The translations under genes and the position numbers were made by a program. The notes beneath the pieces were generated by a model. It worked only from the letters and a program-made list of their open reading frames with translations. It was not told where the DNA came from and ran no database searches. Shown piece after piece: positions 1 to 64,000 of a DNA stretch of 64,000 bases (positions within the stretch are counted from its first letter, which is position 1; each line of letters begins with the position of its first letter). Source of the stretch: Mesorhizobium loti (GTDB lineage Bacteria > Pseudomonadota > Alphaproteobacteria > Rhizobiales > Rhizobiaceae); contig NZ_CP033334.1 in NCBI RefSeq assembly GCF_013170705.1, positions 5,371,501 through 5,435,500 on the forward strand, read 5' to 3'.

Positions 1-627
1 ACCTTGCTCGTCGGCCAGTCGGCAAAAGCCGCGGCGGATGACGGGCTGTTCCCTGGCATCTTCGCGCGGGTCAACAAGCGCGGCGTCCCCTCGCTGGGCC
101 TTGTCATCGTGGCGACGATCATGAGCATTCAGGTGCTCGCCACCATGTCGCCGACCGCAAGCGAGCAGTTCGGCAAGATCGCGTCGATTGCGGTCATCAT
201 GACATTGCTGCCTTATATTTACTCGATGATCGCCATAAAGGTGCTCGGCTATCGCAAGATGCCCCACGCGCAGTACACCTTCTTCGTGATCACGGGGCTC
301 GCGGGGGCGGCCTATTGCATGGTGGCGCTGGCTGGCTCCGATGGAGAGCAAGTGCGGTGGTCACTGATCTTCGTGATCTCCACAATCGTTTTCTACTCGG
401 CGTCGATCACCCGCAAGCGCGATATCGAGGAAAAGCATCTCCATCCGGGTGGGCGTTCGCCCGTCTGGGTGCGTTATCTCGCACTGGGTGTTACCATTGC
501 TGCGCTGGCCGTAATGTTCTGGCTGTCGGTGGGCCGCTATTCCGGTCTCGACCTTCACTCGCGCTCTGCATCGCCGCCGAACGTATCGGAGACGGTCGAC
601 AAGATGGTGCCACAAGAGACGCCCTGA
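1..627 (+). CDS. APC-family amino acid/polyamine antiporter, C-terminal part
   Basis: Only the last ~208 residues are present; the reading frame is open at the left edge, so the start lies outside the window. The visible part begins in the cytoplasmic loop with the phrase AADDGLFPGIFARVNKRGVP, typical of AdiC/PotE-type exchangers of the APC superfamily, and then shows about five hydrophobic segments, consistent with the last helices of a 12-helix inner-membrane transporter. These proteins exchange an amino acid for its decarboxylated amine (arginine/agmatine, ornithine/putrescine); the substrate here cannot be read from this fragment. Its stop codon overlaps the start of the acetyltransferase gene by one base, so the two were probably co-transcribed. 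A related but clearly different antiporter lies on the opposite strand at 1262-2653. Confidence 0.85.
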   Translation, partial: TLLVGQSAKAAADDGLFPGIFARVNKRGVPSLGLVIVATIMSIQVLATMSPTASEQFGKIASIAVIMTLLPYIYSMIAIKVLGYRKMPHAQYTFFVITGLAGAAYCMVALAGSDGEQVRWSLIFVISTIVFYSASITRKRDIEEKHLHPGGRSPVWVRYLALGVTIAALAVMFWLSVGRYSGLDLHSRSASPPNVSETVDKMVPQETP

Positions 628-1116
628 TGGACTGGCGTGCGATGACCGATGCGGATCTCGATCGAGTGACGAACCTCGCAGAGGCGGTTCACCTCGATTA
701 TCCCGAGAACTCATCGGTCTTCGCCGCCTGTTTCCGCCTCTATCCGGCAGGATGTCATGTTCTGGACATCGGCGACGGCAGGATTGGCGGCTACCTGATC
801 TCACATCCAGGGCGGCTCGACACGCCGCCGGCACTCGATGTGCCGCTGAAGCGGCTGCCCGAACCGCTCGACTGCTATTATCTTCACGACCTCGCGGTCG
901 GCGAGGCAGCGCGCGGGCACGGCATGGCGAACCGCGCGGTGGAGATTGTCGTGGAGGAAGCACGCCGTGGTGGCTTTTGACACTATCGCCCTGATCGCGG
1001 TCGGCGATGCCCATGCCTTCTGGAACTATTGGGGTTTCGCATCGCTCGGCGACGGCCGGATCAATCCGGCGAAAGGCTATGGCGAGGAAGCGCGCGCGTT
1101 GATCCGCAAAATCTGA
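627..1116 (+). pseudogene. GNAT-family N-acetyltransferase, broken by a one-base frameshift
   Basis: The first 117 codons read as a GNAT domain, with the acetyl-CoA-binding phrase VGEAARGHGMANRAVE near residues 90-105. The frame then hits TGA at 978-980 directly after a run of four T (975-978). Removing one T joins it to a frame that continues FDTIALIAVGDAHAFWNYWG and ends at TGA 1114-1116, giving about 162 residues, a normal GNAT length with the usual C-terminal aromatic-Gly-Phe element. This is either a real pseudogene or a homopolymer sequencing error. The ATG overlaps the stop of the antiporter gene upstream (TGATG), which suggests translational coupling and a role in acetylating an amine or amino acid; that role is inference. 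Confidence 0.75.
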
Positions 1117-1221
1117 TCAGCGCACGAAATCATACTCGATCGTCGCCTGGATGCGCGAGGTGATGCGCGAGCTGCCATCCTGTTCGTCGCGGAACCCGAC
1201 GAGCCGCACGACGCCGCCGAG
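1117..1221 (-). pseudogene. Possible C-terminal remnant of an unidentified protein
   Basis: On the minus strand one frame is open for about 35 codons between an in-frame TAG (1222-1224) and a TGA (1117-1119) and ends ...DGSSRITSRIQATIEYDFVR. The alternating polar/hydrophobic pattern resembles the closing strand of a beta-barrel or other secreted protein, but I do not recognise the family. There is no plausible start, so if it is real it is the tail of a gene whose body has been lost. It lies squeezed between the broken GNAT gene and the second antiporter. The open stretch is short enough to be chance. Confidence 0.25.
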
Positions 1222-1261
1222 CTACGATGGTGGGGGAACATCGCACAGGTGCGTTCTCCTC

Positions 1262-2653
1262 TCACGGCATCGAACGTTGCGGCTCCTCATTCCTCACATC
1301 ATCGCGCGGTGGCTGCCGGCGCGTCATCATCGCATAGACCGGTATCCCGATCATCGTCAGAATCATGGTCCACAAACCCGCCGCCGCACCGCCGCCATAT
1401 ATTGTGACCAGTGAAAAGGTGAAGGCGATCAACGAAATCAGCGTGAAGGGCCGGTCAGCCCAAGGGCCGGGCCGGGCAAGACTCGCGAGCAGCGTGGTTT
1501 CGGCGGCCGCGCAAAAGGCATAGGGGACCATTTCCGCGGTGGTCGAGAGATTGATGAGCTCGCGATAGACGCCGACCAAAGCGGTCAATCCGCTCGCCTG
1601 CAGCAGCAGCATCAGCGATGACAGGACAAGCGAAATGGCAATCCCCGCCGCAGGGGTGCTCGAGCGGCTAAGCCGCGCGAAGATCGGAGGGAACAGGCCG
1701 TCGCGCGCCGCGGCAAGCGGAACCTGGCCCATCACCAGCGTCCAGCCGTTGAGCGCGGCGAGCGACGAGAAGATGACCGCCGCCGCCAGCACGTCGCCAG
1801 CCCAATCCCCCCACATCAGGCGGGCTGCATCGGCAAAGGGCGCCGACGAGGCCGCCAGCGTCGCGCGCGGTACGACGCCCATCACGGTGACCGTGCAGAG
1901 AATGAATATCGCGGCGCAGATCAATGTGCCTAGGATGGTGGCGCGCGGAATCGTGCGCGCCGGATCCCTGACATTGTCGGCGGGCACGGTCGAGGATTCG
2001 ATGCCCAGGAAAGCGAACATGATCAAAGGCATTACGCTGGCGATCGCGAATAGCGTGGAAAGCGGGCCAGAACCGCCCGCGCCGGCGGGGAGGTCAGGCG
2101 GTAGCGCGAGGGTCGCGGGCGAAACCCAGAACAGCCCGATCGACCCGATCGCGATGAAGGGCACGAGCTTCATGCCGACCATGATATTCTGAAGTATCGC
2201 GGCGGACCGGACGCCACGGATATTCACCAGCGCGACGGCCCATATCGCGGCCAGCCCGATTGCGGTGGAAAGCAGCCGGCTTTGACCAATGCCGGGGAAA
2301 AAAACGCCGAGATAACCCACGAAGGTGATCGCGATCGCGGGCTGCGAAACCCACATCGAAATCCAATAGGTCCACGCGACGATGAACCCGGCCTGCGGGC
2401 CAAATGCCTGCCGCGCATAGGCATAGGGACCGCCGACGCTTGGCAATATCCGCGCAAGCCGCGCAAACAGCAGCGCGATGCAGATCGCGACACCGGCCAT
2501 CAGGACCCATCCTATGAGCGCGACATAGCCATAGGGCGCGAGTGCGGCCGGCGAGAGAAAGAAACCACTTCCGATAATATTGCCGACGACCAGCGCGCTG
2601 CAGGTGACTACACCCAGCGACCGGGCGTGGCTGCTCGCGATCGGAGCCGTCAT
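1262..2653 (-). CDS. APC-family amino acid/polyamine antiporter (AdiC/PotE-like)
   Basis: A complete 463-residue transporter with about 12 hydrophobic helices. The N-terminal motif GNIIGSGFFLSPAALAPYG (about residues 23-41) is the unwound substrate-binding stretch of helix 1 in APC transporters, and PSVGGPYAYARQAFGPQAGF is the conserved helix 2-3 region. The loop MGQVPLAAARDGLFPPIFAR before the last helices matches the equivalent loop in the truncated antiporter at the left edge. It should exchange a cationic amino acid or its amine across the inner membrane; the exact pair is unknown. There is no decarboxylase gene within the window, so coupling to acid resistance cannot be shown. Confidence 0.9.
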   Translation of the reverse strand: MTAPIASSHARSLGVVTCSALVVGNIIGSGFFLSPAALAPYGYVALIGWVLMAGVAICIALLFARLARILPSVGGPYAYARQAFGPQAGFIVAWTYWISMWVSQPAIAITFVGYLGVFFPGIGQSRLLSTAIGLAAIWAVALVNIRGVRSAAILQNIMVGMKLVPFIAIGSIGLFWVSPATLALPPDLPAGAGGSGPLSTLFAIASVMPLIMFAFLGIESSTVPADNVRDPARTIPRATILGTLICAAIFILCTVTVMGVVPRATLAASSAPFADAARLMWGDWAGDVLAAAVIFSSLAALNGWTLVMGQVPLAAARDGLFPPIFARLSRSSTPAAGIAISLVLSSLMLLLQASGLTALVGVYRELINLSTTAEMVPYAFCAAAETTLLASLARPGPWADRPFTLISLIAFTFSLVTIYGGGAAAGLWTMILTMIGIPVYAMMTRRQPPRDDVRNEEPQRSMP

Positions 2654-2993
2654 GCCGGCCCGAGCGCGCGGAAGAATGAAGAGCGGTTTCGAAGCGGTAT
2701 CATGATGTCAACGCTCTCAAATCCAGTACCATTGGGACTTGCGATCAAGAACTGTGATACTATTCAACGTGCAGGCGAGCTTGTCTACCGTGGTCTTGTG
2801 TCAGCCATGTGCCACCCTTGAGCGGCCTCGTTGGTTTCAGTGGAATGGAACAGACCGTCGCCATTCTCAGGCGGATGCGATCCAGTTCGCGCTGGCTGAC
2901 TGGCGGCAGATTGAGGCCACCACCTCATACCGGCAGTTCGAGCGAGTTATAGCATCGGTGGTCCCGTGAACGGGGAGAAGGAAGAAGGGAGCC
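2654..2993. other. Intergenic region without a recognisable gene
   Basis: About 340 bases separate the antiporter from gmk. The stretch around 2700-2800 looks less GC-rich than its surroundings. Short open frames exist on both strands but none has family motifs, a ribosome-binding site or rhizobial codon use. It marks the border between the accessory antiporter segment and the conserved gmk-fab block. Confidence 0.5.
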
Positions 2994-3668
2994 TTACGCC
3001 GTCTTCTCGTCCAGCAGGCCGGAGACGAAATCGAACAGACCGGGCCGGCGGTCCCGCCGCAATCGTTCGGCGACGACAATGCCGCGCACCTCGGCGAAGG
3101 CCCGGTCGAGATCGTCATTGACGATGACGAAATCATATTCCTTCCAGTGCTCGATCTCATTGCGGGCGTTCTTCAGCCGCGTCTCGATCACCGCTTCCTG
3201 GTCCTCGGCGCGGCGTTTCAGCCGCGCCTTCAGTTCCTTCATCGAGGGCGGCAGGATGAAGATCGAAACGATATCGGCACGCATCTTCTCCTTGAGCTGC
3301 TGGGCGCCTTGCCAGTCGATGTCGAACAGCATGTCGCGGCCTTGCGCCAGCGCCAGTTCCGCGGGTTCGCGCGGTGTCGCATAGCAATTGCCGTGCACCT
3401 CCGCCCACTCGAGCAGCGCGTCGGAATCGCGCAGCCGCTCGAACTCGCGCATGGTGCGGAAATGGTAGTGAACCCCCTCGATCTCCGAGCCGCGGCGCGG
3501 CCTAGTGGTGACCGATACCGACAATTCGAGGCTGGAATCGCTTTCCAGGAGATTGCGCGCGATCGTCGACTTGCCGGCACCGGATGGCGACGACAGGACG
3601 AGCATCAGCCCCCGGCGGCGAATGCGGCCCCCCAAATCCCTGGGAACCATCGGTTCCTTGGCAACCAT
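2994..3668 (-). CDS. gmk: Guanylate kinase
   Basis: Phosphorylates GMP to GDP with ATP in the cytoplasm. The P-loop [10 protein letters not shown] lies at about residues 26-35, followed by the GMP-binding region [18 protein letters not shown] and [13 protein letters not shown]; 224 residues is a normal length with a short N-terminal extension. The chosen ATG gives an extra ~20 residues before the conserved [12 protein letters not shown]; an internal ATG at the seventh codon is a possible alternative. It follows yicC with a 3-base gap, so the two are co-transcribed, an arrangement conserved in many proteobacteria. Confidence 0.97.
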
Positions 3669-3671
3669 CGG

Positions 3672-4562
3672 CTACTCCAGATTCTGTACCTGTTCACGAA
3701 ACTGGTCGACCACGGCCTTCAGCTCCAGCCCGATCGCGGTGACGGCCGCGGCGTTCGACTTCGAGCACAGCGTATTCGATTCGCGGTTAAATTCCTGTGC
3801 CAGAAAATCGAGCTTACGGCCGACGGCGCCGCCACCCCCAAGCAGGGCCCGGCCAGATGCGACATGCGTTTTCAGCCGGTCGATCTCTTCGCGAATATCA
3901 GCCTTGGTCGCAAGGAATGCCGCCTCCATATGCAGCCGGCTGGCGTCCAGATTGGCGGACGCGTCCATCAGCAGCCTGACCTGCTCGGCGATGCGTTCAC
4001 GGATCGCCGCGGTGTCGCGTGAGGGGTCCGCCTCCGCGCGCAACGTCAGTGCCTCGATGGCATCGATGTGGCCGGACAGCAGCAAAGCCAGCGCCGCCCC
4101 CTCGCCCTGCCGCGCCTGTTCCAGCCCTTTCAGCGCGACGTCGAGCGCAACCGTGATGGCGGCGTCGAGCGCGGCGCGCGCCTCCTCGGTTTCGATGGTT
4201 TCAGGAATGTCAAGCACACCTCGCAGCGACAGCAATCCGTCGGCTGTCGCCGGGGCAACGCCGAATTGTTCCTGCAGACGCTTGGCCAGACCCGCAAGGT
4301 CTTTCAGAAACGCCTCGTTGACGACGGGTTGCGCCTGCGCGCCGGCGGCGCGGCCGATTGTGAGCGTCGCCTGGAAATTGCCGCGGGCGAAACGCTTCTG
4401 CAGCGTCTGTCGCACCGCCGGCTCCAGCCGCTCAAAACCCTGTGGCAGCCGCAGCCGCACCTCGACGCTCTTGCCGTTGACGGACTTGACCTCCCAGGCG
4501 ATCGAGGTGCCGTCATGCTCGGCGACGGCACGTGCAAACCCGGTCATGCTCTGCAAATTCAT
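3672..4562 (-). CDS. yicC: YicC/YloC family endoribonuclease-like protein
   Basis: A 296-residue cytoplasmic protein beginning LQSMTGFARA, the signature of the YicC family, and ending GLELKAVVDQFREQVQNLE, the conserved DUF1732 C-terminus. The acidic/Arg core around FLAQEFNRESNTLCSKSN is also typical. Escherichia coli YicC has been reported to act in RNA (RyhB) decay; a role here is by homology only. An upstream in-frame ATG would add 39 residues without family resemblance, so the start at the MNLQSMTGF methionine is preferred. It sits immediately upstream of gmk and downstream of mltG. Confidence 0.93.
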   Translation of the reverse strand: MNLQSMTGFARAVAEHDGTSIAWEVKSVNGKSVEVRLRLPQGFERLEPAVRQTLQKRFARGNFQATLTIGRAAGAQAQPVVNEAFLKDLAGLAKRLQEQFGVAPATADGLLSLRGVLDIPETIETEEARAALDAAITVALDVALKGLEQARQGEGAALALLLSGHIDAIEALTLRAEADPSRDTAAIRERIAEQVRLLMDASANLDASRLHMEAAFLATKADIREEIDRLKTHVASGRALLGGGGAVGRKLDFLAQEFNRESNTLCSKSNAAAVTAIGLELKAVVDQFREQVQNLE

Positions 4563-4719
4563 GTCGCCTGCACATCCCTGGCGCATCACCCCGAAACCAG
4601 TCTTCCGGACGGGGCAAGTGCTGCTTGAAAACAACCACGCCGCGGGCGCGTCGAAACCGGACGCTTGGCGTTCCTTCAAATGTCAGGCTGTCGCCTTCCG
4701 GGCAACGCCTTTCTTCGTC

Positions 4720-5985
4720 TTACTGGGCATCACCCGCATCGCCGCCGGCATCGCCATTGTCGCCACCGGTGCTGTCGCCGCCGTCGGCGGGCTTGTCTGC
4801 GGCAGGCTTGTCCGTATTGCCGTTGGCACCGGCGGCAGCGGCCTTGGCCGCGTCATCGGCCTGCTTTTTCTGCAGCGCACGATAGCGGGCGACGTTCTCA
4901 TTGTGCTCGTCCAGCGTCGCGGCAAAGACATGACCGCCCGTGCCGTCGGCGACGAAATATAGATCGTCGGTCTTCGATGGATTGGCCACGGCCTCAAGCG
5001 CCGCGCGGCCCGGATTGGCGATCGGCGTCGGCGGCAGCCCGTTGATGACATAGGTGTTGTAAGGTGTCTGCTTTTGGATGTCCGACTGGTAGATCGGGCG
5101 GTCGGCGGGCTTTCCCTTGCCGCCGAACAGACCATAGATGATGGTCGGATCGGATTGCAGGCGCATGCCCTTGGCCAACCGGTTCAGGAAGACGGCGGCG
5201 ACGCGCGAACGCTCGTCACCCTTGCCGGTTTCCTTCTCGACGATCGACGCCAGGGTGACGAAGTCCTCGATATTGGCGAGCGGCAGGTCCGGCGCGCGCC
5301 GCTGCCATACCTCGTCGACCAGCTTCTTTTGATCGGCCAGCAGCTTGTCGATCATCTGCTGGCGCGTCGCGCCACGCGTGAAGCGCAGCGTGTCGGTGGC
5401 AAGGCTGCCCTCGGGAGGCGTTGTCGAAGGCATGTCGCCACTCAGGGCGGGTTCGTCGGCGATACGCTGCAGGGCCTGCTCGACCGTCAGCCCTTCCGGA
5501 ATGGTCAGCGAGTACATCACCGACTTGCCGCTTTTCAGGAGCTCCATGATGTCGCGCATGGATGCCCTGGGCTTGATCTCGTATTCGCCTGCCTTGAGCG
5601 CGGAATCATTGCCGAAGGCACGCACGCCAAGGCGGAAGACACGGGCGTCGCTGATCAGTCCGCGCCGTTCAAGCTGGTCGGCGATGTCCTGGACGCCGGT
5701 GTTCGCCTTGACCAGGAAGGTGTCGCCATTGGCCGAAGGACCGGGTTCGGTGAATTCCTGCTTGCCGAAATAGAGCGCCACTCCAGCCGCCAAAACCAGC
5801 AGCATCACCGAGGAGATGACGAAGTTCATGAACACCACGACCTGGCTGCGCGAAGCGCGCGAGCGTTTCGGCGGCGGGGTTCCGGCTTCCGGCCGCAAGG
5901 CCTCGCTGGCTGTCTTCGGCACGATCGGCCCGGTGTTCGCCGGCCGTTGCCCGAATTCTCCGTTGCCCACCGGATTTGTGTTCAT
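4720..5985 (-). CDS. mltG: Endolytic murein transglycosylase MltG
   Basis: Cleaves nascent glycan strands in the periplasm and thereby ends peptidoglycan polymerisation. The protein has 421 residues: a cytoplasmic N-terminus with a Pro/Arg stretch, one transmembrane helix at about 50-72, a LysM-like subdomain (about 85-155) and the YceG catalytic domain with the SIVEKET motif (246-252) carrying the catalytic Glu, followed by RLAKGMRLQSDPTIIYG. The last ~50 residues are an Ala/Gly/Asp-rich low-complexity tail that is unlikely to be folded. It lies between fabF and yicC on the same strand, the usual Hyphomicrobiales order. Confidence 0.96.
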   Translation of the reverse strand: MNTNPVGNGEFGQRPANTGPIVPKTASEALRPEAGTPPPKRSRASRSQVVVFMNFVISSVMLLVLAAGVALYFGKQEFTEPGPSANGDTFLVKANTGVQDIADQLERRGLISDARVFRLGVRAFGNDSALKAGEYEIKPRASMRDIMELLKSGKSVMYSLTIPEGLTVEQALQRIADEPALSGDMPSTTPPEGSLATDTLRFTRGATRQQMIDKLLADQKKLVDEVWQRRAPDLPLANIEDFVTLASIVEKETGKGDERSRVAAVFLNRLAKGMRLQSDPTIIYGLFGGKGKPADRPIYQSDIQKQTPYNTYVINGLPPTPIANPGRAALEAVANPSKTDDLYFVADGTGGHVFAATLDEHNENVARYRALQKKQADDAAKAAAAGANGNTDKPAADKPADGGDSTGGDNGDAGGDAGDAQ

Positions 5986-6087
5986 TTTGCCCTACCGTTT
6001 GATCGCCCAACGAATCCCCCGCGGCAGAGTAGGGGCGAATATGGCAAAATTGACGGCACGTCGAAGCGTCGTCCGGCGGCCGGACGA

Positions 6088-7350
6088 TCAGCCATTGTAG
6101 CGCTGGAATACAAGCGAAGCGTTTGTGCCGCCGAAGCCGAAGGAATTGGACAGGGCCACGTCGATCTGGCGGGAGCGAGGCTTGTTCGGCACCAGGTCGA
6201 TCGCGGTTTCACGCTCCGGGTTGTCGAGGTTGATGGTCGCCGGCGCGATATTGTCTCTGATCGCGAGGATCGAAAAGATCGCCTCGGCGGCACCAGCCGC
6301 CCCCAGCAGATGGCCGATCGACGACTTGGTCGACGACATCGAAATCTTCGACGCGGCATTGCCGACAAGCCGCTCGACGGCGCCGAGCTCGATCGTGTCG
6401 GCCATGGTCGAGGTGCCATGCGCGTTGATGTAGTCGACATCGGATGGCGCAAGCTTGGCCCGGTTCAACGCCGCCGTCATGCAACGGAAGGCGCCGTCGC
6501 CGTCTTCAGCCGGTGCGGTGATGTGATAGGCGTCGCCCGTGAGACCGTAGCCGGTCACCTCGGCATAGATTTTCGCCCCGCGCGCCTTGGCGTGCTCGAG
6601 CTCTTCGAGCACCACGACACCGGCGCCCTCGCCCATGACGAAGCCATCTCGGTCACGGTCATAGGGACGCGAGGCCGTCTGCGGCGTATCATTGCGCTCG
6701 GTCGACAGCGCCCGACAGGCGGCGAAGCCCGCGATCGACAGCCGCGTCACCGGCGCTTCGGCGCCACCGGCGACCATGACGTCGGCATCGCCCCACATGA
6801 TCAGCCGGGCAGCATCGCCAATGGCGTGCGCCCCGGTCGAACAGGCAGTGACGACGGCATGGTTGGGGCCTTTCAGCCCGTGCCGGATCGAAACCTGGCC
6901 AGAGACAAGATTGATGATCTGGCCCGGGATGAAGAAGGGGCTGATGCGGCGCGGACCGCGCTCCTTGAGGATGATCGCATTCTCGGCGATGCCCTCGATG
7001 CCGCCAATGCCGGAACCGATGAGCACGCCGGTGGCGCACTGCTCCTCATGCGTCTTGGGCTCCCAGCCGGAATCCTTCAGCGCCTCGTCGGCGGCGGCAA
7101 TCCCGTACAGGATGAAGTCGCCGATCTTGCGCAATTCCTTGGGCTCGAGCACGGCCTCTGGATTGAAGGTAGCATTGCTGCCGTCACCACGCGGAATGAC
7201 ATGGGCGACCTTGCAGGCAAGATCCTCCACCTCGAACTCGGTGATGCGCTTGGCGGCGCTGCGGCCGGTCAGAAGCTCCTTCCAGCTGTGCTCGAAGCCC
7301 ATGCCGAACGGCGACAACAACCCAAGGCCCGTGACGACGACACGCCTCAT
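6088..7350 (-). CDS. fabF: 3-oxoacyl-[acyl-carrier-protein] synthase II
   Basis: Elongating ketoacyl synthase of type II fatty acid synthesis, condensing acyl-ACP with malonyl-ACP. The Cys-His-His triad is complete: Cys170 in TACSTGAHA, His311 in NAHGTSTMAD and His346 in SSIGHLLGAAGA; the C-terminus carries SNSFGFGGTNASL. Length (420 residues) is standard. It follows acpP on the same strand with a 34-base gap, forming the fabD-fabG-acpP-fabF cluster. Confidence 0.97.
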   Translation of the reverse strand: MRRVVVTGLGLLSPFGMGFEHSWKELLTGRSAAKRITEFEVEDLACKVAHVIPRGDGSNATFNPEAVLEPKELRKIGDFILYGIAAADEALKDSGWEPKTHEEQCATGVLIGSGIGGIEGIAENAIILKERGPRRISPFFIPGQIINLVSGQVSIRHGLKGPNHAVVTACSTGAHAIGDAARLIMWGDADVMVAGGAEAPVTRLSIAGFAACRALSTERNDTPQTASRPYDRDRDGFVMGEGAGVVVLEELEHAKARGAKIYAEVTGYGLTGDAYHITAPAEDGDGAFRCMTAALNRAKLAPSDVDYINAHGTSTMADTIELGAVERLVGNAASKISMSSTKSSIGHLLGAAGAAEAIFSILAIRDNIAPATINLDNPERETAIDLVPNKPRSRQIDVALSNSFGFGGTNASLVFQRYNG

Positions 7351-7384
7351 CGCAGGTCCTCCCCGGTGATGACTGCGGAAAGCG

Positions 7385-7621
7385 TCAGGCCGAAGCCTTG
7401 TCGATGTACTTCACCGCATCGCCGACGGTCAGGATGGTCTCGGCCGCGTCGTCGGGAATCTCGACGCCAAACTCTTCTTCGAACGCCATGACGAGTTCGA
7501 CCGTATCGAGGCTGTCAGCGCCCAGATCATCGATGAAGCTCGCCTGCTCCGTCACTTTGTCGGCATCGACGCCAAGGTGCTCGATGACGATCTTCTTGAC
7601 GCGCTCTGCGGTGTCACTCAT
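7385..7621 (-). CDS. acpP: Acyl carrier protein
   Basis: A 78-residue acidic carrier protein. The phosphopantetheine attachment serine is in [20 protein letters not shown], at about residue 38. The start at [12 protein letters not shown] gives the usual AcpP length; the longer frame upstream adds unrelated sequence. It carries growing acyl chains between FabD, FabG and FabF, whose genes flank it. Confidence 0.97.
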
Positions 7622-7820
7622 TTGGGCATCCTCGTCTTTTGTTTGTCTGTCTTCGTTAGCGGGCAGAATGCCGCTAATCAAGCTGAAAGATGGTCCTGCC
7701 GGAAACGCAACGGCCACGGACCGGTTTTTGCCCGAACCGCCGGGTTGCGGGCCGCATTACACGAAAAATGGCCGAGGTCCAAGGTGAAATGGTCTCTTTT
7801 CACAACCCCGCCATGTCTGG

Positions 7821-8558
7821 TCAAATCATCGCCATGCCGCCGTTGACATGGATGGTCTGCCCGGTGACGTAGGCGGCTTCGTTGGAGGCGAGGTAGGCGA
7901 CGGCGGACGCCACTTCAACACTCGTGCCCATGCGGCGCGTCGGAATCGCCGCCATGATCGCCTCTTTCTGCTTGTCGTTGAGCTTGTCGGTCATCGCCGA
8001 TTCGATGAAGCCCGGGGCAACGCAGTTGACGGTGATGTTGCGGGTGGCGATCTCCTGCGCCAGCGACTTGGAGAAGCCGATCATGCCAGCCTTGGAGGCG
8101 CAATAGTTGGTTTGGCCGGGATTGCCGGTGACACCAACCACCGAGGTGATGTTGATGATGCGGCCATGGCGGCGGCGCATCATCGGATGGGTGAGTTCGC
8201 GCGTCAGCCGGAAAACGGCGGTCAGATTGACTTCGATCACGCTATCCCAATCGGCGTCCGACATGCGCACGAACAGCCCGTCCTTCGTAATGCCGGCATT
8301 GTTGACCAGGATGTCGACGCCTTCGAGATCGGCCTCCGCCTTCTGGCCAAGCGCCTTGACCTCGTCGCGATTCGACAGATTGGCCGGAAACAGCTTTACC
8401 CGGTCGCCGAGTTCGGCGGCCAGTGTTTCGAGTTTCTCGATGCGAGTGCCGTGCAGGCCGACAATGGCGCCTTGAGCATGCAGCACGCGGGCGATCGCCT
8501 CGCCGATGCCTCCCGATGCGCCGGTGACGAGCGCCTTGCGGCCGGTCAGTTCGAACAT
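7821..8558 (-). CDS. fabG: 3-oxoacyl-[acyl-carrier-protein] reductase
   Basis: NADPH-dependent short-chain reductase of the fatty acid elongation cycle. It shows the cofactor motif TGASGGIG (12-19), NNAG at 86-89, and the catalytic set Ser139, Tyr152 and Lys156 in TNYCASK; the C-terminus ends VTGQTIHVNGGMAMI as in FabG. The start at MFELTGRKA is supported by a CAGGAGAC ribosome-binding site a few bases upstream and gives 245 residues. A 200-base spacer separates it from acpP. Confidence 0.97.
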   Translation of the reverse strand: MFELTGRKALVTGASGGIGEAIARVLHAQGAIVGLHGTRIEKLETLAAELGDRVKLFPANLSNRDEVKALGQKAEADLEGVDILVNNAGITKDGLFVRMSDADWDSVIEVNLTAVFRLTRELTHPMMRRRHGRIINITSVVGVTGNPGQTNYCASKAGMIGFSKSLAQEIATRNITVNCVAPGFIESAMTDKLNDKQKEAIMAAIPTRRMGTSVEVASAVAYLASNEAAYVTGQTIHVNGGMAMI

Positions 8559-8617
8559 TTTTGTCTCCTGATCTGAGAAAACACCCTTCACACGGAAGGG
8601 GTCAAATCGCCAGTGTA

Positions 8618-9565
8618 TTATGCGAGTGCGGCCAGTGCCGCCTCAACATCGGCCGACGTGCCGATGGCTGATGTAGCGATATCGCGGTTGATGCGCCGGG
8701 CCAGGCCCGACAGCACCTTGCCGGCGCCGATCTCGTAAAGCGTCACAACGCCGTTGGCGCCGAACCATTCCACCGTTTCGCGCCAGCGCACGCGGCCGGT
8801 TATCTGCTCGACAAGGCGCCGGGCGATCTCATCCGGATCGCCGGTCGGTGTCACGGTGACGTTGGACACCACGGGAACCGCCGGCGCGTTCTTCGCCACC
8901 CCGGCGAGCGCATCGCGCATGACGTTCGCCGCCGGCGCCATCAAGGCGGAATGGAAGGGCGCCGAGACCTGCAGCATCAGCGCCCGCTTGGCGCCCTTTT
9001 CGGTGCACAGTTTCGCCGCCAGCTCAACCGCGGCCTTGGCGCCGGAGATGACCAGCTGGCCGCCGCCATTGTCATTGGCGATCTGACAGACCTTGCCGGA
9101 GCCTTGCGCGGCCTCGGTGCAAGCGGCTTCGACATCCTCCTGCTCCAGTCCGATGATCGCCGCCATGGCGCCCTCGCCGGCCGGCACCGCCGCCTGCATG
9201 GCGTTGCCACGAATGCGCAGCAGGCGGGCGGCATCGGCGACGGAAACAAAGCCGGCGGCGGCAAGGGCCGAATACTCGCCCAGCGAATGGCCGGCGACAT
9301 AGGCGACCTTGCCCTTCAGCGAGAAACCGCGCGCTTCCAGCGCCCTCACGGCGGCCAGCGAAACCGCCATCAGTGCCGGCTGCGCATTGGCGGTCAGCGT
9401 CAACGTCTCTTCCGGACCTTCCCAGATCAGCTTCGACAGGTTTTCGCCGAGCGCGTCGTCGACTTCCTGGAAGATCCTGCGCGCCTCCGGAAAGGCATCG
9501 GCAAGATCCTTGCCCATTCCGACAGCCTGGCTGCCTTGTCCCGGAAAGGTGAATGCGACGGCCAT
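8618..9565 (-). CDS. fabD: Malonyl-CoA:ACP transacylase
   Basis: Loads malonate from CoA onto ACP. The nucleophile elbow GHSLGEYSA places the catalytic Ser at 94, and His206 in SAPFHSALM completes the dyad; the N-terminal MAVAFTFPGQGSQ is the family hallmark. The frame stays open far upstream, but starting at this methionine gives 315 residues, the normal length. It is the first gene of the fabD-fabG-acpP-fabF-mltG-yicC-gmk run. Confidence 0.97.
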   Translation of the reverse strand: MAVAFTFPGQGSQAVGMGKDLADAFPEARRIFQEVDDALGENLSKLIWEGPEETLTLTANAQPALMAVSLAAVRALEARGFSLKGKVAYVAGHSLGEYSALAAAGFVSVADAARLLRIRGNAMQAAVPAGEGAMAAIIGLEQEDVEAACTEAAQGSGKVCQIANDNGGGQLVISGAKAAVELAAKLCTEKGAKRALMLQVSAPFHSALMAPAANVMRDALAGVAKNAPAVPVVSNVTVTPTGDPDEIARRLVEQITGRVRWRETVEWFGANGVVTLYEIGAGKVLSGLARRINRDIATSAIGTSADVEAALAALA

Positions 9566-9841
9566 GCTAGGGCTCCCGAAGACTGATGTGCTTGCCTGAT
9601 ATGCGAATTTTTCCTGCCTGTGGCGCAAGGCAGCCCGCCAAGTCAAGCCCGCTTCGACCCGTGCCCAAACCCGAACCATGCGCCGAGTGCCTGTTCCGAA
9701 AGGGTTTTTGGCGATCACTCCTGATGAAAACCGCTCACGAATCGTTCGCTGGCTCTTCTTATTTTCGCCACAGGCGCTAGCTTTGCGTGACAATTATATG
9801 ACAATCGCGTGACTTGGGTTGTCGCCGGGTGGGAAGTTAAA

Positions 9842-11770
9842 GTGGCAAAGAGTTCGAAACGCGCCGGTAAAGCCGCGCCTCAGTTCCTGGAAGACGATCC
9901 GTCCACCGGCTATCTGCCGGGCCGGAGATGGCCGGTTGTCCGTTACGGATTGATCAGCCTGGCGATCTCAACCATCCTGGTGTTCGCCATCGAATGGATC
10001 GTGCGCGGTGACTTTGCCGGCACCGTCTTCTTCTTCCTGCAGCCGCTCAAGCCGGGCTGGACGACCATCGTCGTGTTCGCGCTGATCCTGATCGGCCTCG
10101 ACGCCGTGCTCGGCCGCAGCCACCAGAGCCTGATGATCGTCGCGCCATTGACGCTCTCGCTGGCATTTGTCGGCCACCAGAAGTCGCACTATCTCGGCGA
10201 TCCGCTCTACCCGACGGATTTCCTCTACGCTCGCCAGATCTTCGCGCTGTTGCCGCTCCTGGTGCGTGAACGGCCGATGACCGCGCTCGCCATGGTCGTC
10301 GGCATCGTCGCCGGCCTGTCGCTGCTCGTCTATGGCTGGCGGCAGTGGCGCCGCAAGGTTCCCGCGCTCAGCCACAAGGGTCGCCTTGCCCGGCTGACGC
10401 TGGCGGTGCCGCTGCTCGCCTTCTTCGTCTCGATCATGGACTATGCCACCTTCTCATGGACCAGGGATCGGCTGCAGATCATCCCGATCATGTGGGACCA
10501 GAAGGAAAACTACGCCTCCAACGGCTTTGCACTAGCCTTCGCGCTCAACGTGCCGATGGCCCATGTCTCGGCACCCCCGGGCTATACGGAAAAGGCGATC
10601 GCGGCGATCGACCGGCCGCAGATAACGGCCTCGGTGCCCGATGAAAGGCCAGACATCATTGTCGTCATGAGCGAATCCTTCTGGGATCCGACCAAGCTGC
10701 CCGGCGTCACCATCACACCGGATCCCATCCCCACCGTGCGGGCATTGCGTTCCGGTTCGATGTTCTCGCCTGAATTCGGCGGCATGACGGCAAATATCGA
10801 ATTCGAGGCGCTGACCGGTTTTTCCAACGCTTTCCTGCCGGCCGGTAGCATCCCCTACCAGCAATATGTGCGCACGCCGACACCATCGATGGCGACCTTC
10901 CTGAAGAGCGAGGGCTACCGGGCGCGCGCCATCCATCCGGGCACCAACTGGTTCTGGAACCGTGGCGCGGTGTACGCCGATTTCGGCTTTAACGATTTCA
11001 AGTCGGAAGAGACGCTGCCGCCCATGGAAAAGCGCGGACCGCTGGCATCGGATGCGGCGATGACGGATGAGATCATCCGGGAAGCCGACGCCAGTGACGA
11101 TCCGGTGTTCTTCTTCGCGGTCAGCCTGCAGAACCATGGCCCCTATGAACCGAACCGCTATTACAACCCGACCCACGCCGTGCAGGCGCCGATCAGCCAG
11201 TGGGCGCGCGATTCGCTGCTGAGCTATGCGGAGGGTTCCGCCGATGCGGACCACGGCCTTGAACGGCTGATCGAATGGGCCAAGAAGCGCGAGCGGCCGA
11301 CGATTGTCGCCTTCTTCGGCGACCATCTGCCGCCACTGGGGCCCGTCTATGTCGAGACGGGCTTCCTGAAGGACAACGTCGCGCCACGCAAGGAACCGAC
11401 ACCGCAAGCCGCCCTTGACCATCACGAGACACCGCTGATCATCTGGTCGAACCGTTCCGGCCCGGTCGCGGACCTCGGCACGGTAAGCCCGGCATTCCTG
11501 CCCTATCATATCCTGACCGCGGCCGGCATCACCCATCCCTACTACACGGGCTTCCTGGGCGAGATGCGGGAGCGCTACCGCGTCGTCGACCGCAACCTGC
11601 TGCTGACCCCGGCCGGCGAGGCCACGCCCGATTGGTCGCGTCAAAAGGAGATCAACCCGGCAATCCGCGATTTCCGGCTCATCCAGTACGACATGATGTT
11701 CGGCAAGCGCCATGCCGCGCCCGACTTTTTCCCCGAGACGGTCGACAAGATCGTCGCCCATACAAGTTGA
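9842..11770 (+). CDS. LTA synthase/phosphoglycerol transferase family protein
   Basis: A 642-residue inner-membrane enzyme with several N-terminal transmembrane helices (about residues 30-205) and a periplasmic sulfatase-fold domain. The metal/nucleophile motifs are visible: VVMSESFWDP (about 274-283), EFEALTGFSN (about 320-329) with the probable nucleophile Thr, and FFGDHLPPLG near the end. The family transfers phosphoglycerol from phosphatidylglycerol onto glucans or lipid-linked polymers; in rhizobia a homologous enzyme (CgmB) decorates periplasmic cyclic glucan, so that is the leading guess. The GTG at 9842 is preferred because GGGAAG lies seven bases upstream; a GTG 33 bases earlier is the alternative. 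It is oriented toward the TadG-like gene. Confidence 0.85.
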   Translation: MAKSSKRAGKAAPQFLEDDPSTGYLPGRRWPVVRYGLISLAISTILVFAIEWIVRGDFAGTVFFFLQPLKPGWTTIVVFALILIGLDAVLGRSHQSLMIVAPLTLSLAFVGHQKSHYLGDPLYPTDFLYARQIFALLPLLVRERPMTALAMVVGIVAGLSLLVYGWRQWRRKVPALSHKGRLARLTLAVPLLAFFVSIMDYATFSWTRDRLQIIPIMWDQKENYASNGFALAFALNVPMAHVSAPPGYTEKAIAAIDRPQITASVPDERPDIIVVMSESFWDPTKLPGVTITPDPIPTVRALRSGSMFSPEFGGMTANIEFEALTGFSNAFLPAGSIPYQQYVRTPTPSMATFLKSEGYRARAIHPGTNWFWNRGAVYADFGFNDFKSEETLPPMEKRGPLASDAAMTDEIIREADASDDPVFFFAVSLQNHGPYEPNRYYNPTHAVQAPISQWARDSLLSYAEGSADADHGLERLIEWAKKRERPTIVAFFGDHLPPLGPVYVETGFLKDNVAPRKEPTPQAALDHHETPLIIWSNRSGPVADLGTVSPAFLPYHILTAAGITHPYYTGFLGEMRERYRVVDRNLLLTPAGEATPDWSRQKEINPAIRDFRLIQYDMMFGKRHAAPDFFPETVDKIVAHTS

Positions 11771-11812
11771 GAGGCGCACATCAGATAAGGCAGCCCTCTC
11801 GAGATCGAGCGC

Positions 11813-13450
11813 TCAGTTCGTGAGTTGCAGCTTCGAGAACTTGTTGGCGATCTGCTGAAAGACGTTCGGCAGCTTGGCCGGGTCGTTGACGGCGTAATAA
11901 TCGCTCGGGTCGGAAGCGCAGGCGCTGTAAAGCGCCCGGTTGGCGGCGGTGTCCGACTGCAGCACCATCGTATAGATCTGCACACCCTCGTTCTTCAATT
12001 GCGTGCACACGCTCTTGGTCCAGGCGTCGACATTGCGGGCCGCCGTTGTCTGGTTGTCGGACCCGAAGCGGCCACCCGCCAGATATCCATAGGACGTGTA
12101 GTCGGACTTGGTCGGCTGATTGCTGGCGCCATAGACGACATTCTCGCCGTCGGTGAGCAGCATGACGATCTTGCTGGCGCCCGGCGTCTTGAATGGCACC
12201 CCATCGGTATAGGGCGCGCCTGGTGAAAGCACCCGCATGCCCCACGACAGGCCCTCCGAGACATTGGTGCCGGAACCGTTCCATTCCGTCATCTGGCTCG
12301 CCGCCTTGCGCAATTTGACGAAGTCGTCGGTCAAGGGAACGATAGGGGTCGGGCAGGAGCGGTTCGGCCCAACGGTGATGGCGGTGCCGGTCTCGGTGAC
12401 GAGCTTGTTCGTCGAGGCGACATATTTGGCGATTTTTTCCAGATCAGCGCCCAACGACGCGTCGATCGCACCTCCGAGCAGGCCGCTGAGGTCGATACCC
12501 AGCACATTGATGCCGGACTGCTTGAGTTTGTTCTTGTCTATGGTGTCGTCGAGGTAGGAATTGTTGTAGCCGGTCGCCGAGTTGCCATAGGAGCCGGACG
12601 GCTTGGTGGCAGGTGCTGGATCGTCGGGAGCGAAATAGGGCACGAACAGCGTGTCGGGCTTGTTCGGGTCCGGTGGCGTATCGGAAATGTTGTAGGTGCC
12701 GGGGCGAGCCTCGACGCAGCCTTTCCATCCGGTGTCGTTCCATCCGCCCTTCAGCCCCAGTTGCTTGAACAGCGCCATATGGGTCGGCCGCTTGCCGTCG
12801 ATGACGGGGAAATTGATGCCGTTGGTGGAGGATTTCCCGTCCATGTCGATCCAGGACGGGTCGAACCCATCGCCATTGACGTTGACCGCCGTGACAAAGG
12901 GAACCAGCGAGGCACGCACCTGGCGCGTCGGCGATTTTGTCGCCTCCAGAGTGTCCAGCAGGGACTTGGTTGCCGCCCTCAATGCCGTCATGCGGGCACC
13001 CGCCATCGAGCCGGTATTGTCCAGCACCAGCACGACTTCGAGCTGATTGTTCGATTCGACAGCCGAGGCATTGACGACGATGTGTCTGTTCTGGCCGAAC
13101 AGGAAGGCGAAGTTCAAATTGACGTCCGCCGAGGCAACCGCCTTTGTCTTGATGAAGTTGACGCCCCTGTCGACGGTCAGCGTCGCCTGCGCGTTGGCGA
13201 GTTCGCCATGCCCGACGACGTTGGCCTGAAAATAGCGATCGAAGGCGTCCGTGCGGGTCATGTCCAGATCGCCGAGATGAGAAGAGGCGAGATTTGCGGC
13301 GTCGAGCGCATTCTGCAGGTTGCTCTTGGCACGCATGATGGTCGACACATCAACCGCGAAGGCGACGGCCGACAGGATGGCCGGTAGACCGAGTCCCATC
13401 AGAAGTGCGAAATTGCCGCTCTTCGAGCGCCAGAATCTGTTGAGAAGCAT
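11813..13450 (-). CDS. TadG-like pilus-assembly protein with von Willebrand A domain
   Basis: A 545-residue protein that starts with the TadE/TadG-type segment SGNFALLMGLGLPAILSAVA (about 11-30), a single membrane helix preceded by a short basic stretch. A von Willebrand A domain follows, with the MIDAS motif VLDNTGSM at about 142-149 and MLLTDGENVVYG later. Such proteins are anchored in the inner membrane and exposed to the periplasm, and some act with Flp/Tad pili. No other tad or cpa gene is in the window, so it is an orphan copy. The ATG at 13450 has a GGGGGTAAGG site upstream; longer in-frame starts add unrelated sequence. Confidence 0.85.
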   Translation of the reverse strand: MLLNRFWRSKSGNFALLMGLGLPAILSAVAFAVDVSTIMRAKSNLQNALDAANLASSHLGDLDMTRTDAFDRYFQANVVGHGELANAQATLTVDRGVNFIKTKAVASADVNLNFAFLFGQNRHIVVNASAVESNNQLEVVLVLDNTGSMAGARMTALRAATKSLLDTLEATKSPTRQVRASLVPFVTAVNVNGDGFDPSWIDMDGKSSTNGINFPVIDGKRPTHMALFKQLGLKGGWNDTGWKGCVEARPGTYNISDTPPDPNKPDTLFVPYFAPDDPAPATKPSGSYGNSATGYNNSYLDDTIDKNKLKQSGINVLGIDLSGLLGGAIDASLGADLEKIAKYVASTNKLVTETGTAITVGPNRSCPTPIVPLTDDFVKLRKAASQMTEWNGSGTNVSEGLSWGMRVLSPGAPYTDGVPFKTPGASKIVMLLTDGENVVYGASNQPTKSDYTSYGYLAGGRFGSDNQTTAARNVDAWTKSVCTQLKNEGVQIYTMVLQSDTAANRALYSACASDPSDYYAVNDPAKLPNVFQQIANKFSKLQLTN

Positions 13451-13913
13451 CCTTACCCCCGGGAAATGCTCACCGCTTGGTCTGCGCGGATTGCCCGGGC
13501 TTTTGCACCTTCCATGATGAATCGACCGTTGACGGCGGGGCTCAACCCTGTGCAACCTGACATAGTGGTTAAAGGCTGGTTGCCAGAAAATCGCCAGGCG
13601 GTACCGACGCAGCACGTCATTTCCAGCGCCCTGCGACATCGGGAACGCCGCCTGCCCTTGCCTTATCGGTGGATTGCTGTATAGACGCCGCCAATCTGCC
13701 GGTCCCAGCTGGGGGCTGAACGGAGGGCCGGAGGTTTCATCAAAAGCCTTCGTGTGAAGCCAGAAGTGCTTCCGCCTCCCGTGTCTCCGCTCTCGACCGT
13801 CTCGTCATGCTCCTTTCTTCCCCGTGCCCTCCCAGGCTCCACGGGTCAGAGAAGTTGCAGAGGCTTTTGCCGCCGGGAACCGGGAGAGAAACGAAGAAAG
13901 GCACTGAACCATA
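13451..13913. other. Divergent intergenic region upstream of rpsF and the TadG-like gene
   Basis: A 460-base stretch without a supportable gene. It must carry the promoters for both flanking genes. A candidate rpsF promoter is listed separately; the long distance from it to the rpsF start leaves room for an untranslated leader of about 220 bases, but I could not match a known S6:S18 leader structure. Confidence 0.5.
13658..13685 (+). promoter_or_regulatory. Candidate promoter of the rpsF-rpsR operon
   Basis: TTGCCT at 13658-13663 and TATAGA at 13680-13685 are separated by 16 bases, a reasonable sigma-70 layout. It lies about 230 bases before the rpsF start. This is a by-eye match only. Confidence 0.35.
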
Positions 13914-14408
13914 ATGGCTCTTTACGAACATGTGTTTCTTGCCCGGCAGGACCTCTCGCAGCAGCAGGTCGATGCGCTTGTCGAACAGTACAAGGGCGTC
14001 ATCTCCGCGAATGGCGGGTCCGTCGGCCGGGTCGAGAACTGGGGACTGAAGTCCCTCACCTACCGGGTCAACAAGAACCGGAAGGCATACTATACGCTTA
14101 TGGACCTCGACTGCCCGCCGGCAGCGCTCAACGAGATGGAGCGCCAGATGGGCCTGTCCGAGGACGTCCTGCGGTTCCTGACCATCAAGGTCGAGGCGCA
14201 TGAGGAAGGTCCCTCGGCCATGATGCAGAAGCGCGAAGAGCGCTCCGAGCGCGGCAGCTTCGGCGACCGCGATCGCGGCCCGCGTTCGTTCGGCGACCGT
14301 GATCGCGGCGACCGTGGCGATCGTCCGCCGCGCAGCTTCGGCGGCGACGCCGGTGGTGATCGTGGTCCGCGCCGTCCGCGCGAAGGCTTTGAAGGGGGTG
14401 CAGAATAA
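13914..14408 (+). CDS. rpsF: 30S ribosomal protein S6
   Basis: Binds S18 and 16S rRNA in the small-subunit platform. The first ~100 residues are the S6 fold ([18 protein letters not shown] ... [15 protein letters not shown]). From about residue 107 a long charged tail rich in Arg, Gly and Asp follows, with repeated [12 protein letters not shown] units, taking the protein to 164 residues; such tails occur in alphaproteobacterial S6 and are probably disordered. The stop overlaps the rpsR start by one base (TAATG), so translation of the two is coupled. Confidence 0.97.
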
Positions 14409-14656
14409 TGGTCGACATCAACCAGATCCCGACCCGGCGCCCGTTCCACCGTCGCCGCAAGACCTGCCCGTTCTCCGGCGCCAACGCGCCCAAGATCGAC
14501 TACAAGGACGTGCGTCTCCTGCAGCGCTACATTTCCGAGCGCGGCAAGATCGTGCCGTCGCGCATCACCGCCGTGAGCCAGAAGAAGCAGCGTGAACTCG
14601 CCAAGGCGATCAAGCGCGCCCGTTTCCTCGGCCTGCTGCCCTACGTGGTCCGCTAA
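14408..14656 (+). CDS. rpsR: 30S ribosomal protein S18
   Basis: An 82-residue basic protein containing the S18 core [20 protein letters not shown] and the C-terminal run [14 protein letters not shown]. It pairs with S6, whose gene precedes it with a one-base overlap. A GC-rich hairpin follows its stop codon, before rplI. Confidence 0.97.
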
Positions 14657-14665
14657 ATCTCTCTC

Positions 14666-14689
14666 GAACGGGCGGTTCGCCGCCCGTTC
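14666..14689 (+). terminator. GC-rich hairpin between rpsR and rplI
   Basis: The ten-base arm GAACGGGCGG (14666-14675) and its perfect complement at 14680-14689 enclose a TTCG tetraloop. No T-tract follows, so it may attenuate or protect the 3' end rather than fully terminate before rplI. Confidence 0.55.
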
Positions 14690-14874
14690 CTTACGCCGGC
14701 CATGACGGGCATGACCGGTTCAGGCATCAAATCCCGAGTTGAGGCCAAGGCCTCTAACTGCCGCGACAGGCAGGACAGCGACACCGGCGGCAACGCCCCT
14801 TTTGCTTCCTGACCTGTTCCAGAGAATTCGGCGCCTGCCTTGTGGACGGACGCCCAAACAAAAGGAACAAAACC

Positions 14875-15459
14875 ATGGAAGTCATTCTTCTCGAACGCGT
14901 TTCCCGCCTCGGCCAGATGGGCGATACCGTCAAGGTCAAGGACGGCTTTGCCCGTAATTTCCTGCTGCCGCAGGGCAAGGCGCTGCGCGCCAACGAAGCC
15001 AACAAGAAGAAGTTCGAAGGCCAGCGCGCCCAGCTCGAAGCCCGCAATCTCGAGCGCAAGTCGGAAGCCAGCCAAGTCGCCGAAAAGCTCGACGGCAAGA
15101 GCTTCATCGCCGTTCGCTCGGCCGGCGAGACCGGTCAGCTCTACGGTTCGGTGTCGACGCGCGACATCGCGGATCTGCTGACGGCGGAAGGCTTCACGGT
15201 CAACCGCAACCAGATCCAGCTCAACCAGCCGATCAAGACCATCGGTCTCACCAATGTGGCGATCGCGCTGCACCCGGAAGTCGAAGTCACCATCACGCTC
15301 AACATCGCCCGCACGGCCGATGAGGCCGAACGTCAGGCCAAGGGCGAGACGCTGACCACCGCCGAAGCCATTTATGGCGACGACATCAACGACAATGCGC
15401 GGCCGGAAAACTTCTTCGATCCGAACGCCGAGTTCGACGGCGGCGAGGACAACGCCTGA
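14875..15459 (+). CDS. rplI: 50S ribosomal protein L9
   Basis: A 194-residue protein starting [20 protein letters not shown], the conserved N-terminal rRNA-binding domain of L9, followed by the long helix and a C-terminal domain. The acidic tail ([10 protein letters not shown]) extends it beyond the ~150 residues of Escherichia coli L9, as in other Hyphomicrobiales. The ATG has AAGGAAC upstream; an in-frame ATG 33 bases earlier lacks support. Confidence 0.97.
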
Positions 15460-15524
15460 TCGCCCACGACAGGCGAAGGAGCAGCGCTCCGATCACTTTG
15501 TCGTAATCCAGCCATTCTGGACCA

Positions 15525-15554
15525 ATGCCCGGGCCTCTCGCCCGGGCATTTTTA
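15525..15554 (+). terminator. Intrinsic terminator after rplI
   Basis: ATGCCCGGGC and its inverse copy form a stem of about ten base pairs around a short loop and are followed directly by five T, ending the ribosomal-protein operon. Confidence 0.85.
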
Positions 15555-15634
15555 TACCAAATGGAACTTTTCGAACCCCTATATATTGTTGCAGAATTAA
15601 GGCAGCCGGTCTGACCGTGAGGGGACATTTGGTT

Positions 15635-16927
15635 ATGAACATTCTGCTGAAGCGCGTTCTCGATCGCCTGGTTCGCACGGGCAATCTCAAGGTAACCGGA
15701 CCCAAAGGCTTGACCGTCATCTTCGGCGACGGCAGCGGCGAGCCGGTGCACATGCACATCAAGACCCGGCACGCCGAACGGGCGATTACCTTCGACCCGA
15801 TGCTGGCGGTGCCTGAAGCCTACATGGACGGTGAACTCGACATCCTCGAAGGCGGCGTGCTCGGCCTGATGCGCATTGCCTTCCAGAACATGGGCAGCGG
15901 CGGCATCGACGCGACATGGTCAAAAGCCATCGAGGGCCTGCGCCACGCCTTCCGCCGCCTGCAGCAGATCAACACCGCCTCGCGCTCGCGCCGCAACGTG
16001 CAGCGTCATTACGATCTGTCGGGCGACCTGTACCGGCTCTTCCTTGACGAGGACATGCAGTATTCCTGCGCCTATTTTGAGCAGCCGGACATGACGCTGG
16101 ACGAGGCGCAGGCCGCCAAGAAGCGCCATATCGCCGCCAAGCTCAGGCTGAAAGCCGGCCAGACCGTGCTCGATATCGGCTCCGGCTGGGGCGGGCTCGG
16201 CCTCTATCTCGCCAAGGCCTTCGACGTCGACGTGCAGGGCGTGACGCTGTCGACCGAACAGCATGGCGTGGCCACCGACAGGGCGCATGCGCAAGGCCTG
16301 GAAAACCACGTCCATTTCGAGCTGAAGGACTATCGCGAACTCAACGAACGCTTCGACCGCATCGTTTCGGTCGGCATGTTCGAACATGTCGGCGTGAACC
16401 ACTTCCGCACCTTCTTCGACAAGGCGGCAACGTTGCTGAAGCCCGATGGCGTCATGCTCCTGCACACGATCGGCCGCTCCGGCGTGCCGTGGGCCACCAG
16501 CGCCTTCATCCGCAAGTATATTTTCCCGGGCGGCTACATACCGGCTATGTCGGAGGTGCTGCCGGCGATCGAGAAGTCCGGCCTCGTGGTCACGGATGTC
16601 GAGATCCTGCGGCTCCATTATGCCGACACGCTGAAGCACTGGAGCCAGCGCTTCGCCGCCAATCGCGACAAGGCCAAGGCCATTTACGACGAACGCTTCT
16701 GCCGCATGTGGGAATTCTATCTGGCCGCTTCCGAAGCCGCCTTCCGCTGGCAGGACCTGGTCATCTTCCAGTTCCAGATCGCCAAGAAAAACGACACGCT
16801 GCCGGTGACCCGCGACTATATGGCAAAATGCGAAAAGGCACTGGAAATGCGCGACCTGGGCCGCCGCGAAGCGGCTCCTGCCGAGAAGCCCACCAAGCCC
16901 GCCCGGCGCCGCAAGGTGGCGGAGTAG
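15635..16927 (+). CDS. cfa: Cyclopropane-fatty-acyl-phospholipid synthase
   Basis: Transfers a methylene from S-adenosylmethionine to unsaturated acyl chains of membrane phospholipids. The SAM-binding loop VLDIGSGWGG is at about 178-187, with the downstream CFA motifs SVGMFEHVGVNHF and FIRKYIFPGGYIP. The 430-residue length fits the family. The chosen ATG begins MNILLKRVLDRLVR; an earlier in-frame start runs back into the rplI terminator and is rejected. The basic Lys/Arg/Ala-rich tail is low complexity. Confidence 0.95.
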   Translation: MNILLKRVLDRLVRTGNLKVTGPKGLTVIFGDGSGEPVHMHIKTRHAERAITFDPMLAVPEAYMDGELDILEGGVLGLMRIAFQNMGSGGIDATWSKAIEGLRHAFRRLQQINTASRSRRNVQRHYDLSGDLYRLFLDEDMQYSCAYFEQPDMTLDEAQAAKKRHIAAKLRLKAGQTVLDIGSGWGGLGLYLAKAFDVDVQGVTLSTEQHGVATDRAHAQGLENHVHFELKDYRELNERFDRIVSVGMFEHVGVNHFRTFFDKAATLLKPDGVMLLHTIGRSGVPWATSAFIRKYIFPGGYIPAMSEVLPAIEKSGLVVTDVEILRLHYADTLKHWSQRFAANRDKAKAIYDERFCRMWEFYLAASEAAFRWQDLVIFQFQIAKKNDTLPVTRDYMAKCEKALEMRDLGRREAAPAEKPTKPARRRKVAE

Positions 16928-16984
16928 AAACGCAACGTTGGTGCGCTTTCGCCATTGCCGCTTGCCATTCCCGGCCCCTGCCCT

Positions 16985-17020
16985 GAAAAAGGCCTCGTGA
17001 TCGTCACGGGGCCCTTTTTC
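16985..17020 (+). terminator. Terminator-like hairpin between cfa and ynfA
   Basis: A run of A followed by GGCCTCGTGA and an imperfect inverse copy ending GGGCCCTTTTT form a long stem-loop with A and T tails, able to end transcription. Its T-tract abuts the ynfA start codon. Confidence 0.6.
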
Positions 17021-17344
17021 ATGACCTATCTCCTTTATGCCGCCGCGGCAGTGGCCGAGATCGCTGGCTGTTTTTCGGTGTGGGCCTGGTGGCGGCTGGA
17101 AAAATCGCCACTGTGGCTGGCGCCGGGCTTCGTCTCGCTGCTCCTGTTCGCCTGGCTTCTGGCGCTGGTCGACACCAATGCCGCCGGCCGCGCCTATGCC
17201 GCTTATGGCGGCATCTACATCGTCGCCTCGCTTGGCTGGCTGTGGCTGGTGGAGGGCGTGCGGCCCGACCGCTGGGATCTTGGTGGTGCCGCGCTCTGCA
17301 TAGCCGGCGCTTCGGTCATCCTGCTCGCACCGCGAGGAGCCTAG
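17021..17344 (+). CDS. YnfA/UPF0060 family membrane protein
   Basis: A 107-residue inner-membrane protein with four predicted helices and the family phrases [40 protein letters not shown] and [11 protein letters not shown]. YnfA proteins resemble small multidrug resistance pumps; the physiological substrate is unsettled. The ATG follows a terminator-like hairpin with no clear ribosome-binding site, so expression may depend on read-through or a leaderless start. Confidence 0.88.
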
Positions 17345-17345
17345 C

Positions 17346-18323
17346 GTGGAACTGCCGGCCCCTCTTCGACACGCCGTCGATCGCATCCTGGAAAAAATCC
17401 CGCTGCCGGACCTGAAGCAGGCGGCGAAAACACTCTCCGACCGCTACCGTGCAGAGCTGCGCGACGGCCGCCTGCACATGGCGCAGGACATGGCCGTCAA
17501 GGCCTATCTGGCGACGCGGCTGCCGGCGACCTATGCCGCGGTCCGCGCCAGCCTCGACACGCTGAACGCGGCCCGGCCGGATTTCACGCCGAAAACCCTG
17601 CTCGATGTCGGCGCCGGCCCTGGCACGGTGCTTTGGGCCACCAGCGCGCTCTGGCCCGATCTCGAACAGGCGGTTTTGCTGGAAGCGAGTGCGGCGGTGC
17701 GCAAGGTCGGCGAGGCGCTCGCCGCCGATGCCATCGCAGCCCGAACCGTCTGGCAGGCTGGCGACGTCACAACAGACCTGGCGGACCTTCGGCCGGCGGA
17801 CCTCGTCACCTGCGCCTATGTGCTGGACGAGATCGTGCCGGCATCACTGCCCAAATTGGTCGACCGGCTATGGCAGTTGACGACGGACACGCTGCTGATC
17901 ATCGAGCCGGGCACGCCTGCGGGCTGGCAGCGCATTCTGGCGGTGCGCGCACAACTGATCGCCGCCGGTGCGCATGTGCTGGCGCCTTGTCCGCATGAGA
18001 TGCCCTGCCCGCTCAGCCCGCCCGACTGGTGCCATTTTTCGCGCCGCGTCGCCCGCTCGCGCCTGCACCGGCTGGCCAAGGACGCCGATGTGCCGTGGGA
18101 AGACGAGAAATTCATCCTTGTCGCCGCTTCGCGCCAACCGGCCGCCTCCCATGCCGCCCGGGTCCTCGCACCGCCGAAATCCGGATCTGGCAAGGTTCTG
18201 CTCAAGCTTTGCCGGGAAGACGGCACGGCCGCGGAGCAACTGTTCACCAAGCGTGACGGCGCGGACTTCAAGCTGGCCCGGCGGCTGGACTGGGGCGACA
18301 GGCTGGAACCAGGCGGCACGTGA
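17346..18323 (+). CDS. Rsm22/METTL17-type small-ribosomal-subunit methyltransferase-like protein
   Basis: A 325-residue protein with a SAM-binding loop LLDVGAGPGT (85-94) and the Rsm22 cysteine cluster: Cys215, Cys221 and Cys229 in APCPHEMPCPLSPPDWCHF, plus Cys289 in KLCREDG. Mitochondrial relatives (yeast Rsm22, human METTL17) act in small-subunit assembly and METTL17 uses four cysteines to hold an Fe-S cluster; the same spacing class is seen here, so a metal cluster is likely. A GTG start lies just after the ynfA stop, so the genes are probably co-transcribed. The methyl-acceptor, if any, is unknown. Confidence 0.85.
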   Translation: MELPAPLRHAVDRILEKIPLPDLKQAAKTLSDRYRAELRDGRLHMAQDMAVKAYLATRLPATYAAVRASLDTLNAARPDFTPKTLLDVGAGPGTVLWATSALWPDLEQAVLLEASAAVRKVGEALAADAIAARTVWQAGDVTTDLADLRPADLVTCAYVLDEIVPASLPKLVDRLWQLTTDTLLIIEPGTPAGWQRILAVRAQLIAAGAHVLAPCPHEMPCPLSPPDWCHFSRRVARSRLHRLAKDADVPWEDEKFILVAASRQPAASHAARVLAPPKSGSGKVLLKLCREDGTAAEQLFTKRDGADFKLARRLDWGDRLEPGGT

Positions 18324-18397
18324 ACGGCCGATTGTTCTTGCTTCGTTCCAATAGCGCGCGTAAGAATCGTTGCTTGCCGAGTCAACCGGAATCGGGA

Positions 18398-18437
18398 CAC
18401 AGGAACACTGTCCTGTGGACGGTTTTCCGTTCCTGTG
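18398..18437. promoter_or_regulatory. CACAGGA/TCCTGTG inverted and direct repeats upstream of dnaB
   Basis: CACAGGA (18398-18404) faces TCCTGTG (18411-18417), and TCCTGTG recurs at 18431-18437, exactly 20 bases further on. Three copies of one seven-base box on roughly helical spacing suggest a protein-binding site in the dnaB promoter region. No cognate factor is identified. Confidence 0.35.
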
Positions 18438-18541
18438 AACAACGGGCATCAAGGTTGGTTGGTCGTGCGGTGATGCAGAAAGGTCAGCACGGTTTCATCT
18501 CGTTCTGATATCGAGAAGCCGGGATCGAAATCGGGGATATC

Positions 18542-20035
18542 ATGGCAGAGGCAGCACGAAAATTCGGCGTGGCGGAGCAGCAACCGCTTTATCGCGAGGC
18601 GCCGAACAACATCGAGGCGGAGCAGGCGCTGCTCGGCGCGATACTCGTCAACAACGATGCCTTCTACCGCGTCTCGGACTTCCTGAAGCCGGGCCATTTC
18701 TACGAACCCCTGCACCGCCGGATTTTCGAGATCGCGGCTGAGCTCATCCGCATGGGCAAGGTGGCGACCCCGATCACGCTGAAGACCTTCCTGCCGGCCG
18801 ACGAGAAGGTCGGCGACATGACGGTAGCGCAATATGTGGTGCGGCTGGCGGTCGAAGCCGTCACCGTCGTCAACGCCACCGACTATGGCCGCGCCATCTA
18901 TGACCTGGCGACGCGCCGCGCGCTGATCACCGTCGGCGAGGACATGGTCAACATCGCCTATGACGCGCCGGTCGACATGTCGCCTTCCGAGCAGATCGAG
19001 GACGCCGAGCGCCGCCTGTTCGAACTGGCCGAAACCGGACGCTACGATGGCGGCTTCGAGAGCTTCACCGACGCGGTCAAGACGGCCGTGGACATGGCCA
19101 ATGCGGCCTATATGCGCGACGGACACCTGTCGGGCCTCGCCACCGGCATGCGCGATCTCGACCGCCGCATGGGCGGCCTGCAATCGTCGGATCTGATCGT
19201 GCTTGCCGGCCGCCCCGGCATGGGCAAGACGTCGCTCGCCACCAACATCGCCTTCAACGTCGCCGAGGCCTATGTGCCGGCGCAGCAGGCAGACGGATCG
19301 TTCAAGGCGGCCAATGGCGGCGTCGTCGGCTTCTTCTCGCTCGAAATGTCGTCCGAGCAGCTCGCAACCCGTATCATCTCCGAGCAGACGGAAATCTCGT
19401 CCTCAAAAATCCGCCGCGGCGAAATTACCGAAATGGATTTCGAAAAGCTGGTTGCCTGTTCGCAGACCATGCAGAAGATCCCGCTTTTCATCGACCAGAC
19501 CGGCGGTATCTCGATTGCGCAGCTGTCCGCCCGCGCGCGTCGCCTGAAGCGCCAGCGCGGTCTCGACCTGATCGTCATCGACTATATCCAGCTGATGCAG
19601 GGCTCGAGCGCCAGGGCCTCGCAGAACCGCGTGCAGGAAATCACCGAGATCACGACGGGCCTGAAGGCGCTGGCCAAGGAGCTGGCCGTGCCGATCATCG
19701 CGCTGTCGCAGCTGTCGCGTCAGGTCGAAAGCCGCGACGACAAGCGCCCGCAACTCTCCGACTTGCGTGAATCCGGCTCGATCGAGCAGGACGCCGACGT
19801 CGTGATGTTCGTCTACCGCGAGGAGTATTACCTCAAGAACCGTGAGCCGAAGCTCGGCACGGAGGAATACGTCAAGTGGGAAAACGAGATGAACGAGATG
19901 CGCGGCAAGGCCGAGGTCATCGTCGCCAAGCAGCGCCACGGCCCGACGGGCTCGGTGACGCTCGCCTTCCACGGCGAATTCACCCGCTTCTCCGATCTGG
20001 CGGAAGAGCATCATATCGCGGAGAGGTTTGAGTAG
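18542..20035 (+). CDS. dnaB: Replicative DNA helicase DnaB
   Basis: Hexameric 5'-3' helicase of the replication fork. The N-terminal primase-interacting domain (EAEQALLGAILVNNDAFY, about 25-42) is followed by the RecA-like core with Walker A AGRPGMGKTS (222-231), the Walker B region LDLIVIDYIQLMQG, and the DRESGSIEQDADVVMFVYRE-type motif. The 497-residue length is standard and no intein is present. An in-frame GGGGAT ribosome site precedes the ATG. radA follows 45 bases downstream. Confidence 0.97.
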   Translation: MAEAARKFGVAEQQPLYREAPNNIEAEQALLGAILVNNDAFYRVSDFLKPGHFYEPLHRRIFEIAAELIRMGKVATPITLKTFLPADEKVGDMTVAQYVVRLAVEAVTVVNATDYGRAIYDLATRRALITVGEDMVNIAYDAPVDMSPSEQIEDAERRLFELAETGRYDGGFESFTDAVKTAVDMANAAYMRDGHLSGLATGMRDLDRRMGGLQSSDLIVLAGRPGMGKTSLATNIAFNVAEAYVPAQQADGSFKAANGGVVGFFSLEMSSEQLATRIISEQTEISSSKIRRGEITEMDFEKLVACSQTMQKIPLFIDQTGGISIAQLSARARRLKRQRGLDLIVIDYIQLMQGSSARASQNRVQEITEITTGLKALAKELAVPIIALSQLSRQVESRDDKRPQLSDLRESGSIEQDADVVMFVYREEYYLKNREPKLGTEEYVKWENEMNEMRGKAEVIVAKQRHGPTGSVTLAFHGEFTRFSDLAEEHHIAERFE

Positions 20036-20080
20036 CTTTTTGACCTACCGACCCGCTCCGTTCCAACTCGCGGCAGCCTG

Positions 20081-21484
20081 ATGGCCAAATCGCGCGTCCA
20101 GTTCATCTGCCAGAACTGCGGATCGGTGCATCAGCGCTGGGCCGGCAAATGCGATGCCTGCGGCGAGTGGAACACGCTGGTCGAGGAAGGCACGTCCGGC
20201 GGCATCGGTTCGGGGCCGGCCAACACGCGCAACGCCCGCAAGGGCCGCGCGGTGGTGCTGACCACGCTCTCAGGCGATATCGAGGATGCGCCGCGCATCA
20301 TATCGGGCATCGGCGAGCTCGACCGCGCCACCGGCGGCGGCTTCGTGCGCGGTTCCGCGCTTCTGGTCGGCGGCGATCCGGGCATCGGCAAGTCGACGCT
20401 GCTCACCCAGGCCGCCGCCGCGCTGGCATCAAAGGGTCACCGCATCGTCTATGTCTCGGGCGAAGAAGCCGTCGCGCAGATCAGGCTGCGCGCGCAACGC
20501 CTCGGCGTTGCCTCGGCGCCGGTCGAGCTCGCGGCGGAAACCAATGTCGAGGATATCCTCGCCACGATCGCCGACGGCAAGCGGCCGGATCTGGTTATTC
20601 TCGATTCGATCCAGACGCTGTGGACCGACCTTGCCGATTCGGCGCCGGGCACGGTCACCCAGGTGCGCGCCGCCGCCCAGGCGATGATCCGCTATGCGAA
20701 ATCCACGGGGGCGGCGATCGTCCTGGTCGGCCATGTCACCAAGGAAGGCCAGATCGCCGGGCCGCGCGTGGTCGAGCACATGGTCGACGGCGTGCTCTAT
20801 TTCGAGGGCGAGGGCGGCCACCACTACCGCATCCTGCGCACGGTGAAGAACCGTTTCGGACCGACCGACGAGATCGGCGTCTTCGAAATGTCGGACAAGG
20901 GGTTGCGCGAGGTCTCCAACCCATCGGAACTGTTCCTGGGCGAGCGGCATGCGAAATCGCCTGGCGCGGCCGTTTTCGCCGGCATGGAAGGCACAAGGCC
21001 GGTTCTGGTCGAGATCCAGGCGCTGGTGGCGCCCTCCTCCCTTGGCACGCCGCGCCGGGCGGTGGTCGGCTGGGACGGCGCGCGACTTTCGATGGTGCTG
21101 GCTGTGCTGGAGGCGCATTGCGGCGTTCGCTTCGGCACCCATGACGTCTACCTCAATGTCGCCGGCGGCTACCGCATCAGCGAGCCGGCGGCCGATCTCG
21201 CGGTCGCGGCCGCACTGGTTTCCTCGCTCACCGGCCTTGCCCTTCCCGCCGATTGCGTCTATTTCGGCGAAATCAGCCTTTCAGGCGCTGTGAGGCCGGT
21301 TGCGCATGCGCAACAGCGCCTCAAGGAAGCTGAAAAGCTGGGTTTTGGTAGCGCGGTTCTGCCCTTGGGCAGCGAGGAACTTGCCGGAGGGATCGGGGCC
21401 GGCGCTTTCCAGCCGACCGAGCTTGCCGACCTCGTGGCGCGCATAGCCGGCTCACGGCGCAGCCGCGTCGACGATGAAGAATAA
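20081..21484 (+). CDS. radA: DNA repair protein RadA
   Basis: Branch-migration ATPase that helps process recombination intermediates. It has a four-cysteine zinc finger at the N-terminus (Cys10, 13, 24, 27 in FICQNCGS ... GKCDACGEW), Walker A GGDPGIGKST (about 97-106), the RadA-specific KNRFG motif (254-258) and a C-terminal Lon-protease-like domain. Length 467 residues is normal. The dnaB-radA-cvpA-purF order is widely conserved in Hyphomicrobiales. Confidence 0.97.
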   Translation: MAKSRVQFICQNCGSVHQRWAGKCDACGEWNTLVEEGTSGGIGSGPANTRNARKGRAVVLTTLSGDIEDAPRIISGIGELDRATGGGFVRGSALLVGGDPGIGKSTLLTQAAAALASKGHRIVYVSGEEAVAQIRLRAQRLGVASAPVELAAETNVEDILATIADGKRPDLVILDSIQTLWTDLADSAPGTVTQVRAAAQAMIRYAKSTGAAIVLVGHVTKEGQIAGPRVVEHMVDGVLYFEGEGGHHYRILRTVKNRFGPTDEIGVFEMSDKGLREVSNPSELFLGERHAKSPGAAVFAGMEGTRPVLVEIQALVAPSSLGTPRRAVVGWDGARLSMVLAVLEAHCGVRFGTHDVYLNVAGGYRISEPAADLAVAAALVSSLTGLALPADCVYFGEISLSGAVRPVAHAQQRLKEAEKLGFGSAVLPLGSEELAGGIGAGAFQPTELADLVARIAGSRRSRVDDEE

Positions 21485-21486
21485 CG

Positions 21487-21501
21487 CGGCTCGTCGAGCC
21501 G
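21487..21501 (+). terminator. Small hairpin between radA and cvpA
   Basis: CGGCTC, loop GTC, GAGCCG, followed by an A-rich rather than T-rich stretch on this strand. It is weak as a terminator. Confidence 0.3.
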
Positions 21502-21531
21502 TGAAAAAGAGATCGGAGTGGGGCGAAAGAC

Positions 21532-22188
21532 ATGCCGATTACGCTGCTTGACGGAATCCTGGTCGGCTTCACCCTGGTCTCGGCGATGCTCGCCATGGTT
21601 CGCGGCTTCTCGCGCGAGGTCCTGTCCGTCGTCTCGTGGGCGGCGGCGGCGGCGGCGGCTTTCTTCTTCTACAAGCCGGTCCTGCCTTACCTCAAGCCCT
21701 ACATCGACAATGAGAAGATCGCCATGGCGGCCTCCGCCGGCGTTGTCTTCATCATCGCGCTGATCGTCGTCTCGGTCATCACCATGAAGCTTGCCGACTG
21801 GATCATCGATTCGCGGATCGGCGCCCTCGACCGCACGCTTGGCTTCCTCTACGGCGCCGCGCGCGGCATCCTGGTCGTCGCCGTCGCGCTGCTGTTCTTC
21901 AACTGGCTGGCTGGCGCCAAGGCACCGGCCTGGGTGACGGAGGCCAAGTCGCGGCCGCTGCTGGAGCAGATCGGCGCCAAGCTTGAAAGCCTGCTGCCCG
22001 AGGATCCGGAAAACGCCATCCTGAAGAAGCTCAATCCGAATCAGCCCGCCGCCGAGACGCCGGCCGCTCCGGACGCACCGGCGGCGGACGCCCCTGCCGG
22101 CGGCGACGACGCCAATGCACCGGCTCCCGACGACAATGATGCCGGCCCGGCGGACAACACGGCCAAGCCAGCAGCGCCTGCAAACTGA
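21532..22188 (+). CDS. CvpA family membrane protein
   Basis: A 218-residue protein with four hydrophobic helices in the first ~130 residues and the CvpA-family start ITLLDGILVGFTLVSAMLAM, followed by VRGFSREVLSVVSW. The last ~55 residues are Ala/Pro/Asp-rich and probably disordered. CvpA was named for colicin V production in Escherichia coli, but its usual role seems to be in envelope homeostasis. As in many proteobacteria it lies directly before purF. Confidence 0.9.
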   Translation: MPITLLDGILVGFTLVSAMLAMVRGFSREVLSVVSWAAAAAAAFFFYKPVLPYLKPYIDNEKIAMAASAGVVFIIALIVVSVITMKLADWIIDSRIGALDRTLGFLYGAARGILVVAVALLFFNWLAGAKAPAWVTEAKSRPLLEQIGAKLESLLPEDPENAILKKLNPNQPAAETPAAPDAPAADAPAGGDDANAPAPDDNDAGPADNTAKPAAPAN

Positions 22189-22281
22189 CGCACCTGGACT
22201 GACGATGGTGTGAACGACTGCACGGCGCGCGTTGCTTTCGGCGCGAACCCGCACTATATGGCGATTTTAGCGGAGCTTAAG

Positions 22282-23751
22282 ATGGCAGACGCAGACGACG
22301 TGCTTTCCGCCGAGGCCGACGACCATTTCCATGACGAATGCGGGGTGTTCGGCATTTTCGGCCGACAGGACGCAGCGGCGATCGTCACGCTCGGACTGCA
22401 TGCGCTGCAGCATCGCGGCCAGGAAGCGGCCGGCATCGTTTCCTATGATGGCAGCCAATTCCATGTTGAACGCCATGTCGGCCTGATCGGCGACACTTTC
22501 ACCAAGCAGCGCGTCATCGACAGCCTGCAAGGCAACCGTGCGATCGGCCACACGCGCTACGCCACGACCGGCGGCGCCGGCATGCGCAACATCCAGCCCT
22601 TCTTCGCCGAGCTCGCCGATGGCGGCTTTGCCGTCGCGCATAACGGCAATCTCACCAACGCCATGACGGTGCAGCGCGCGCTGCAGAAGCAGGGCGCGAT
22701 CTTCTCGTCCACATCCGACACCGAGACGCTTTTGCACCTGGTTGCGACCAGCAAGGAGCGCGACCTCAACTCGCGTTTCATCGACGCCGTTCGTCAGGTC
22801 GAAGGCGCCTTCTCGCTGGTGGCGATGACGGCCAAGAAGATGATCGGCTGCCGCGATCCGCTCGGTATCCGCCCGCTGGTGCTCGGCGATCTCGACGGTG
22901 CCTGGATCCTCGCCTCCGAAACCTGCGCGCTGGACATTATCGGCGCACGCTTCGTGCGCGACCTGAAGCCCGGCGAGATGGTCGTCGTCACCTCCAAGGG
23001 CATCGAGAGCCTGTTCCCGTTCGAGCCGCAGAAGACCCGCTTCTGCATCTTCGAATATGTCTATTTCGCCCGCCCGGATTCCTCGGTCGAGGGCCGCAAC
23101 GTCTACGAAGTGCGCAAGCGCATCGGCGCCGAGCTGGCGCAGGAGAACCCGGTCGAGGCCGACATCGTCGTGCCGGTGCCGGATTCGGGTACGCCGGCGG
23201 CGATCGGCTTCAGCCAGGCGGCAGGCATTCCGTTCGAGCTCGGTATCATCCGCAACCACTATGTCGGCCGTACCTTCATCCAGCCGGGCGATTCGATCCG
23301 CCACATGGGCGTCAAGCTCAAGCACAATGCCAACCGCCGCATGATCGAGGGCAAGCGCGTGGTGCTGGTCGACGATTCGATCGTGCGCGGCACCACCAGC
23401 CAGAAGATCGTGCAGATGGTGCGCGACGCCGGCGCCAGGGAAGTGCATATGCGCATCGCCTCGCCGCCGACCAGCGCCTCCTGCTTCTATGGCGTCGACA
23501 CGCCGGAGAAGTCGAAGCTTCTGGCGTCGCGCATGTCGGTGGAAGAGATGGCCGAATTCATCCGCGTCGATTCACTCGGCTTCCTCTCGATAAACGGGCT
23601 CTACCGTGCCGTCGGCGAGGCCAGCCGAAACGACGAACAGCCGCAGTTCTGCGACGCCTGCTTCACCGGCCAGTATCCGACCCGCTTGCTCGACTTCGAA
23701 GGCCACGACAATGTACGCACGCTGTCGCTGCTTGCGAACAGCGGGGCGTAG
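22282..23751 (+). CDS. purF: Amidophosphoribosyltransferase
   Basis: Commits phosphoribosyl pyrophosphate to purine synthesis. The glutaminase nucleophile is Cys20 in HDECGVFGIFG, preceded by a short propeptide as in Bacillus subtilis PurF, and the PRPP loop VVLVDDSIVRGTTS lies near residues 370-383. Cys residues in KTRFCIFEY, SASCFYG and FCDACFTGQYPT match the Fe-S ligands of the Bacillus-type enzyme. The ATG at 22282 is chosen because GGAG lies eight bases upstream and it gives 489 residues; the frame stays open 72 bases further back. Confidence 0.96.
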   Translation: MADADDVLSAEADDHFHDECGVFGIFGRQDAAAIVTLGLHALQHRGQEAAGIVSYDGSQFHVERHVGLIGDTFTKQRVIDSLQGNRAIGHTRYATTGGAGMRNIQPFFAELADGGFAVAHNGNLTNAMTVQRALQKQGAIFSSTSDTETLLHLVATSKERDLNSRFIDAVRQVEGAFSLVAMTAKKMIGCRDPLGIRPLVLGDLDGAWILASETCALDIIGARFVRDLKPGEMVVVTSKGIESLFPFEPQKTRFCIFEYVYFARPDSSVEGRNVYEVRKRIGAELAQENPVEADIVVPVPDSGTPAAIGFSQAAGIPFELGIIRNHYVGRTFIQPGDSIRHMGVKLKHNANRRMIEGKRVVLVDDSIVRGTTSQKIVQMVRDAGAREVHMRIASPPTSASCFYGVDTPEKSKLLASRMSVEEMAEFIRVDSLGFLSINGLYRAVGEASRNDEQPQFCDACFTGQYPTRLLDFEGHDNVRTLSLLANSGA

Positions 23752-23774
23752 GCCAGACCTTACGGAATTCTCGC

Positions 23775-24515
23775 ATGACCCTCGACCTTACCGGCCGCGT
23801 CGCGGTCGTCACCGGCGCCTCGCGCGGCATCGGCTATTTCATCGCCAGGGAATTGGCCGCCGCCGGCGCGCATGTGATCGCGGTTGCGCGCACCGTCGGT
23901 GGTCTCGAGGAACTCGACGACCAGATCAAGGCGGCCGGTGGCCAGGCGACGCTGGTGCCTCTCGATCTCGCCGACATGGCCGGTATCGACCGGCTGGGCG
24001 GCGCCATCCATGAGCGCTGGGGCAAGCTCGACATTCTCGTCGCCAATGCCGGCGTGCTCGGCGTCATCTCGCCGATCGGCCATGTCGAGGCCAAGACCTT
24101 CGAGAAGGTGATGACGATCAACGTCACCTCGACCTGGCGGCTGATCCGTTCGGTCGACCCGCTGCTCAGGCTTTCGGATGCCGGCCGAGCCATCATCCTG
24201 TCGTCCAACGCGGCGCATTCGGCGCGCGCCTTCTGGGCGCCCTACGCGGCATCGAAGGCGGCGGTCGAGACCATGATGCGCTCCTGGGCGCATGAGACGC
24301 AAAGCCTGCCGTTGCGGGTCAATGCCGCCGACCCCGGCGCCACCCGTACCGCCATGCGAGCCCAGGCCGTGCCCGGCGAGGATCCGGAGACGCTGCCGCA
24401 CCCCTCGGAGATCGCCAAGCGCATCGTGCCGTTGGCCAGCCCCGAACTCAAAGAAACCGGGCTGATCTTCCAGGCCAAGCACAACCGCTTCGTCTCCTAC
24501 CGGCAGCCTGAATGA
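23775..24515 (+). CDS. SDR-family oxidoreductase
   Basis: A 246-residue classical short-chain dehydrogenase/reductase. It has the dinucleotide motif TGASRGIG near residue 13, the NAG motif in VANAGVLG, and the catalytic Tyr/Lys in YAASKAAVE. The substrate is unknown. It starts 24 bases after purF and may be transcribed with it, although no pathway link is evident. Confidence 0.92.
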   Translation: MTLDLTGRVAVVTGASRGIGYFIARELAAAGAHVIAVARTVGGLEELDDQIKAAGGQATLVPLDLADMAGIDRLGGAIHERWGKLDILVANAGVLGVISPIGHVEAKTFEKVMTINVTSTWRLIRSVDPLLRLSDAGRAIILSSNAAHSARAFWAPYAASKAAVETMMRSWAHETQSLPLRVNAADPGATRTAMRAQAVPGEDPETLPHPSEIAKRIVPLASPELKETGLIFQAKHNRFVSYRQPE

Positions 24516-24608
24516 CCGCACCCCTTCGGCTTGAAGGATCCCAAAGGGATTAAAAGGGCCTCCGGCTTCGTTCTCCTGACGTAGGACATTCGAAACCGGA
24601 GGACCGAC

Positions 24609-25250
24609 ATGCGCAGACTTCTTCTCATTGCCACCACCGCCTTTGTGGCCGCTCTCGGCACGACAGCAGGCGTGGCCGTCTCCCAAGATGCCAAGATGAG
24701 TTTCTTTGTCACCAGTGTCGGCTCCGGCAAGGGTGCCGATCTTGGCGGCTTGAAGGGCGCCGACGCGCATTGCGATTCGCTGGCTGAAGCCGCCGGCGTC
24801 ACCGGAAAGACCTGGCATGCCTATCTGTCGACCAGCGCCGAGGATGCACGCGACCGTATCGGCAAGGGGCCTTGGTTCAACGCCAAGGGCGAGAAAATCG
24901 CCGACGATGTCGCCTCCTTGCATGGCGACGCCAACGGCATCACCAAGCAGACGGCGCTGAACGAAAAGGGCGAAGTGGTCAACGGCCGCGGCGACACGCC
25001 GAACAGGCATGACATGCTGACTGGATCGAAACCCGACGGCACCAGGATTGCCGACCAGACCTGTGGCGACTGGACGATGAGCGGCGCCGAAGGGGCCGCC
25101 ATGATGGGTCATCACGACCGCACCGGCCTTGACGATTCGGCGGCGGCGAAGTCGTGGAATTCCTCGCACGCCTCGCGTGGTGGCTGCAGCCAGGAGGCGT
25201 TGAAAGGCACCGGCGGCGACGGCCTGTTCTATTGTTTTGCGACCGACTGA
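24609..25250 (+). CDS. Exported C-type-lectin-like protein
   Basis: A 213-residue protein with a signal peptide ending about residue 26 (VAVSQDAK). The mature part has paired cysteines and the phrases ADAHCDSLAEAAG, WHAYLST, CGDWTMSG, WNSSHASRGGCSQ and GLFYCFATD, which resemble the collagen-type/C-type-lectin fold annotated as lectin in some rhizobial genomes. It should be periplasmic or secreted. A GGAGG site lies ahead of the ATG. Ligand and role are not known. Confidence 0.75.
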   Translation: MRRLLLIATTAFVAALGTTAGVAVSQDAKMSFFVTSVGSGKGADLGGLKGADAHCDSLAEAAGVTGKTWHAYLSTSAEDARDRIGKGPWFNAKGEKIADDVASLHGDANGITKQTALNEKGEVVNGRGDTPNRHDMLTGSKPDGTRIADQTCGDWTMSGAEGAAMMGHHDRTGLDDSAAAKSWNSSHASRGGCSQEALKGTGGDGLFYCFATD

Positions 25251-25421
25251 GCGCCGCCCGCAACAACGTAACTGGTTTGGCGGCCCGCCGATCGATCACG
25301 CGGCTGTGATCTGAAGGAGAAAGGCTGCCCCGCGGTCATGCTTTCGTCATTTCCGAGGAGTTGTTAGGATCGGAACGACTCCCACAACAAGCGCCCCGCT
25401 GGGCAGAACAAGGAAATCCCC

Positions 25422-25640
25422 ATGGCTACAACCGCAGCGTTGGTCTGGTATCTGGTAATCGCCGGCCCGCAGGGCGGCATGGTGGTGCTGCCCAGCACCT
25501 TCGACAAGCGTGAGCAGTGCACCGCCGCCATCACCGAGTATCAGAAGCAGCCGACACCAACCGGCTGGTCCGTGCAGTGCGTGCCGAGCGCCTCGCCCTT
25601 CACCGACGAGGGCGATGCCGAAGCGCCGGCTGCGCAGTAA
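25422..25640 (+). CDS. Small conserved-looking protein of unknown function
   Basis: A 72-residue protein with a hydrophobic N-terminus (MATTAALVWYLVIAG) that could be a signal or membrane anchor, and two cysteines (KREQCTAAI, SVQCVPS) that could form a disulfide. AAGGAAA lies eight bases before the ATG and a strong terminator follows, both of which support a real gene. I do not recognise a family. Confidence 0.7.
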   Translation: MATTAALVWYLVIAGPQGGMVVLPSTFDKREQCTAAITEYQKQPTPTGWSVQCVPSASPFTDEGDAEAPAAQ

Positions 25641-25647
25641 ATATCGG

Positions 25648-25689
25648 AAATCACAAGGCCTGCGGCCGCTGTCGCGGGCCTTGTGATTT
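25648..25689. terminator. Long bidirectional terminator
   Basis: AAATCACAAGGCCTGCG and its near-perfect inverse copy form a stem of about 16 base pairs with A and T runs on either side, so it can end the small gene on the plus strand and the OsmC gene, whose stop codon it reaches, on the minus strand. Confidence 0.8.
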
Positions 25690-26195
25690 CAGCGCCGGGC
25701 GCTCACCGTCAGCTCCGGTTTCTGGTTGATGGTCTGGAACACCACGCAGTAGCGCTCCGTCAGCTTCAGCAGCGAGTCGATGCGCTCCTGGGGTTCATCC
25801 GTGTCGAGACCGAAATTGAGCCGGATGGCACGAAAACCGACCGGCGCGTCCTTGGCGACACCCAGCGTGCCGCGAAAATCAAGATCGCCCTCGGCCTCCA
25901 CCGTGGCGGCGCCGAGCTTGAACTCAAGCGCTGTCGCCACCGCCTTCAGCGTCACGCCGGCACAGGCCACCAAGGCCTCAAGCAGCATGTCGCCGGAACA
26001 GAGCTCGAGCCCTGAGCCGCCTGTCGCCGGATGCAGGCCGGCGATTGCCAGCGCCCTGCCCGTCTCCACCTTGCAGGCCACCGACTGGTCGTCGATCGAC
26101 CCCTTCGCTCTCAATGTGATCAACGCCTGCGAGGCGTCGTCGCGATAGGCCTGTTTCAAGGGCGCCTGCTTGGCCTTCAGTTCGATTGCATCCAT
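25689..26195 (-). CDS. OsmC family protein
   Basis: A 168-residue OsmC/Ohr-type protein. The peroxidatic cysteine region LVACAGVTLKAVATALEF and the earlier ELCSGDMLLEAL follow the family pattern, and the C-terminus LLKLTERYCVVFQTI carries the second conserved cysteine. Members reduce organic hydroperoxides or bind thiol adducts. The ATG is placed at MDAIELKAKQAP; the frame stays open upstream, but that part is unlike the family. It is divergent from the DMT exporter. Confidence 0.88.
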   Translation of the reverse strand: MDAIELKAKQAPLKQAYRDDASQALITLRAKGSIDDQSVACKVETGRALAIAGLHPATGGSGLELCSGDMLLEALVACAGVTLKAVATALEFKLGAATVEAEGDLDFRGTLGVAKDAPVGFRAIRLNFGLDTDEPQERIDSLLKLTERYCVVFQTINQKPELTVSARR

Positions 26196-26425
26196 TTGCG
26201 TTGCCTCTTTCGCTTTGCGGCCAGCGAGTAGCATGGCTTTGTAAGATATAAGTGCCGATCGCGGCCCGGAAGCAAGACCGCCAGATCCTGCCCCAACGCA
26301 AGCCCAGGGCTGGCGCAGCGCTGTGCCAACTTTCGACCGTATAGCTTGGCAAGATGGGCCGACTCCCCGGCCATCATGTTGATCCACGAAATTTCTGTTG
26401 CTTCCTGTAACACTGGTCCGCGCCT

Positions 26426-27313
26426 ATGGCCGATGTCGCCATTCTCGAAACACGCGAAAGGGTTCTCGCCGGAATCCTGCTGACCGGTGCCGCCTATCTC
26501 TTGTTTTCGACGCAGGACGCCTCGATCAAGCTGCTGGTGACCGGGATGACGGTCTGGCAGATCATGTTCTTCCGCAGCATCACCATTCTGAGCGCCTGTG
26601 CCGCGATCGGCGGGCGGCAGCTGTTTGCCGACACGCTACGCTCGCCGATCGTGCGGCCGATGCTGGTGCGCAGCGCCTTCACGCTGGCCGCCTGGCTTTG
26701 CTACTACAACGCTGCCCGCAGCCTGCAGCTTGCAGAACTGACCACCGTCTATTACGCGGCGCCGATCATCGTCACCGTGCTTTCGGTGTTCCTGCTCGGC
26801 GAAAAAGTGCCTGTTCTGCGCTGGCTGGCGGTCTTGATTGGTTTTGTCGGTGTCTTCGTCGCTTGCGATCCCACCCATCTCGGCCTGTCGGTTCCGGTGC
26901 TGCTGGTGCTGGCGGCGGCACTTTTGTGGGCCATCGCCATCGTGCTCCTGCGCAAGACCGCGCTTGCCGAGCGCTCGATGATCCAGCTCCTCCTCAATAA
27001 TTTCTATTTCCTGGTGTTTTCTGCGGTACCGGCGCTGTTGTGGTGGCATACGCCCGATATGACCGAGTTGCTGCTTCTCGCCAGTGTCGGCGCGCTCGGT
27101 GGCCTGGCGCAATATCTTCTCTTCGAAGGCATGAAGCGCACGCCGGCATCGATCCTCGCGCCTCTCGAATACAGCTCGCTGCTGTGGGCGTTCGCGCTCG
27201 GCTTTGCGATCTGGGGCGACCTGCCGCGCCGCGAAGTGTTTCTCGGCGCCGCTCTGATCGTCGCCGCCGGGTTGCTGATCGTCGGCGGCGAACATTTCCG
27301 CAAGCGGCTGTGA
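26426..27313 (+). CDS. DMT superfamily (EamA) transporter
   Basis: A 295-residue inner-membrane protein with about ten helices in two EamA repeats (about 17-150 and 155-290). It starts ERVLAGILLTGAAYLLFSTQ, and includes AELTTVYYAAPIIVTVLSVF at the end of the first repeat. Substrates of such exporters are mostly small metabolites or amino acids and cannot be predicted. No good ribosome-binding site precedes this ATG. A second EamA gene follows. Confidence 0.9.
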   Translation: MADVAILETRERVLAGILLTGAAYLLFSTQDASIKLLVTGMTVWQIMFFRSITILSACAAIGGRQLFADTLRSPIVRPMLVRSAFTLAAWLCYYNAARSLQLAELTTVYYAAPIIVTVLSVFLLGEKVPVLRWLAVLIGFVGVFVACDPTHLGLSVPVLLVLAAALLWAIAIVLLRKTALAERSMIQLLLNNFYFLVFSAVPALLWWHTPDMTELLLLASVGALGGLAQYLLFEGMKRTPASILAPLEYSSLLWAFALGFAIWGDLPRREVFLGAALIVAAGLLIVGGEHFRKRL

Positions 27314-27367
27314 TGTTCGTCATTGGTGACAGTACGATGTCAGGACCGGAGGGCGTAGGCTATCGGC

Positions 27368-28276
27368 ATGACTGATGCGACAGCCCCTGCTGATACGGTC
27401 GCGGAGCGGACATTGGGTATTATCCTGGTGTCGTGTTCGGCGGCTGTCTTTGCTCTGACGGGCGTGTTGACAAAATCGATCCATGCCGACCCGCTGACCA
27501 TCATCTGCTGGCGCGGTTTTGTCGGCTCGATCCTGATCACGCTCTATGTGTTGTGGCGACGACGCCGATCCGGCGGGCGCGAGAGCCTGCGGCTTGGCTG
27601 GCGCGGCTGGCTGCTGGCGGTGGAAGGGGCGCTGGCGAGCATTGCCTTCATTTCGGCGTTCAAATTCACATACGTCGCCAATGTCGCGGTCATCTATGCC
27701 ACCGCACCTTTCGTGACCGCGCTTCTGGCCTGGGTTCTGACGCGCGAACCTTTCCGGATGCAGACGATGGTCGCCGCCGCCGTCTCGCTTTGCGGAGTGG
27801 CGATCATGGTCTGGTCCGGTTTCGGCACCGGCCACCTCTTCGGCGATGGGCTGGCGCTGCTGATGACAATAGGCAGCGGTCTTTACATGATCATGGTGCG
27901 TGCCTTCCGCGACACGCCGGTGGTCTGGGCCGGTGCGGTATCGGCATTTCTGCTGTTCGTACTCGGCTGGTTTGTCACCGACCCGCTGGCGGTTTCATCC
28001 AGGGATGTCGCGCTGCTCGTCACTTTCGGTGCGTCCTTCGCGCTGTCGTCGATCCTCTGGACGGAGGGGGCGCGGCTTATCCCCGCGGCCGAATCCGGGC
28101 TGCTCGGCTCGGCCGAGGTGCCGTTCGCGATCCTGTTTGCCTTCCTGTTTCTTGGCGAGATCGCGCCAGAAGCCAGCATGATCGGCGGCGCCATCGTGCT
28201 GTGCGCGGTCTTCGCCCATGCCGGCCGGGACTGGCTGTCGGCCCGCTCCCAACGCTCGGCGTCAAATATTTCTTGA
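27368..28276 (+). CDS. DMT superfamily (EamA) transporter
   Basis: A 302-residue exporter with ten helices in two EamA repeats; the repeat boundary lies near KFTYVANVAVIYATAPFVTA. It follows the previous EamA gene by 54 bases in the same direction, suggesting an operon, but the two proteins are clearly diverged, so the tandem is old. Two identical terminator hairpins follow. Confidence 0.9.
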   Translation: MTDATAPADTVAERTLGIILVSCSAAVFALTGVLTKSIHADPLTIICWRGFVGSILITLYVLWRRRRSGGRESLRLGWRGWLLAVEGALASIAFISAFKFTYVANVAVIYATAPFVTALLAWVLTREPFRMQTMVAAAVSLCGVAIMVWSGFGTGHLFGDGLALLMTIGSGLYMIMVRAFRDTPVVWAGAVSAFLLFVLGWFVTDPLAVSSRDVALLVTFGASFALSSILWTEGARLIPAAESGLLGSAEVPFAILFAFLFLGEIAPEASMIGGAIVLCAVFAHAGRDWLSARSQRSASNIS

Positions 28277-28377
28277 AAAAGTGACACAGTCACGGAACCA
28301 TCATCGGACTCGGACATTATTGATGCGACGGGCCACCCCCCAAGTCCCCCCAAACCCCTCGGCCCGTCCTACTCCAA

Positions 28378-28436
28378 GCCGACCGTAAGGTCGGCTTTTT
28401 CTTTGCTAATAGGCCCGACCGTAAGGTCGGCTTTTT
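28378..28436 (+). terminator. Two tandem intrinsic terminators with identical 24-base cores
   Basis: GCCGACC-GTAA-GGTCGGC plus five T (28378-28400), and again CCGACC-GTAA-GGTCGG plus CTTTTT (28415-28436). A 24-base stretch is identical in both copies, which are offset by 36 bases. Together they should stop transcripts from the exporter genes very efficiently. Confidence 0.85.
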
Positions 28437-28476
28437 CTTTTCTACACTTTGTCGATGAGATTCGAGCCCTCTCGAA

Positions 28477-29340
28477 TCAATCAAGCGATCCGGCCAGAGC
28501 CAGATTGTCGCCGAGCAGTGTCGCCAGATCGCCCGCGGGAGTATCGGCCCCGGCGCGCAACCGGATCGCGAATTCCGCCATCGGAACCTGCGGCAGGCCA
28601 AGCTCGCGCGGCGCCTCGACGATTCCGGAATGAGCAAAGCGCGCGGTGCGCAGCGTCAGTGCGACGCCGGCGTTAACGGCGGTGCGCAGCCCAGCCAGGC
28701 TGGCACTTCCAGCAGCGATCCGATAATTGCGGCCGGCGGCATCGAGCGCCGCCAGTGCGGCCTCGCGAAAACCGCAATGGGGATCGAGCAGCGCCAGCGG
28801 CAGTTCTTCTTGCCGCGAGGCCAGCCCCTTGTGTGAACACAGCCATATCATCGGCTCGCGCAGTACGCCGACCTCATCCGGTGCCGGCGTCTGGCGCATG
28901 ACGATCGCAAGATCCAGGCTGCCGGACTGCAGGGCCTGCCCCAGTTCAGCGGAGCGGCCAACGCGCAACTCGATCCTGACGCGCGGATGGCTGGTGGCGA
29001 AGGCACGCAAAAGGTCCGGCAATCCGCTATCGGCGAAATCCTGTGTCGTGCCGATGGCGACACGCCCGGCGGCCCGCGCGCCCTTCATCGCCAACCACGC
29101 CTCGCGATGAACGGCAAGAATGCGCCTGGCATGACCGACGAGATCCTCGCCGGCCGGCGTCAGCCCACGACCCCGCCCCTGCGGCGCCAGAAGCGGCTCG
29201 CCGACGACCTCCTCAAGCCGCTGCATCTGCGCCGTCACCGCCGAGGGCGAGCGGCCGACACTCGACGCCGCCCGCGCAAGCAAGCCGCTGTCGACGAAAG
29301 CGAGGAAGGTTTTGAGCAGGTCCGGGTCCAGCGCTTCCAT
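28477..29340 (-). CDS. LysR-family transcriptional regulator
   Basis: A 287-residue regulator with the N-terminal winged helix-turn-helix (LDPDLLKTFLAFVDSGLLAR, then SPSAVTAQMQRLEE) and a LysR substrate-binding domain from about residue 90. It is transcribed away from the tautomerase-like gene, with a 111-base shared control region holding a T-N11-A palindrome, so that gene is its likely target. The inducer is unknown. Confidence 0.93.
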   Translation of the reverse strand: MEALDPDLLKTFLAFVDSGLLARAASSVGRSPSAVTAQMQRLEEVVGEPLLAPQGRGRGLTPAGEDLVGHARRILAVHREAWLAMKGARAAGRVAIGTTQDFADSGLPDLLRAFATSHPRVRIELRVGRSAELGQALQSGSLDLAIVMRQTPAPDEVGVLREPMIWLCSHKGLASRQEELPLALLDPHCGFREAALAALDAAGRNYRIAAGSASLAGLRTAVNAGVALTLRTARFAHSGIVEAPRELGLPQVPMAEFAIRLRAGADTPAGDLATLLGDNLALAGSLD

Positions 29341-29341
29341 A

Positions 29342-29358
29342 ATTCGAGAATATCGAAT
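29342..29358. promoter_or_regulatory. LysR-type operator between LysR and tautomerase genes
   Basis: ATTCGA-GAATA-TCGAAT is a perfect dyad with the T-N11-A form of LysR binding sites. It sits directly in front of the LysR start codon, where it would allow autoregulation, within an AT-rich divergent promoter region. A further ATTCGAT half-site lies about 15 bases away. Confidence 0.6.
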
Positions 29359-29451
29359 CTTTTATTGAAAACAATTCGATTTTTTTGATTCAAGGATGGT
29401 GACATGGTCTCTCCAACGGCGATCAGACGCCGCTCAAACCAGGAGAAGAAA

Positions 29452-29859
29452 ATGCCCATCATCAACATCAGCCTCACCGGCAGGCCAGACGCCGCTTTAT
29501 CGGCCAGGGTTGCCGGGGAAATAACCGAGATCACCGCCAAGCAGTTGCGCAAGGATCCGACCATCACAGCTGTTGCCGTATCCTATATCGATCCGCAGCA
29601 TTGGTTCGCCGGTGGCAAGTCGCTGGCCGAGCATGGCTCCAACACGTTCTGGCTGGATATCAAGGTTGTCGACGGCACCAACACCAAGCTCGAGCTGGAA
29701 GCCTATCTCAAGGCTCTCTTCGAGGCGTTCGACCGTCTGCTGGGTGGTGTGCATGAGGAAAGCTATGCCTTCGTGCATGAAGTACCTGCCGCTGCCTATG
29801 GCTATGGCGGCAAGACCCAGGAGTTCCGATTCATCAGCGGGCGGTTGAAGGCGGCATGA
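29452..29859 (+). CDS. Tautomerase-superfamily protein
   Basis: A 135-residue protein starting MPIINISLTGRPD; the proline after the initiator Met would be the catalytic N-terminal base of the 4-oxalocrotonate tautomerase/MIF superfamily, and ITAVAVSYIDPQHWFAGG supports this. Length is twice that of the smallest members, as in the two-repeat group. The ATG is chosen because AGGAGAAGAAA precedes it and because it exposes Pro at position 2. It is divergent from the LysR gene, which likely controls it. Substrate unknown. Confidence 0.85.
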   Translation: MPIINISLTGRPDAALSARVAGEITEITAKQLRKDPTITAVAVSYIDPQHWFAGGKSLAEHGSNTFWLDIKVVDGTNTKLELEAYLKALFEAFDRLLGGVHEESYAFVHEVPAAAYGYGGKTQEFRFISGRLKAA

Positions 29860-29865
29860 CGGTCT

Positions 29866-29895
29866 TGTCCTTCTCCCTTTGGAGGGAGAAGGACA
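29866..29895. repeat. Palindrome TGTCCTTCTCCCT/AGGGAGAAGGACA
   Basis: Two perfect 13-base arms enclose a four-base loop just after the tautomerase stop codon. It resembles the short intergenic palindromes scattered in rhizobial genomes and may also act as a transcription terminator. No second copy was noticed in this window. Confidence 0.5.
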
Positions 29896-29996
29896 GCCCC
29901 TCTTCCACATTGACCTCACGCCCACTTCCGCTACCCTCTGCCCCGAAGCGGCCGCGGAAGAGCCGCGATAACAAAACTTGTTGGGAGAGACGCGGC

Positions 29997-32219
29997 ATGA
30001 TCCTGACACTAGCGCTGCTTGCGGGTCTTGTTGCTGCCTGGCTGCTGATCGGCGTGGTGGAAAAATTCCGCCTCGGCCTGCGCTTCACCCAGGCGCTGCT
30101 CTATGTGCCGTTCAAGCTCGCCTACCGGATCAGCGACAACCGCATCAAGATCGCTCGCAAGGCGCAGGTGCCGGTAATCTACGTGATCTCGCACCAGTCG
30201 CGTTTCGAGCCGCCGCTGATGCTGTCGCTGCTGCCCGACGACACGCTGCATATACTCGACGAGGTCTCGGCACGCTCGCCCTGGCTCGAGCCTTGGCGCG
30301 AACTGGGCCGCACCATTGCCTTCAATGCTGAGCACGTCTTCGTCAGCCGCCGCCTGGTGCGCGTGCTGAAGGGCAAGGGCCGGCTCGCCGTCTATCTGCC
30401 GGATGCGGTCGAGCCTGACGTCAAGACGTTTCGCCTGTTTCGCGCCGTCACCCGCATCGCCATGCAAGCCGACGCCCGCATCGTCCCGATCTTCGTCGCC
30501 GGCGCACGCAGCCTGCCTGTGTCGCTGACGCCTGCGGACAAGGCGCCACGGCACTGGTTTCCGCAACTGTCGATCAGCGTTCTGGAGCCGATGACGATCG
30601 CCGAACTTGTGGCGCGCAACCCGGACCAGGCCTCGAACACCAATGCGCTGTTCGACCGCGTCGCCGAGGCCAGGCTTTTTGGCACCGACCTCGATCGCGG
30701 CCTGTTCCTGGCCATGCGCGATGCGGCGGCAAGAGTCGGCGCCTCGCATCCGGTCATCGAGGATGTCATTTCGGGCGCGCTAAGCTATCGCAAGATGTTC
30801 ATCGGCGCGCGCGTATTGGGCAGGCGCTTCGAGGCGGCGACGGCACCGGGCGAGGCAGTGGGGATAATGCTGCCCAACGCCAATGGCGTCGTGCTGTCGT
30901 TGGTCGGCCTTCTCTCGGGCGGACGAGTCGCGGCGATGATCAACTACACGGCCGGGCCGGCAAGCGTCACCGCCGCCGTGCGCACGGCCGTCATCCGCAC
31001 CGTCATTTCGTCGCGCACCTTCGTCGACAAGGCCGATCTTGCCGATATCGTCGCCGCGGCCGAGAAGGGCGGCGCCAGGCTGCTGTGGCTGGAAGACCTG
31101 AGGGAAAGCGTCACCGCCCTGGACAAGCTCTCCGCCGCTCTGCTCTGGCGCCTGCCGCTGCAACGGCAGGATGCGGCCAAGCCGGGGGTGATCCTGTTCA
31201 CCTCGGGCTCGGAAGGGACGCCGAAAGCGGTTGTTCTGTCGCAAAAGAACCTTCTCGCCAACGCCATGCAGGCCGAAGCGCGCATCACCATTTCGCCGGC
31301 CGACATCCTGCTCAACGTACTGCCGGTGTTCCACTCCTTCGGCCTGACGGGCGGCACCATATTGCCGCTGGTGACCGGGGTAAGACTGTTCCTCTACCCC
31401 TCGCCTCTCCACTACAAGATCATCCCCGAGATCGCGCGCAAGGTGAAACCGACGATCATGTTCGGCACGGATACATTCCTCGCCAACTATGCGCGCACCG
31501 CCAAGGACGGCGACTTCTCCAGCCTGCGCTTCGTCGTCGCCGGTGCCGAGGCGGTGAAGCCGGAAACCCGCCGCGTCTACCGCGAGCGCTTCCAGGCCGA
31601 AATCATCGAGGGCTTCGGGCTGACAGAGGCCGCACCGGTCGTTGCCGTCAACACCGCGATCCATGGCCGCGACGGTACGGTCGGGCGGCTGTTACCGGCC
31701 ATGCGCATGAGGCTGGAGCCGGTCGAGGGTATAACCGACGCCGGCCAGTTGTGGCTCGACGGACCAAACCTCATGATGGGCTACATGACAGCGGACCGTC
31801 CCGGCGAGCTGCAGACTCTGACCGGCTGGCACGACACCGGCGATATCGTCGCCGTCGACCGCGAAGGCTTCATCAGCATTCGCGGCCGCGCCAAGCGTTT
31901 CGCCAAGATCGCCGGCGAGATGGTGTCGCTGGGCGCGGTCGAGATGCTGGTGCAGTCACTGTGGCCGGAAGAGCGCCACGCGGCGGTCGCTGTGCCGGAC
32001 AAGAAGCGTGGTGAGCGCATCGTGCTGGTTACCACCGCCGACGATGCCAATCCCGAAGAACTGCGCCAGTTTGGCAAAAAGGCCGGGGCAGCCGAACTGA
32101 TGGTGCCGAACGACATCGTCAAGGTGGAGGAAATTCCGGTGCTCGGTTCCGGCAAGACCGACTATGTGTCGACCAGGAAGCTGGCAATCGACAGGCTGGG
32201 ATTGAGTGCTGCGGCGTAG
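29997..32219 (+). CDS. Bifunctional acyltransferase / acyl-AMP ligase (Aas-like)
   Basis: A 740-residue fusion. The N-terminus has a membrane helix (about 3-22) and a PlsC-type acyltransferase domain whose catalytic box reads HQSRFE (66-71), with Glu where most family members have Asp. From about residue 270 an AMP-dependent synthetase follows, with LFTSGSEGTPKAVVLSQKNL, EIIEGFGLTEAAPVV and WHDTGDIVAVDREGFISIRG. The arrangement matches 2-acylglycerophosphoethanolamine acyltransferase/acyl-ACP synthetase of Escherichia coli, which recycles lysophospholipid. The ATG at MILTLALLAG is preferred; the longer frame upstream is unlike the family. Confidence 0.88.
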   Translation: MILTLALLAGLVAAWLLIGVVEKFRLGLRFTQALLYVPFKLAYRISDNRIKIARKAQVPVIYVISHQSRFEPPLMLSLLPDDTLHILDEVSARSPWLEPWRELGRTIAFNAEHVFVSRRLVRVLKGKGRLAVYLPDAVEPDVKTFRLFRAVTRIAMQADARIVPIFVAGARSLPVSLTPADKAPRHWFPQLSISVLEPMTIAELVARNPDQASNTNALFDRVAEARLFGTDLDRGLFLAMRDAAARVGASHPVIEDVISGALSYRKMFIGARVLGRRFEAATAPGEAVGIMLPNANGVVLSLVGLLSGGRVAAMINYTAGPASVTAAVRTAVIRTVISSRTFVDKADLADIVAAAEKGGARLLWLEDLRESVTALDKLSAALLWRLPLQRQDAAKPGVILFTSGSEGTPKAVVLSQKNLLANAMQAEARITISPADILLNVLPVFHSFGLTGGTILPLVTGVRLFLYPSPLHYKIIPEIARKVKPTIMFGTDTFLANYARTAKDGDFSSLRFVVAGAEAVKPETRRVYRERFQAEIIEGFGLTEAAPVVAVNTAIHGRDGTVGRLLPAMRMRLEPVEGITDAGQLWLDGPNLMMGYMTADRPGELQTLTGWHDTGDIVAVDREGFISIRGRAKRFAKIAGEMVSLGAVEMLVQSLWPEERHAAVAVPDKKRGERIVLVTTADDANPEELRQFGKKAGAAELMVPNDIVKVEEIPVLGSGKTDYVSTRKLAIDRLGLSAAA

Positions 32220-32322
32220 CGTTGCCCGCTAGATCCTGTGGCCGCGGAACAAGTCGGCGATCACCCGCAGGATTCACATCTTCCCTCCCCCAGAGACCTC
32301 TGAAAACGATCGCGCCACGGAA

Positions 32323-32361
32323 TTGACAAAAATGGTGAGTGATTATTCACTCACCATTTTT
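32323..32361. promoter_or_regulatory. Promoter with overlapping TetR-type operator
   Basis: A perfect 15-base inverted repeat, AAAAATGGTGAGTGA (32328-32342) and its complement (32347-32361), is separated by TTAT. Its left arm overlaps a consensus -35 box TTGACA (32323-32328), and TATTCA at 32344-32349 could be the -10. A repressor bound here would block RNA polymerase. The SDR and TetR genes downstream are the obvious regulon. Confidence 0.75.
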
Positions 32362-32394
32362 AATTGATGCTCCCAACCCGGAAAGGAGAGCTGT

Positions 32395-33222
32395 ATGGCG
32401 AAGATCCTTGTCACCGGAGGGACCGGTCACCTCGGTCGCGATCTCGTGCCGGCGTTGTCCAATGGCGGGCATACAGTCAGATTGCTCGCCAGGAAGCCGA
32501 CGAACGATCCTTCCCTTGAGTGGGCGCCGGGCGATCTGGCAACCGGCGAAGGCATCGACAGCGCTCTTGATGGTGTCGACACCGTGATCCATGCCGCCAC
32601 CCTTTCGCCCATCGCCAAGCGCGGCATGAGGCCGGTCGACTTGTGGTTCAGCCCGACAAGCGTCGATGTCGAGGGCACCCGGCTCCTGCTTGCAGCATCG
32701 CTGCGCGCCAATGTCGGCCACTTCATCTTCGTGTCGATCGTTGGCCTGGAATTCAGCGGCCTGCCCTATGCCAAGGCGAAATTGGCTGGCGAACGGCTGG
32801 TGCGGGATTCCTCGCTTCCCTGGTCAATCATTCGCGCGGCGCCATTCTATTATCTTTTGGAACAGATGCTCGGTGGGCTGAAATGGCTGCCTATCTGGCC
32901 GTTGCCGAATTCGCTCTCAAATCCCGTCGATACGCGTGACGTGGCCCGCTATCTGGTGGAGGCGGTGAATGACGGGAAGCGCGGGGTTCGCCCTGAGATC
33001 GGCGGGCCCGATATGATGCCCTTCTCAAGTTTCGCTCGGCAATACCGCGATGCCCTCGGGCTCCGGCGCCTCATCCTGCCAACGCCGGTCAGCCGCAGGA
33101 TGAGCTTCAAAATGGGTTTGGTCGAAACCAGCGAGCGGTTCGGGGAAAGGACCTGGAGGTCGTGGCTTTGCGAACAACACAGGCACGCGGGAGTCGATCC
33201 GCATTGCAATACCGCAGGCTAG
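32395..33222 (+). CDS. NAD(P)-binding atypical SDR (NmrA-like) protein
   Basis: A 275-residue protein starting MAKILVTGGTGHLGRDLVPA, with the glycine-rich nucleotide motif GGTGHLG of atypical SDRs, and the later SLPWSIIRAAPFYYLLEQML typical of NmrA-like members, which often lack the catalytic Tyr. AAAGGAGAGC lies just before the ATG. It is preceded by a promoter with a TetR-type palindrome and followed by the TetR gene, so it is probably repressed until an inducer appears. The last ~20 residues match the family poorly, so a late frameshift is possible. Confidence 0.85.
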   Translation: MAKILVTGGTGHLGRDLVPALSNGGHTVRLLARKPTNDPSLEWAPGDLATGEGIDSALDGVDTVIHAATLSPIAKRGMRPVDLWFSPTSVDVEGTRLLLAASLRANVGHFIFVSIVGLEFSGLPYAKAKLAGERLVRDSSLPWSIIRAAPFYYLLEQMLGGLKWLPIWPLPNSLSNPVDTRDVARYLVEAVNDGKRGVRPEIGGPDMMPFSSFARQYRDALGLRRLILPTPVSRRMSFKMGLVETSERFGERTWRSWLCEQHRHAGVDPHCNTAG

Positions 33223-33280
33223 AGCCATTTGCGATTTTACGCTCAGTGTTACTCTCCCTTGAGAGTCCTCCACCGCAGCC

Positions 33281-33892
33281 ATGGAGCCGGCATCCGCCAT
33301 GAAACCGCCATCGACCGGACGGGAACGCATTCTGCGTGAAGCCATCCGCCTGTTTGCCGAGCGCAGCTACGATCGGACCAGCGTTCCCGATATTCAGGAG
33401 GCGGCAGGCCTGTCGCGCGGTTCCGGCGCGCTCTACAAGCACTTCCCTTCGAAGGAGGACCTGCTCGCCACCGCGATCGAGCAGTTTGTCGGCACCGCAC
33501 GGGAAGGCCGTGCCGAACTTGGCGAGACGACGCTTTCCATCGACGAAAGTTCGCGGCGGCTTGTGGAGAGCATGCTTGAAAAGCTCGGCGCCAACCGCGA
33601 TATGCTCCGGATTCTTTGGCGCGACCTGGAGCATTTTCCTGAACTGAAGGCGTCCGCGCGTGGCGAAATCATGCAAAGCACCTACCTTGCCGTCGCCGCA
33701 TGGCTGCGGGAGCGCCAGGACCAGGGCGAACTGCGCCCGCATGACAGCGAGGCTGTCGCCGCTGTCATCGTCGGCAGCGTCGCCATGTTCCGCGTCTTCG
33801 AGGTGATTTGGGGCGAGCGTTCGATCGACATCAGCGATGAACGCTTTGCTTCGGCGTGGGCCGACCTGTTGCTTTGCGGCTTGCGCCTTTAG
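33281..33892 (+). CDS. TetR-family transcriptional regulator
   Basis: A 203-residue repressor with the N-terminal TetR DNA-binding domain: RERILREAIRLFAERSYDRT, VPDIQEAAGLSRGSGALYKH and FPSKEDLLATAIEQ, within residues 10-65. The C-terminal ligand domain shows no recognisable ligand. Translation may begin at this ATG or at the next in-frame ATG six codons later, which begins MKPPSTGRERIL. It lies 58 bases after the SDR gene, and the palindrome upstream of that gene is its likely operator. Confidence 0.92.
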   Translation: MEPASAMKPPSTGRERILREAIRLFAERSYDRTSVPDIQEAAGLSRGSGALYKHFPSKEDLLATAIEQFVGTAREGRAELGETTLSIDESSRRLVESMLEKLGANRDMLRILWRDLEHFPELKASARGEIMQSTYLAVAAWLRERQDQGELRPHDSEAVAAVIVGSVAMFRVFEVIWGERSIDISDERFASAWADLLLCGLRL

Positions 33893-33895
33893 CGC

Positions 33896-34714
33896 CTATC
33901 CTATGTCCGAAGGCGGTACCTTCTCGCCCTCGAGCTTGGCGCGCTTGGAGTAGGCGCGCACGGAGAAGGGCAGGAAGATCAGATAGCCCGCGACCGACGC
34001 CGTCAGCGTGTACCAGGGATAGGTCATCAGCAGGAGGACGTAGAGCACGACGGCCAGGATGACCGGCAGCACCCTGTCGCCCGGGATCTTGATGCTCTTG
34101 CCGGAATAGACCGGCAGCCGGCTGACCAACAGGAAGGCGACCAGGATGGTGAAGCCGGTGGCGACGAAGGCGGCCGGACGGCTGGGCTCCACCCCGAGCC
34201 GAAGAAAATAGAGATAGAGCGGCAGCATCACCAGCACCGCGCCCGCCGGTGCCGGCACACCGACAAAATATTCGGACTGCCACAAGGGGCGTTCTGCCTT
34301 GTCATCGTCGAGCACGTTGAAGCGGGCGAGCCTCAGCCCACAGGCAATGGCGAACAGGAGAGCAGCGATCCAGCCCGGCGAGCCGGCGCGGTCGAGCAGG
34401 AAGGCGTAGAGCACCAAGGCCGGGGCAACACCGAAATTGACGATGTCGGCCAGCGAATCCATCTGTGCGCCGAATTTGGAGGTCGCCTTGAGCATGCGCG
34501 CCAGGCGGCCATCGATGCCGTCGAGAAAGGCCGCCAGAAGCACCATCACCACCGCCGGTTCGAAGCGGCCCTCAAAGCCGAAGCGGATGCCGGACAGGCC
34601 GGCGCAGATGGCAAGCACGGTGACGAGGTTGGGCAGCACCATTCGCATCGGGATCTCGCGGATGCGCGGACCGCCGCTGGCATGTGCCTCGAACTTTTTG
34701 AACGGCGCGCCCAA
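33896..34714 (-). CDS. pssA: CDP-diacylglycerol--serine O-phosphatidyltransferase
   Basis: Makes phosphatidylserine in the inner membrane. The CDP-alcohol phosphotransferase motif D-G-x2-A-R-x8-G-x3-D-x3-D is complete (residues 68-90), within a protein of 272 residues and about eight helices. It follows psd with a three-base gap, so the two enzymes that make phosphatidylethanolamine are encoded in one operon. Confidence 0.96.
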   Translation of the reverse strand: MGAPFKKFEAHASGGPRIREIPMRMVLPNLVTVLAICAGLSGIRFGFEGRFEPAVVMVLLAAFLDGIDGRLARMLKATSKFGAQMDSLADIVNFGVAPALVLYAFLLDRAGSPGWIAALLFAIACGLRLARFNVLDDDKAERPLWQSEYFVGVPAPAGAVLVMLPLYLYFLRLGVEPSRPAAFVATGFTILVAFLLVSRLPVYSGKSIKIPGDRVLPVILAVVLYVLLLMTYPWYTLTASVAGYLIFLPFSVRAYSKRAKLEGEKVPPSDIG

Positions 34715-34717
34715 GGC

Positions 34718-35416
34718 TCAGGAAATCCGTACAAGGGGAGTGCCGACGACACCGCCGAATTCGGCAAGCACTGTTTCACCGCCGACCGCCGTCTGGCCAA
34801 CGGCAACACGAGGCGTCGCGGTCAAGGGCAGGAAGACGTCGACGCGCGAGCCGAAGCGGATCAGGCCGAACCGCTCGCCGGTGCCGATCGAGCCGCCGGC
34901 CTCGGCCCAGCAGACGATGCGGCGCGCCACCAAGCCGGCGATCTGGACGGCGGCCACCGTGCCGTTGGGGCTCTCGATGACCAGGCCGTTGCGCTCGTTC
35001 TCGGTGCTGGCCTTGTCGAGCTCGGCGTTGAGGAATTTTCCGGGCCGATGCTCGATCTTGGCGATGCGGCCGCGCACGGGCGAACGGTTCACATGGCAGG
35101 AAAAGACGTTCATGAATACCGAGATGCGGGTCATCTCGACATTGCCGAGGCCGAGTTCACGCGGCGGCAGGGCCGGACCAACCGCCGAAATGATGCCATC
35201 GGCTGGGCTCACCACCAGACGGTCGTCCACCGGGGTGACGCGCTCGGGATCGCGGAAGAAATAGACGCACCAGGCGGTCAGGATCAGGCCGATCCAGAAC
35301 AGGATCGAGGAGAAATAGCCAAGGAAGAGCGTCGCCGCGCCAAAAGCCGCAATGAAGGGATAGCCCTCGCGATGGATCGGTACGAACGCGTTCTTGACCG
35401 TGTCGACAAGGCTCAT
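34718..35416 (-). CDS. psd: Phosphatidylserine decarboxylase proenzyme
   Basis: Converts phosphatidylserine to phosphatidylethanolamine. The 232-residue short-form proenzyme carries the self-cleavage site [11 protein letters not shown]; cleavage between Gly189 and Ser190 would give the pyruvoyl cofactor. Conserved [16 protein letters not shown] lies at about 101-116. It precedes pssA on the same strand. Confidence 0.96.
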
Positions 35417-35835
35417 GGGATGGGGGCGGTCCCTGTTTCAGGTTTGGCCTCAATAGCCGAAACACCCCCTGCCCGCAACGCGACAATCCGAGGCGCGGCC
35501 GAACGAGCACACCCACCGGGCGTCGGAAAGCCGTGCGCTCCGCATTTCTGGAAGTCACGGTCGGCTTGCGCCCCTACGCCTTAGCCGTCAAGATTCCGGC
35601 CTGCGCGGAGCAGATCTCATGAAAAGCCGGGGATTCACGATCCGCGTAGTTTCCTACGCCGCAGACCACTGGCAAGGAGGGCGGTTGGAGCCTCCCTCAT
35701 ACGATGGGGACATTCGTCCTGGGCGAAAAGCAGTAACCCACTGTCGGCGAACCGCCCTCTCGTACGTCCTTGGTGAGAAAACCCGCCATCGCACCCGCAA
35801 AGGGCCGATGACGTACGCAACGGAGACTCTCGATC
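35417..35835. other. Divergent intergenic region upstream of psd and the SMP-30 gene
   Basis: A 420-base stretch with no convincing gene. The half next to psd should hold its promoter. The half leading to the SMP-30 gene contains a cluster of hairpins (35644-35772, listed separately), and two CGTACG palindromes at about 35761 and 35813. Confidence 0.5.
35644..35772 (+). ncRNA. Candidate structured RNA or 5' leader upstream of the SMP-30 gene
   Basis: The segment folds by eye into: a hairpin GCGTAG-TTTC-CTACGC (35644-35659); a long closing stem in which CAAGGA (35673-35678) pairs with TCCTTG (35767-35772) and GGGCGGTT (35679-35686) pairs with AACCGCCC (35750-35757), leaving a nine-base bulge on one side; and inside it GGAC-ATTC-GTCC (35708-35719) and TGGG/CCCA (35720-35740). 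GGAGGG can also pair with CCTCCC at 35691-35696, an alternative fold. It does not match any riboswitch, SRP or 6S pattern that I can recall. Function and even transcription are unproven. Confidence 0.35.
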
Positions 35836-36702
35836 ATGCGGATATCATCCGGCACCAAAGCTCGTCTCATCACGGAAGGCCTCGCCTTCGGCGAGTCGCC
35901 GCGTTGGCATGAGGGGCGGCTGTGGGTCTGCAACTGGGGCACCGGCGAGATCATGGCGGTTGATGCCGATAGTAACCGCGAGATCATGCTCACGGTGCCC
36001 GCCGTCCTGCCCTACTCCATCGACTGGTTACCGGATGGACGCCTGCTCGTTGTCTCAGGCCGCGAAGGTTTGCTGTTGCGGCAGGAGGCCGATGGCAGGC
36101 TCGTCACCCATGCCGATCTGCGCGGCTTGTCGAAAAATCCGTGGAACGAGATTGTCGTCGATGGGCGCGGCAATGCCTATGTCAACGGCGGCGGGCCAGC
36201 GCCGGCGCCCCGTGAGCATTTCGGCCCGGGCACCATCGCGCTGATCACGCCGGACGGCGCGACCCGGCAAGTCGCAGACAATATCGCCTTTGCCAACGGC
36301 ATGGCGGTGACACCGGACAACAGGACACTGATCCTTGCCGAATCCCATGGCAACCGGCTGACCGCTTTCGACATCGCCGCCGACGGCATCCTGTCCAACC
36401 GGCGCGTCTGGGCCGATCTCGACGGCTATCCGGACGGCATCTGCCTCGATGCCGAAGGCGCTGTCTGGTACGCGGATGTTCCCAACAAACACTGCGTGCG
36501 GGTGCGCGAGGGCGGCGAGGTGTTGCAGACCGTCACCACCGATCGCGGCTGTTTTGCCTGCATGCTGGGCGGTGCGGATAGGCAAACGCTGTTCATCGTC
36601 GCCGCGCAATGGCGCGGCTTCGAGCACATGGTCAGCGACGCCCGCACCGGCCAGGTGCTCGGCGTCGAGGCGCCGGCACCCGGTGTCGGCTGGCCAGGTT
36701 AA
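35836..36702 (+). CDS. SMP-30/gluconolactonase/LRE family protein
   Basis: A 288-residue six-bladed beta-propeller. The N-terminal motif EGLAFGESPRWHEGRLWVCN holds the metal-binding Glu, and NPWNEIVVDGRGNAYVN, NGMAVTPDNRTLILAES and DLDGYPDGICLDAEGAVWYA give the other metal and active-site residues. Such enzymes hydrolyse sugar lactones and related esters; the substrate is not evident. The start is preceded by the folded region at 35644-35772 rather than by a clear ribosome-binding site. Confidence 0.9.
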   Translation: MRISSGTKARLITEGLAFGESPRWHEGRLWVCNWGTGEIMAVDADSNREIMLTVPAVLPYSIDWLPDGRLLVVSGREGLLLRQEADGRLVTHADLRGLSKNPWNEIVVDGRGNAYVNGGGPAPAPREHFGPGTIALITPDGATRQVADNIAFANGMAVTPDNRTLILAESHGNRLTAFDIAADGILSNRRVWADLDGYPDGICLDAEGAVWYADVPNKHCVRVREGGEVLQTVTTDRGCFACMLGGADRQTLFIVAAQWRGFEHMVSDARTGQVLGVEAPAPGVGWPG

Positions 36703-36729
36703 AGCACGTCGCGTCGACGCGCCTTAACC
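36697..36729. terminator. Palindromic hairpin at the end of the SMP-30 gene
   Basis: GGTTAA (36697-36702, including the stop codon) pairs with TTAACC (36724-36729), enclosing a GC-rich inner dyad built on CGTCGCG/CGACGCG. A T-rich stretch follows, so it can terminate transcription. Its form suggests a dispersed rhizobial palindrome. Confidence 0.55.
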
Positions 36730-36787
36730 TTCTTTGTTTGCGTATGTCGTTGCCCGAAAACCGCTACACACTTTTGGGGGACATGCG

Positions 36788-37135
36788 TTAAGCCTCTGGA
36801 ATCCGCTGATAGTTGGCGATGTCGGCGCGCACCCCAAGTCTGGCGATCGTTTCCTGCGGATTGAACGCGACGCGCTCATGCGCGGCCTTGACGATCGGCA
36901 CGACCTTGTCGACAGCCGCCTGGCTTTCCCATTCGACGATCGTCACCAAGTTGAATTCGCCCGGCCCCGAAAATTGCTCGAGCAGAAAATCCTGCACGAA
37001 GCCCTGCTGCTGGCGCAACAATTCGTGCGTCGTCCTGACCTTGACGAGGATCTCCTCACGGGCCGCGGCCGGCACGACGAACTTGTCCACCCTGAACACG
37101 CTGCCGCCGTTAACAGTCTGATTTATGTCGTTCAT
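36788..37135 (-). CDS. Antibiotic biosynthesis monooxygenase (ABM) domain protein
   Basis: A 115-residue protein of the dimeric alpha/beta-barrel ABM type: RVDKFVVPAAAREEILVKVR at the first strand and helix, and FNLVTIVEWESQAAVDKVVP in the second half. Members are cofactor-free monooxygenases or heme/quinone-handling proteins. No biosynthetic cluster surrounds it, so the annotation is by fold only. Confidence 0.8.
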   Translation of the reverse strand: MNDINQTVNGGSVFRVDKFVVPAAAREEILVKVRTTHELLRQQQGFVQDFLLEQFSGPGEFNLVTIVEWESQAAVDKVVPIVKAAHERVAFNPQETIARLGVRADIANYQRIPEA

Positions 37136-37221
37136 TTCGATTGTTCCGTTCCTGGATGATGGTGTTTGCGGGCTCCAGGATCGGCGTACGATCTCAACTT
37201 AAGTTGAGGTCAAGCACAAAA

Positions 37222-39105
37222 TCAATTTACCTCCGACGTGCGCCGGCGAACGATGACTCCAAGCTCGTCGCCCTCGCGGGCGAGGCGCAGGCGCTCCTCG
37301 GCCTCCGTCGCCTCGCGTTGGCGGTCCCACATCGAGGCGTAGAGGCCGTGCTTGCGCATCAGTTCGACATGGGTGCCGCGCTCGGCGATCTGGCCGTCCT
37401 TGAGCACGATGATCTCGTCGGCGGAAATCACCGTCGACAGACGGTGGGCAATGACAATGGTGGTGCGGCCCTTGCTGACGAGGTCGAGCGCGGCCTGGAT
37501 CTCCTGTTCAGTGTGGCTGTCCAGTGCCGAGGTCGCTTCGTCGAGCATCAGGATCGGCGGCGCCTTCAGGATGGTGCGGGCGATCGCGACGCGCTGTTTC
37601 TCGCCGCCTGATAGTTTCAGCCCGCGCTCGCCGACCATCGACTTGTAGCCTTCGGGCAGCTTTTCGATGAACGGTCCGATCTGGGCGAGTTCAGCCGCCT
37701 TGCGCACCTCCTCCTCGCTCGCGCCGACGCGGCCGTAGCGGATGTTGTAGGCGATGGTATCGTTGAACAGCACCGTGTCCTGCGGCACCATGCCGAGCAC
37801 CGCGCGCAGGCTATCCTGGGTAACGTCCCTGACGTCCTGGCCGTCGATCAGCACCTGGCCGCCCTGCACGTCATAGAAGCGGAACAGCAGGCGCGAAATG
37901 GTCGACTTTCCAGCGCCCGACGGCCCGACAATGGCGACAGTCTTGCCGGCCGGCACCTCGAAGGAGACGCCTTTCAGGATCTTGCGGTTGGGATCGTAGG
38001 AAAAATGCACGTCGCGGAACTCGACCTTGCCGGCGCCGACGGCGAGCTGCTTGGCGTCGGGCTTGTCGACGATCTCCTGCGGGACGTCGAGCAGATCGAA
38101 CATGTGCTCGATATCGGTCAGACCTTGCCGGATTTCGCGGTAGATGAAGCCGATGAAATTGAGCGGCACGGAAAGCTGCACCAGCATGGCGTTGATGAAG
38201 ACGAAATCGCCGACGGTCTGCGTGTGGGCCTGCACCTCCAGTGCCGACATGCACATGACGACCACCGTGCCAATGCCGAAGATGACACCCTGGCCGAAAT
38301 TCAGCCAGCCGAGCGAGGTCCAGGTCTTGGTGGCGGCGACCTCGTAGCGGGCCATCGAGCGGTCGAAGCGCTCGGCTTCCATGCGCTCATTGGTGAAGTA
38401 TTTGACCGTCTCGAAATTGAGCAGCGAGTCGATCGCCTTGGTGTTGGCGTCGGTGTCACTGTCGTTCATGTCGCGGCGGATCGAGATGCGCCAGTCGCTG
38501 GCCTTGACCGTGAACCAGACGTAGAGCCAGACGGTGACTGCCACCACAGCCACGTATTTCCAGCCATAGGTGAAACCGAATATGCCGGCGGTCAGCGCGA
38601 ATTCAAGGATGGTCGGCGCGGTGTTGAGCATGATGAAGCGCACGATCGTTTCGATGCCCTTGGTGCCGCGTTCGATGATGCGCGACAGGCCGCCAGTGCG
38701 GCGCTCCAGGTGGAAGCGCAGGGACAGCTGGTGCATGTGGACGAAGGTGCGGAAAGCAAGCTGGCGCACCGCGTGCTGGCCGACCCGTGCAAACAGCGCA
38801 TCACGCAGCTGGTTGAAGCCGAGTTGGACGAGCCGCAGGACATTATAGGCAATGACCAGCATCACCGGGGCAAGCAGGAAGGACGGCAATGGCGGCGGCG
38901 TTCTGGACCCACCAGCCAGCGCATCGGTCGCCCATTTGAAGAAATAGGGACCGGCGACCAGTGTCACCTTGGCAACGACCAGCAGCAGCGTCGCCCAGGT
39001 GACGCGCGCCCTGAGATCGGCGCGGTCGGCCGGCCACATATAGGGCCAGAGATTGCGCAATGTCGTCAGGGTGGAAGTTTCGGCGGAGACGGTTTTTTCG
39101 GCCAC
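37222..39105 (-). CDS. Atm1-type ABC exporter, fused permease and ATPase
   Basis: A 627-residue half-transporter: about six helices in the first 330 residues, then an ATPase domain with Walker [10 protein letters not shown] (394-402), signature LSGGEKQ (498-504) and Walker B ILMLDEATS (518-526). The segment SLLNFETVKYFTNERMEAER (about 227-246) is typical of the Atm1/ABCB7 subgroup, which exports glutathione-linked sulfur or metal adducts. An ArsR gene lies 25 bases upstream on the same strand, which points to a metal- or redox-responsive operon. Confidence 0.93.
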   Translation of the reverse strand: MAEKTVSAETSTLTTLRNLWPYMWPADRADLRARVTWATLLLVVAKVTLVAGPYFFKWATDALAGGSRTPPPLPSFLLAPVMLVIAYNVLRLVQLGFNQLRDALFARVGQHAVRQLAFRTFVHMHQLSLRFHLERRTGGLSRIIERGTKGIETIVRFIMLNTAPTILEFALTAGIFGFTYGWKYVAVVAVTVWLYVWFTVKASDWRISIRRDMNDSDTDANTKAIDSLLNFETVKYFTNERMEAERFDRSMARYEVAATKTWTSLGWLNFGQGVIFGIGTVVVMCMSALEVQAHTQTVGDFVFINAMLVQLSVPLNFIGFIYREIRQGLTDIEHMFDLLDVPQEIVDKPDAKQLAVGAGKVEFRDVHFSYDPNRKILKGVSFEVPAGKTVAIVGPSGAGKSTISRLLFRFYDVQGGQVLIDGQDVRDVTQDSLRAVLGMVPQDTVLFNDTIAYNIRYGRVGASEEEVRKAAELAQIGPFIEKLPEGYKSMVGERGLKLSGGEKQRVAIARTILKAPPILMLDEATSALDSHTEQEIQAALDLVSKGRTTIVIAHRLSTVISADEIIVLKDGQIAERGTHVELMRKHGLYASMWDRQREATEAEERLRLAREGDELGVIVRRRTSEVN

Positions 39106-39130
39106 TTTTCTTGCCTTTTGGGTGGGAGGG

Positions 39131-39478
39131 TCAGCGGCCGGAGCAGCAGGAATTGACGAGTGCGCTCAGCGATGCCGATGTTTCGGCGAGGGCCGCGCGA
39201 TCGACGGCATAGCGGGAACGCTGGCGGTCGGGCTCGAAGCGGACAAGGCCGGCCTCGACCAGTATCTTCAGATGCTGCGAGACCGTCGACTGCGCCAGAT
39301 CGAAACGATCGACGACCTCGCGGCAGCAGCACGAATTGCTGGCCGAGAGGTGCTTCAGTATCTCGATACGCGCGGGATGCGACAGCGCCGCGAATCGCGC
39401 CGCGACAGCGCGACTGTCGCGGATGCGGTCGGGTGGCACGCTGCCGACGCGGTCTGGTTCAAGGGTGGATTCTGTCAT
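39131..39478 (-). CDS. ArsR-family metal-responsive-type repressor
   Basis: A 115-residue winged-helix regulator (FAALSHPARIEILKHLSASN, then LAQSTVSQHLKILVEAGLVR). Three adjacent cysteines in SNSCCCREVVD sit where ArsR/SmtB proteins hold the alpha-3 metal site, and two more end the protein (NSCCSGR), so it probably senses a thiophilic metal or metalloid. It lies just ahead of the Atm1-type exporter and likely represses both genes. Confidence 0.9.
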   Translation of the reverse strand: MTESTLEPDRVGSVPPDRIRDSRAVAARFAALSHPARIEILKHLSASNSCCCREVVDRFDLAQSTVSQHLKILVEAGLVRFEPDRQRSRYAVDRAALAETSASLSALVNSCCSGR

Positions 39479-39544
39479 CGTTCATCGGCGATAGACGATG
39501 AACGTCACCGCCGCAAGCTGCTCTTCCGGGCAGATCGTATCGCG

Positions 39545-40477
39545 CTAATGCCCCGAGATGGATTTCTCGATCCCTGGAATGGCGGCAATCTGTTCAGTCA
39601 GGAACTCGACCAGCAAGCGGACCCTTGCGACGCCCGCGCGCTCCGGGACAATCAACATGTTCAATGGGACGGACGGCAGCGAATAATCCGTCAGGATCGT
39701 CTCGAGGAGGCCCGCCGCCAGAAGATCGTCCACAAGCCATCGATGCGCCGGCGCGATGCCTCGACCAGCGACCATGGCCTGCCGCGCGGCAAGCCCGTGA
39801 TCGATCCGCAGTCGCCCCGCAAAAGGCACGGTGTGGCGTTCGCCGCCCGCGCCCTGCAACGCAAGCGTTTCGCTGCCGGCCACGTTCGACATCCGGATGC
39901 CCTCATGCCGAGACAGATCCGAAGGAACGGCCGGTCGTCCCCGCGCCGCCAGGTAATCCGGAGATGCCACGAGCAGACGCCGCGACTGGCCGAGGGCCCG
40001 CAGCTTCAAAGAACTGTCCGTGAGCGGCCCCAGCCGAAGCGCGATGTCGACGCCCTCGCGGACGAGATCCACTCGCTCGTCCGTGAGGCTGAGATCAACT
40101 CCGATGTCGGGATGACGGTCCTGAAAAGCGAAGATCAGCCGGCTGACGTGCAGGACACCGAAAGCCGCCGTACAGCTTATCCGGATCGTGCCGGCGGGCG
40201 CGCCACGCGTGCCTCGGGCCTCATCGCTGGCCTGTTCGACAAGACGCAGGATCTGAACGCTGTTGGCATAATAGCGGCTGCCTTCGGCGGTCATCGTGAC
40301 ACGCCGGGTCGTCCTACTGAGCAAAGGCACGCCGACAGCTTCCTCGAGCTCCCGCACATGCCGCGTGATGGTTGACTGGCCGACACCAAATTCGCGCGCG
40401 ACCGCCGACAGGCTGCCACGCTCGGCCACGCGAATGAAGGTGCGCATGCGCTCGAATGTAATGTCCGACCTATCCAT
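39545..40477 (-). CDS. LysR-family transcriptional regulator
   Basis: A 310-residue regulator with the DNA-binding domain at residues 5-65 (FERMRTFIRVAERGSLSAVA, VGQSTITRHVRELEEAVGVP) and an effector domain of the CrgA-like subgroup. It is divergent from the quinone reductase gene across a 93-base spacer that contains a GCATAA/TTATGC dyad, so it probably controls that gene. Confidence 0.93.
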   Translation of the reverse strand: MDRSDITFERMRTFIRVAERGSLSAVAREFGVGQSTITRHVRELEEAVGVPLLSRTTRRVTMTAEGSRYYANSVQILRLVEQASDEARGTRGAPAGTIRISCTAAFGVLHVSRLIFAFQDRHPDIGVDLSLTDERVDLVREGVDIALRLGPLTDSSLKLRALGQSRRLLVASPDYLAARGRPAVPSDLSRHEGIRMSNVAGSETLALQGAGGERHTVPFAGRLRIDHGLAARQAMVAGRGIAPAHRWLVDDLLAAGLLETILTDYSLPSVPLNMLIVPERAGVARVRLLVEFLTEQIAAIPGIEKSISGH

Positions 40478-40483
40478 TATTCG

Positions 40484-40497
40484 GCATAATTTTATGC
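40484..40497. promoter_or_regulatory. Candidate LysR operator GCATAA-TT-TTATGC
   Basis: A perfect six-base dyad with a two-base spacer lies immediately before the LysR start codon, followed by a further GCAT-containing half-site. The position suits control of both divergent genes. Confidence 0.45.
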
Positions 40498-40570
40498 ATT
40501 ACCTGCATATAGTGGATTGAACGGCCATTGGCTACCTTCCCGTCAGTTTCCTCAATATTGGATCTGACCC

Positions 40571-41368
40571 ATGAAAGTGCTGCTTGTCTTCGCTCATCCT
40601 GAATCCCGCTCGCTGAGCGGCGCCCTTCGCGACGTCGCCGTCAAGGAACTCGAGGCTCAAGGGCATGAGGTGCGCGTGTCGGACCTGTACGCCGATGGCT
40701 GGAAGTCCGAAGTCGACCGCGCCGACTTCCCATCACTGGAACCCGATGCGCGGCTCATCCCGGTCGCGGCTTCCAAGAAGGGTTTCGAGGCCAACACGCT
40801 GACCGCGGATGTAAAGGCCGAGATCGAGAAGCTCCTGTGGGCCGACACCTTGATCCTGCAGTTCCCGCTTTGGTGGTTCGCCATGCCGGCGATCCTCAAG
40901 GGCTGGGTCGACCGTGTGTTCGCCTACGGATTCGCCTATGGCGTCGGTGAGCATAGCGATCGGCGCTGGGGAGATCGCTATGGCGAGGGTACCCTTGTCG
41001 GAAAACGCGCGATGCTGATCGTGACCGCCGGAGGCTGGGAGGAGCACTATACGCCGCGCGGGATCAACGGCCCCATCGATGACCTGCTGTTCCCGATCAA
41101 TCACGGGATCCTTTACTACCCTGGATACGACGTTCTTCCGCCATTCGTGGTCTACAAGGTCGATCGTCTCGAAGAGGCGGGCTTCGAACCCGTGGCCGAA
41201 CGCCTGCGTGACAGGATGCGGACACTGGCGACGATACCGCCCATCCCTTACCGTCGGCAAAATGGCGGAGATTATCTCATCCCGAGCATGAATCTCCGCC
41301 CTGATCTGGGCGATCCGGGAGCAACCGGTTTTGCGCTTCACTCCAACCGCGTGGGCAATGCCAGTTGA
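40571..41368 (+). CDS. NAD(P)H:quinone oxidoreductase, NQO1/flavodoxin-fold family
   Basis: A 265-residue flavoprotein: MKVLLVFAHPESRSLSGALR is the FMN/FAD phosphate loop, ADTLILQFPLWWFAMPAILK the second flavin contact, and WVDRVFAYGFAYGVGEH the family-defining stretch of NQO1/MdaB-like enzymes. It should carry out two-electron reduction of quinones or electrophiles in the cytoplasm. The divergent LysR regulator suggests induction by a quinone-like or aromatic compound. Confidence 0.92.
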   Translation: MKVLLVFAHPESRSLSGALRDVAVKELEAQGHEVRVSDLYADGWKSEVDRADFPSLEPDARLIPVAASKKGFEANTLTADVKAEIEKLLWADTLILQFPLWWFAMPAILKGWVDRVFAYGFAYGVGEHSDRRWGDRYGEGTLVGKRAMLIVTAGGWEEHYTPRGINGPIDDLLFPINHGILYYPGYDVLPPFVVYKVDRLEEAGFEPVAERLRDRMRTLATIPPIPYRRQNGGDYLIPSMNLRPDLGDPGATGFALHSNRVGNAS

Positions 41369-41381
41369 TCGATGTGGGCTT

Positions 41382-42839
41382 CTACTGCGTCTTTGGCGGA
41401 GCCGTGGTCGCTTGCTCGCCCATCGCCTTGAGGTCGGCGGCTTCGCCTTCCTTGGACTTTCCCGGGACCTTGAACACCTGTCCGGGCCAGATGCGGTCAG
41501 GATTCCTGATCTGGTCCTGGTTGGCGAGGTAGATGGTGGAATAGCGCACGCCGTGGCCATAGACGCGTCGTGAAATCCGCCACAGCGTATCGTGGCGGCG
41601 GATGACGACGGCGCCGTCGGCATGTTCGAGCTTGGGCGATACGACCTCCGGCACGTCGCTTGGCGGCGTGGCTTCCGCCACGACGGCCGGAGCCTCGGTG
41701 GCGGGCGCAACTGGAGCCGGAGCGGCAGGAGTTTCCGCGGCGGCCGGCGCGGCCGGCTTGCTCTCGGCTGGCTTGGTTCCGGCGGGCGCCACGGCGGCGA
41801 CCGTTTCGCCCGGCTCGCGCTCGAACGGCACGGCGGCGCGAGCCACAACCTTCACGCCATCGGCATCGAGGCCGTCGACATGAATGGTGTAGCTGCCGAC
41901 TGGAATGTCGCGCGTTGCCTCGACGAGGAAATGACCATCCGGCGATGTCTGCGCGTCACCGAGCAGGATGTCGTTGGCATAGGCGCGCACCTTGCGGCCC
42001 GGATCGGCGAGGCCGGCGACAAAGATCTTGTTGCCGTCTATCTCCACCGCCTCGACGACGATCTTGGGTTCGCCCACCGCCGCGGCGGGCGGTGTTGCCT
42101 CCGCGACGGCTGGTGCGGGTGCGGCTGGTGGCGGAGCAGCGGGAGCGGCTGCCTGATCTCCAGCAGGCGCGGCTGGTTTGGTCTCGGGTGCCGGAACTGT
42201 CAGCAGTTCGGCCGGCTTGCCCGGCTCCTCGACCATGGCCAGCACCTGACCGGCCGCGTTGGCCGGAACAGAGACCACGGCGGTCTGCGCCGAGGCAGTC
42301 ACAACCGTGCCGACCGTCGAATGCAGTGCAATCGTATAGTCGCCGGGCTTCAGCGGATCGTCGAGCACGATGACAAAGGCGCCATCCGGACCCGCCAAGG
42401 TCGAGCCAATCACGCTCGTGCCGTTCAGGATCTCCACCTTTGAATTGGGTGCCGCATTGCCGGCAACCACGATCGAACCATTGCTCTCGACGCGCACGAC
42501 ATCGAAAGTCGGCGCGATCGGGCCGGCCGCTGCCGGCGCAACGGGCGCCGCCGCATTGGCAGCGGGCGCGGCTGGGGGCGTGGCCTCCGTTGCAGGCGCG
42601 GCTGGAGCCGCTGTCTGTGGCGCCGCGGCGGGAGCGACCGGCACCGACGCCGCGGGCAGTCGTCCTTCCGTGCCGGGATCAGCCGGTTTCGGCGCCTCGG
42701 GAGGCGTGAGGGCCGCGACCTGCGCCGGGGCGGCTGGATGAAGATACGGGTCGAGTGCGCCCGATACATAGGCGGTTCCCGCGGCCGCGACGGTCCCACC
42801 CGCCGCGAACAGGAACGCCTTCAATGGATTAATTGCCAT
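41382..42839 (-). CDS. LysM peptidoglycan-binding protein with Ala/Pro-rich linkers
   Basis: A 485-residue protein with an N-terminal membrane anchor (PLKAFLFAAGGTVAAAGTAY), long Ala/Pro/Glu-rich spacers, two predicted Ig-like segments (about residues 105-200 and 255-335), each containing a pattern such as NSKVEILNG or GRKVRAYAN, and a C-terminal LysM domain beginning RHDTLWRISRRVYGHGVRYS. It should bind peptidoglycan in the periplasm. Similar proteins in rhizobia are uncharacterised. Confidence 0.85.
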   Translation of the reverse strand: MAINPLKAFLFAAGGTVAAAGTAYVSGALDPYLHPAAPAQVAALTPPEAPKPADPGTEGRLPAASVPVAPAAAPQTAAPAAPATEATPPAAPAANAAAPVAPAAAGPIAPTFDVVRVESNGSIVVAGNAAPNSKVEILNGTSVIGSTLAGPDGAFVIVLDDPLKPGDYTIALHSTVGTVVTASAQTAVVSVPANAAGQVLAMVEEPGKPAELLTVPAPETKPAAPAGDQAAAPAAPPPAAPAPAVAEATPPAAAVGEPKIVVEAVEIDGNKIFVAGLADPGRKVRAYANDILLGDAQTSPDGHFLVEATRDIPVGSYTIHVDGLDADGVKVVARAAVPFEREPGETVAAVAPAGTKPAESKPAAPAAAETPAAPAPVAPATEAPAVVAEATPPSDVPEVVSPKLEHADGAVVIRRHDTLWRISRRVYGHGVRYSTIYLANQDQIRNPDRIWPGQVFKVPGKSKEGEAADLKAMGEQATTAPPKTQ

Positions 42840-42982
42840 ATTTCCCTACCCCTTAGCCACCTAATGCCGGTCTAGCGTGTTTTCCCAATGTCGACAAGAA
42901 AAACGGGCCGGCAAGAAAAAGCCCGGGCTTGTCAACCCTTGGGGCTTGACCGCGCTTTCAGACCCAATCACCAATCATCCGT

Positions 42983-43594
42983 ATGAATACGATTCGATCC
43001 GTCTGCGTCTATTGCGGCTCGTCTCCGGGCCGCGATGAAGTCTATGCTAAGGCCGGACACCTGCTTGGGCGTTCAATTGCCAGAGCGGGCCTGCGGCTGA
43101 TCTATGGCGGCGGCACCAAAGGCATTATGGGCGCCGTCGCCGACGGCGCGCTCAAGGCCGGCGGCAAGGTCACGGGCATTATTCCCCGCTTCCTGATCAA
43201 CAGGGAAGCAACCGAAACCGCACTTGACCGGCTCGACGAATTGCTGATCACCGACAACATGCACGAGCGCAAACACAAGATGTTCGAGAAATCCGACGCC
43301 TTTGTGGCGCTGCCTGGCGGCATCGGCACAGTCGAGGAGATCGTCGAGATCATGACCTGGGCGCAACTCGGCCATCACCGCAAGCCGATCGTCTTCGGCA
43401 ATGTCAACGGATTCTGGGACCCGATGACGGCGTTGCTTGATCACATGGCGGCGGAAGGCTTTATTCACACCGCACAACGGGTCAAGCCGCTGGTCGTCGA
43501 CGATCCCGAGGCCATCGTCGCAGCCATCATGGTGGCAGGCTCCTCCGTCGACGCCCCGACCGAGGGCGTGCAGTCGGTGATAGACAAGATGTAA
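42983..43594 (+). CDS. LOG/TIGR00730 family Rossmann-fold protein
   Basis: A 203-residue protein with VYCGSSPGRDEVYAK at the N-terminus, LIYGGGTKGIMGAVADGAL and the catalytic PGGIGTVEEIVEIM motif. LOG proteins release adenine or cytokinin bases from nucleoside 5'-monophosphates; bacterial versions also act in nucleotide salvage. No riboside-synthesis genes are nearby. It converges on a LysR gene. Confidence 0.93.
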   Translation: MNTIRSVCVYCGSSPGRDEVYAKAGHLLGRSIARAGLRLIYGGGTKGIMGAVADGALKAGGKVTGIIPRFLINREATETALDRLDELLITDNMHERKHKMFEKSDAFVALPGGIGTVEEIVEIMTWAQLGHHRKPIVFGNVNGFWDPMTALLDHMAAEGFIHTAQRVKPLVVDDPEAIVAAIMVAGSSVDAPTEGVQSVIDKM

Positions 43595-43622
43595 GGGAAT
43601 TGGGCAGTAGGGAAGACGGCAC

Positions 43623-44507
43623 CTACCGCCCTACCGCCCGCCGCAAATCTCCAATCACCGCACGCTCATCCTGCCGCCGCCAGGCGAGATGGATGGCCAC
43701 GCTGCGCTTGAACCAGGGAAGGTCGCGGAAAACGATCCCCGGCGGCGCGACGCTTCGCAGGCTCTCCTGCACCGTCGCCAGGCCCAGTCCGGCGCTGACG
43801 AGGCCGAGCGAGGTCAAGGGATCGGCCGTCTCGTAAGCGATGTCGGGCACGAAGCCAGCTTCGATGCAGGCGGCCAGGAACTGGCCGCGGTTGGTATCGG
43901 CGGGCTGGCGCACCACGGTTATCCAGGTGTGTCCATCGAGATGATGCGGGCGGATGTCGGCCACAGCCGTGAGCGCATCGCCCTCGGGTATCGCCAGCAC
44001 CAACGGCTCGCGGCGGACCAGCATCGCGGCAATTTCGGGATAGTCGGCCGACGGCGGGGAATAAACCAGGCCGAGATCGAGCGTGCGCTGGCGCAGCCCC
44101 TCCAACTGCGCGGCAGAGCGCAGGCTCATCAAACTGAGATGTAATTGCGGCCGCTCTCGTCGAAATTGCCTGAGCATGCCGGCGACCAGCCCGGCATGCA
44201 CCGCGCCCTCGACATAGCCGATCGCAAGGCGGCCGGTCGCGCCGGTCGCGAGGTCACGGCCGAACATCTCCAGCCGCTTCGCGCCGGCGAGAAGCGCCTT
44301 GGCCTCGGCGAGAAAGGCGCGACCTTCAGCATTGAGATGGATCCGCTGCTTTGCCCTTTCGAACAGAGCAAAGCCCAGTTGCTCCTCGAGCTGCATGATC
44401 TGCCGGCTGAGTGGCGATTGCGAGATATGCAGCAGTTCGGCGGCGCGGCCGACATTGCCGGTCTCGGCAACGGTGACGAAATACCGGATCTGGCGCAGGT
44501 CGAACAC
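43623..44507 (-). CDS. LysR-family transcriptional regulator
   Basis: A 294-residue regulator with the N-terminal winged helix (FDLRQIRYFVTVAETGNVGR, then SQSPLSRQIMQLEEQLGFAL), of the BenM/CatM-like subgroup by its start. A GTG start is chosen because GGAG lies nine bases upstream; the frame extends further but has no regulator resemblance. It is divergent from a muconolactone isomerase-like gene, a pairing typical of aromatic-acid catabolism. Confidence 0.9.
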   Translation of the reverse strand: MFDLRQIRYFVTVAETGNVGRAAELLHISQSPLSRQIMQLEEQLGFALFERAKQRIHLNAEGRAFLAEAKALLAGAKRLEMFGRDLATGATGRLAIGYVEGAVHAGLVAGMLRQFRRERPQLHLSLMSLRSAAQLEGLRQRTLDLGLVYSPPSADYPEIAAMLVRREPLVLAIPEGDALTAVADIRPHHLDGHTWITVVRQPADTNRGQFLAACIEAGFVPDIAYETADPLTSLGLVSAGLGLATVQESLRSVAPPGIVFRDLPWFKRSVAIHLAWRRQDERAVIGDLRRAVGR

Positions 44508-44617
44508 TTTTTCTCCAAAATACCTAGTCTCATCAGGTCTCAACTTTAGCCTAATCAGTCTTGGACAGTCTGACCAGCCAGAGGCGATGGTCGGCCATCC
44601 CACCAAAGGAGACCGAA

Positions 44618-44908
44618 ATGCAGTTCTTTACCCTTCTCACCCGTAACACCGCAAAGTTCAGCGACGCCGACTTTGCGCCGCTTCTGCCGAGCGAGGCCGA
44701 GCAAAGGCGCACGCTCTACGCCGAAGGCGCGGTGCGCCAGGTCTGGAACCGAGGCGACATTCCCGGCAGCGGCATGATGTTCGAGGCATCCGACGATGCC
44801 GAGGTGCGCGGCCATCTCGCTACCTTGCCGCTGATTAAGGCCGGCATGATGGAGATCGCCGCGATCGTGCCGCTCAATCCCTATCCGGGATTTGGGCCGA
44901 AGCGGTGA
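44618..44908 (+). CDS. Muconolactone isomerase-like small protein
   Basis: A 96-residue protein: LTRNTAKFSDADFAPLLPSE at the start and ATLPLIKAGMMEIAAIVPL near the end. The size and fold pattern match the muconolactone delta-isomerase/YCII-like ferredoxin fold. No other beta-ketoadipate genes are nearby, so the exact substrate is doubtful. AAAGGAGACC precedes the ATG. Its likely regulator is the divergent LysR. Confidence 0.75.
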   Translation: MQFFTLLTRNTAKFSDADFAPLLPSEAEQRRTLYAEGAVRQVWNRGDIPGSGMMFEASDDAEVRGHLATLPLIKAGMMEIAAIVPLNPYPGFGPKR

Positions 44909-45040
44909 ATCGCATCGGACGGCGCTCTCCGACAGCCACCGGTCGAGCGGCAATTTAGCGTTCGGGGACGCTCCGGCGATTTCCATTTGCGGCGAGTCTC
45001 CTGATTGGTTATCGGGAAGATGGGCAAAGGGGAGTTGACG

Positions 45041-46117
45041 GTGGCGCACAGAAGAGGCGGCGATGCGGAGCGCGCTCCACGCGCTTCCGTCGTCATGACC
45101 GTCTATACGGACCAGCGCTTTCTCGATGCCGCGGTCAACAGCATCCTGACCCAGGAATTCGACGATCTCGAACTCATTATCGTCGATGACGGGACCGGCC
45201 AGGACGCGGTCTTCCAGGAGCTGGCACGTCGCGATCCGCGCATCCGGCTGATCATCAATCCAACCAATCTCGGTACCGCCGCCGCCGCCAACCGCGGCAT
45301 CGAGGCCGCCCGAGGCGAAATCATCCTCCGCCTCGACGCGGATGATGTCGCCGAGCCGACGCATGTCGGACGACTGGTCGCGGCGCTGGACGAGGACAGC
45401 GAGCTTGGCCTCGTTGGACACGCGGTGACGCTGATCGACGAAGCTGACCGCGTCGTGGGTGCGCAACGCATGCCCGAGACGGATCTGGAGATTCGCTGGA
45501 CGATCCTGTTCCACAATCCCTTCTACCATTCGACGATCGCCTACCGCCGGGGTTGCTTCGAGGCCGCCGGACGCTACAGGATCGATGAACTGGTTTCGCA
45601 GGACCATTATCTGTGGTTCGACATGCTGCCTTTGTGCCGGGCGCGAAATCTTGCCGAACCGCTGACGCGCTACCGGCTGAACGCACTCGGGCTGACCGCG
45701 ACAAATGCAGCGAATGCCCGCAATCGCACGCATCCGATCCGCCAGGCATCATGGGCTCGCCTTGGCTTGACCTATGACCTCTATGACGACGCTTTCGCCC
45801 AGGATCTCACCCGGTTCATCCGCGGGCAAGTGATCGCCGTCGACCGACGCGCCGCCGCCTACAGCAAGTTGCTTGGCGTACTCAAGGCCTTCCTTGCAGC
45901 GTCGCGGCCCTTCAGGCGCACGGAGGATGCGGTTGCTGCAAGGCAGCTGACCCATGGCATCATCGCGCGCATGCTCGCCAACCCGCCGCCGGGCCTCACG
46001 GGGAAGCTGCGCGTCTGCCATCTGTGCTGGCCGCTCGACTGGCGCGCCGCAACGGGTGCGGCGACAAAACGGCTGGCGATCAGGCTCAAGGCGTGGCTGC
46101 CCAAAACAGGCGGATGA
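45041..46117 (+). CDS. Family 2 glycosyltransferase
   Basis: A protein of about 358 residues with a GT-A domain: ASVVMTVYTDQRFLDAAVNS, LELIIVDDGTGQD and EIILRLDADDVAEP give the nucleotide-sugar and metal-binding (DADD) motifs. The C-terminal third is less typical and ends in a basic stretch. It should transfer a sugar onto a surface glycan or its lipid carrier. Start choice is uncertain: GTG at 45041 has GGGGAG six bases upstream; ATG at 45020 and TTG at 45005 are in frame. The three-domain gene follows after ~50 bases in the same direction. Confidence 0.88.
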   Translation: MAHRRGGDAERAPRASVVMTVYTDQRFLDAAVNSILTQEFDDLELIIVDDGTGQDAVFQELARRDPRIRLIINPTNLGTAAAANRGIEAARGEIILRLDADDVAEPTHVGRLVAALDEDSELGLVGHAVTLIDEADRVVGAQRMPETDLEIRWTILFHNPFYHSTIAYRRGCFEAAGRYRIDELVSQDHYLWFDMLPLCRARNLAEPLTRYRLNALGLTATNAANARNRTHPIRQASWARLGLTYDLYDDAFAQDLTRFIRGQVIAVDRRAAAYSKLLGVLKAFLAASRPFRRTEDAVAARQLTHGIIARMLANPPPGLTGKLRVCHLCWPLDWRAATGAATKRLAIRLKAWLPKTGG

Positions 46118-46171
46118 CTGGACCGCTTCTGGAAACCGAAAGTGCCATCTCCGCCGTAAAGAGTGAAAATT

Positions 46172-48880
46172 ATGGACCCTGACTATTCTGCGTGGTTTGC
46201 CGGCAAGAGCCTTTCGACCGACTGGACTTCGGGCTTCTTTCCCCTATGGGCCACACTGCTCCGGTCGCGCCGCGACGAGCCCCTCGATGTCTTGGAGATC
46301 GGCTCCTGGGAGGGCCGTTCCGCGCTCTTCTTTCTCAACTATTTCGGCAAGTGCCGGCTCACATGCATCGATACATTCGGTGGCAGTCCTGAACACACCC
46401 AGCGGCGGAAGTGGAGCGACCAGCTTGCGCATGTCGAGCAACGCTTCGACAAGAATCTCGCCGCGTTCGGCGAACGGATCGAGACGATCAAAAGCCCCTC
46501 GTCCCAGGCATTGGCCCGCCTGATCACCGACGAGCGGCGTTTCGACCTCGTCTATGTTGATGGCAGCCATCACAGTGCCGACGTCCAGTCGGATGCGGTG
46601 CTATGCTGGCCGATGGTAGAGGATGGCGGGATCGTCATTTTCGACGATTACGAATGGACGTTCTTTGCCAGCAAGGTCGAGCGTCCAAAACTCGGGATCG
46701 ACAGTTTCCTGTCGGTGCATGCCGGCCAATACCGCGAGTTGTACCGGGGAGAACAAATCATCATCCAGAAGATCGGCGTCGGCGGGAACGAGCGCCCGGC
46801 AGTTTCCACTCGGCCATCTCCTTTACCGCGCGAAGAACCCGTCGACAGACCCCAAGCCGAAAACGACGTCGAGTTCGTGCTGATTGCCGAAGCTGGCATT
46901 CTCGAGGCCCAGGCCCTGCTGCTATGCGAAAGCATAAGGTGTTTCGCCGGCTCTTATTCGCAATCCCCGATAACGGTGGTTTCACCCAGAAGCAGCCGCC
47001 GTCCCTCGCCGTCGACGGTAGATCGGCTCCAGCAACTGGGCGTGGACTATCTGCCCATCGAGATCGACAGCTGCTGTCCGCAATACGGCCCCTCATACCG
47101 GATACATTCCCTCGCTTACGCCGAAAGACGGGCCGGACCGCCGGTCATCATCCAGCTTGACAGCGATGCGATATTCATCGCGGAGCCCGACTTCTCGTTG
47201 GGCACGTGCTCCGCCGCCGCCCGCCCGGTGGACAGCAAGGGGATGTGCACCACAGGCCCTGGTGACCCGTTCGACCCCTACTGGAGACAGCTATGCGCCC
47301 TTGCCGGTGTCGACTACGAACACCTGCCCATCGTGCGCACGAGCGTGAACGGCCTGGCTGTTCGCGCCAGCTACAATGGCGGGCTCATCGCCGCAAAAAG
47401 GGCGAGTGGCCTCTTTCAGCGCACCGAGGACATTTTCAGAAGGTTGGTGGACGCCAATATGAAACCATGGGCCGGCGCCGAGCCAGTCTACAACACCGGG
47501 ACCGGCATTTTGCAGGGAGATGCCACGGCCTTCTGGGGCACAAGCCAGGCCGCCTTCTCACTGGCAGCCGTTGCCGGAAACCATTCCGTGCGGCTTTTAC
47601 CGGCGACCCATAATTTTCCGCTTCACAACTTCAATCCCGCCACGGCGCCAGACCCGGCCCGGCTGGTTCATATTCACTATCATGGATTGTTCAACGAGGG
47701 TTCCGCTGCAGCGAACCCTATCCTGGACGGAACGCTGGCGTTGCCTGCGGGAATACGCGAATGGCTTGAAGCCCGGTTACCCTTGCGGGAAGCCCCGCGT
47801 CCGGCCGCGTCGATACCGGGCCGCGCGCGCCACTCCCGGAGAAAAGCGATCCTCGTGCTTGGAATGCACCGCAGCGGAACCTCGATGCTTGCCGGCACCA
47901 TCGCCGCGTTGGGATCAGCCCCTCCCAAAAAGCCATTGCGCGCGGACGGCAACAATCCCAGGGGGTACTGGGAAAGCGCCCCGCTCAATTCCGCTAATAA
48001 TGAGCTGCTAGCGGCGGCGGCGTCCTCGTGGCATGACTGGCGGCCGCTTGATCCGCAATGGCTGCAATCGCCTGCGGCGGAGCGTCACCGCCACAAGATC
48101 AAGGCGATCCTTGCAAGCGAGTTTGGCGATCAACCGCTGTTTTTCATCAAGGATCCCAGGATCTGCCGGTTCGTTCCGTTCATGTCATCGATCCTTGCCG
48201 AGATGGAGATCGACCCGGTGGCCCTGCTTCCGCTCCGCAACCCTCTCGAGGTCGCTTGCTCGCTGGAGCGGCGGGATGGGTTGCCCCTGGCAAAATCCCT
48301 TTTGCTCTGGCTCAGGCACGTGCTCGATGCGGAATTTCATTCGCGACACATGCCACGTTGTTTCATTCGCCACGAACGCTTCCTGATCGACTGGCGACAT
48401 CATGTCGACGTTGCGGCGGAGATGACCGCCATCACCTGGCCAATACCTTCCGACCAGGCGGAGATGGAGATAGGGCGTTTCCTGACAGCGGACCTGCATC
48501 ATGAACGGGCAACAATCGTGGAATTGCGGAGCCATCGGAATGTGACACCGCTGGTCCGCGCCGCCTACGACATTCTATGTACCATGGCAGACGAAGGCGA
48601 CAGCCAGGAATTGCGCGACGAGCTGGACCTGATGCGAGCGAAATTCGATGACGCATGCGATGTCGTGGGCGCCGCCGTGGCCGCGGAGGCAGACCATCTA
48701 CGCGGCGAACGCGACGCAATCAGCCGCGCCTATCAAGAGCTCGGCCTCGAACGGAACGCATTGGCGCACGATCGAAACCGTTTCGTTTCCAAGCGCGCCG
48801 TACTTTTGGCATCGTCGAGTTGGCGACGATTGACGACCCCGTTGCGATGGATGCGCAGTCCATCCAAGCGTCAAAAATGA
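46172..48880 (+). CDS. Three-domain fusion: methyltransferase - glycosyltransferase-like - sulfotransferase-like
   Basis: A 902-residue protein. Domain 1 (about 1-205) is a class I methyltransferase: VLEIGSWEGRS (40-50), CIDTFGGS, and FDLVYVDGSHHSADV (124-138). Domain 2 (about 230-510) has a GT-A-like core with the metal motif IIQLDSDAIFIAEPDF (326-341) and WAGAEPVYNTGTG. Domain 3 (about 555-780) is a sulfotransferase-family P-loop domain: VLGMHRSGTSMLAG (562-575) for the PAPS 5'-phosphosulfate and LPLRNPLEVACSLERRDG (686-703) for the 3'-phosphate. A helical, probably coiled-coil tail ends SSSWRRLTTPLRWM, a motif seen at the ends of surface-polysaccharide enzymes. It follows a GT2 gene. Codons such as CTA, ATA and AGG are more frequent than in neighbours, hinting at transfer. 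Acceptor unknown; each activity is by homology only. Confidence 0.8.
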   Translation: MDPDYSAWFAGKSLSTDWTSGFFPLWATLLRSRRDEPLDVLEIGSWEGRSALFFLNYFGKCRLTCIDTFGGSPEHTQRRKWSDQLAHVEQRFDKNLAAFGERIETIKSPSSQALARLITDERRFDLVYVDGSHHSADVQSDAVLCWPMVEDGGIVIFDDYEWTFFASKVERPKLGIDSFLSVHAGQYRELYRGEQIIIQKIGVGGNERPAVSTRPSPLPREEPVDRPQAENDVEFVLIAEAGILEAQALLLCESIRCFAGSYSQSPITVVSPRSSRRPSPSTVDRLQQLGVDYLPIEIDSCCPQYGPSYRIHSLAYAERRAGPPVIIQLDSDAIFIAEPDFSLGTCSAAARPVDSKGMCTTGPGDPFDPYWRQLCALAGVDYEHLPIVRTSVNGLAVRASYNGGLIAAKRASGLFQRTEDIFRRLVDANMKPWAGAEPVYNTGTGILQGDATAFWGTSQAAFSLAAVAGNHSVRLLPATHNFPLHNFNPATAPDPARLVHIHYHGLFNEGSAAANPILDGTLALPAGIREWLEARLPLREAPRPAASIPGRARHSRRKAILVLGMHRSGTSMLAGTIAALGSAPPKKPLRADGNNPRGYWESAPLNSANNELLAAAASSWHDWRPLDPQWLQSPAAERHRHKIKAILASEFGDQPLFFIKDPRICRFVPFMSSILAEMEIDPVALLPLRNPLEVACSLERRDGLPLAKSLLLWLRHVLDAEFHSRHMPRCFIRHERFLIDWRHHVDVAAEMTAITWPIPSDQAEMEIGRFLTADLHHERATIVELRSHRNVTPLVRAAYDILCTMADEGDSQELRDELDLMRAKFDDACDVVGAAVAAEADHLRGERDAISRAYQELGLERNALAHDRNRFVSKRAVLLASSSWRRLTTPLRWMRSPSKRQK

Positions 48881-49033
48881 CTGCAAGTGATGCATTGAGG
48901 CCTCTCCCTGCTCGACACACTGTGATCTGCTGTCAAGAAAGCGTCACACGGAACCAGGTTCGCGCATGCTAGAAATCGCGGTGAGGTGCCGCTAACGCGG
49001 CGCTGCGCTCGAAACCTGTATCTGGCACTGCCC

Positions 49034-50032
49034 ATGGACATCGCCCTCGCTCCGGAAGGCACCGACCTGTCGCCTTATCTCCCCGATGAGCACGGGCTGT
49101 TCTTCAGCTATCATTTCACGGCGGAAGGCTCCCGAACGAAGGATCCCGCGCAGGCGCGATGGACATGGCGCAGTTACCAGATCACCGATCTCCACGCTCG
49201 CCAGGAAATTGGCGCCGAGAAGGCTCTGCCGGCCCCGGCACGCGATGCTTTCCTCGCCCCCAGCCATGGCTGCCACATCGACTATGAGGATGGCTGGCTC
49301 TACGGCGATCTGCCGGACCTCAAGCACGATTTTTCGGAGGCGCGCGGGCTCGTTCATTTCCGCTTCGCCTTCAACGACACGATGCTGATCGGCGCCCGCA
49401 AGCAGCCGCTGGAGTCGGTCGACGCCGTGCGCAAGGTGGTGGAAAGCGGATCGCGGAAATTCCGCTCGCCGTCGGACCTGATCGAGGCGGTCATGGGCCA
49501 GTCGCTTGATGGCATGGCGATCGAACTCGGCAAGCTCGGCGACACGCTCGATGGCATCGAGGACCGCGTCGTGCGCGACGCATGGCACAATGAACGGCAA
49601 GCGCTGGTCGAGGCGCGCCGGCAGTTGGTGGTCATCCACCGGCAGATGGCAACGCTGACCAGCCTGTTCCGGCATCTCGACCATTCGCATCGCGACGAAT
49701 TGCCGGATTCGATCAACGACATGGCGGCCCGGCTCTCGCACCGGGCGCAGACGCTCTACCATGACGGCGAGCAATTGCAGGCGCGCACGCGGCTTCTGCA
49801 GGACGAGCTGATGGCCAAGCTGACCATGCAGTCGAACCAGTTGCTCTATGTTCTCTCTGTCATGACGGCCGTGCTGCTGCCGATGACCATTATCTCCGGC
49901 CTGTTCGGCATGAATGTCGGCGGACTGCCGCTTGTCGACACGCCATTGGGCTTCTGGGTGGTGACGGCGGTGTCAATAGCCATCGCCGCGGCCACCTATC
50001 TGTTCGTCAGACGGCTTGGCCGGGGGCTGTAG
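49034..50032 (+). CDS. CorA/ZntB-family divalent cation transporter
   Basis: A 332-residue protein with a long cytoplasmic N-terminal domain, and two C-terminal helices (about 270-290 and 302-325) separated by FGMNVGGLPL, the GMN signature of the family. ZntB-type members move zinc, often as proton symporters; CorA members move magnesium or cobalt. The ATG at MDIALAPEG is chosen although its ribosome-binding site is weak, because the upstream extension is basic and unlike the family. Confidence 0.9.
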   Translation: MDIALAPEGTDLSPYLPDEHGLFFSYHFTAEGSRTKDPAQARWTWRSYQITDLHARQEIGAEKALPAPARDAFLAPSHGCHIDYEDGWLYGDLPDLKHDFSEARGLVHFRFAFNDTMLIGARKQPLESVDAVRKVVESGSRKFRSPSDLIEAVMGQSLDGMAIELGKLGDTLDGIEDRVVRDAWHNERQALVEARRQLVVIHRQMATLTSLFRHLDHSHRDELPDSINDMAARLSHRAQTLYHDGEQLQARTRLLQDELMAKLTMQSNQLLYVLSVMTAVLLPMTIISGLFGMNVGGLPLVDTPLGFWVVTAVSIAIAAATYLFVRRLGRGL

Positions 50033-50063
50033 CGGCAACCATCGGCAACATCCTGCGCCCAAG

Positions 50064-50981
50064 CTATCGGGCAGCAGCCCGGCGGGCCGTCATCAGCATC
50101 GACCAGGAATAGATCGCCAAGGCCGTCCAGATCAGGGCAAAGGCAACGGCCTGGGTGGTGCCGAACGGCTCATCGAAAATCAGGACCGCGATCAGGAACA
50201 CCATGGTCGGCGCGATATATTGCATAATGCCGATGGTGGAGAGGCGCAAAAGCTTGGCGCCGAACGCAAACAGAAGCAGCGGCACCGATGTGACCGGGCC
50301 GCAGCCGATCAGCAATGCCGTATCGGTGCCGTTGCTGGACACGACATGATCCTGTCCGGTCGCGATCAGGTAGACGATATAGAACAGAGCGGGCACCGAC
50401 AGCAAAAGCACTTCGAGCAGAAAGCCCTGGCTTGGCCCGATCGGCAGTGTCTTGCGGAAGAAGCCGTAGGCGGCGAAGGAGAAGGCCAGCGCCAGCGATA
50501 CCCAAGGTAGCTTGCCGCCCTCGATTGTCAGCACCGCCACGGCGATCGCCGCAAGCGCCACCGCCGCGATCTGCAATTTGTCGAGTCGTTCGCCAAGCAG
50601 CAATGCACCGACGACAACGTTGACCAGCGGGTTGATGTAATAGCCAAGCGCGGTCTCGACGGTGCGATCGACGGCGATCGCCCAGACATAGATGCCCCAG
50701 TTGACCGAAATCAGCGCCGCCGTCAGCGCCGCCATGGCGATGGTGCGGGGGGAGCGAATTGCCGCCTTGAAGTCCGCCGTGCGGCCGGCCCAGACCAGGA
50801 CCGCCGCGGCGATCGGCACGGACCAGACGATGCGGTGGGCGATCACCTCGGCAAGCGGCAGATGCGCCACCGCCTTCATGTAGAAAGGCAGCAACCCCCA
50901 CAGGAGATACGCGCCCAACGCCAGCAGGAAGCCGCGGCGGGCTTTTGAACCCGCGTCGAGGGCAATTGCTTCAGTGGCCAT
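50064..50981 (-). CDS. rarD: RarD-type EamA transporter
   Basis: A 305-residue ten-helix protein. GFLLALGAYLLWGLLPFYMK, AEVIAHRIVWSVPIAAAVL and NWGIYVWAIAVDRTVETALG YYINP-type phrasing are the RarD subgroup of EamA exporters. It belongs to the same superfamily as the two tandem exporters at 26426-28276 but to a different branch. Substrate unknown; RarD was named for chloramphenicol resistance. Confidence 0.9.
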   Translation of the reverse strand: MATEAIALDAGSKARRGFLLALGAYLLWGLLPFYMKAVAHLPLAEVIAHRIVWSVPIAAAVLVWAGRTADFKAAIRSPRTIAMAALTAALISVNWGIYVWAIAVDRTVETALGYYINPLVNVVVGALLLGERLDKLQIAAVALAAIAVAVLTIEGGKLPWVSLALAFSFAAYGFFRKTLPIGPSQGFLLEVLLLSVPALFYIVYLIATGQDHVVSSNGTDTALLIGCGPVTSVPLLLFAFGAKLLRLSTIGIMQYIAPTMVFLIAVLIFDEPFGTTQAVAFALIWTALAIYSWSMLMTARRAAAR

Positions 50982-51064
50982 GGGCCAACGCTATGGCCCA
51001 GTAACCTTGGCAAGACCATCACAAAGTTCTGATGGATCAATGGACTTTCGCTGATGGGTCAACC

Positions 51065-54103
<3,039 letters not shown>

Positions 54104-54107
<4 letters not shown>

Positions 54108-54595
54108 GGTCTTTCCTCCGGCGGCCATTGTTCGGTGTCGTGATCGGGGTGCTGGTAGGAGACAAGCTCGGCGAGATAGGGAGCCGACCCCATGTCCGCC
54201 ATCGTGTCCTCACCCGGCAATTGCGGAATGGTATCGACGTAAGGCAGTTTCGCTTCGGTGCCCCATTGGATGGTCGGTGCGATATCGGCCGGATCGTCGA
54301 AGGCGGCTATCGCCAGCGCAAGACCGTCGGGCGCCTCGAAGGTCAGCGGCGTGCCGCATTCGGCGCAGAAGCCGCGCCAGGCGGCATTGGAGGAACGGAA
54401 ACGCTTGGGCTCGCCGCGTGTCCAGTCGACCTTGGCGCCGCGCACCGAGACCAGCGGCAGGTAGAAATTGCCGCTCGCCTTCTGGCACATGCGGCAGTGG
54501 CAGATCGAGGCGTCGCCAAGCGCGCCTTCGACGCGGAAGCGCACCGCGCCGCATTGGCAGCCGCCTGTGTAGACCGGCCGATTGTCGAGGCTCAT
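54104..54595 (-). CDS. GFA family zinc-binding protein
   Basis: A 163-residue paralogue of the next gene, with CQCGAVRF, CHCRMCQKASG and CAECGTPL zinc motifs. It stands in line with the VOC gene (six-base gap) and its stop overlaps the start of the second copy by four bases. Its C-terminal half is the more divergent part, suggesting different ligands for the two copies. Confidence 0.92.
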
Positions 54596-54601
54596 CGCGT
54601 C

Positions 54602-54988
54602 TCACTCCGGATCATGGCAGACAGCCTCGACGTTGTTGCCGTCGGGATCGAAGACGAAGGCACCGTAGTAGTTCGGGTGATAATGTGGGCGCAGCCCCGG
54701 CCCGCCATTGTCCTTCCCGCCGGCGGCAAGGGCCGCGGCGTGGAAGGCGTCGACCTCGGCACGGCTGCGCGCGGTGAAGGCGACGTGCTGATGGGCCTTG
54801 GGCTTGTCCTTGGCGGCCTGCAGCCAGAACACAGGGCGATCGCGGCCATAGCCGCCGATCTTGGCACCGCCGGTGTATTCCAGCGGCACCATGTGGATCA
54901 GCGAAGCGCCAAGCGGTGCCATCGCCTTGTCGTAGAAAGCCTTCGAAGTGTCGAAATCGGCAACGTTGATACCGAGATGGTCGATCAT
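54602..54988 (-). CDS. VOC-family (glyoxalase/bleomycin-resistance-like) protein
   Basis: A 128-residue vicinal oxygen chelate protein: [20 protein letters not shown] opens the first beta-alpha-beta repeat, [20 protein letters not shown] the second, and [13 protein letters not shown] ends it; His and Glu metal ligands are at the usual places. It overlaps cysS by four bases. Substrate unknown. Confidence 0.92.
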
Positions 54989-56418
54989 CTTTTCACCTCC
55001 CAGGTCGTGATGCGTGCGCCGGTCGCCGGATCCTTGCCGTCCTTCAACTGCACGCCTTGCGCCAAAAGGTCATCGCGGATGCGGTCGGCCTCGGCCCAGT
55101 TCTTCGCCGCGATGAGGGCGAGGCGATTGGCGATTGCCTTGGCGATCTTGTCCCCATCCACGTGTTCGGAGCCGACATCGAAGCCAAGAAACAGCAGCGA
55201 CGCCTTCAGTGCGGCGGCGGCTTCATTGCCGTCGGCTGCCTCACCGGCCAACTGCGTCAAAACCTGGAAGGCGGCATAGGTGGCCAAGTCATCGGAGAGG
55301 GCCTCCACGACCTTTGCCGGCAGTTGCCCGACGGCCGGCGCCAGGTCCGCCGCGCGTTTCCACTTGCGCAGCGTGTTCTCCGCCTCCTCCAGCTTGCGCA
55401 CGGAGAAGTCGATCGGCTCGCGGTAGTGCGTCATCAGCATCGCCAGCCGCAGAACCTCGCCCGGCCAGCTGCGCCCGCCGAAGGTCTCGGTCTCCAGCAG
55501 TTCATGGATCGAGTAGAAATTGCCGAGGCTCTTGGACATCTTCTGCCCCTCGACCTGCAGGAAGCCATTGTGCATCCAGACATTGGCCATGACCGATGTG
55601 CCGTGGGCGCAGCGCGACTGGGCGATCTCGTTCTCATGATGCGGGAAGATCAGGTCGAGGCCGCCGCCATGGATGTCGAAAACCTCGCCGAGATAGGCCG
55701 CGGACATGGCGGAGCATTCGATGTGCCAGCCCGGCCGGCCCCTGCCCCATGGGCTCTCCCAACCCGGCTCTTCCGGCGATGACAGCTTCCACAGCACGAA
55801 ATCTTGCGGGTTCTTCTTATGCGCATCGACGGCGACGCGAGCGCCGGCCTGCTGCTCGTCGAGATTGCGCTTCGACAATTGCCCATAGTCCGGCATCGAC
55901 GCCGTGTCGAAGAGAACTTCGCCAGCCGCGACATAGGCATGGCCGCGTTGGATCAGGTTTTGAATCAAGGTGATCATGTCGGCCTTGCCGTCGGCCCGCG
56001 GCTCGACGAATTCGGTGGCGCGCGGCTCGACCGTAGGCTCGAGGCAGCCGAGCGTGGCGACATCCCTGTGGAACTGGTCGGCGGTCTTTTCCGTCACCCG
56101 CCGGATCGCTTCGTTGAGCGACAGCTTTCCGGTGGATATCTCGCTGCCGAAATCGCGCAACGCACGCGCGTTGATCTTGTCGTCGACGTCGGTGATGTTG
56201 CGCACATAGGTGACGTGGGCTTGTCCATAGAGATGGCGCAGCAGGCGGAACAGCACGTCGAAGACGATGACCGGCCTGGCATTTCCGATATGGGCGAAGT
56301 CGTAGACGGTGGGGCCACAGACATACATGCGCACGTTCAGCGCATCGATCGGAACGAAATCCGTCTTTGTGCGCGTCAGCGTGTTGTAGAGGTGCAGGCC
56401 CTTCGATGCGTCAGACAT
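54985..56418 (-). CDS. cysS: Cysteinyl-tRNA synthetase
   Basis: A 477-residue class I synthetase that charges tRNA-Cys. The zinc site begins with Cys34 in [14 protein letters not shown] (43-46) is the HIGH motif, HIECSAMSA carries another zinc ligand and KMSKSLGNF the KMSKS loop. The ATG at MSDASKGL gives a normal length. It is the first gene of a run of six genes that overlap or nearly touch, ending with cimA. Confidence 0.97.
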
Positions 56419-56570
56419 TCCATGCCTTCCCGGTTCAGAACTTCTTGTTTGCATGGAGCCAGCCCCGCGCCGAGGCGCAAATCAGGCTCCCAGCCTGCTG
56501 GCCGGGGCGTTTGTCCAATCTGGGGAAAGATGAGGCGAAAACGTCCGGACCAGCGCGAGGCTAGCCAATA

Positions 56571-56726
56571 ATGCAAATGCCACAAATGGCGAAAGACGTT
56601 TTCATGGGCGGCTTTATCGCCTTGGCCAGTGTTGCCGTCAAGTCGCTGATCTCGGGAAAAACGTCGCCAGGACGGGCAAAACCGTCGCTCGATCACGCGG
56701 AATCAGCCAGTGAAACATTTTATTAA
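56571..56726 (+). CDS. Candidate 51-residue membrane protein
   Basis: A short frame reading MQMPQMAKDVFMGGFIALAS and so on, with one hydrophobic stretch followed by a polar tail ending ASETFY. It has rhizobial codon use; a GAGG lies about ten bases before the ATG. A second ATG five codons in (MAKDVFMGG) may be the true start. No family recognised, and there is no independent proof of expression. Confidence 0.35.
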   Translation: MQMPQMAKDVFMGGFIALASVAVKSLISGKTSPGRAKPSLDHAESASETFY

Positions 56727-56835
56727 ACATGTCGGCACAGTCATGAAACATTCGCCGGCTAGATCACCAAGCGTCACGATTTGGTCGGAATCAGCCATCA
56801 AACGCAGACACGAAAACGTTACCAGGGAAGAGAAC

Positions 56836-56991
56836 ATGCCTCGAAGCAAGCAGGACGCCAACCGCGCCAAGCAACCGGCGCTGGCCAGCCACTATCGCGC
56901 AATCGGCCCGGCCGCGATCGTCGCGGCACTTCTTCATACCGCGAAGAAGAAGAAGCCGGCGCAGAAGATCGTATCGCCGCGCGCCGCCTGA
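56836..56991 (+). CDS. Small basic protein of unknown function
   Basis: A 51-residue protein starting MPRSKQDANRAKQPALASHY, with a central hydrophobic helix (AIGPAAIVAALLHTA) and a Lys-rich end. GGGAAGAG lies eight bases before the ATG and a GC hairpin (57003-57020) follows, so the unit looks like a genuine short gene. The frame stays open upstream, but that part lacks a good start. No family recognised. Confidence 0.55.
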   Translation: MPRSKQDANRAKQPALASHYRAIGPAAIVAALLHTAKKKKPAQKIVSPRAA

Positions 56992-57002
56992 GATGATGTT
57001 CC

Positions 57003-57020
57003 GCCGGCGCGATCGCCGGC
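57003..57020. terminator. GC hairpin after the small basic gene
   Basis: GCCGGCG and CGCCGGC flank a four-base loop. There is no T-tract, so termination would be weak. Confidence 0.4.
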
Positions 57021-57069
57021 GATGAGGGTGCGAACAAGCACCCTGGAATAAGGCCTTCGACAGGCTTCG

Positions 57070-57831
57070 CTAGAACAGCGTCATCTGACTGTCGTCGGTG
57101 CCAGGCTTCTGGCGTCTGGCCTTCTCGGGCTCCGGGCCGATCTCCCCTCTTGCTTGAATCTCCGGTCCGGTGTTGGCGACCTTATTGACGAGGTCGGAGA
57201 CTGGAATCGCTTCGAAGAAATCAAGTTGCGCCGGCCGCAACAGGTCGGCGACATCGCGCGGTTCCTGCGTGCGGCAATCCAGCCAGCGAGCGAAGTCCCC
57301 GGGATCGATGACCACCGGCATCCGATCGTGGATATGGGCGATGTCGGCATTGGCGGTTACCGTCAGGATTGCGCCGGTATCCATTTCCGAGCCGCCTGGC
57401 TCCGCATAGGTCTCGATCAGCCCGGCAAAGGCGATCAGCCCGCCATGCCTGGGCCGGATCCAATAGGGCTGCCCCTTCTTGCCCCCGGCCTGCCGCCATT
57501 CGTAGAAGCCCGACGCCGGCACCAGTGCGCGGCGATGGCGCATGGCAGCCTTGAACGAGGCCTTTTCGATCGCGCCTTCCGAGCGCGCGTTGAACAGCAG
57601 CGGAAACTCCCTGGTGTCCTTCACCCAGGCCGGGATGAGCCCCCAGCGCACCAGCATCGGTTGCCGGTCCGGCAAATTGGAGCCCGGTGAGCGCGGCGCA
57701 CCAGCGGTCGCCATCAGCACCGGCTGGGCCGGCGCGATGTTGTAGCGCGCCGGGAAATCTTCCAGTTCGGCCAAGCCCAGAAAGGCAGCGGTTTGATCCG
57801 GCGTGGCCGTCAAGGCAAAACGTCCGCACAT
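57070..57831 (-). CDS. SRAP/YedK (HMCES-type) abasic-site-binding protein
   Basis: A 253-residue protein starting MCGRFALTAT; Cys2, exposed after Met removal, would form the thiazolidine cross-link with abasic sites in single-stranded DNA. The other active-site elements are visible: Asn in FPARYNIAPAQ, Glu in VPASGFYEW, and His in IAHIHDRMPVV. It protects stalled forks from abasic sites. A longer frame upstream is excluded because it would bury Cys2. It is divergent from the Nudix gene. Confidence 0.93.
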   Translation of the reverse strand: MCGRFALTATPDQTAAFLGLAELEDFPARYNIAPAQPVLMATAGAPRSPGSNLPDRQPMLVRWGLIPAWVKDTREFPLLFNARSEGAIEKASFKAAMRHRRALVPASGFYEWRQAGGKKGQPYWIRPRHGGLIAFAGLIETYAEPGGSEMDTGAILTVTANADIAHIHDRMPVVIDPGDFARWLDCRTQEPRDVADLLRPAQLDFFEAIPVSDLVNKVANTGPEIQARGEIGPEPEKARRQKPGTDDSQMTLF

Positions 57832-57958
57832 GATCGATTGCTCCTGCTCTGAAATGGTTGCGCAAGAAAGTGGCGATGGAACTGCCGCACTGCAACCGCT
57901 AAAGCTGCCAGACGCCAACCGTCCACAGCGGGCCGCGGCGGCCGAACGATTGAGAGCC

Positions 57959-58393
57959 ATGAACGACATACGAAAGATACTGCCGGCCGTCTCGGTAGCC
58001 GTGGTGCGTGGCGATACCGTGCTGCTGGTCAAGCGTGCCCGGCAGCCCTCACAGGGACTCTATGCCTTTCCAGGCGGCAAGGTCGAGGCCGGCGAGACGC
58101 TGGAGGATGCCGCGAAGCGCGAACTGCTGGAAGAGACCGGTCTGCGTGCCACCGGTTTCCGCCCGCTTCGGGAAATCCATATCGACGGCAGGGTCGATTC
58201 CCACCCTGTCGATTACCGACTCACAGTCTTCGGCGCCGCCTATGCCGGGGGCGAGGCCGTGGCCAGCGACGATGCCGAGACAGCCGCCTTCTACACGCTC
58301 CGCGAGATGGCGGCGCTGCCGCTTGCCGGTTCGGTGTTCGCGGTCGCGGAATATCTGCTTGGCCGACCTGCTGGTTCCCGTGACAGCCGCTGA
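57959..58393 (+). CDS. Nudix hydrolase
   Basis: A 144-residue hydrolase of nucleoside-diphosphate-linked compounds. The Nudix box G-x5-E-x7-R-E-U-x-E-E-x-G-U is complete (about residues 38-60). The substrate is not evident; the start at MNDIRKILPAVS gives an ADP-ribose-pyrophosphatase-like length. Confidence 0.9.
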   Translation: MNDIRKILPAVSVAVVRGDTVLLVKRARQPSQGLYAFPGGKVEAGETLEDAAKRELLEETGLRATGFRPLREIHIDGRVDSHPVDYRLTVFGAAYAGGEAVASDDAETAAFYTLREMAALPLAGSVFAVAEYLLGRPAGSRDSR

Positions 58394-58455
58394 ATTCCTC
58401 AACGGCCGCGCCGGAAACGCCTTGCAGGCGACAAATTGTTTGGCCACATAGACCT

Positions 58456-58833
58456 ATGAGCCGCGCTCCTTTTCTTGTTGCTTTATGCATAGCCGTCAGC
58501 ACGGCAGTGGCCGTGCGTCCGGCGCTCAGCGCCGAGTCGCCGTTCGAGCCGGGGCTGATGCGGCTTGCAGAGGTTCTGGGGTCGTTGCATTTCCTGCGCA
58601 ATCTGTGCGGGGAGAAGGGCGACCAGTGGCGTGGCGAGATGGAAAAACTGCTCGATTCGGAAAATCCGGACCCGGAGCGCCGTGCCCGGTTCATCGCCAG
58701 CTTCAATCGCGGCTATCGTTCCTTCGGCGGCACCTATACCCAGTGCACCGCTTCAGCCACCGAAGCCATCAACCGCTACATGAAGGAAGGCGAGACGCTG
58801 TCGCGCGATATCGCCTCGCGCTATGGAAACTAG
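58456..58833 (+). CDS. TIGR02301 family exported protein
   Basis: A 125-residue protein with a signal peptide (cleavage near ALSAES, residue ~26), and mature motifs LAEVLGSLHFLRNLCGEKGD and GYRSFGGTYTQCTASA, which match a short uncharacterised family restricted to Hyphomicrobiales. Two cysteines (LCGEK, TQCTAS) may form a disulfide. Periplasmic; function unknown. Confidence 0.85.
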   Translation: MSRAPFLVALCIAVSTAVAVRPALSAESPFEPGLMRLAEVLGSLHFLRNLCGEKGDQWRGEMEKLLDSENPDPERRARFIASFNRGYRSFGGTYTQCTASATEAINRYMKEGETLSRDIASRYGN

Positions 58834-59287
58834 CGTATGCCGCCCAAAGCCGCGCCGGCTTTGTGGACACGACATGCGTGAGAACAATCACATAATGCGC
58901 GTTGCATGACTGGATTTCGGCGCCGCGCGCTCGAGGCAATCCATCAACAGATATCGGGGCCATCATCGGTCAAGTTGGAGAAGTCCGGCTTGTACCGGTC
59001 GGTGTCTTGGTGCAATCCTGATGTTGCACTTCTGCAACAGCGTTAATCAAACGTTACCGCACGAATGCGAAATTAACTCAAACTGAAGGTTTTCAACCCG
59101 CAGGCCGGCCTAATCGGCTAAGTTTGATCCGGGTTGAAACGCAGCTTCGCCAAACACAGCCGCCCCCTGTAAAACACGATCAAAAAAATGTCGTATTTAC
59201 AGATACTTACTTAGGCTGCGTGTAAACGGAACAGATCAAGCATGATCCCCATTGAGGGGTCGCCGCTTGAAAGGGTGGACATCGCTT
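58834..59287. other. Intergenic region with short palindromes
   Basis: About 450 bases with no supportable gene. It holds TGTTGCA-CTTC-TGCAACA (59022-59039), a seven-base hairpin, and TGTAAA (59168-59173) facing TTTACA (59196-59201) in an AT-rich stretch that probably contains the promoter of the next gene. Both are candidates only. Confidence 0.45.
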
Positions 59288-59545
59288 ATGGAACATGGTG
59301 TCAACGACATCGACGCGCTGGTCAGGGAAGAGAAACGCCTGACGGCGGTGGAGAGCCACAGCGAAGCCTGGGCGGAAGGCCTTTCGGCCGGCATCGAGCC
59401 CGAGATCATTGCCGAGGCGGCGCTAGAGACCGCGTTCGGTGAAATGCTGCGCGCCAACGGCGAGACATCGGCCCTTGCCCTGCTCGACCGCATGCGTGAA
59501 AAGGTTATTGCTGGCGCCTTCGAACCCGAGCGGCTGCGGCACTGA
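59288..59545 (+). CDS. Small protein of unknown function
   Basis: An 85-residue, mostly helical acidic protein starting MEHGVNDIDALVREEKRLTA and with TAFGEMLRANGETSALALLD later. It is probably conserved in rhizobia but I do not recognise a family. The ATG is preferred because upstream starts add unlike sequence. A terminator-like hairpin GAACCG/CGGTTC follows its stop. Confidence 0.65.
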   Translation: MEHGVNDIDALVREEKRLTAVESHSEAWAEGLSAGIEPEIIAEAALETAFGEMLRANGETSALALLDRMREKVIAGAFEPERLRH

Positions 59546-59563
59546 ACCGACATCCGGTTCTTT
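59544..59563 (+). terminator. Terminator after the small acidic gene
   Basis: GAACCG and CGGTTC flank a five-base loop and are followed by TTT. Confidence 0.5.
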
Positions 59564-59616
59564 GACGATCGAGTGCCGTTTGGGCATCATGCCCGGGAGC
59601 CAAGGAGAAACGGGCA

Positions 59617-60408
59617 GTGAATTTTCCGATGTCCGGCCGGTCGAAGGGCCCGGTCCTCTACATCCGCCTCGCCGCTTGCTGTGCCGCGATTGCCTTTGTG
59701 GCGTGCCTGGCCAGCAGCCCGGCCTATGCGCTGAGCGAAATCCAGGACGAAAAGCTTCCCTCACCCGTCACACCGTCAGCGGATGACGACGCTTCGTCGT
59801 CGGGCGGCGCGATTCCCATGCCTGACCCGGTGGGAACGCCGCCTTCGACCGGCCAGCAGCCGGCAGCTCCGGACGCGGCGGAGCCCGACAGTCCTGCGGA
59901 TGGCGGCAGCAACAGGCCGCGTGTCGATCCCGAAGCACCCTTGCCGGAAGTCGTCTACGACCTCGGCAAGCTGCCTGAGCCCGTGCGGCGCATGCACGAC
60001 CTCATCATCGAAGCCTGCAAGAGCGGTGATATCGAAAAGCTCAGGCCCCTGATCGGCAAGGGCGACAGCATGACCCAACTGTCGCTGGCCGACATCGACG
60101 GCGACGCCATCGCCTTCCTCAAAGGCCTGTCGGGAGATCCGGACGGCCAGGAGATCCTGGCCATCCTGGAGGAAGTGCTCAGTGCCGGCTATGTTCATGT
60201 CGACGCCGGCACACCGCAGGAACTCTATGTCTGGCCGTATTTCTTCGCGCTGCCGCTGGACAAGCTCGACGCCAAGCAGCGGGTCGAACTGTTCAAGATC
60301 GTAACCGCCGGCGATTTCGACGACATGAAGCAGTTCGGCGCCTATATCTTCTATCGCGTCGGCATCACGCCCGCCGGGCAGTGGACGTTCTTCGTCGCTG
60401 GCGACTGA
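59617..60408 (+). CDS. Exported protein of unknown function
   Basis: A 263-residue protein. A signal peptide of about 38 residues (RLAACCAAIAFVACLASSPAYALSE) is followed by a Pro/Ser/Asp-rich linker (about 45-110) and a folded domain (about 115-263) with ACKSGDIEKLRPLIGKGD, ELYVWPYFFALPLDKLDAKQ and QWTFFVAGD. The domain begins like a repeat unit of an ankyrin or stress-response protein but I cannot name the family. GTG start with AAGGAGAA upstream. Confidence 0.75.
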   Translation: MNFPMSGRSKGPVLYIRLAACCAAIAFVACLASSPAYALSEIQDEKLPSPVTPSADDDASSSGGAIPMPDPVGTPPSTGQQPAAPDAAEPDSPADGGSNRPRVDPEAPLPEVVYDLGKLPEPVRRMHDLIIEACKSGDIEKLRPLIGKGDSMTQLSLADIDGDAIAFLKGLSGDPDGQEILAILEEVLSAGYVHVDAGTPQELYVWPYFFALPLDKLDAKQRVELFKIVTAGDFDDMKQFGAYIFYRVGITPAGQWTFFVAGD

Positions 60409-60446
60409 GCGATCCTACCCCCCACGACAAGGGAGGTTGAGGAAGC

Positions 60447-61772
60447 CTATCCCGGCAACGCCTCGGAAAACTCCACCGCCCGCCCCTGCCCAGGCGTCAC
60501 GATTTCGCCTTCCCACATGATTTGGCGGCCGCGAATGACGGTGCCGACCGGCCAGCCGGTGACCTCCTTGCCGTCATAAGGCGTCCAGCCCGCTCTTGAA
60601 CCGGCTTGCGCATTGGTGATGGTCTCGCGCCGCTTCATGTCGACAATGGTGAAGTCGGCATCATAGCCGGCGGCGATGCGGCCTTTCCTGGCCATGCCGA
60701 AGATACGTTGCGGCCCGTGGCTGGAGAGATCGACGAAGCGCTGCAAGGTCAGCCGTCCCGCATTGACGTGGTCGAGCATGATCGGCACCAGCGTCTGCAC
60801 ACCGGTCATGCCCGAGGGCGAGGCCGGATAGGGTTTTGCCTTTTCGGCCAGCGTGTGCGGCGCGTGGTCGGAGCCGAGCACATCGACAATGCCTTGTGCG
60901 ATGCCATGCCAGACGCCGTCCCGGTGACGGGAGGCGCGCACCGGCGGGTTCATCTGGATCAGCGTACCGAGCCGGGCATAATCGTCGGCACTCAACGTCA
61001 GATGGTGCGGCGTCGCCTCGCAGGTCGCGACGTCCTTGTGCTGTTCAAGGAACAGAATTTCCTCGGCGGTCGAGATGTGCAGGACGTGGATGCGGGCGCG
61101 AGCGTCGCGCGCGATGCGCACCAGCCGTTCGGTGCAGCGCAAGGCGGCGATCTCGTCGCGCCAGACCGGATGCGATGACGGATCGCCCTCGATGCGTTCG
61201 CCCAGACGTTCGCGCAACCTGAATTCGTCCTCGGAATGGAACGCGGCACGACGGCGGGTGTTCCTCAGGATCGAAGCGACACCTTCGTCGTCCTCGACCA
61301 GCAGATCGCCGGTGGACGATCCCATGAAGACCTTTATGCCCGCCGCACCCGGCAACCGCTCGAGTTCACCGACATCCCTGGCGTTATCGCGGGTCCCGCC
61401 GACCCAGAACGCGAAGTCGCAATGCATGCGGCCGGTGCCGCGCCGGATCTTGTCGGCAAGCGTTGCCTCGCTGGTGGTCAGCGGGTTGGTGTTAGGCATC
61501 TCGAACACCGCGGTGACGCCGCCGAGCACCGCGGCCCGCGAGCCTGTTTCCAGATCTTCCTTGTGCTCCAGTCCGGGCTCGCGAAAATGCACCTGGCTGT
61601 CGATGACACCGGGCAGGACGTGCAGGCCGCGGCAGTCGATCGTCTCACCGGCCGAGGCCCGGCGGAGATCGCCGATGACCGCGATGCGCCCGTCCTTCAC
61701 GCCGATATCGCGTTGCCCCTCGCCGTCATGGTTGACTACCGTGCCGCCTGTCAGGATGAGGTCGTAGGTCAT
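60447..61772 (-). CDS. pyrC: Dihydroorotase, class I
   Basis: Cyclises carbamoyl-aspartate in pyrimidine synthesis. DSQVHFREPGLEHKED holds two zinc-binding histidines, NTNPLTTSEA and HVLHISTAEE further ligands, and DVLGSDHAPHT the metal-binding Asp. About 441 residues. Of two neighbouring ATGs, the second (MTYDLILTGG) has AGAGAG at better spacing. It does not lie beside other pyr genes. A few residues differ from hydantoinase-type relatives, which are the main alternative. Confidence 0.9.
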   Translation of the reverse strand: MTYDLILTGGTVVNHDGEGQRDIGVKDGRIAVIGDLRRASAGETIDCRGLHVLPGVIDSQVHFREPGLEHKEDLETGSRAAVLGGVTAVFEMPNTNPLTTSEATLADKIRRGTGRMHCDFAFWVGGTRDNARDVGELERLPGAAGIKVFMGSSTGDLLVEDDEGVASILRNTRRRAAFHSEDEFRLRERLGERIEGDPSSHPVWRDEIAALRCTERLVRIARDARARIHVLHISTAEEILFLEQHKDVATCEATPHHLTLSADDYARLGTLIQMNPPVRASRHRDGVWHGIAQGIVDVLGSDHAPHTLAEKAKPYPASPSGMTGVQTLVPIMLDHVNAGRLTLQRFVDLSSHGPQRIFGMARKGRIAAGYDADFTIVDMKRRETITNAQAGSRAGWTPYDGKEVTGWPVGTVIRGRQIMWEGEIVTPGQGRAVEFSEALPG

Positions 61773-61853
61773 GGGCATGCTCTCTTGCGGGGGGAGTGTC
61801 AGCGGCTTACGTAATGGCCAACCGTTTTGCAAGATCAGGCTTTTATCCTCCCC

Positions 61854-62714
61854 ATGCCCTTTGCCCTGCTGAAAGACCGCGCGCTCATCTCCGTTTCCGG
61901 CCCGGATGCCGAGCACTTTCTGCAAAACATCCTGACCACCGATCTCGATACGCTCGGCGAAAGCGAAGCAAAGCCCGGCGCGCTTTTGACTCCGCAAGGC
62001 AAGATCCTGTTCGATTTCCTCATCTCGCGCGCCGGTGAAAACGCCTTCCGCCTCGAATGCCGTGCCGACATTTCAGATGATTTCGTTCGCCGGCTGATGC
62101 TCTACAGGCTTCGCGCCAAGGTCGAGATTGCCAAATCGGAACAAGCGCTTGTCACTGTTGCGTGGGGAAAAGAGTCAATCCCTTCGGAAAATGATTCAAC
62201 CGCGGTTGCCGACACGCGCTTTCCCGGTGAAGGCGTCACGCGCTCCTATGCCGGCACCGAAGACGCCGGCGACGACGACGCCTGGCAAACCTTCCGCATC
62301 GCCCACGGCATTGTCGAGAGCGGCGCCGACTACGCGTTGGGCGACGCCTTTCCGCATGACGTCCTGCTCGACGAGACGGGTGGCGTCGGCTTCAGGAAGG
62401 GCTGCTATGTCGGCCAGGAAGTCGTCTCGCGCATGCAGCATCGCGGCACGGCGAGGCGCCGCGTGCTGATTGTCCAGGCAAGTCCTCCCCTGCCCGCCGC
62501 GGGCACCGACCTCACCGTCGAGGGACGGCCCGTCGGTACACTCGGCTCGAGTACCGGCGGCACGGGACTTGCCATCGCCCGCATAGACAGGGTCAAGGCA
62601 GCCTTGGATGCCGGCCTGCCGATCCTGGCTGGCGATGTCCCGGTGACGGTGACCATTCCCGCATGGGCCAAATTCCGTTTTCCTCAGGAAACCGTCAGCG
62701 CGGAGGAAGCCTGA
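61854..62714 (+). CDS. YgfZ/GcvT-like folate-binding protein
   Basis: A 286-residue tetrahydrofolate-binding protein starting MPFALLKDRALI; the hallmark KGCYVGQEVVSRMQHRG is at about 189-205, with its conserved Cys. YgfZ proteins assist repair or assembly of certain Fe-S enzymes. No strong ribosome-binding site precedes the ATG. Its stop overlaps the next start by one base (TGATG), so translation is coupled. Confidence 0.92.
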   Translation: MPFALLKDRALISVSGPDAEHFLQNILTTDLDTLGESEAKPGALLTPQGKILFDFLISRAGENAFRLECRADISDDFVRRLMLYRLRAKVEIAKSEQALVTVAWGKESIPSENDSTAVADTRFPGEGVTRSYAGTEDAGDDDAWQTFRIAHGIVESGADYALGDAFPHDVLLDETGGVGFRKGCYVGQEVVSRMQHRGTARRRVLIVQASPPLPAAGTDLTVEGRPVGTLGSSTGGTGLAIARIDRVKAALDAGLPILAGDVPVTVTIPAWAKFRFPQETVSAEEA

Positions 62715-63349
62715 TGGCGGCGGACCGCGCCGGTGCGCCGCCGCGTGCCTGGCAGCGCATGCTGTCCGGCCGTAGGCTTGACCTGCTCGACCCCTCCCCA
62801 CTCGACATCGAGATTTCGGACATTGCCCATGGGCTTGCCCGGGTCGCCCGCTGGAACGGCCAGACCAGCGGCGAGCATGCGTTTTCGGTTGCCCAGCATT
62901 CGCTGCTGGTCGAGGCGCTGTTCAACGAACTGGCGCCACAAGCTTCGGCCGATGACCAGTTGGCCGCGCTGCTGCACGATGCGCCCGAATATGTCATCGG
63001 CGACATGATCTCGCCGTTCAAGTCGGTGATGGGCGGCAGCTACAAGGACTGCGAGTTGCGCCTGCAGCGCGCGATCCATCTGCGCTTTTCCCTGCCGCCC
63101 GAACCGGCCGCGGCACTGCGCAGGGAGATCAAGCGTGCCGACCAGATCGCCGCCTATTTCGAGGCAACGCTGCTCGCCGGCTTCTCTACCGCCGAAGCGA
63201 CCGAATTCTTCGGCCGTCCGCGCGGTTTTTCCGCCGAGCGCTTCGACTTCACACCGCGCTCGGTAACCTCCGCGCAAAATGCCTTCCTGAAGCGGTTTTC
63301 GGGGATCGAGAAGTCGCGGCGCCCGGTTGCGACGTCGGCGGTAGGGTAG
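62714..63349 (+). CDS. HD-domain hydrolase (YfbR-like)
   Basis: A 211-residue protein with the HD metal site: EHAFSVAQHSLLVEAL, LLHDAPEYVIGDMISPFK and later IKRADQIAAYFEATLL, the pattern of 5'-deoxynucleotidases such as YfbR. It likely hydrolyses nucleoside monophosphates. The start is chosen for the one-base overlap with the YgfZ gene. Confidence 0.88.
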   Translation: MAADRAGAPPRAWQRMLSGRRLDLLDPSPLDIEISDIAHGLARVARWNGQTSGEHAFSVAQHSLLVEALFNELAPQASADDQLAALLHDAPEYVIGDMISPFKSVMGGSYKDCELRLQRAIHLRFSLPPEPAAALRREIKRADQIAAYFEATLLAGFSTAEATEFFGRPRGFSAERFDFTPRSVTSAQNAFLKRFSGIEKSRRPVATSAVG

Positions 63350-63414
63350 AAAACGCTAAATTAACCGGAACGGATAACAGTGCGGTGTTCGATCACGCAC
63401 CGCAGGCGCGCCTC

Positions 63415-64000
63415 ATGCCCGTCGTGGATGTCAAGAATGGTTCGGTCGTGCCGGAGCGGACGGCCGAAGGCATGGAGCGCTCGCGCCGCATGGAAGACGA
63501 GCTGCGCGAACAGAACGAACGCTTTTCAGCCGCCGTCGAGAACATGTCGCACGGCCTGTGCATGTTCGACGCCGACGAACGCATGATCATCTGCAACGGC
63601 AACTACCTCAATATCTTTCGCCTCGACGCCAAGCTGATACGTCCGGGCATCCGCTTCATCGACATCCTGCGGCACAGCGTCGACATCGGCATCGCCTCGC
63701 AAACCGCAGACGAGCTTTATGCCATCCGCAAACCCTATATCGACCAGGCGAAACCCTCGACCTACGAGGAGACGCTGTCGGATGGCCGCATCGTCAGTAT
63801 CTCGCACCGCCCGCTGGCCTTGGGCGGCTGGGTTTCGATCTACGAGGACATCACCGAGCAGCGGCGCGCCGAGCAGGACCTCAAGGAGCAACACCGCCGC
63901 TTCGATGCCGCGCTCGCCAACATGTCGCAAGGCCTGCTGATGTACGACGGCAACGGCAAGATGATCGTGCGCAACCGGCGCTTTCTGGAGCTCTACAACG
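63415..64000 (+). CDS. PAS-domain sensor protein, N-terminal part
   Basis: The frame is open to the right edge, so only about 195 residues are visible. They hold one complete PAS domain (ERFSAAVENMSHGLCMFDAD ... VSIYEDITEQRRAEQDL) and the start of a second one (RRFDAALANMSQGLLMYDGN), joined by a helical linker, in the style of PAS_7-type rhizobial sensors. The output domain, possibly GGDEF/EAL or histidine kinase, is beyond the window. GTG at 63385 is an alternative start. Confidence 0.85.
   Translation, partial: MPVVDVKNGSVVPERTAEGMERSRRMEDELREQNERFSAAVENMSHGLCMFDADERMIICNGNYLNIFRLDAKLIRPGIRFIDILRHSVDIGIASQTADELYAIRKPYIDQAKPSTYEETLSDGRIVSISHRPLALGGWVSIYEDITEQRRAEQDLKEQHRRFDAALANMSQGLLMYDGNGKMIVRNRRFLELYN

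Follow-up and report, generated by a model that had tools for sequence, protein, structure and literature searches.

According to excerpts of the published accounts, WbdD joins a methyltransferase and a second catalytic domain to a coiled-coil spacer and a C-terminal membrane or recruitment region (PMC3482155, PMC11231755). Excerpts of the latter source describe coiled-coil terminators for methyl, methyl-phosphate and Kdo caps, and two Klebsiella pneumoniae systems treated there, O7 ORF6 and the O12 terminator-polymerase, assemble many catalytic modules in one chain around a coiled coil (PMC11231755); the word sulfotransferase is absent from its main text. Mesorhizobium loti, as far as the cited excerpts state, makes sulfated surface polysaccharides (PMC5498481, PMC11625862), its sulfotransferase KpsS acts in surface-polysaccharide sulfation (PMC11625862), and rhizobial surface polysaccharides are held to be necessary for symbiosis (PMC4072884).

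The locus described here is a pair of M. loti genes, one for a GT2 glycosyltransferase and one for a fusion protein comprising a methyltransferase, a middle domain (GTmid), a sulfotransferase domain (ST), a spacer and a basic SWR tail. The fusion shares with WbdD, the chain terminator of Escherichia coli O9a, an N-terminal methyltransferase, further catalysis, a spacer (in the fusion a putative coiled coil) and a C-terminal region, whereas GTmid and ST stand where WbdD has a kinase; Pfam detected no kinase in the fusion. In the excerpted accounts WbdD acts with an ABC exporter, which is lacking near this unit in the window (the whole stretch of 64,000 nucleotides analysed), although relatives have one. 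The resemblance to the K. pneumoniae proteins extends to modules that are spread differently between systems, but O7 ORF6 has methyl-phosphate chemistry (excerpts of PMC11231755). KpsS is comparable by role, being of the same genus and sulfating surface polysaccharide, but no fusion is mentioned in the excerpts on it (PMC11625862). On balance, we consider it somewhat probable, by analogy, that the GT2 protein and the fusion belong to a single glycan-finishing unit that caps or decorates a surface polysaccharide in the manner of WbdD but with sulfate chemistry. Multi-enzyme coiled-coil terminators are known; the new element would be a sulfotransferase version with GTmid, of which a literature search found no example. 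The features of the locus are as follows.

44561..44908, + strand: MIase gene (PF02426), left flank of the GT2-fusion insert
45005..46117, + strand: GT2 glycosyltransferase gene P0002 (PF00535, E=1.5e-27)
46172..48880, + strand: fusion ORF, methyltransferase - GTmid - ST - spacer - SWR tail, 902 aa
46172..46807, + strand: methyltransferase domain, aa 1-212 (PF13578, motifs VDGSHH and FDDYEW)
46841..47806, + strand: GTmid domain, aa 224-545, GT-A-like by motifs alone, DxD at aa 330-332
47822..48691, + strand: ST domain, aa 551-840 (motifs GMHRSGTS and RNPLEV..S)
48650..48811, + strand: short heptad-like spacer, putative coiled coil, 54 aa from an anchor at the ST end to the tail
48812..48877, + strand: basic SWR tail, 22 aa, charge +7
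48986..50032, + strand: CorA gene (PF01544), right flank of the GT2-fusion insert

The frame of the fusion is open on the + strand from the ATG at 46172, or from a GTG three codons earlier at 46163, to the stop at 48880, and 54 bp separate the GT2 stop from the fusion ATG. A sequence-only reading of this DNA had proposed three enzyme-like domains joined in one protein, which agrees with the single open 902-aa ORF carrying PF13578, GTmid with its DxD, and the ST motifs. The whole protein matched no NCBIfam model, and a search of the 6.87-Mb, single-contig M. loti genome returned it once. Profile searches by domain gave a divided answer: the methyltransferase clearly exceeds the curated cut-off of Methyltransf_24 (PF13578 at aa 41-160; E=5.2e-21, 75.9 bits vs 26.3), whereas the GTmid region (aa about 224-545) matches no Pfam family and the ST stays below the cut-off of Sulfotransfer_3 (PF13469; E=0.073, 13.7 bits vs 27). 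The best, if weak, matches of the methyltransferase domain among PDB sequences are 3ssm (E=2.8e-4) and 8ia9 (E=0.016), in alignments that span the DGSH and following D motifs. These belong to the MycE/TylF sugar O-methyltransferases, which methylate macrolide sugars and, unlike the domain studied here, are not joined to GTmid or ST.

GTmid carries the motifs LDSD, YNGG, SQAAFSLAA and HIHYH. An 8-row alignment extending to relatives of 23-26% identity shows no variation in either aspartate of the DxD, in G178, D194, Q233 or N255, or in HYH (domain numbering); in a 12-row alignment Y277, H278 and D194 no longer belong to this invariant set. No credible match was found among PDB sequences, nor any sequence match to a known GT-A family or solved structure. 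Since Pfam and NCBIfam offer no match, the domain is regarded as a putative GT-A-type glycosyltransferase on its motifs and conserved residues, and it represents a glycosyltransferase-like domain for which Pfam has no model. It was present in two of 297 genomes of the order, M. loti included, and a close form occurs in at least 13 of 146 genomes of the genus.

Sulfotransfer_3 was matched at E<=0.1 in 27 of 31 aligned ST rows, the window row among them (best 6.8e-8). The motifs GMHRSGTS, which we take to be the 5'-phosphosulfate loop, and RNPLEV..S, presumably the 3'-phosphate motif, are kept with few exceptions, and their core residues are invariant in the 31 rows. With both motifs present, the domain fits a PAPS-dependent sulfotransferase of putative activity; APS kinase, needed for PAPS, is encoded in the same genome. 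In a tree of ST sequences, 12 fused and six stand-alone rows group together to the exclusion of the other 34 (100/100), and the stand-alone ones form a clade nested within this group (100/100). The branching order of the fused groups is not resolved in this tree, which fits one origin of the fusion or more.

The spacer varies from 40 to 131 aa in fused proteins and from 106 to 190 aa in stand-alone ones. The spacers of three relatives (L004, L051 and L054) consist of 42-bp units (6.2, 6.0 and 6.5 copies, with 0% indels), a repeat that TRF did not find in the window. Spacer length equals 5 modulo 7 in 10 of 11 fused rows (the exception being L046) and 1 modulo 7 in all six stand-alone rows; these rows are related, with same-contig duplicates merged, the frame-broken L041 and the ST-less L048 and L049 left out, and the frame-broken L047 kept in. 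This phase is no proof of selection, because the 42-bp repeat unit alone gives such phases.

The tail is of the type SxSWRxTxPLR, represented in the fusion protein by SSSWRRLTTPLRW at aa 881-893. Certain relatives have tails with strong hydrophobic moments; that of the window protein is not a clear amphipathic helix, its moment being equalled by 15% of shuffles and hence not significant. The tail profile was found at E<=0.01 in 19 of 199 genomes of the order, M. loti included, phage records gave no match to a 34-aa tail query, and no paper on the motif was found in a literature search. It had been claimed that the tail is typical of surface-polysaccharide settings, and most cases conform. Among ten SWR-motif proteins compared with Pfam, five match methyltransferases (one of them also RgpF), one Sulfotransfer_2 and one DUF707; the exceptions are a protein with NHL repeats and no sugar-enzyme match and two proteins lacking an informative match. 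The motif lies downstream of the ST in 27 of 52 distinct ST-bearing ORFs, some of which are cut by the locus end (fused, 11/12; stand-alone, 6/6; remote, 10/34). In the ten remote ORFs it is internal, and a WbsX, RgpF or GT2 domain then follows in eight. The view that the SWR tail marks such enzymes holds in most, not all, cases examined.

Some part of the fusion protein is matched in 69 of the 146 genus genomes, and near-full-length relatives at 65-87% identity occur in four other records of a one-genome-per-species collection, which is more than chance; the named records closest to the protein are from Mesorhizobium. The search for the same architecture elsewhere, proposed with the sequence-only reading, was successful: methyltransferase, GTmid, ST and tail run in one frame in eight of the 146 genomes (G000, G403, G421, G507, G486, G417, G411 and G513), and the fusion is also intact in the M. 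huakuii NBRC 15243 record (L002). An artefact of a lost stop codon is ruled out by the same fusion being open in several species. Two copies are frame-broken, one inside GTmid (G524) and one near the C-terminus (G413). Other genomes carry the parts in other combinations: GTmid-ST-tail without GT2 (G437), GT2-GTmid-tail in one frame (G438 and G442), and GT2-methyltransferase-GTmid-ST-tail as one ORF of 1321 aa (G411). The GT2 gene, at E<=1e-60, is found in 12 of the 146 genomes, all within the 13 that have a close GTmid, and in three (G411, G438 and G442) it is in one frame with the unit. Because it is confined to genomes with a close GTmid, the GT2 gene belongs to the same unit as the fusion.

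The surface-polysaccharide setting suggested for the fusion is found in its relatives. In a Hyphomicrobiales MAG (L006), the four modules lie unfused in adjacent genes, together with an epimerase and a GT4-type gene, at identities to the window modules of 68% (methyltransferase), 69% (GT2), 63% (GTmid) and 34% (ST); its ST (tree row L009) falls outside the close ST clade. On plasmid unnamed2 of Rhodobacter sp. CZR27, the genes for a GT2 relative (60%) and a GTmid relative (36%, annotated as a hypothetical protein) overlap within an EPS-type locus whose other annotations include export, autokinase, flippase and glycosyltransferase genes. Furthermore, two genomes (G463 and G472) fuse a remote GTmid (about 25%) to a different sulfotransferase, outside the rows of the ST tree, that matches Sulfotransfer_3 at E=1.9e-13 and 5.5e-13, respectively. 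GTmid and a sulfotransferase have therefore been joined in more than one way, since these two genomes and the MAG pair GTmid with other STs. The recurrence of these parts in different arrangements among related species makes the fusion look like a functional modular design and not like an accident.

The order MIase-GT2-fusion-CorA, or a short form of it, was found at six loci (L002, L003, L004, L005, L117 and L072), whereas at three others (L123, L125 and L138) MIase directly adjoins CorA, with 140-180 bp separating the two matches. Since the pair lies between these genes in some genomes and both flanks are adjacent without it in others, GT2 and the fusion look like a two-gene insertion that occupies a constant chromosomal position in some members of the genus. 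The comparison covered 18 CorA loci besides that of M. loti, with flanks read within 1.5 kb; LDC adjoins CorA in three (L122, L124 and L137), a partial MIase is present in one (L132), and in the remaining ones the left-flank gene was not found near CorA within this distance. MIase and CorA flanks were likewise not found in the stretches of G411 (L115) and G437 (L116).

Seven loci with stand-alone ST-spacer-tail genes were examined (L158-L164), the seventh of which (G417) is not in the ST tree. A Wzt-type ATPase directly adjoins the ST gene in five (L158, L160, L161, L162 and L163), and the other two (L159 and L164) have a remote ABC ATPase alone, 4-5 kb off. The one locus scanned with Pfam (L160) contains PGM/PMM, GT2, ABC2_membrane, ABC_tran, the ST gene (itself with no Pfam match) and RgpF-type genes, so that the ST gene there has wzm-, wzt- and RgpF-type neighbours. 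A Wzt-type gene precedes each of the two remote GTmid-ST fusions at a distance of about 0.6 kb, and at E<=1e-12 the locus of one of them (G463) was alone in matching wzm/wzt among 33 comparison sources (333 kb, among them the window and one contig represented by two overlapping copies). The wzm-wzt adjacency of the WbdD type is thus seen in several relatives and not in the 64-kb window, where queries from the operon in the same genome found no exporter or O-antigen genes at E<=1e-12. The lone ST-spacer-tail genes beside ABC exporters, like the GT2 gene upstream of the fusion and the variable-length spacer before the tail, had been overlooked by the sequence-only reading.

Elsewhere in the M. 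loti genome, the one other clear SWR match (E=4.3e-4; 150 of 234 candidates scored) lies in a methyltransferase-spacer protein, with the motif STSWKLAAPIR internal, 109 aa from the end. Around it, and including the single Wzt_C match of the genome, runs the row PGM/PMM, ManC, two GDP-mannose dehydratase-like genes, wzm, wzt, the methyltransferase-spacer-SWR gene and a gene for a two-GT4 protein, the last three in consecutive 4-bp overlaps. This row resembles the gene order of the O9a type in E. coli, the SWR protein occupying the position of WbdD. Outside Mesorhizobium, the link between SWR and wzt was assessed at 14 motif-bearing places in 13 stretches (L145-L157); L109, an apparent chance frame, and rows lacking the motif were set aside. 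Three stretches have a Wzt match (L147, L152, where it is weak, and L157), one (L154) has relatives of the M. loti methyltransferase-spacer protein and its GT4 partner, and the other nine have neither; the evidence for a link outside the genus is mixed, weak and patchy.

The layout of the fusion is like that of WbdD, with different chemistry, and the GT2 protein and the fusion would therefore most likely add and decorate a terminal or side residue of a surface glycan at the membrane. The steps would take place on the cytoplasmic side of the inner membrane, where GT2 and GTmid would extend a lipid-linked surface polysaccharide of the O-antigen or capsule type by one or two sugars; the methyltransferase would then O-methylate, and the sulfotransferase sulfate, the added residue or residues, giving the chain a methylated, sulfated cap or side group. 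Like the coiled coil and C-terminal region of WbdD-type terminators, the heptad-like spacer and the basic SWR tail may keep the active sites a fixed distance away from membrane or polymerase. A capping role, as opposed to side-chain decoration, is suggested by the relatives and not by the window itself. It is also tempting to speculate, although we hold it possible rather than probable, that sulfation is the chain-terminating step in ABC-transporter-dependent glycans. The ST-spacer-SWR proteins would then take the place of WbdD beside wzm-wzt, the 42-bp-repeat spacer would set chain length, changing mostly by whole heptads, and the window protein would be a large elaboration of them in which a single chain carries out addition, methylation and sulfation of the cap. 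If so, spacer and SWR tail would together be a docking module, so far undescribed, that is in general use among the glycan finishing enzymes of these alphaproteobacteria.

The proposal of a glycan-finishing unit is weakened by the lack of an exporter beside it in the window, the short spacer, the non-significant tail moment and the frame-broken copies, and further by the flippase-type locus of the Rhodobacter pair and the two of seven ST loci with a remote ABC ATPase alone. The failure of GTmid to match Pfam or the PDB, the SWR proteins that match no sugar enzyme and the weak link between SWR and wzt outside the genus weaken it too. Its main rival, which strikes us as somewhat unlikely, is that the same activities perform ordinary side-chain decoration of the repeat unit of a Wzx/Wzy-type exopolysaccharide, with spacer and tail merely tethering the protein to the membrane and playing no role in chain ends or length. 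The export, autokinase, flippase and glycosyltransferase genes around the Rhodobacter GT2-GTmid pair, the short window spacer and the missing exporter would all suit such a decorator. It accounts less well for the ABC exporters beside stand-alone ST-spacer-tail relatives in five of seven loci, for the other SWR protein of M. loti, whose gene overlaps wzt, and for the Wzt-type gene near both remote GTmid-ST fusions.

A smaller substrate, i.e., a glycolipid or protein glycan instead of a polymer, would be in keeping with a two-gene insert between unrelated genes that has no exporter of its own and with MycE as the best PDB match of the methyltransferase; we consider it improbable, as the relatives with readable surroundings lie in polysaccharide-type loci, except for the orthologues at the MIase-CorA site. 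About as improbable is that at least one domain is no longer catalytic and that the fusion serves as a scaffold or is decaying. Such decay could explain the two frame-broken copies, the module losses in G437, G438 and G442 and the weak Pfam score of the ST itself, but the intact copies that were aligned retain the motifs of both the sulfotransferase and the methyltransferase as well as the DxD.

On the preferred reading, that of a WbdD-like finishing unit with sulfate chemistry, the idea of the coiled-coil terminator may extend to sulfate. The GT2 gene and the fusion are candidate genes for a methylated, sulfated glycan in a legume-associated soil bacterium, and the natural module swaps among relatives provide material for testing.

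As regards provenance, a plasmid or phage origin was considered and rejected: of 47 plasmid records with partial matches to the protein, none among the best 40 covers more than 80% of it, and the 34-aa tail query had no phage match. The codon pattern of the fusion had been described as foreign to the surrounding genes; this is not supported, since codon usage is not unusual, with a codon distance of 0.126 against a median of 0.133 and a GC3 of 0.71 against a median of 0.78 (range 0.62-0.86) in a comparison set of 40 hand-picked ORFs, some of them probably spurious.

The spacer and SWR motif also occur in a methyltransferase protein of the M. loti genome itself, within an O-antigen-type gene row:

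G000:C1:5615995-5622375 (= L144:2996-9376): wzm, wzt with Wzt_C, methyltransferase-spacer-SWR protein, two-GT4 protein

Overlaps of 4 bp join wzt, the SWR protein gene and the two-GT4 gene, and the wzm-wzt-SWR protein-two-GT4 arrangement resembles the wbdD-wbdA layout of E. coli O9a. In ten larger proteins, the SWR motif is internal, in the order sulfotransferase, spacer, motif; it is followed by WbsX, RgpF or GT2 in eight (L012, L056-L059, L063, L007 and L037), and the other two (L022 and L033) are without a Pfam match. The protein encoded at L088:1486-2760 (minus strand) carries NHL repeats along with the spacer and SWR motif, and has no match to a sugar enzyme.

In three relatives, the post-sulfotransferase spacer contains 42-bp tandem repeats:

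L054:1184-1455
L004:10560-10821
L051:2538-2788

The unit, present in approximately six copies in each, corresponds to 14 aa, or two heptads, and its consensus differs among the three. L004 also carries a perfect 8-bp tandem repeat (7.8 copies) at 5334-5395, between the LDC and LysR genes.

In two Mesorhizobium genomes, a remote GTmid is fused to a different sulfotransferase, with a Wzt-type gene approximately 0.6 kb upstream in both:

L113:9010-10818: remote GTmid-sulfotransferase protein
L165, approximately 7347-9122 (minus strand): remote GTmid-sulfotransferase protein

The fusion copies in L047 (genome G524) and L041 (G413) have broken frames, one inside GTmid and the other close to the C-terminus, which could be sequencing errors. 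In M. huakuii NBRC 15243, the partner GT2 is apparently shortened: the match immediately ahead of the fusion (L002:2936-3685) is limited to residues 1-250.
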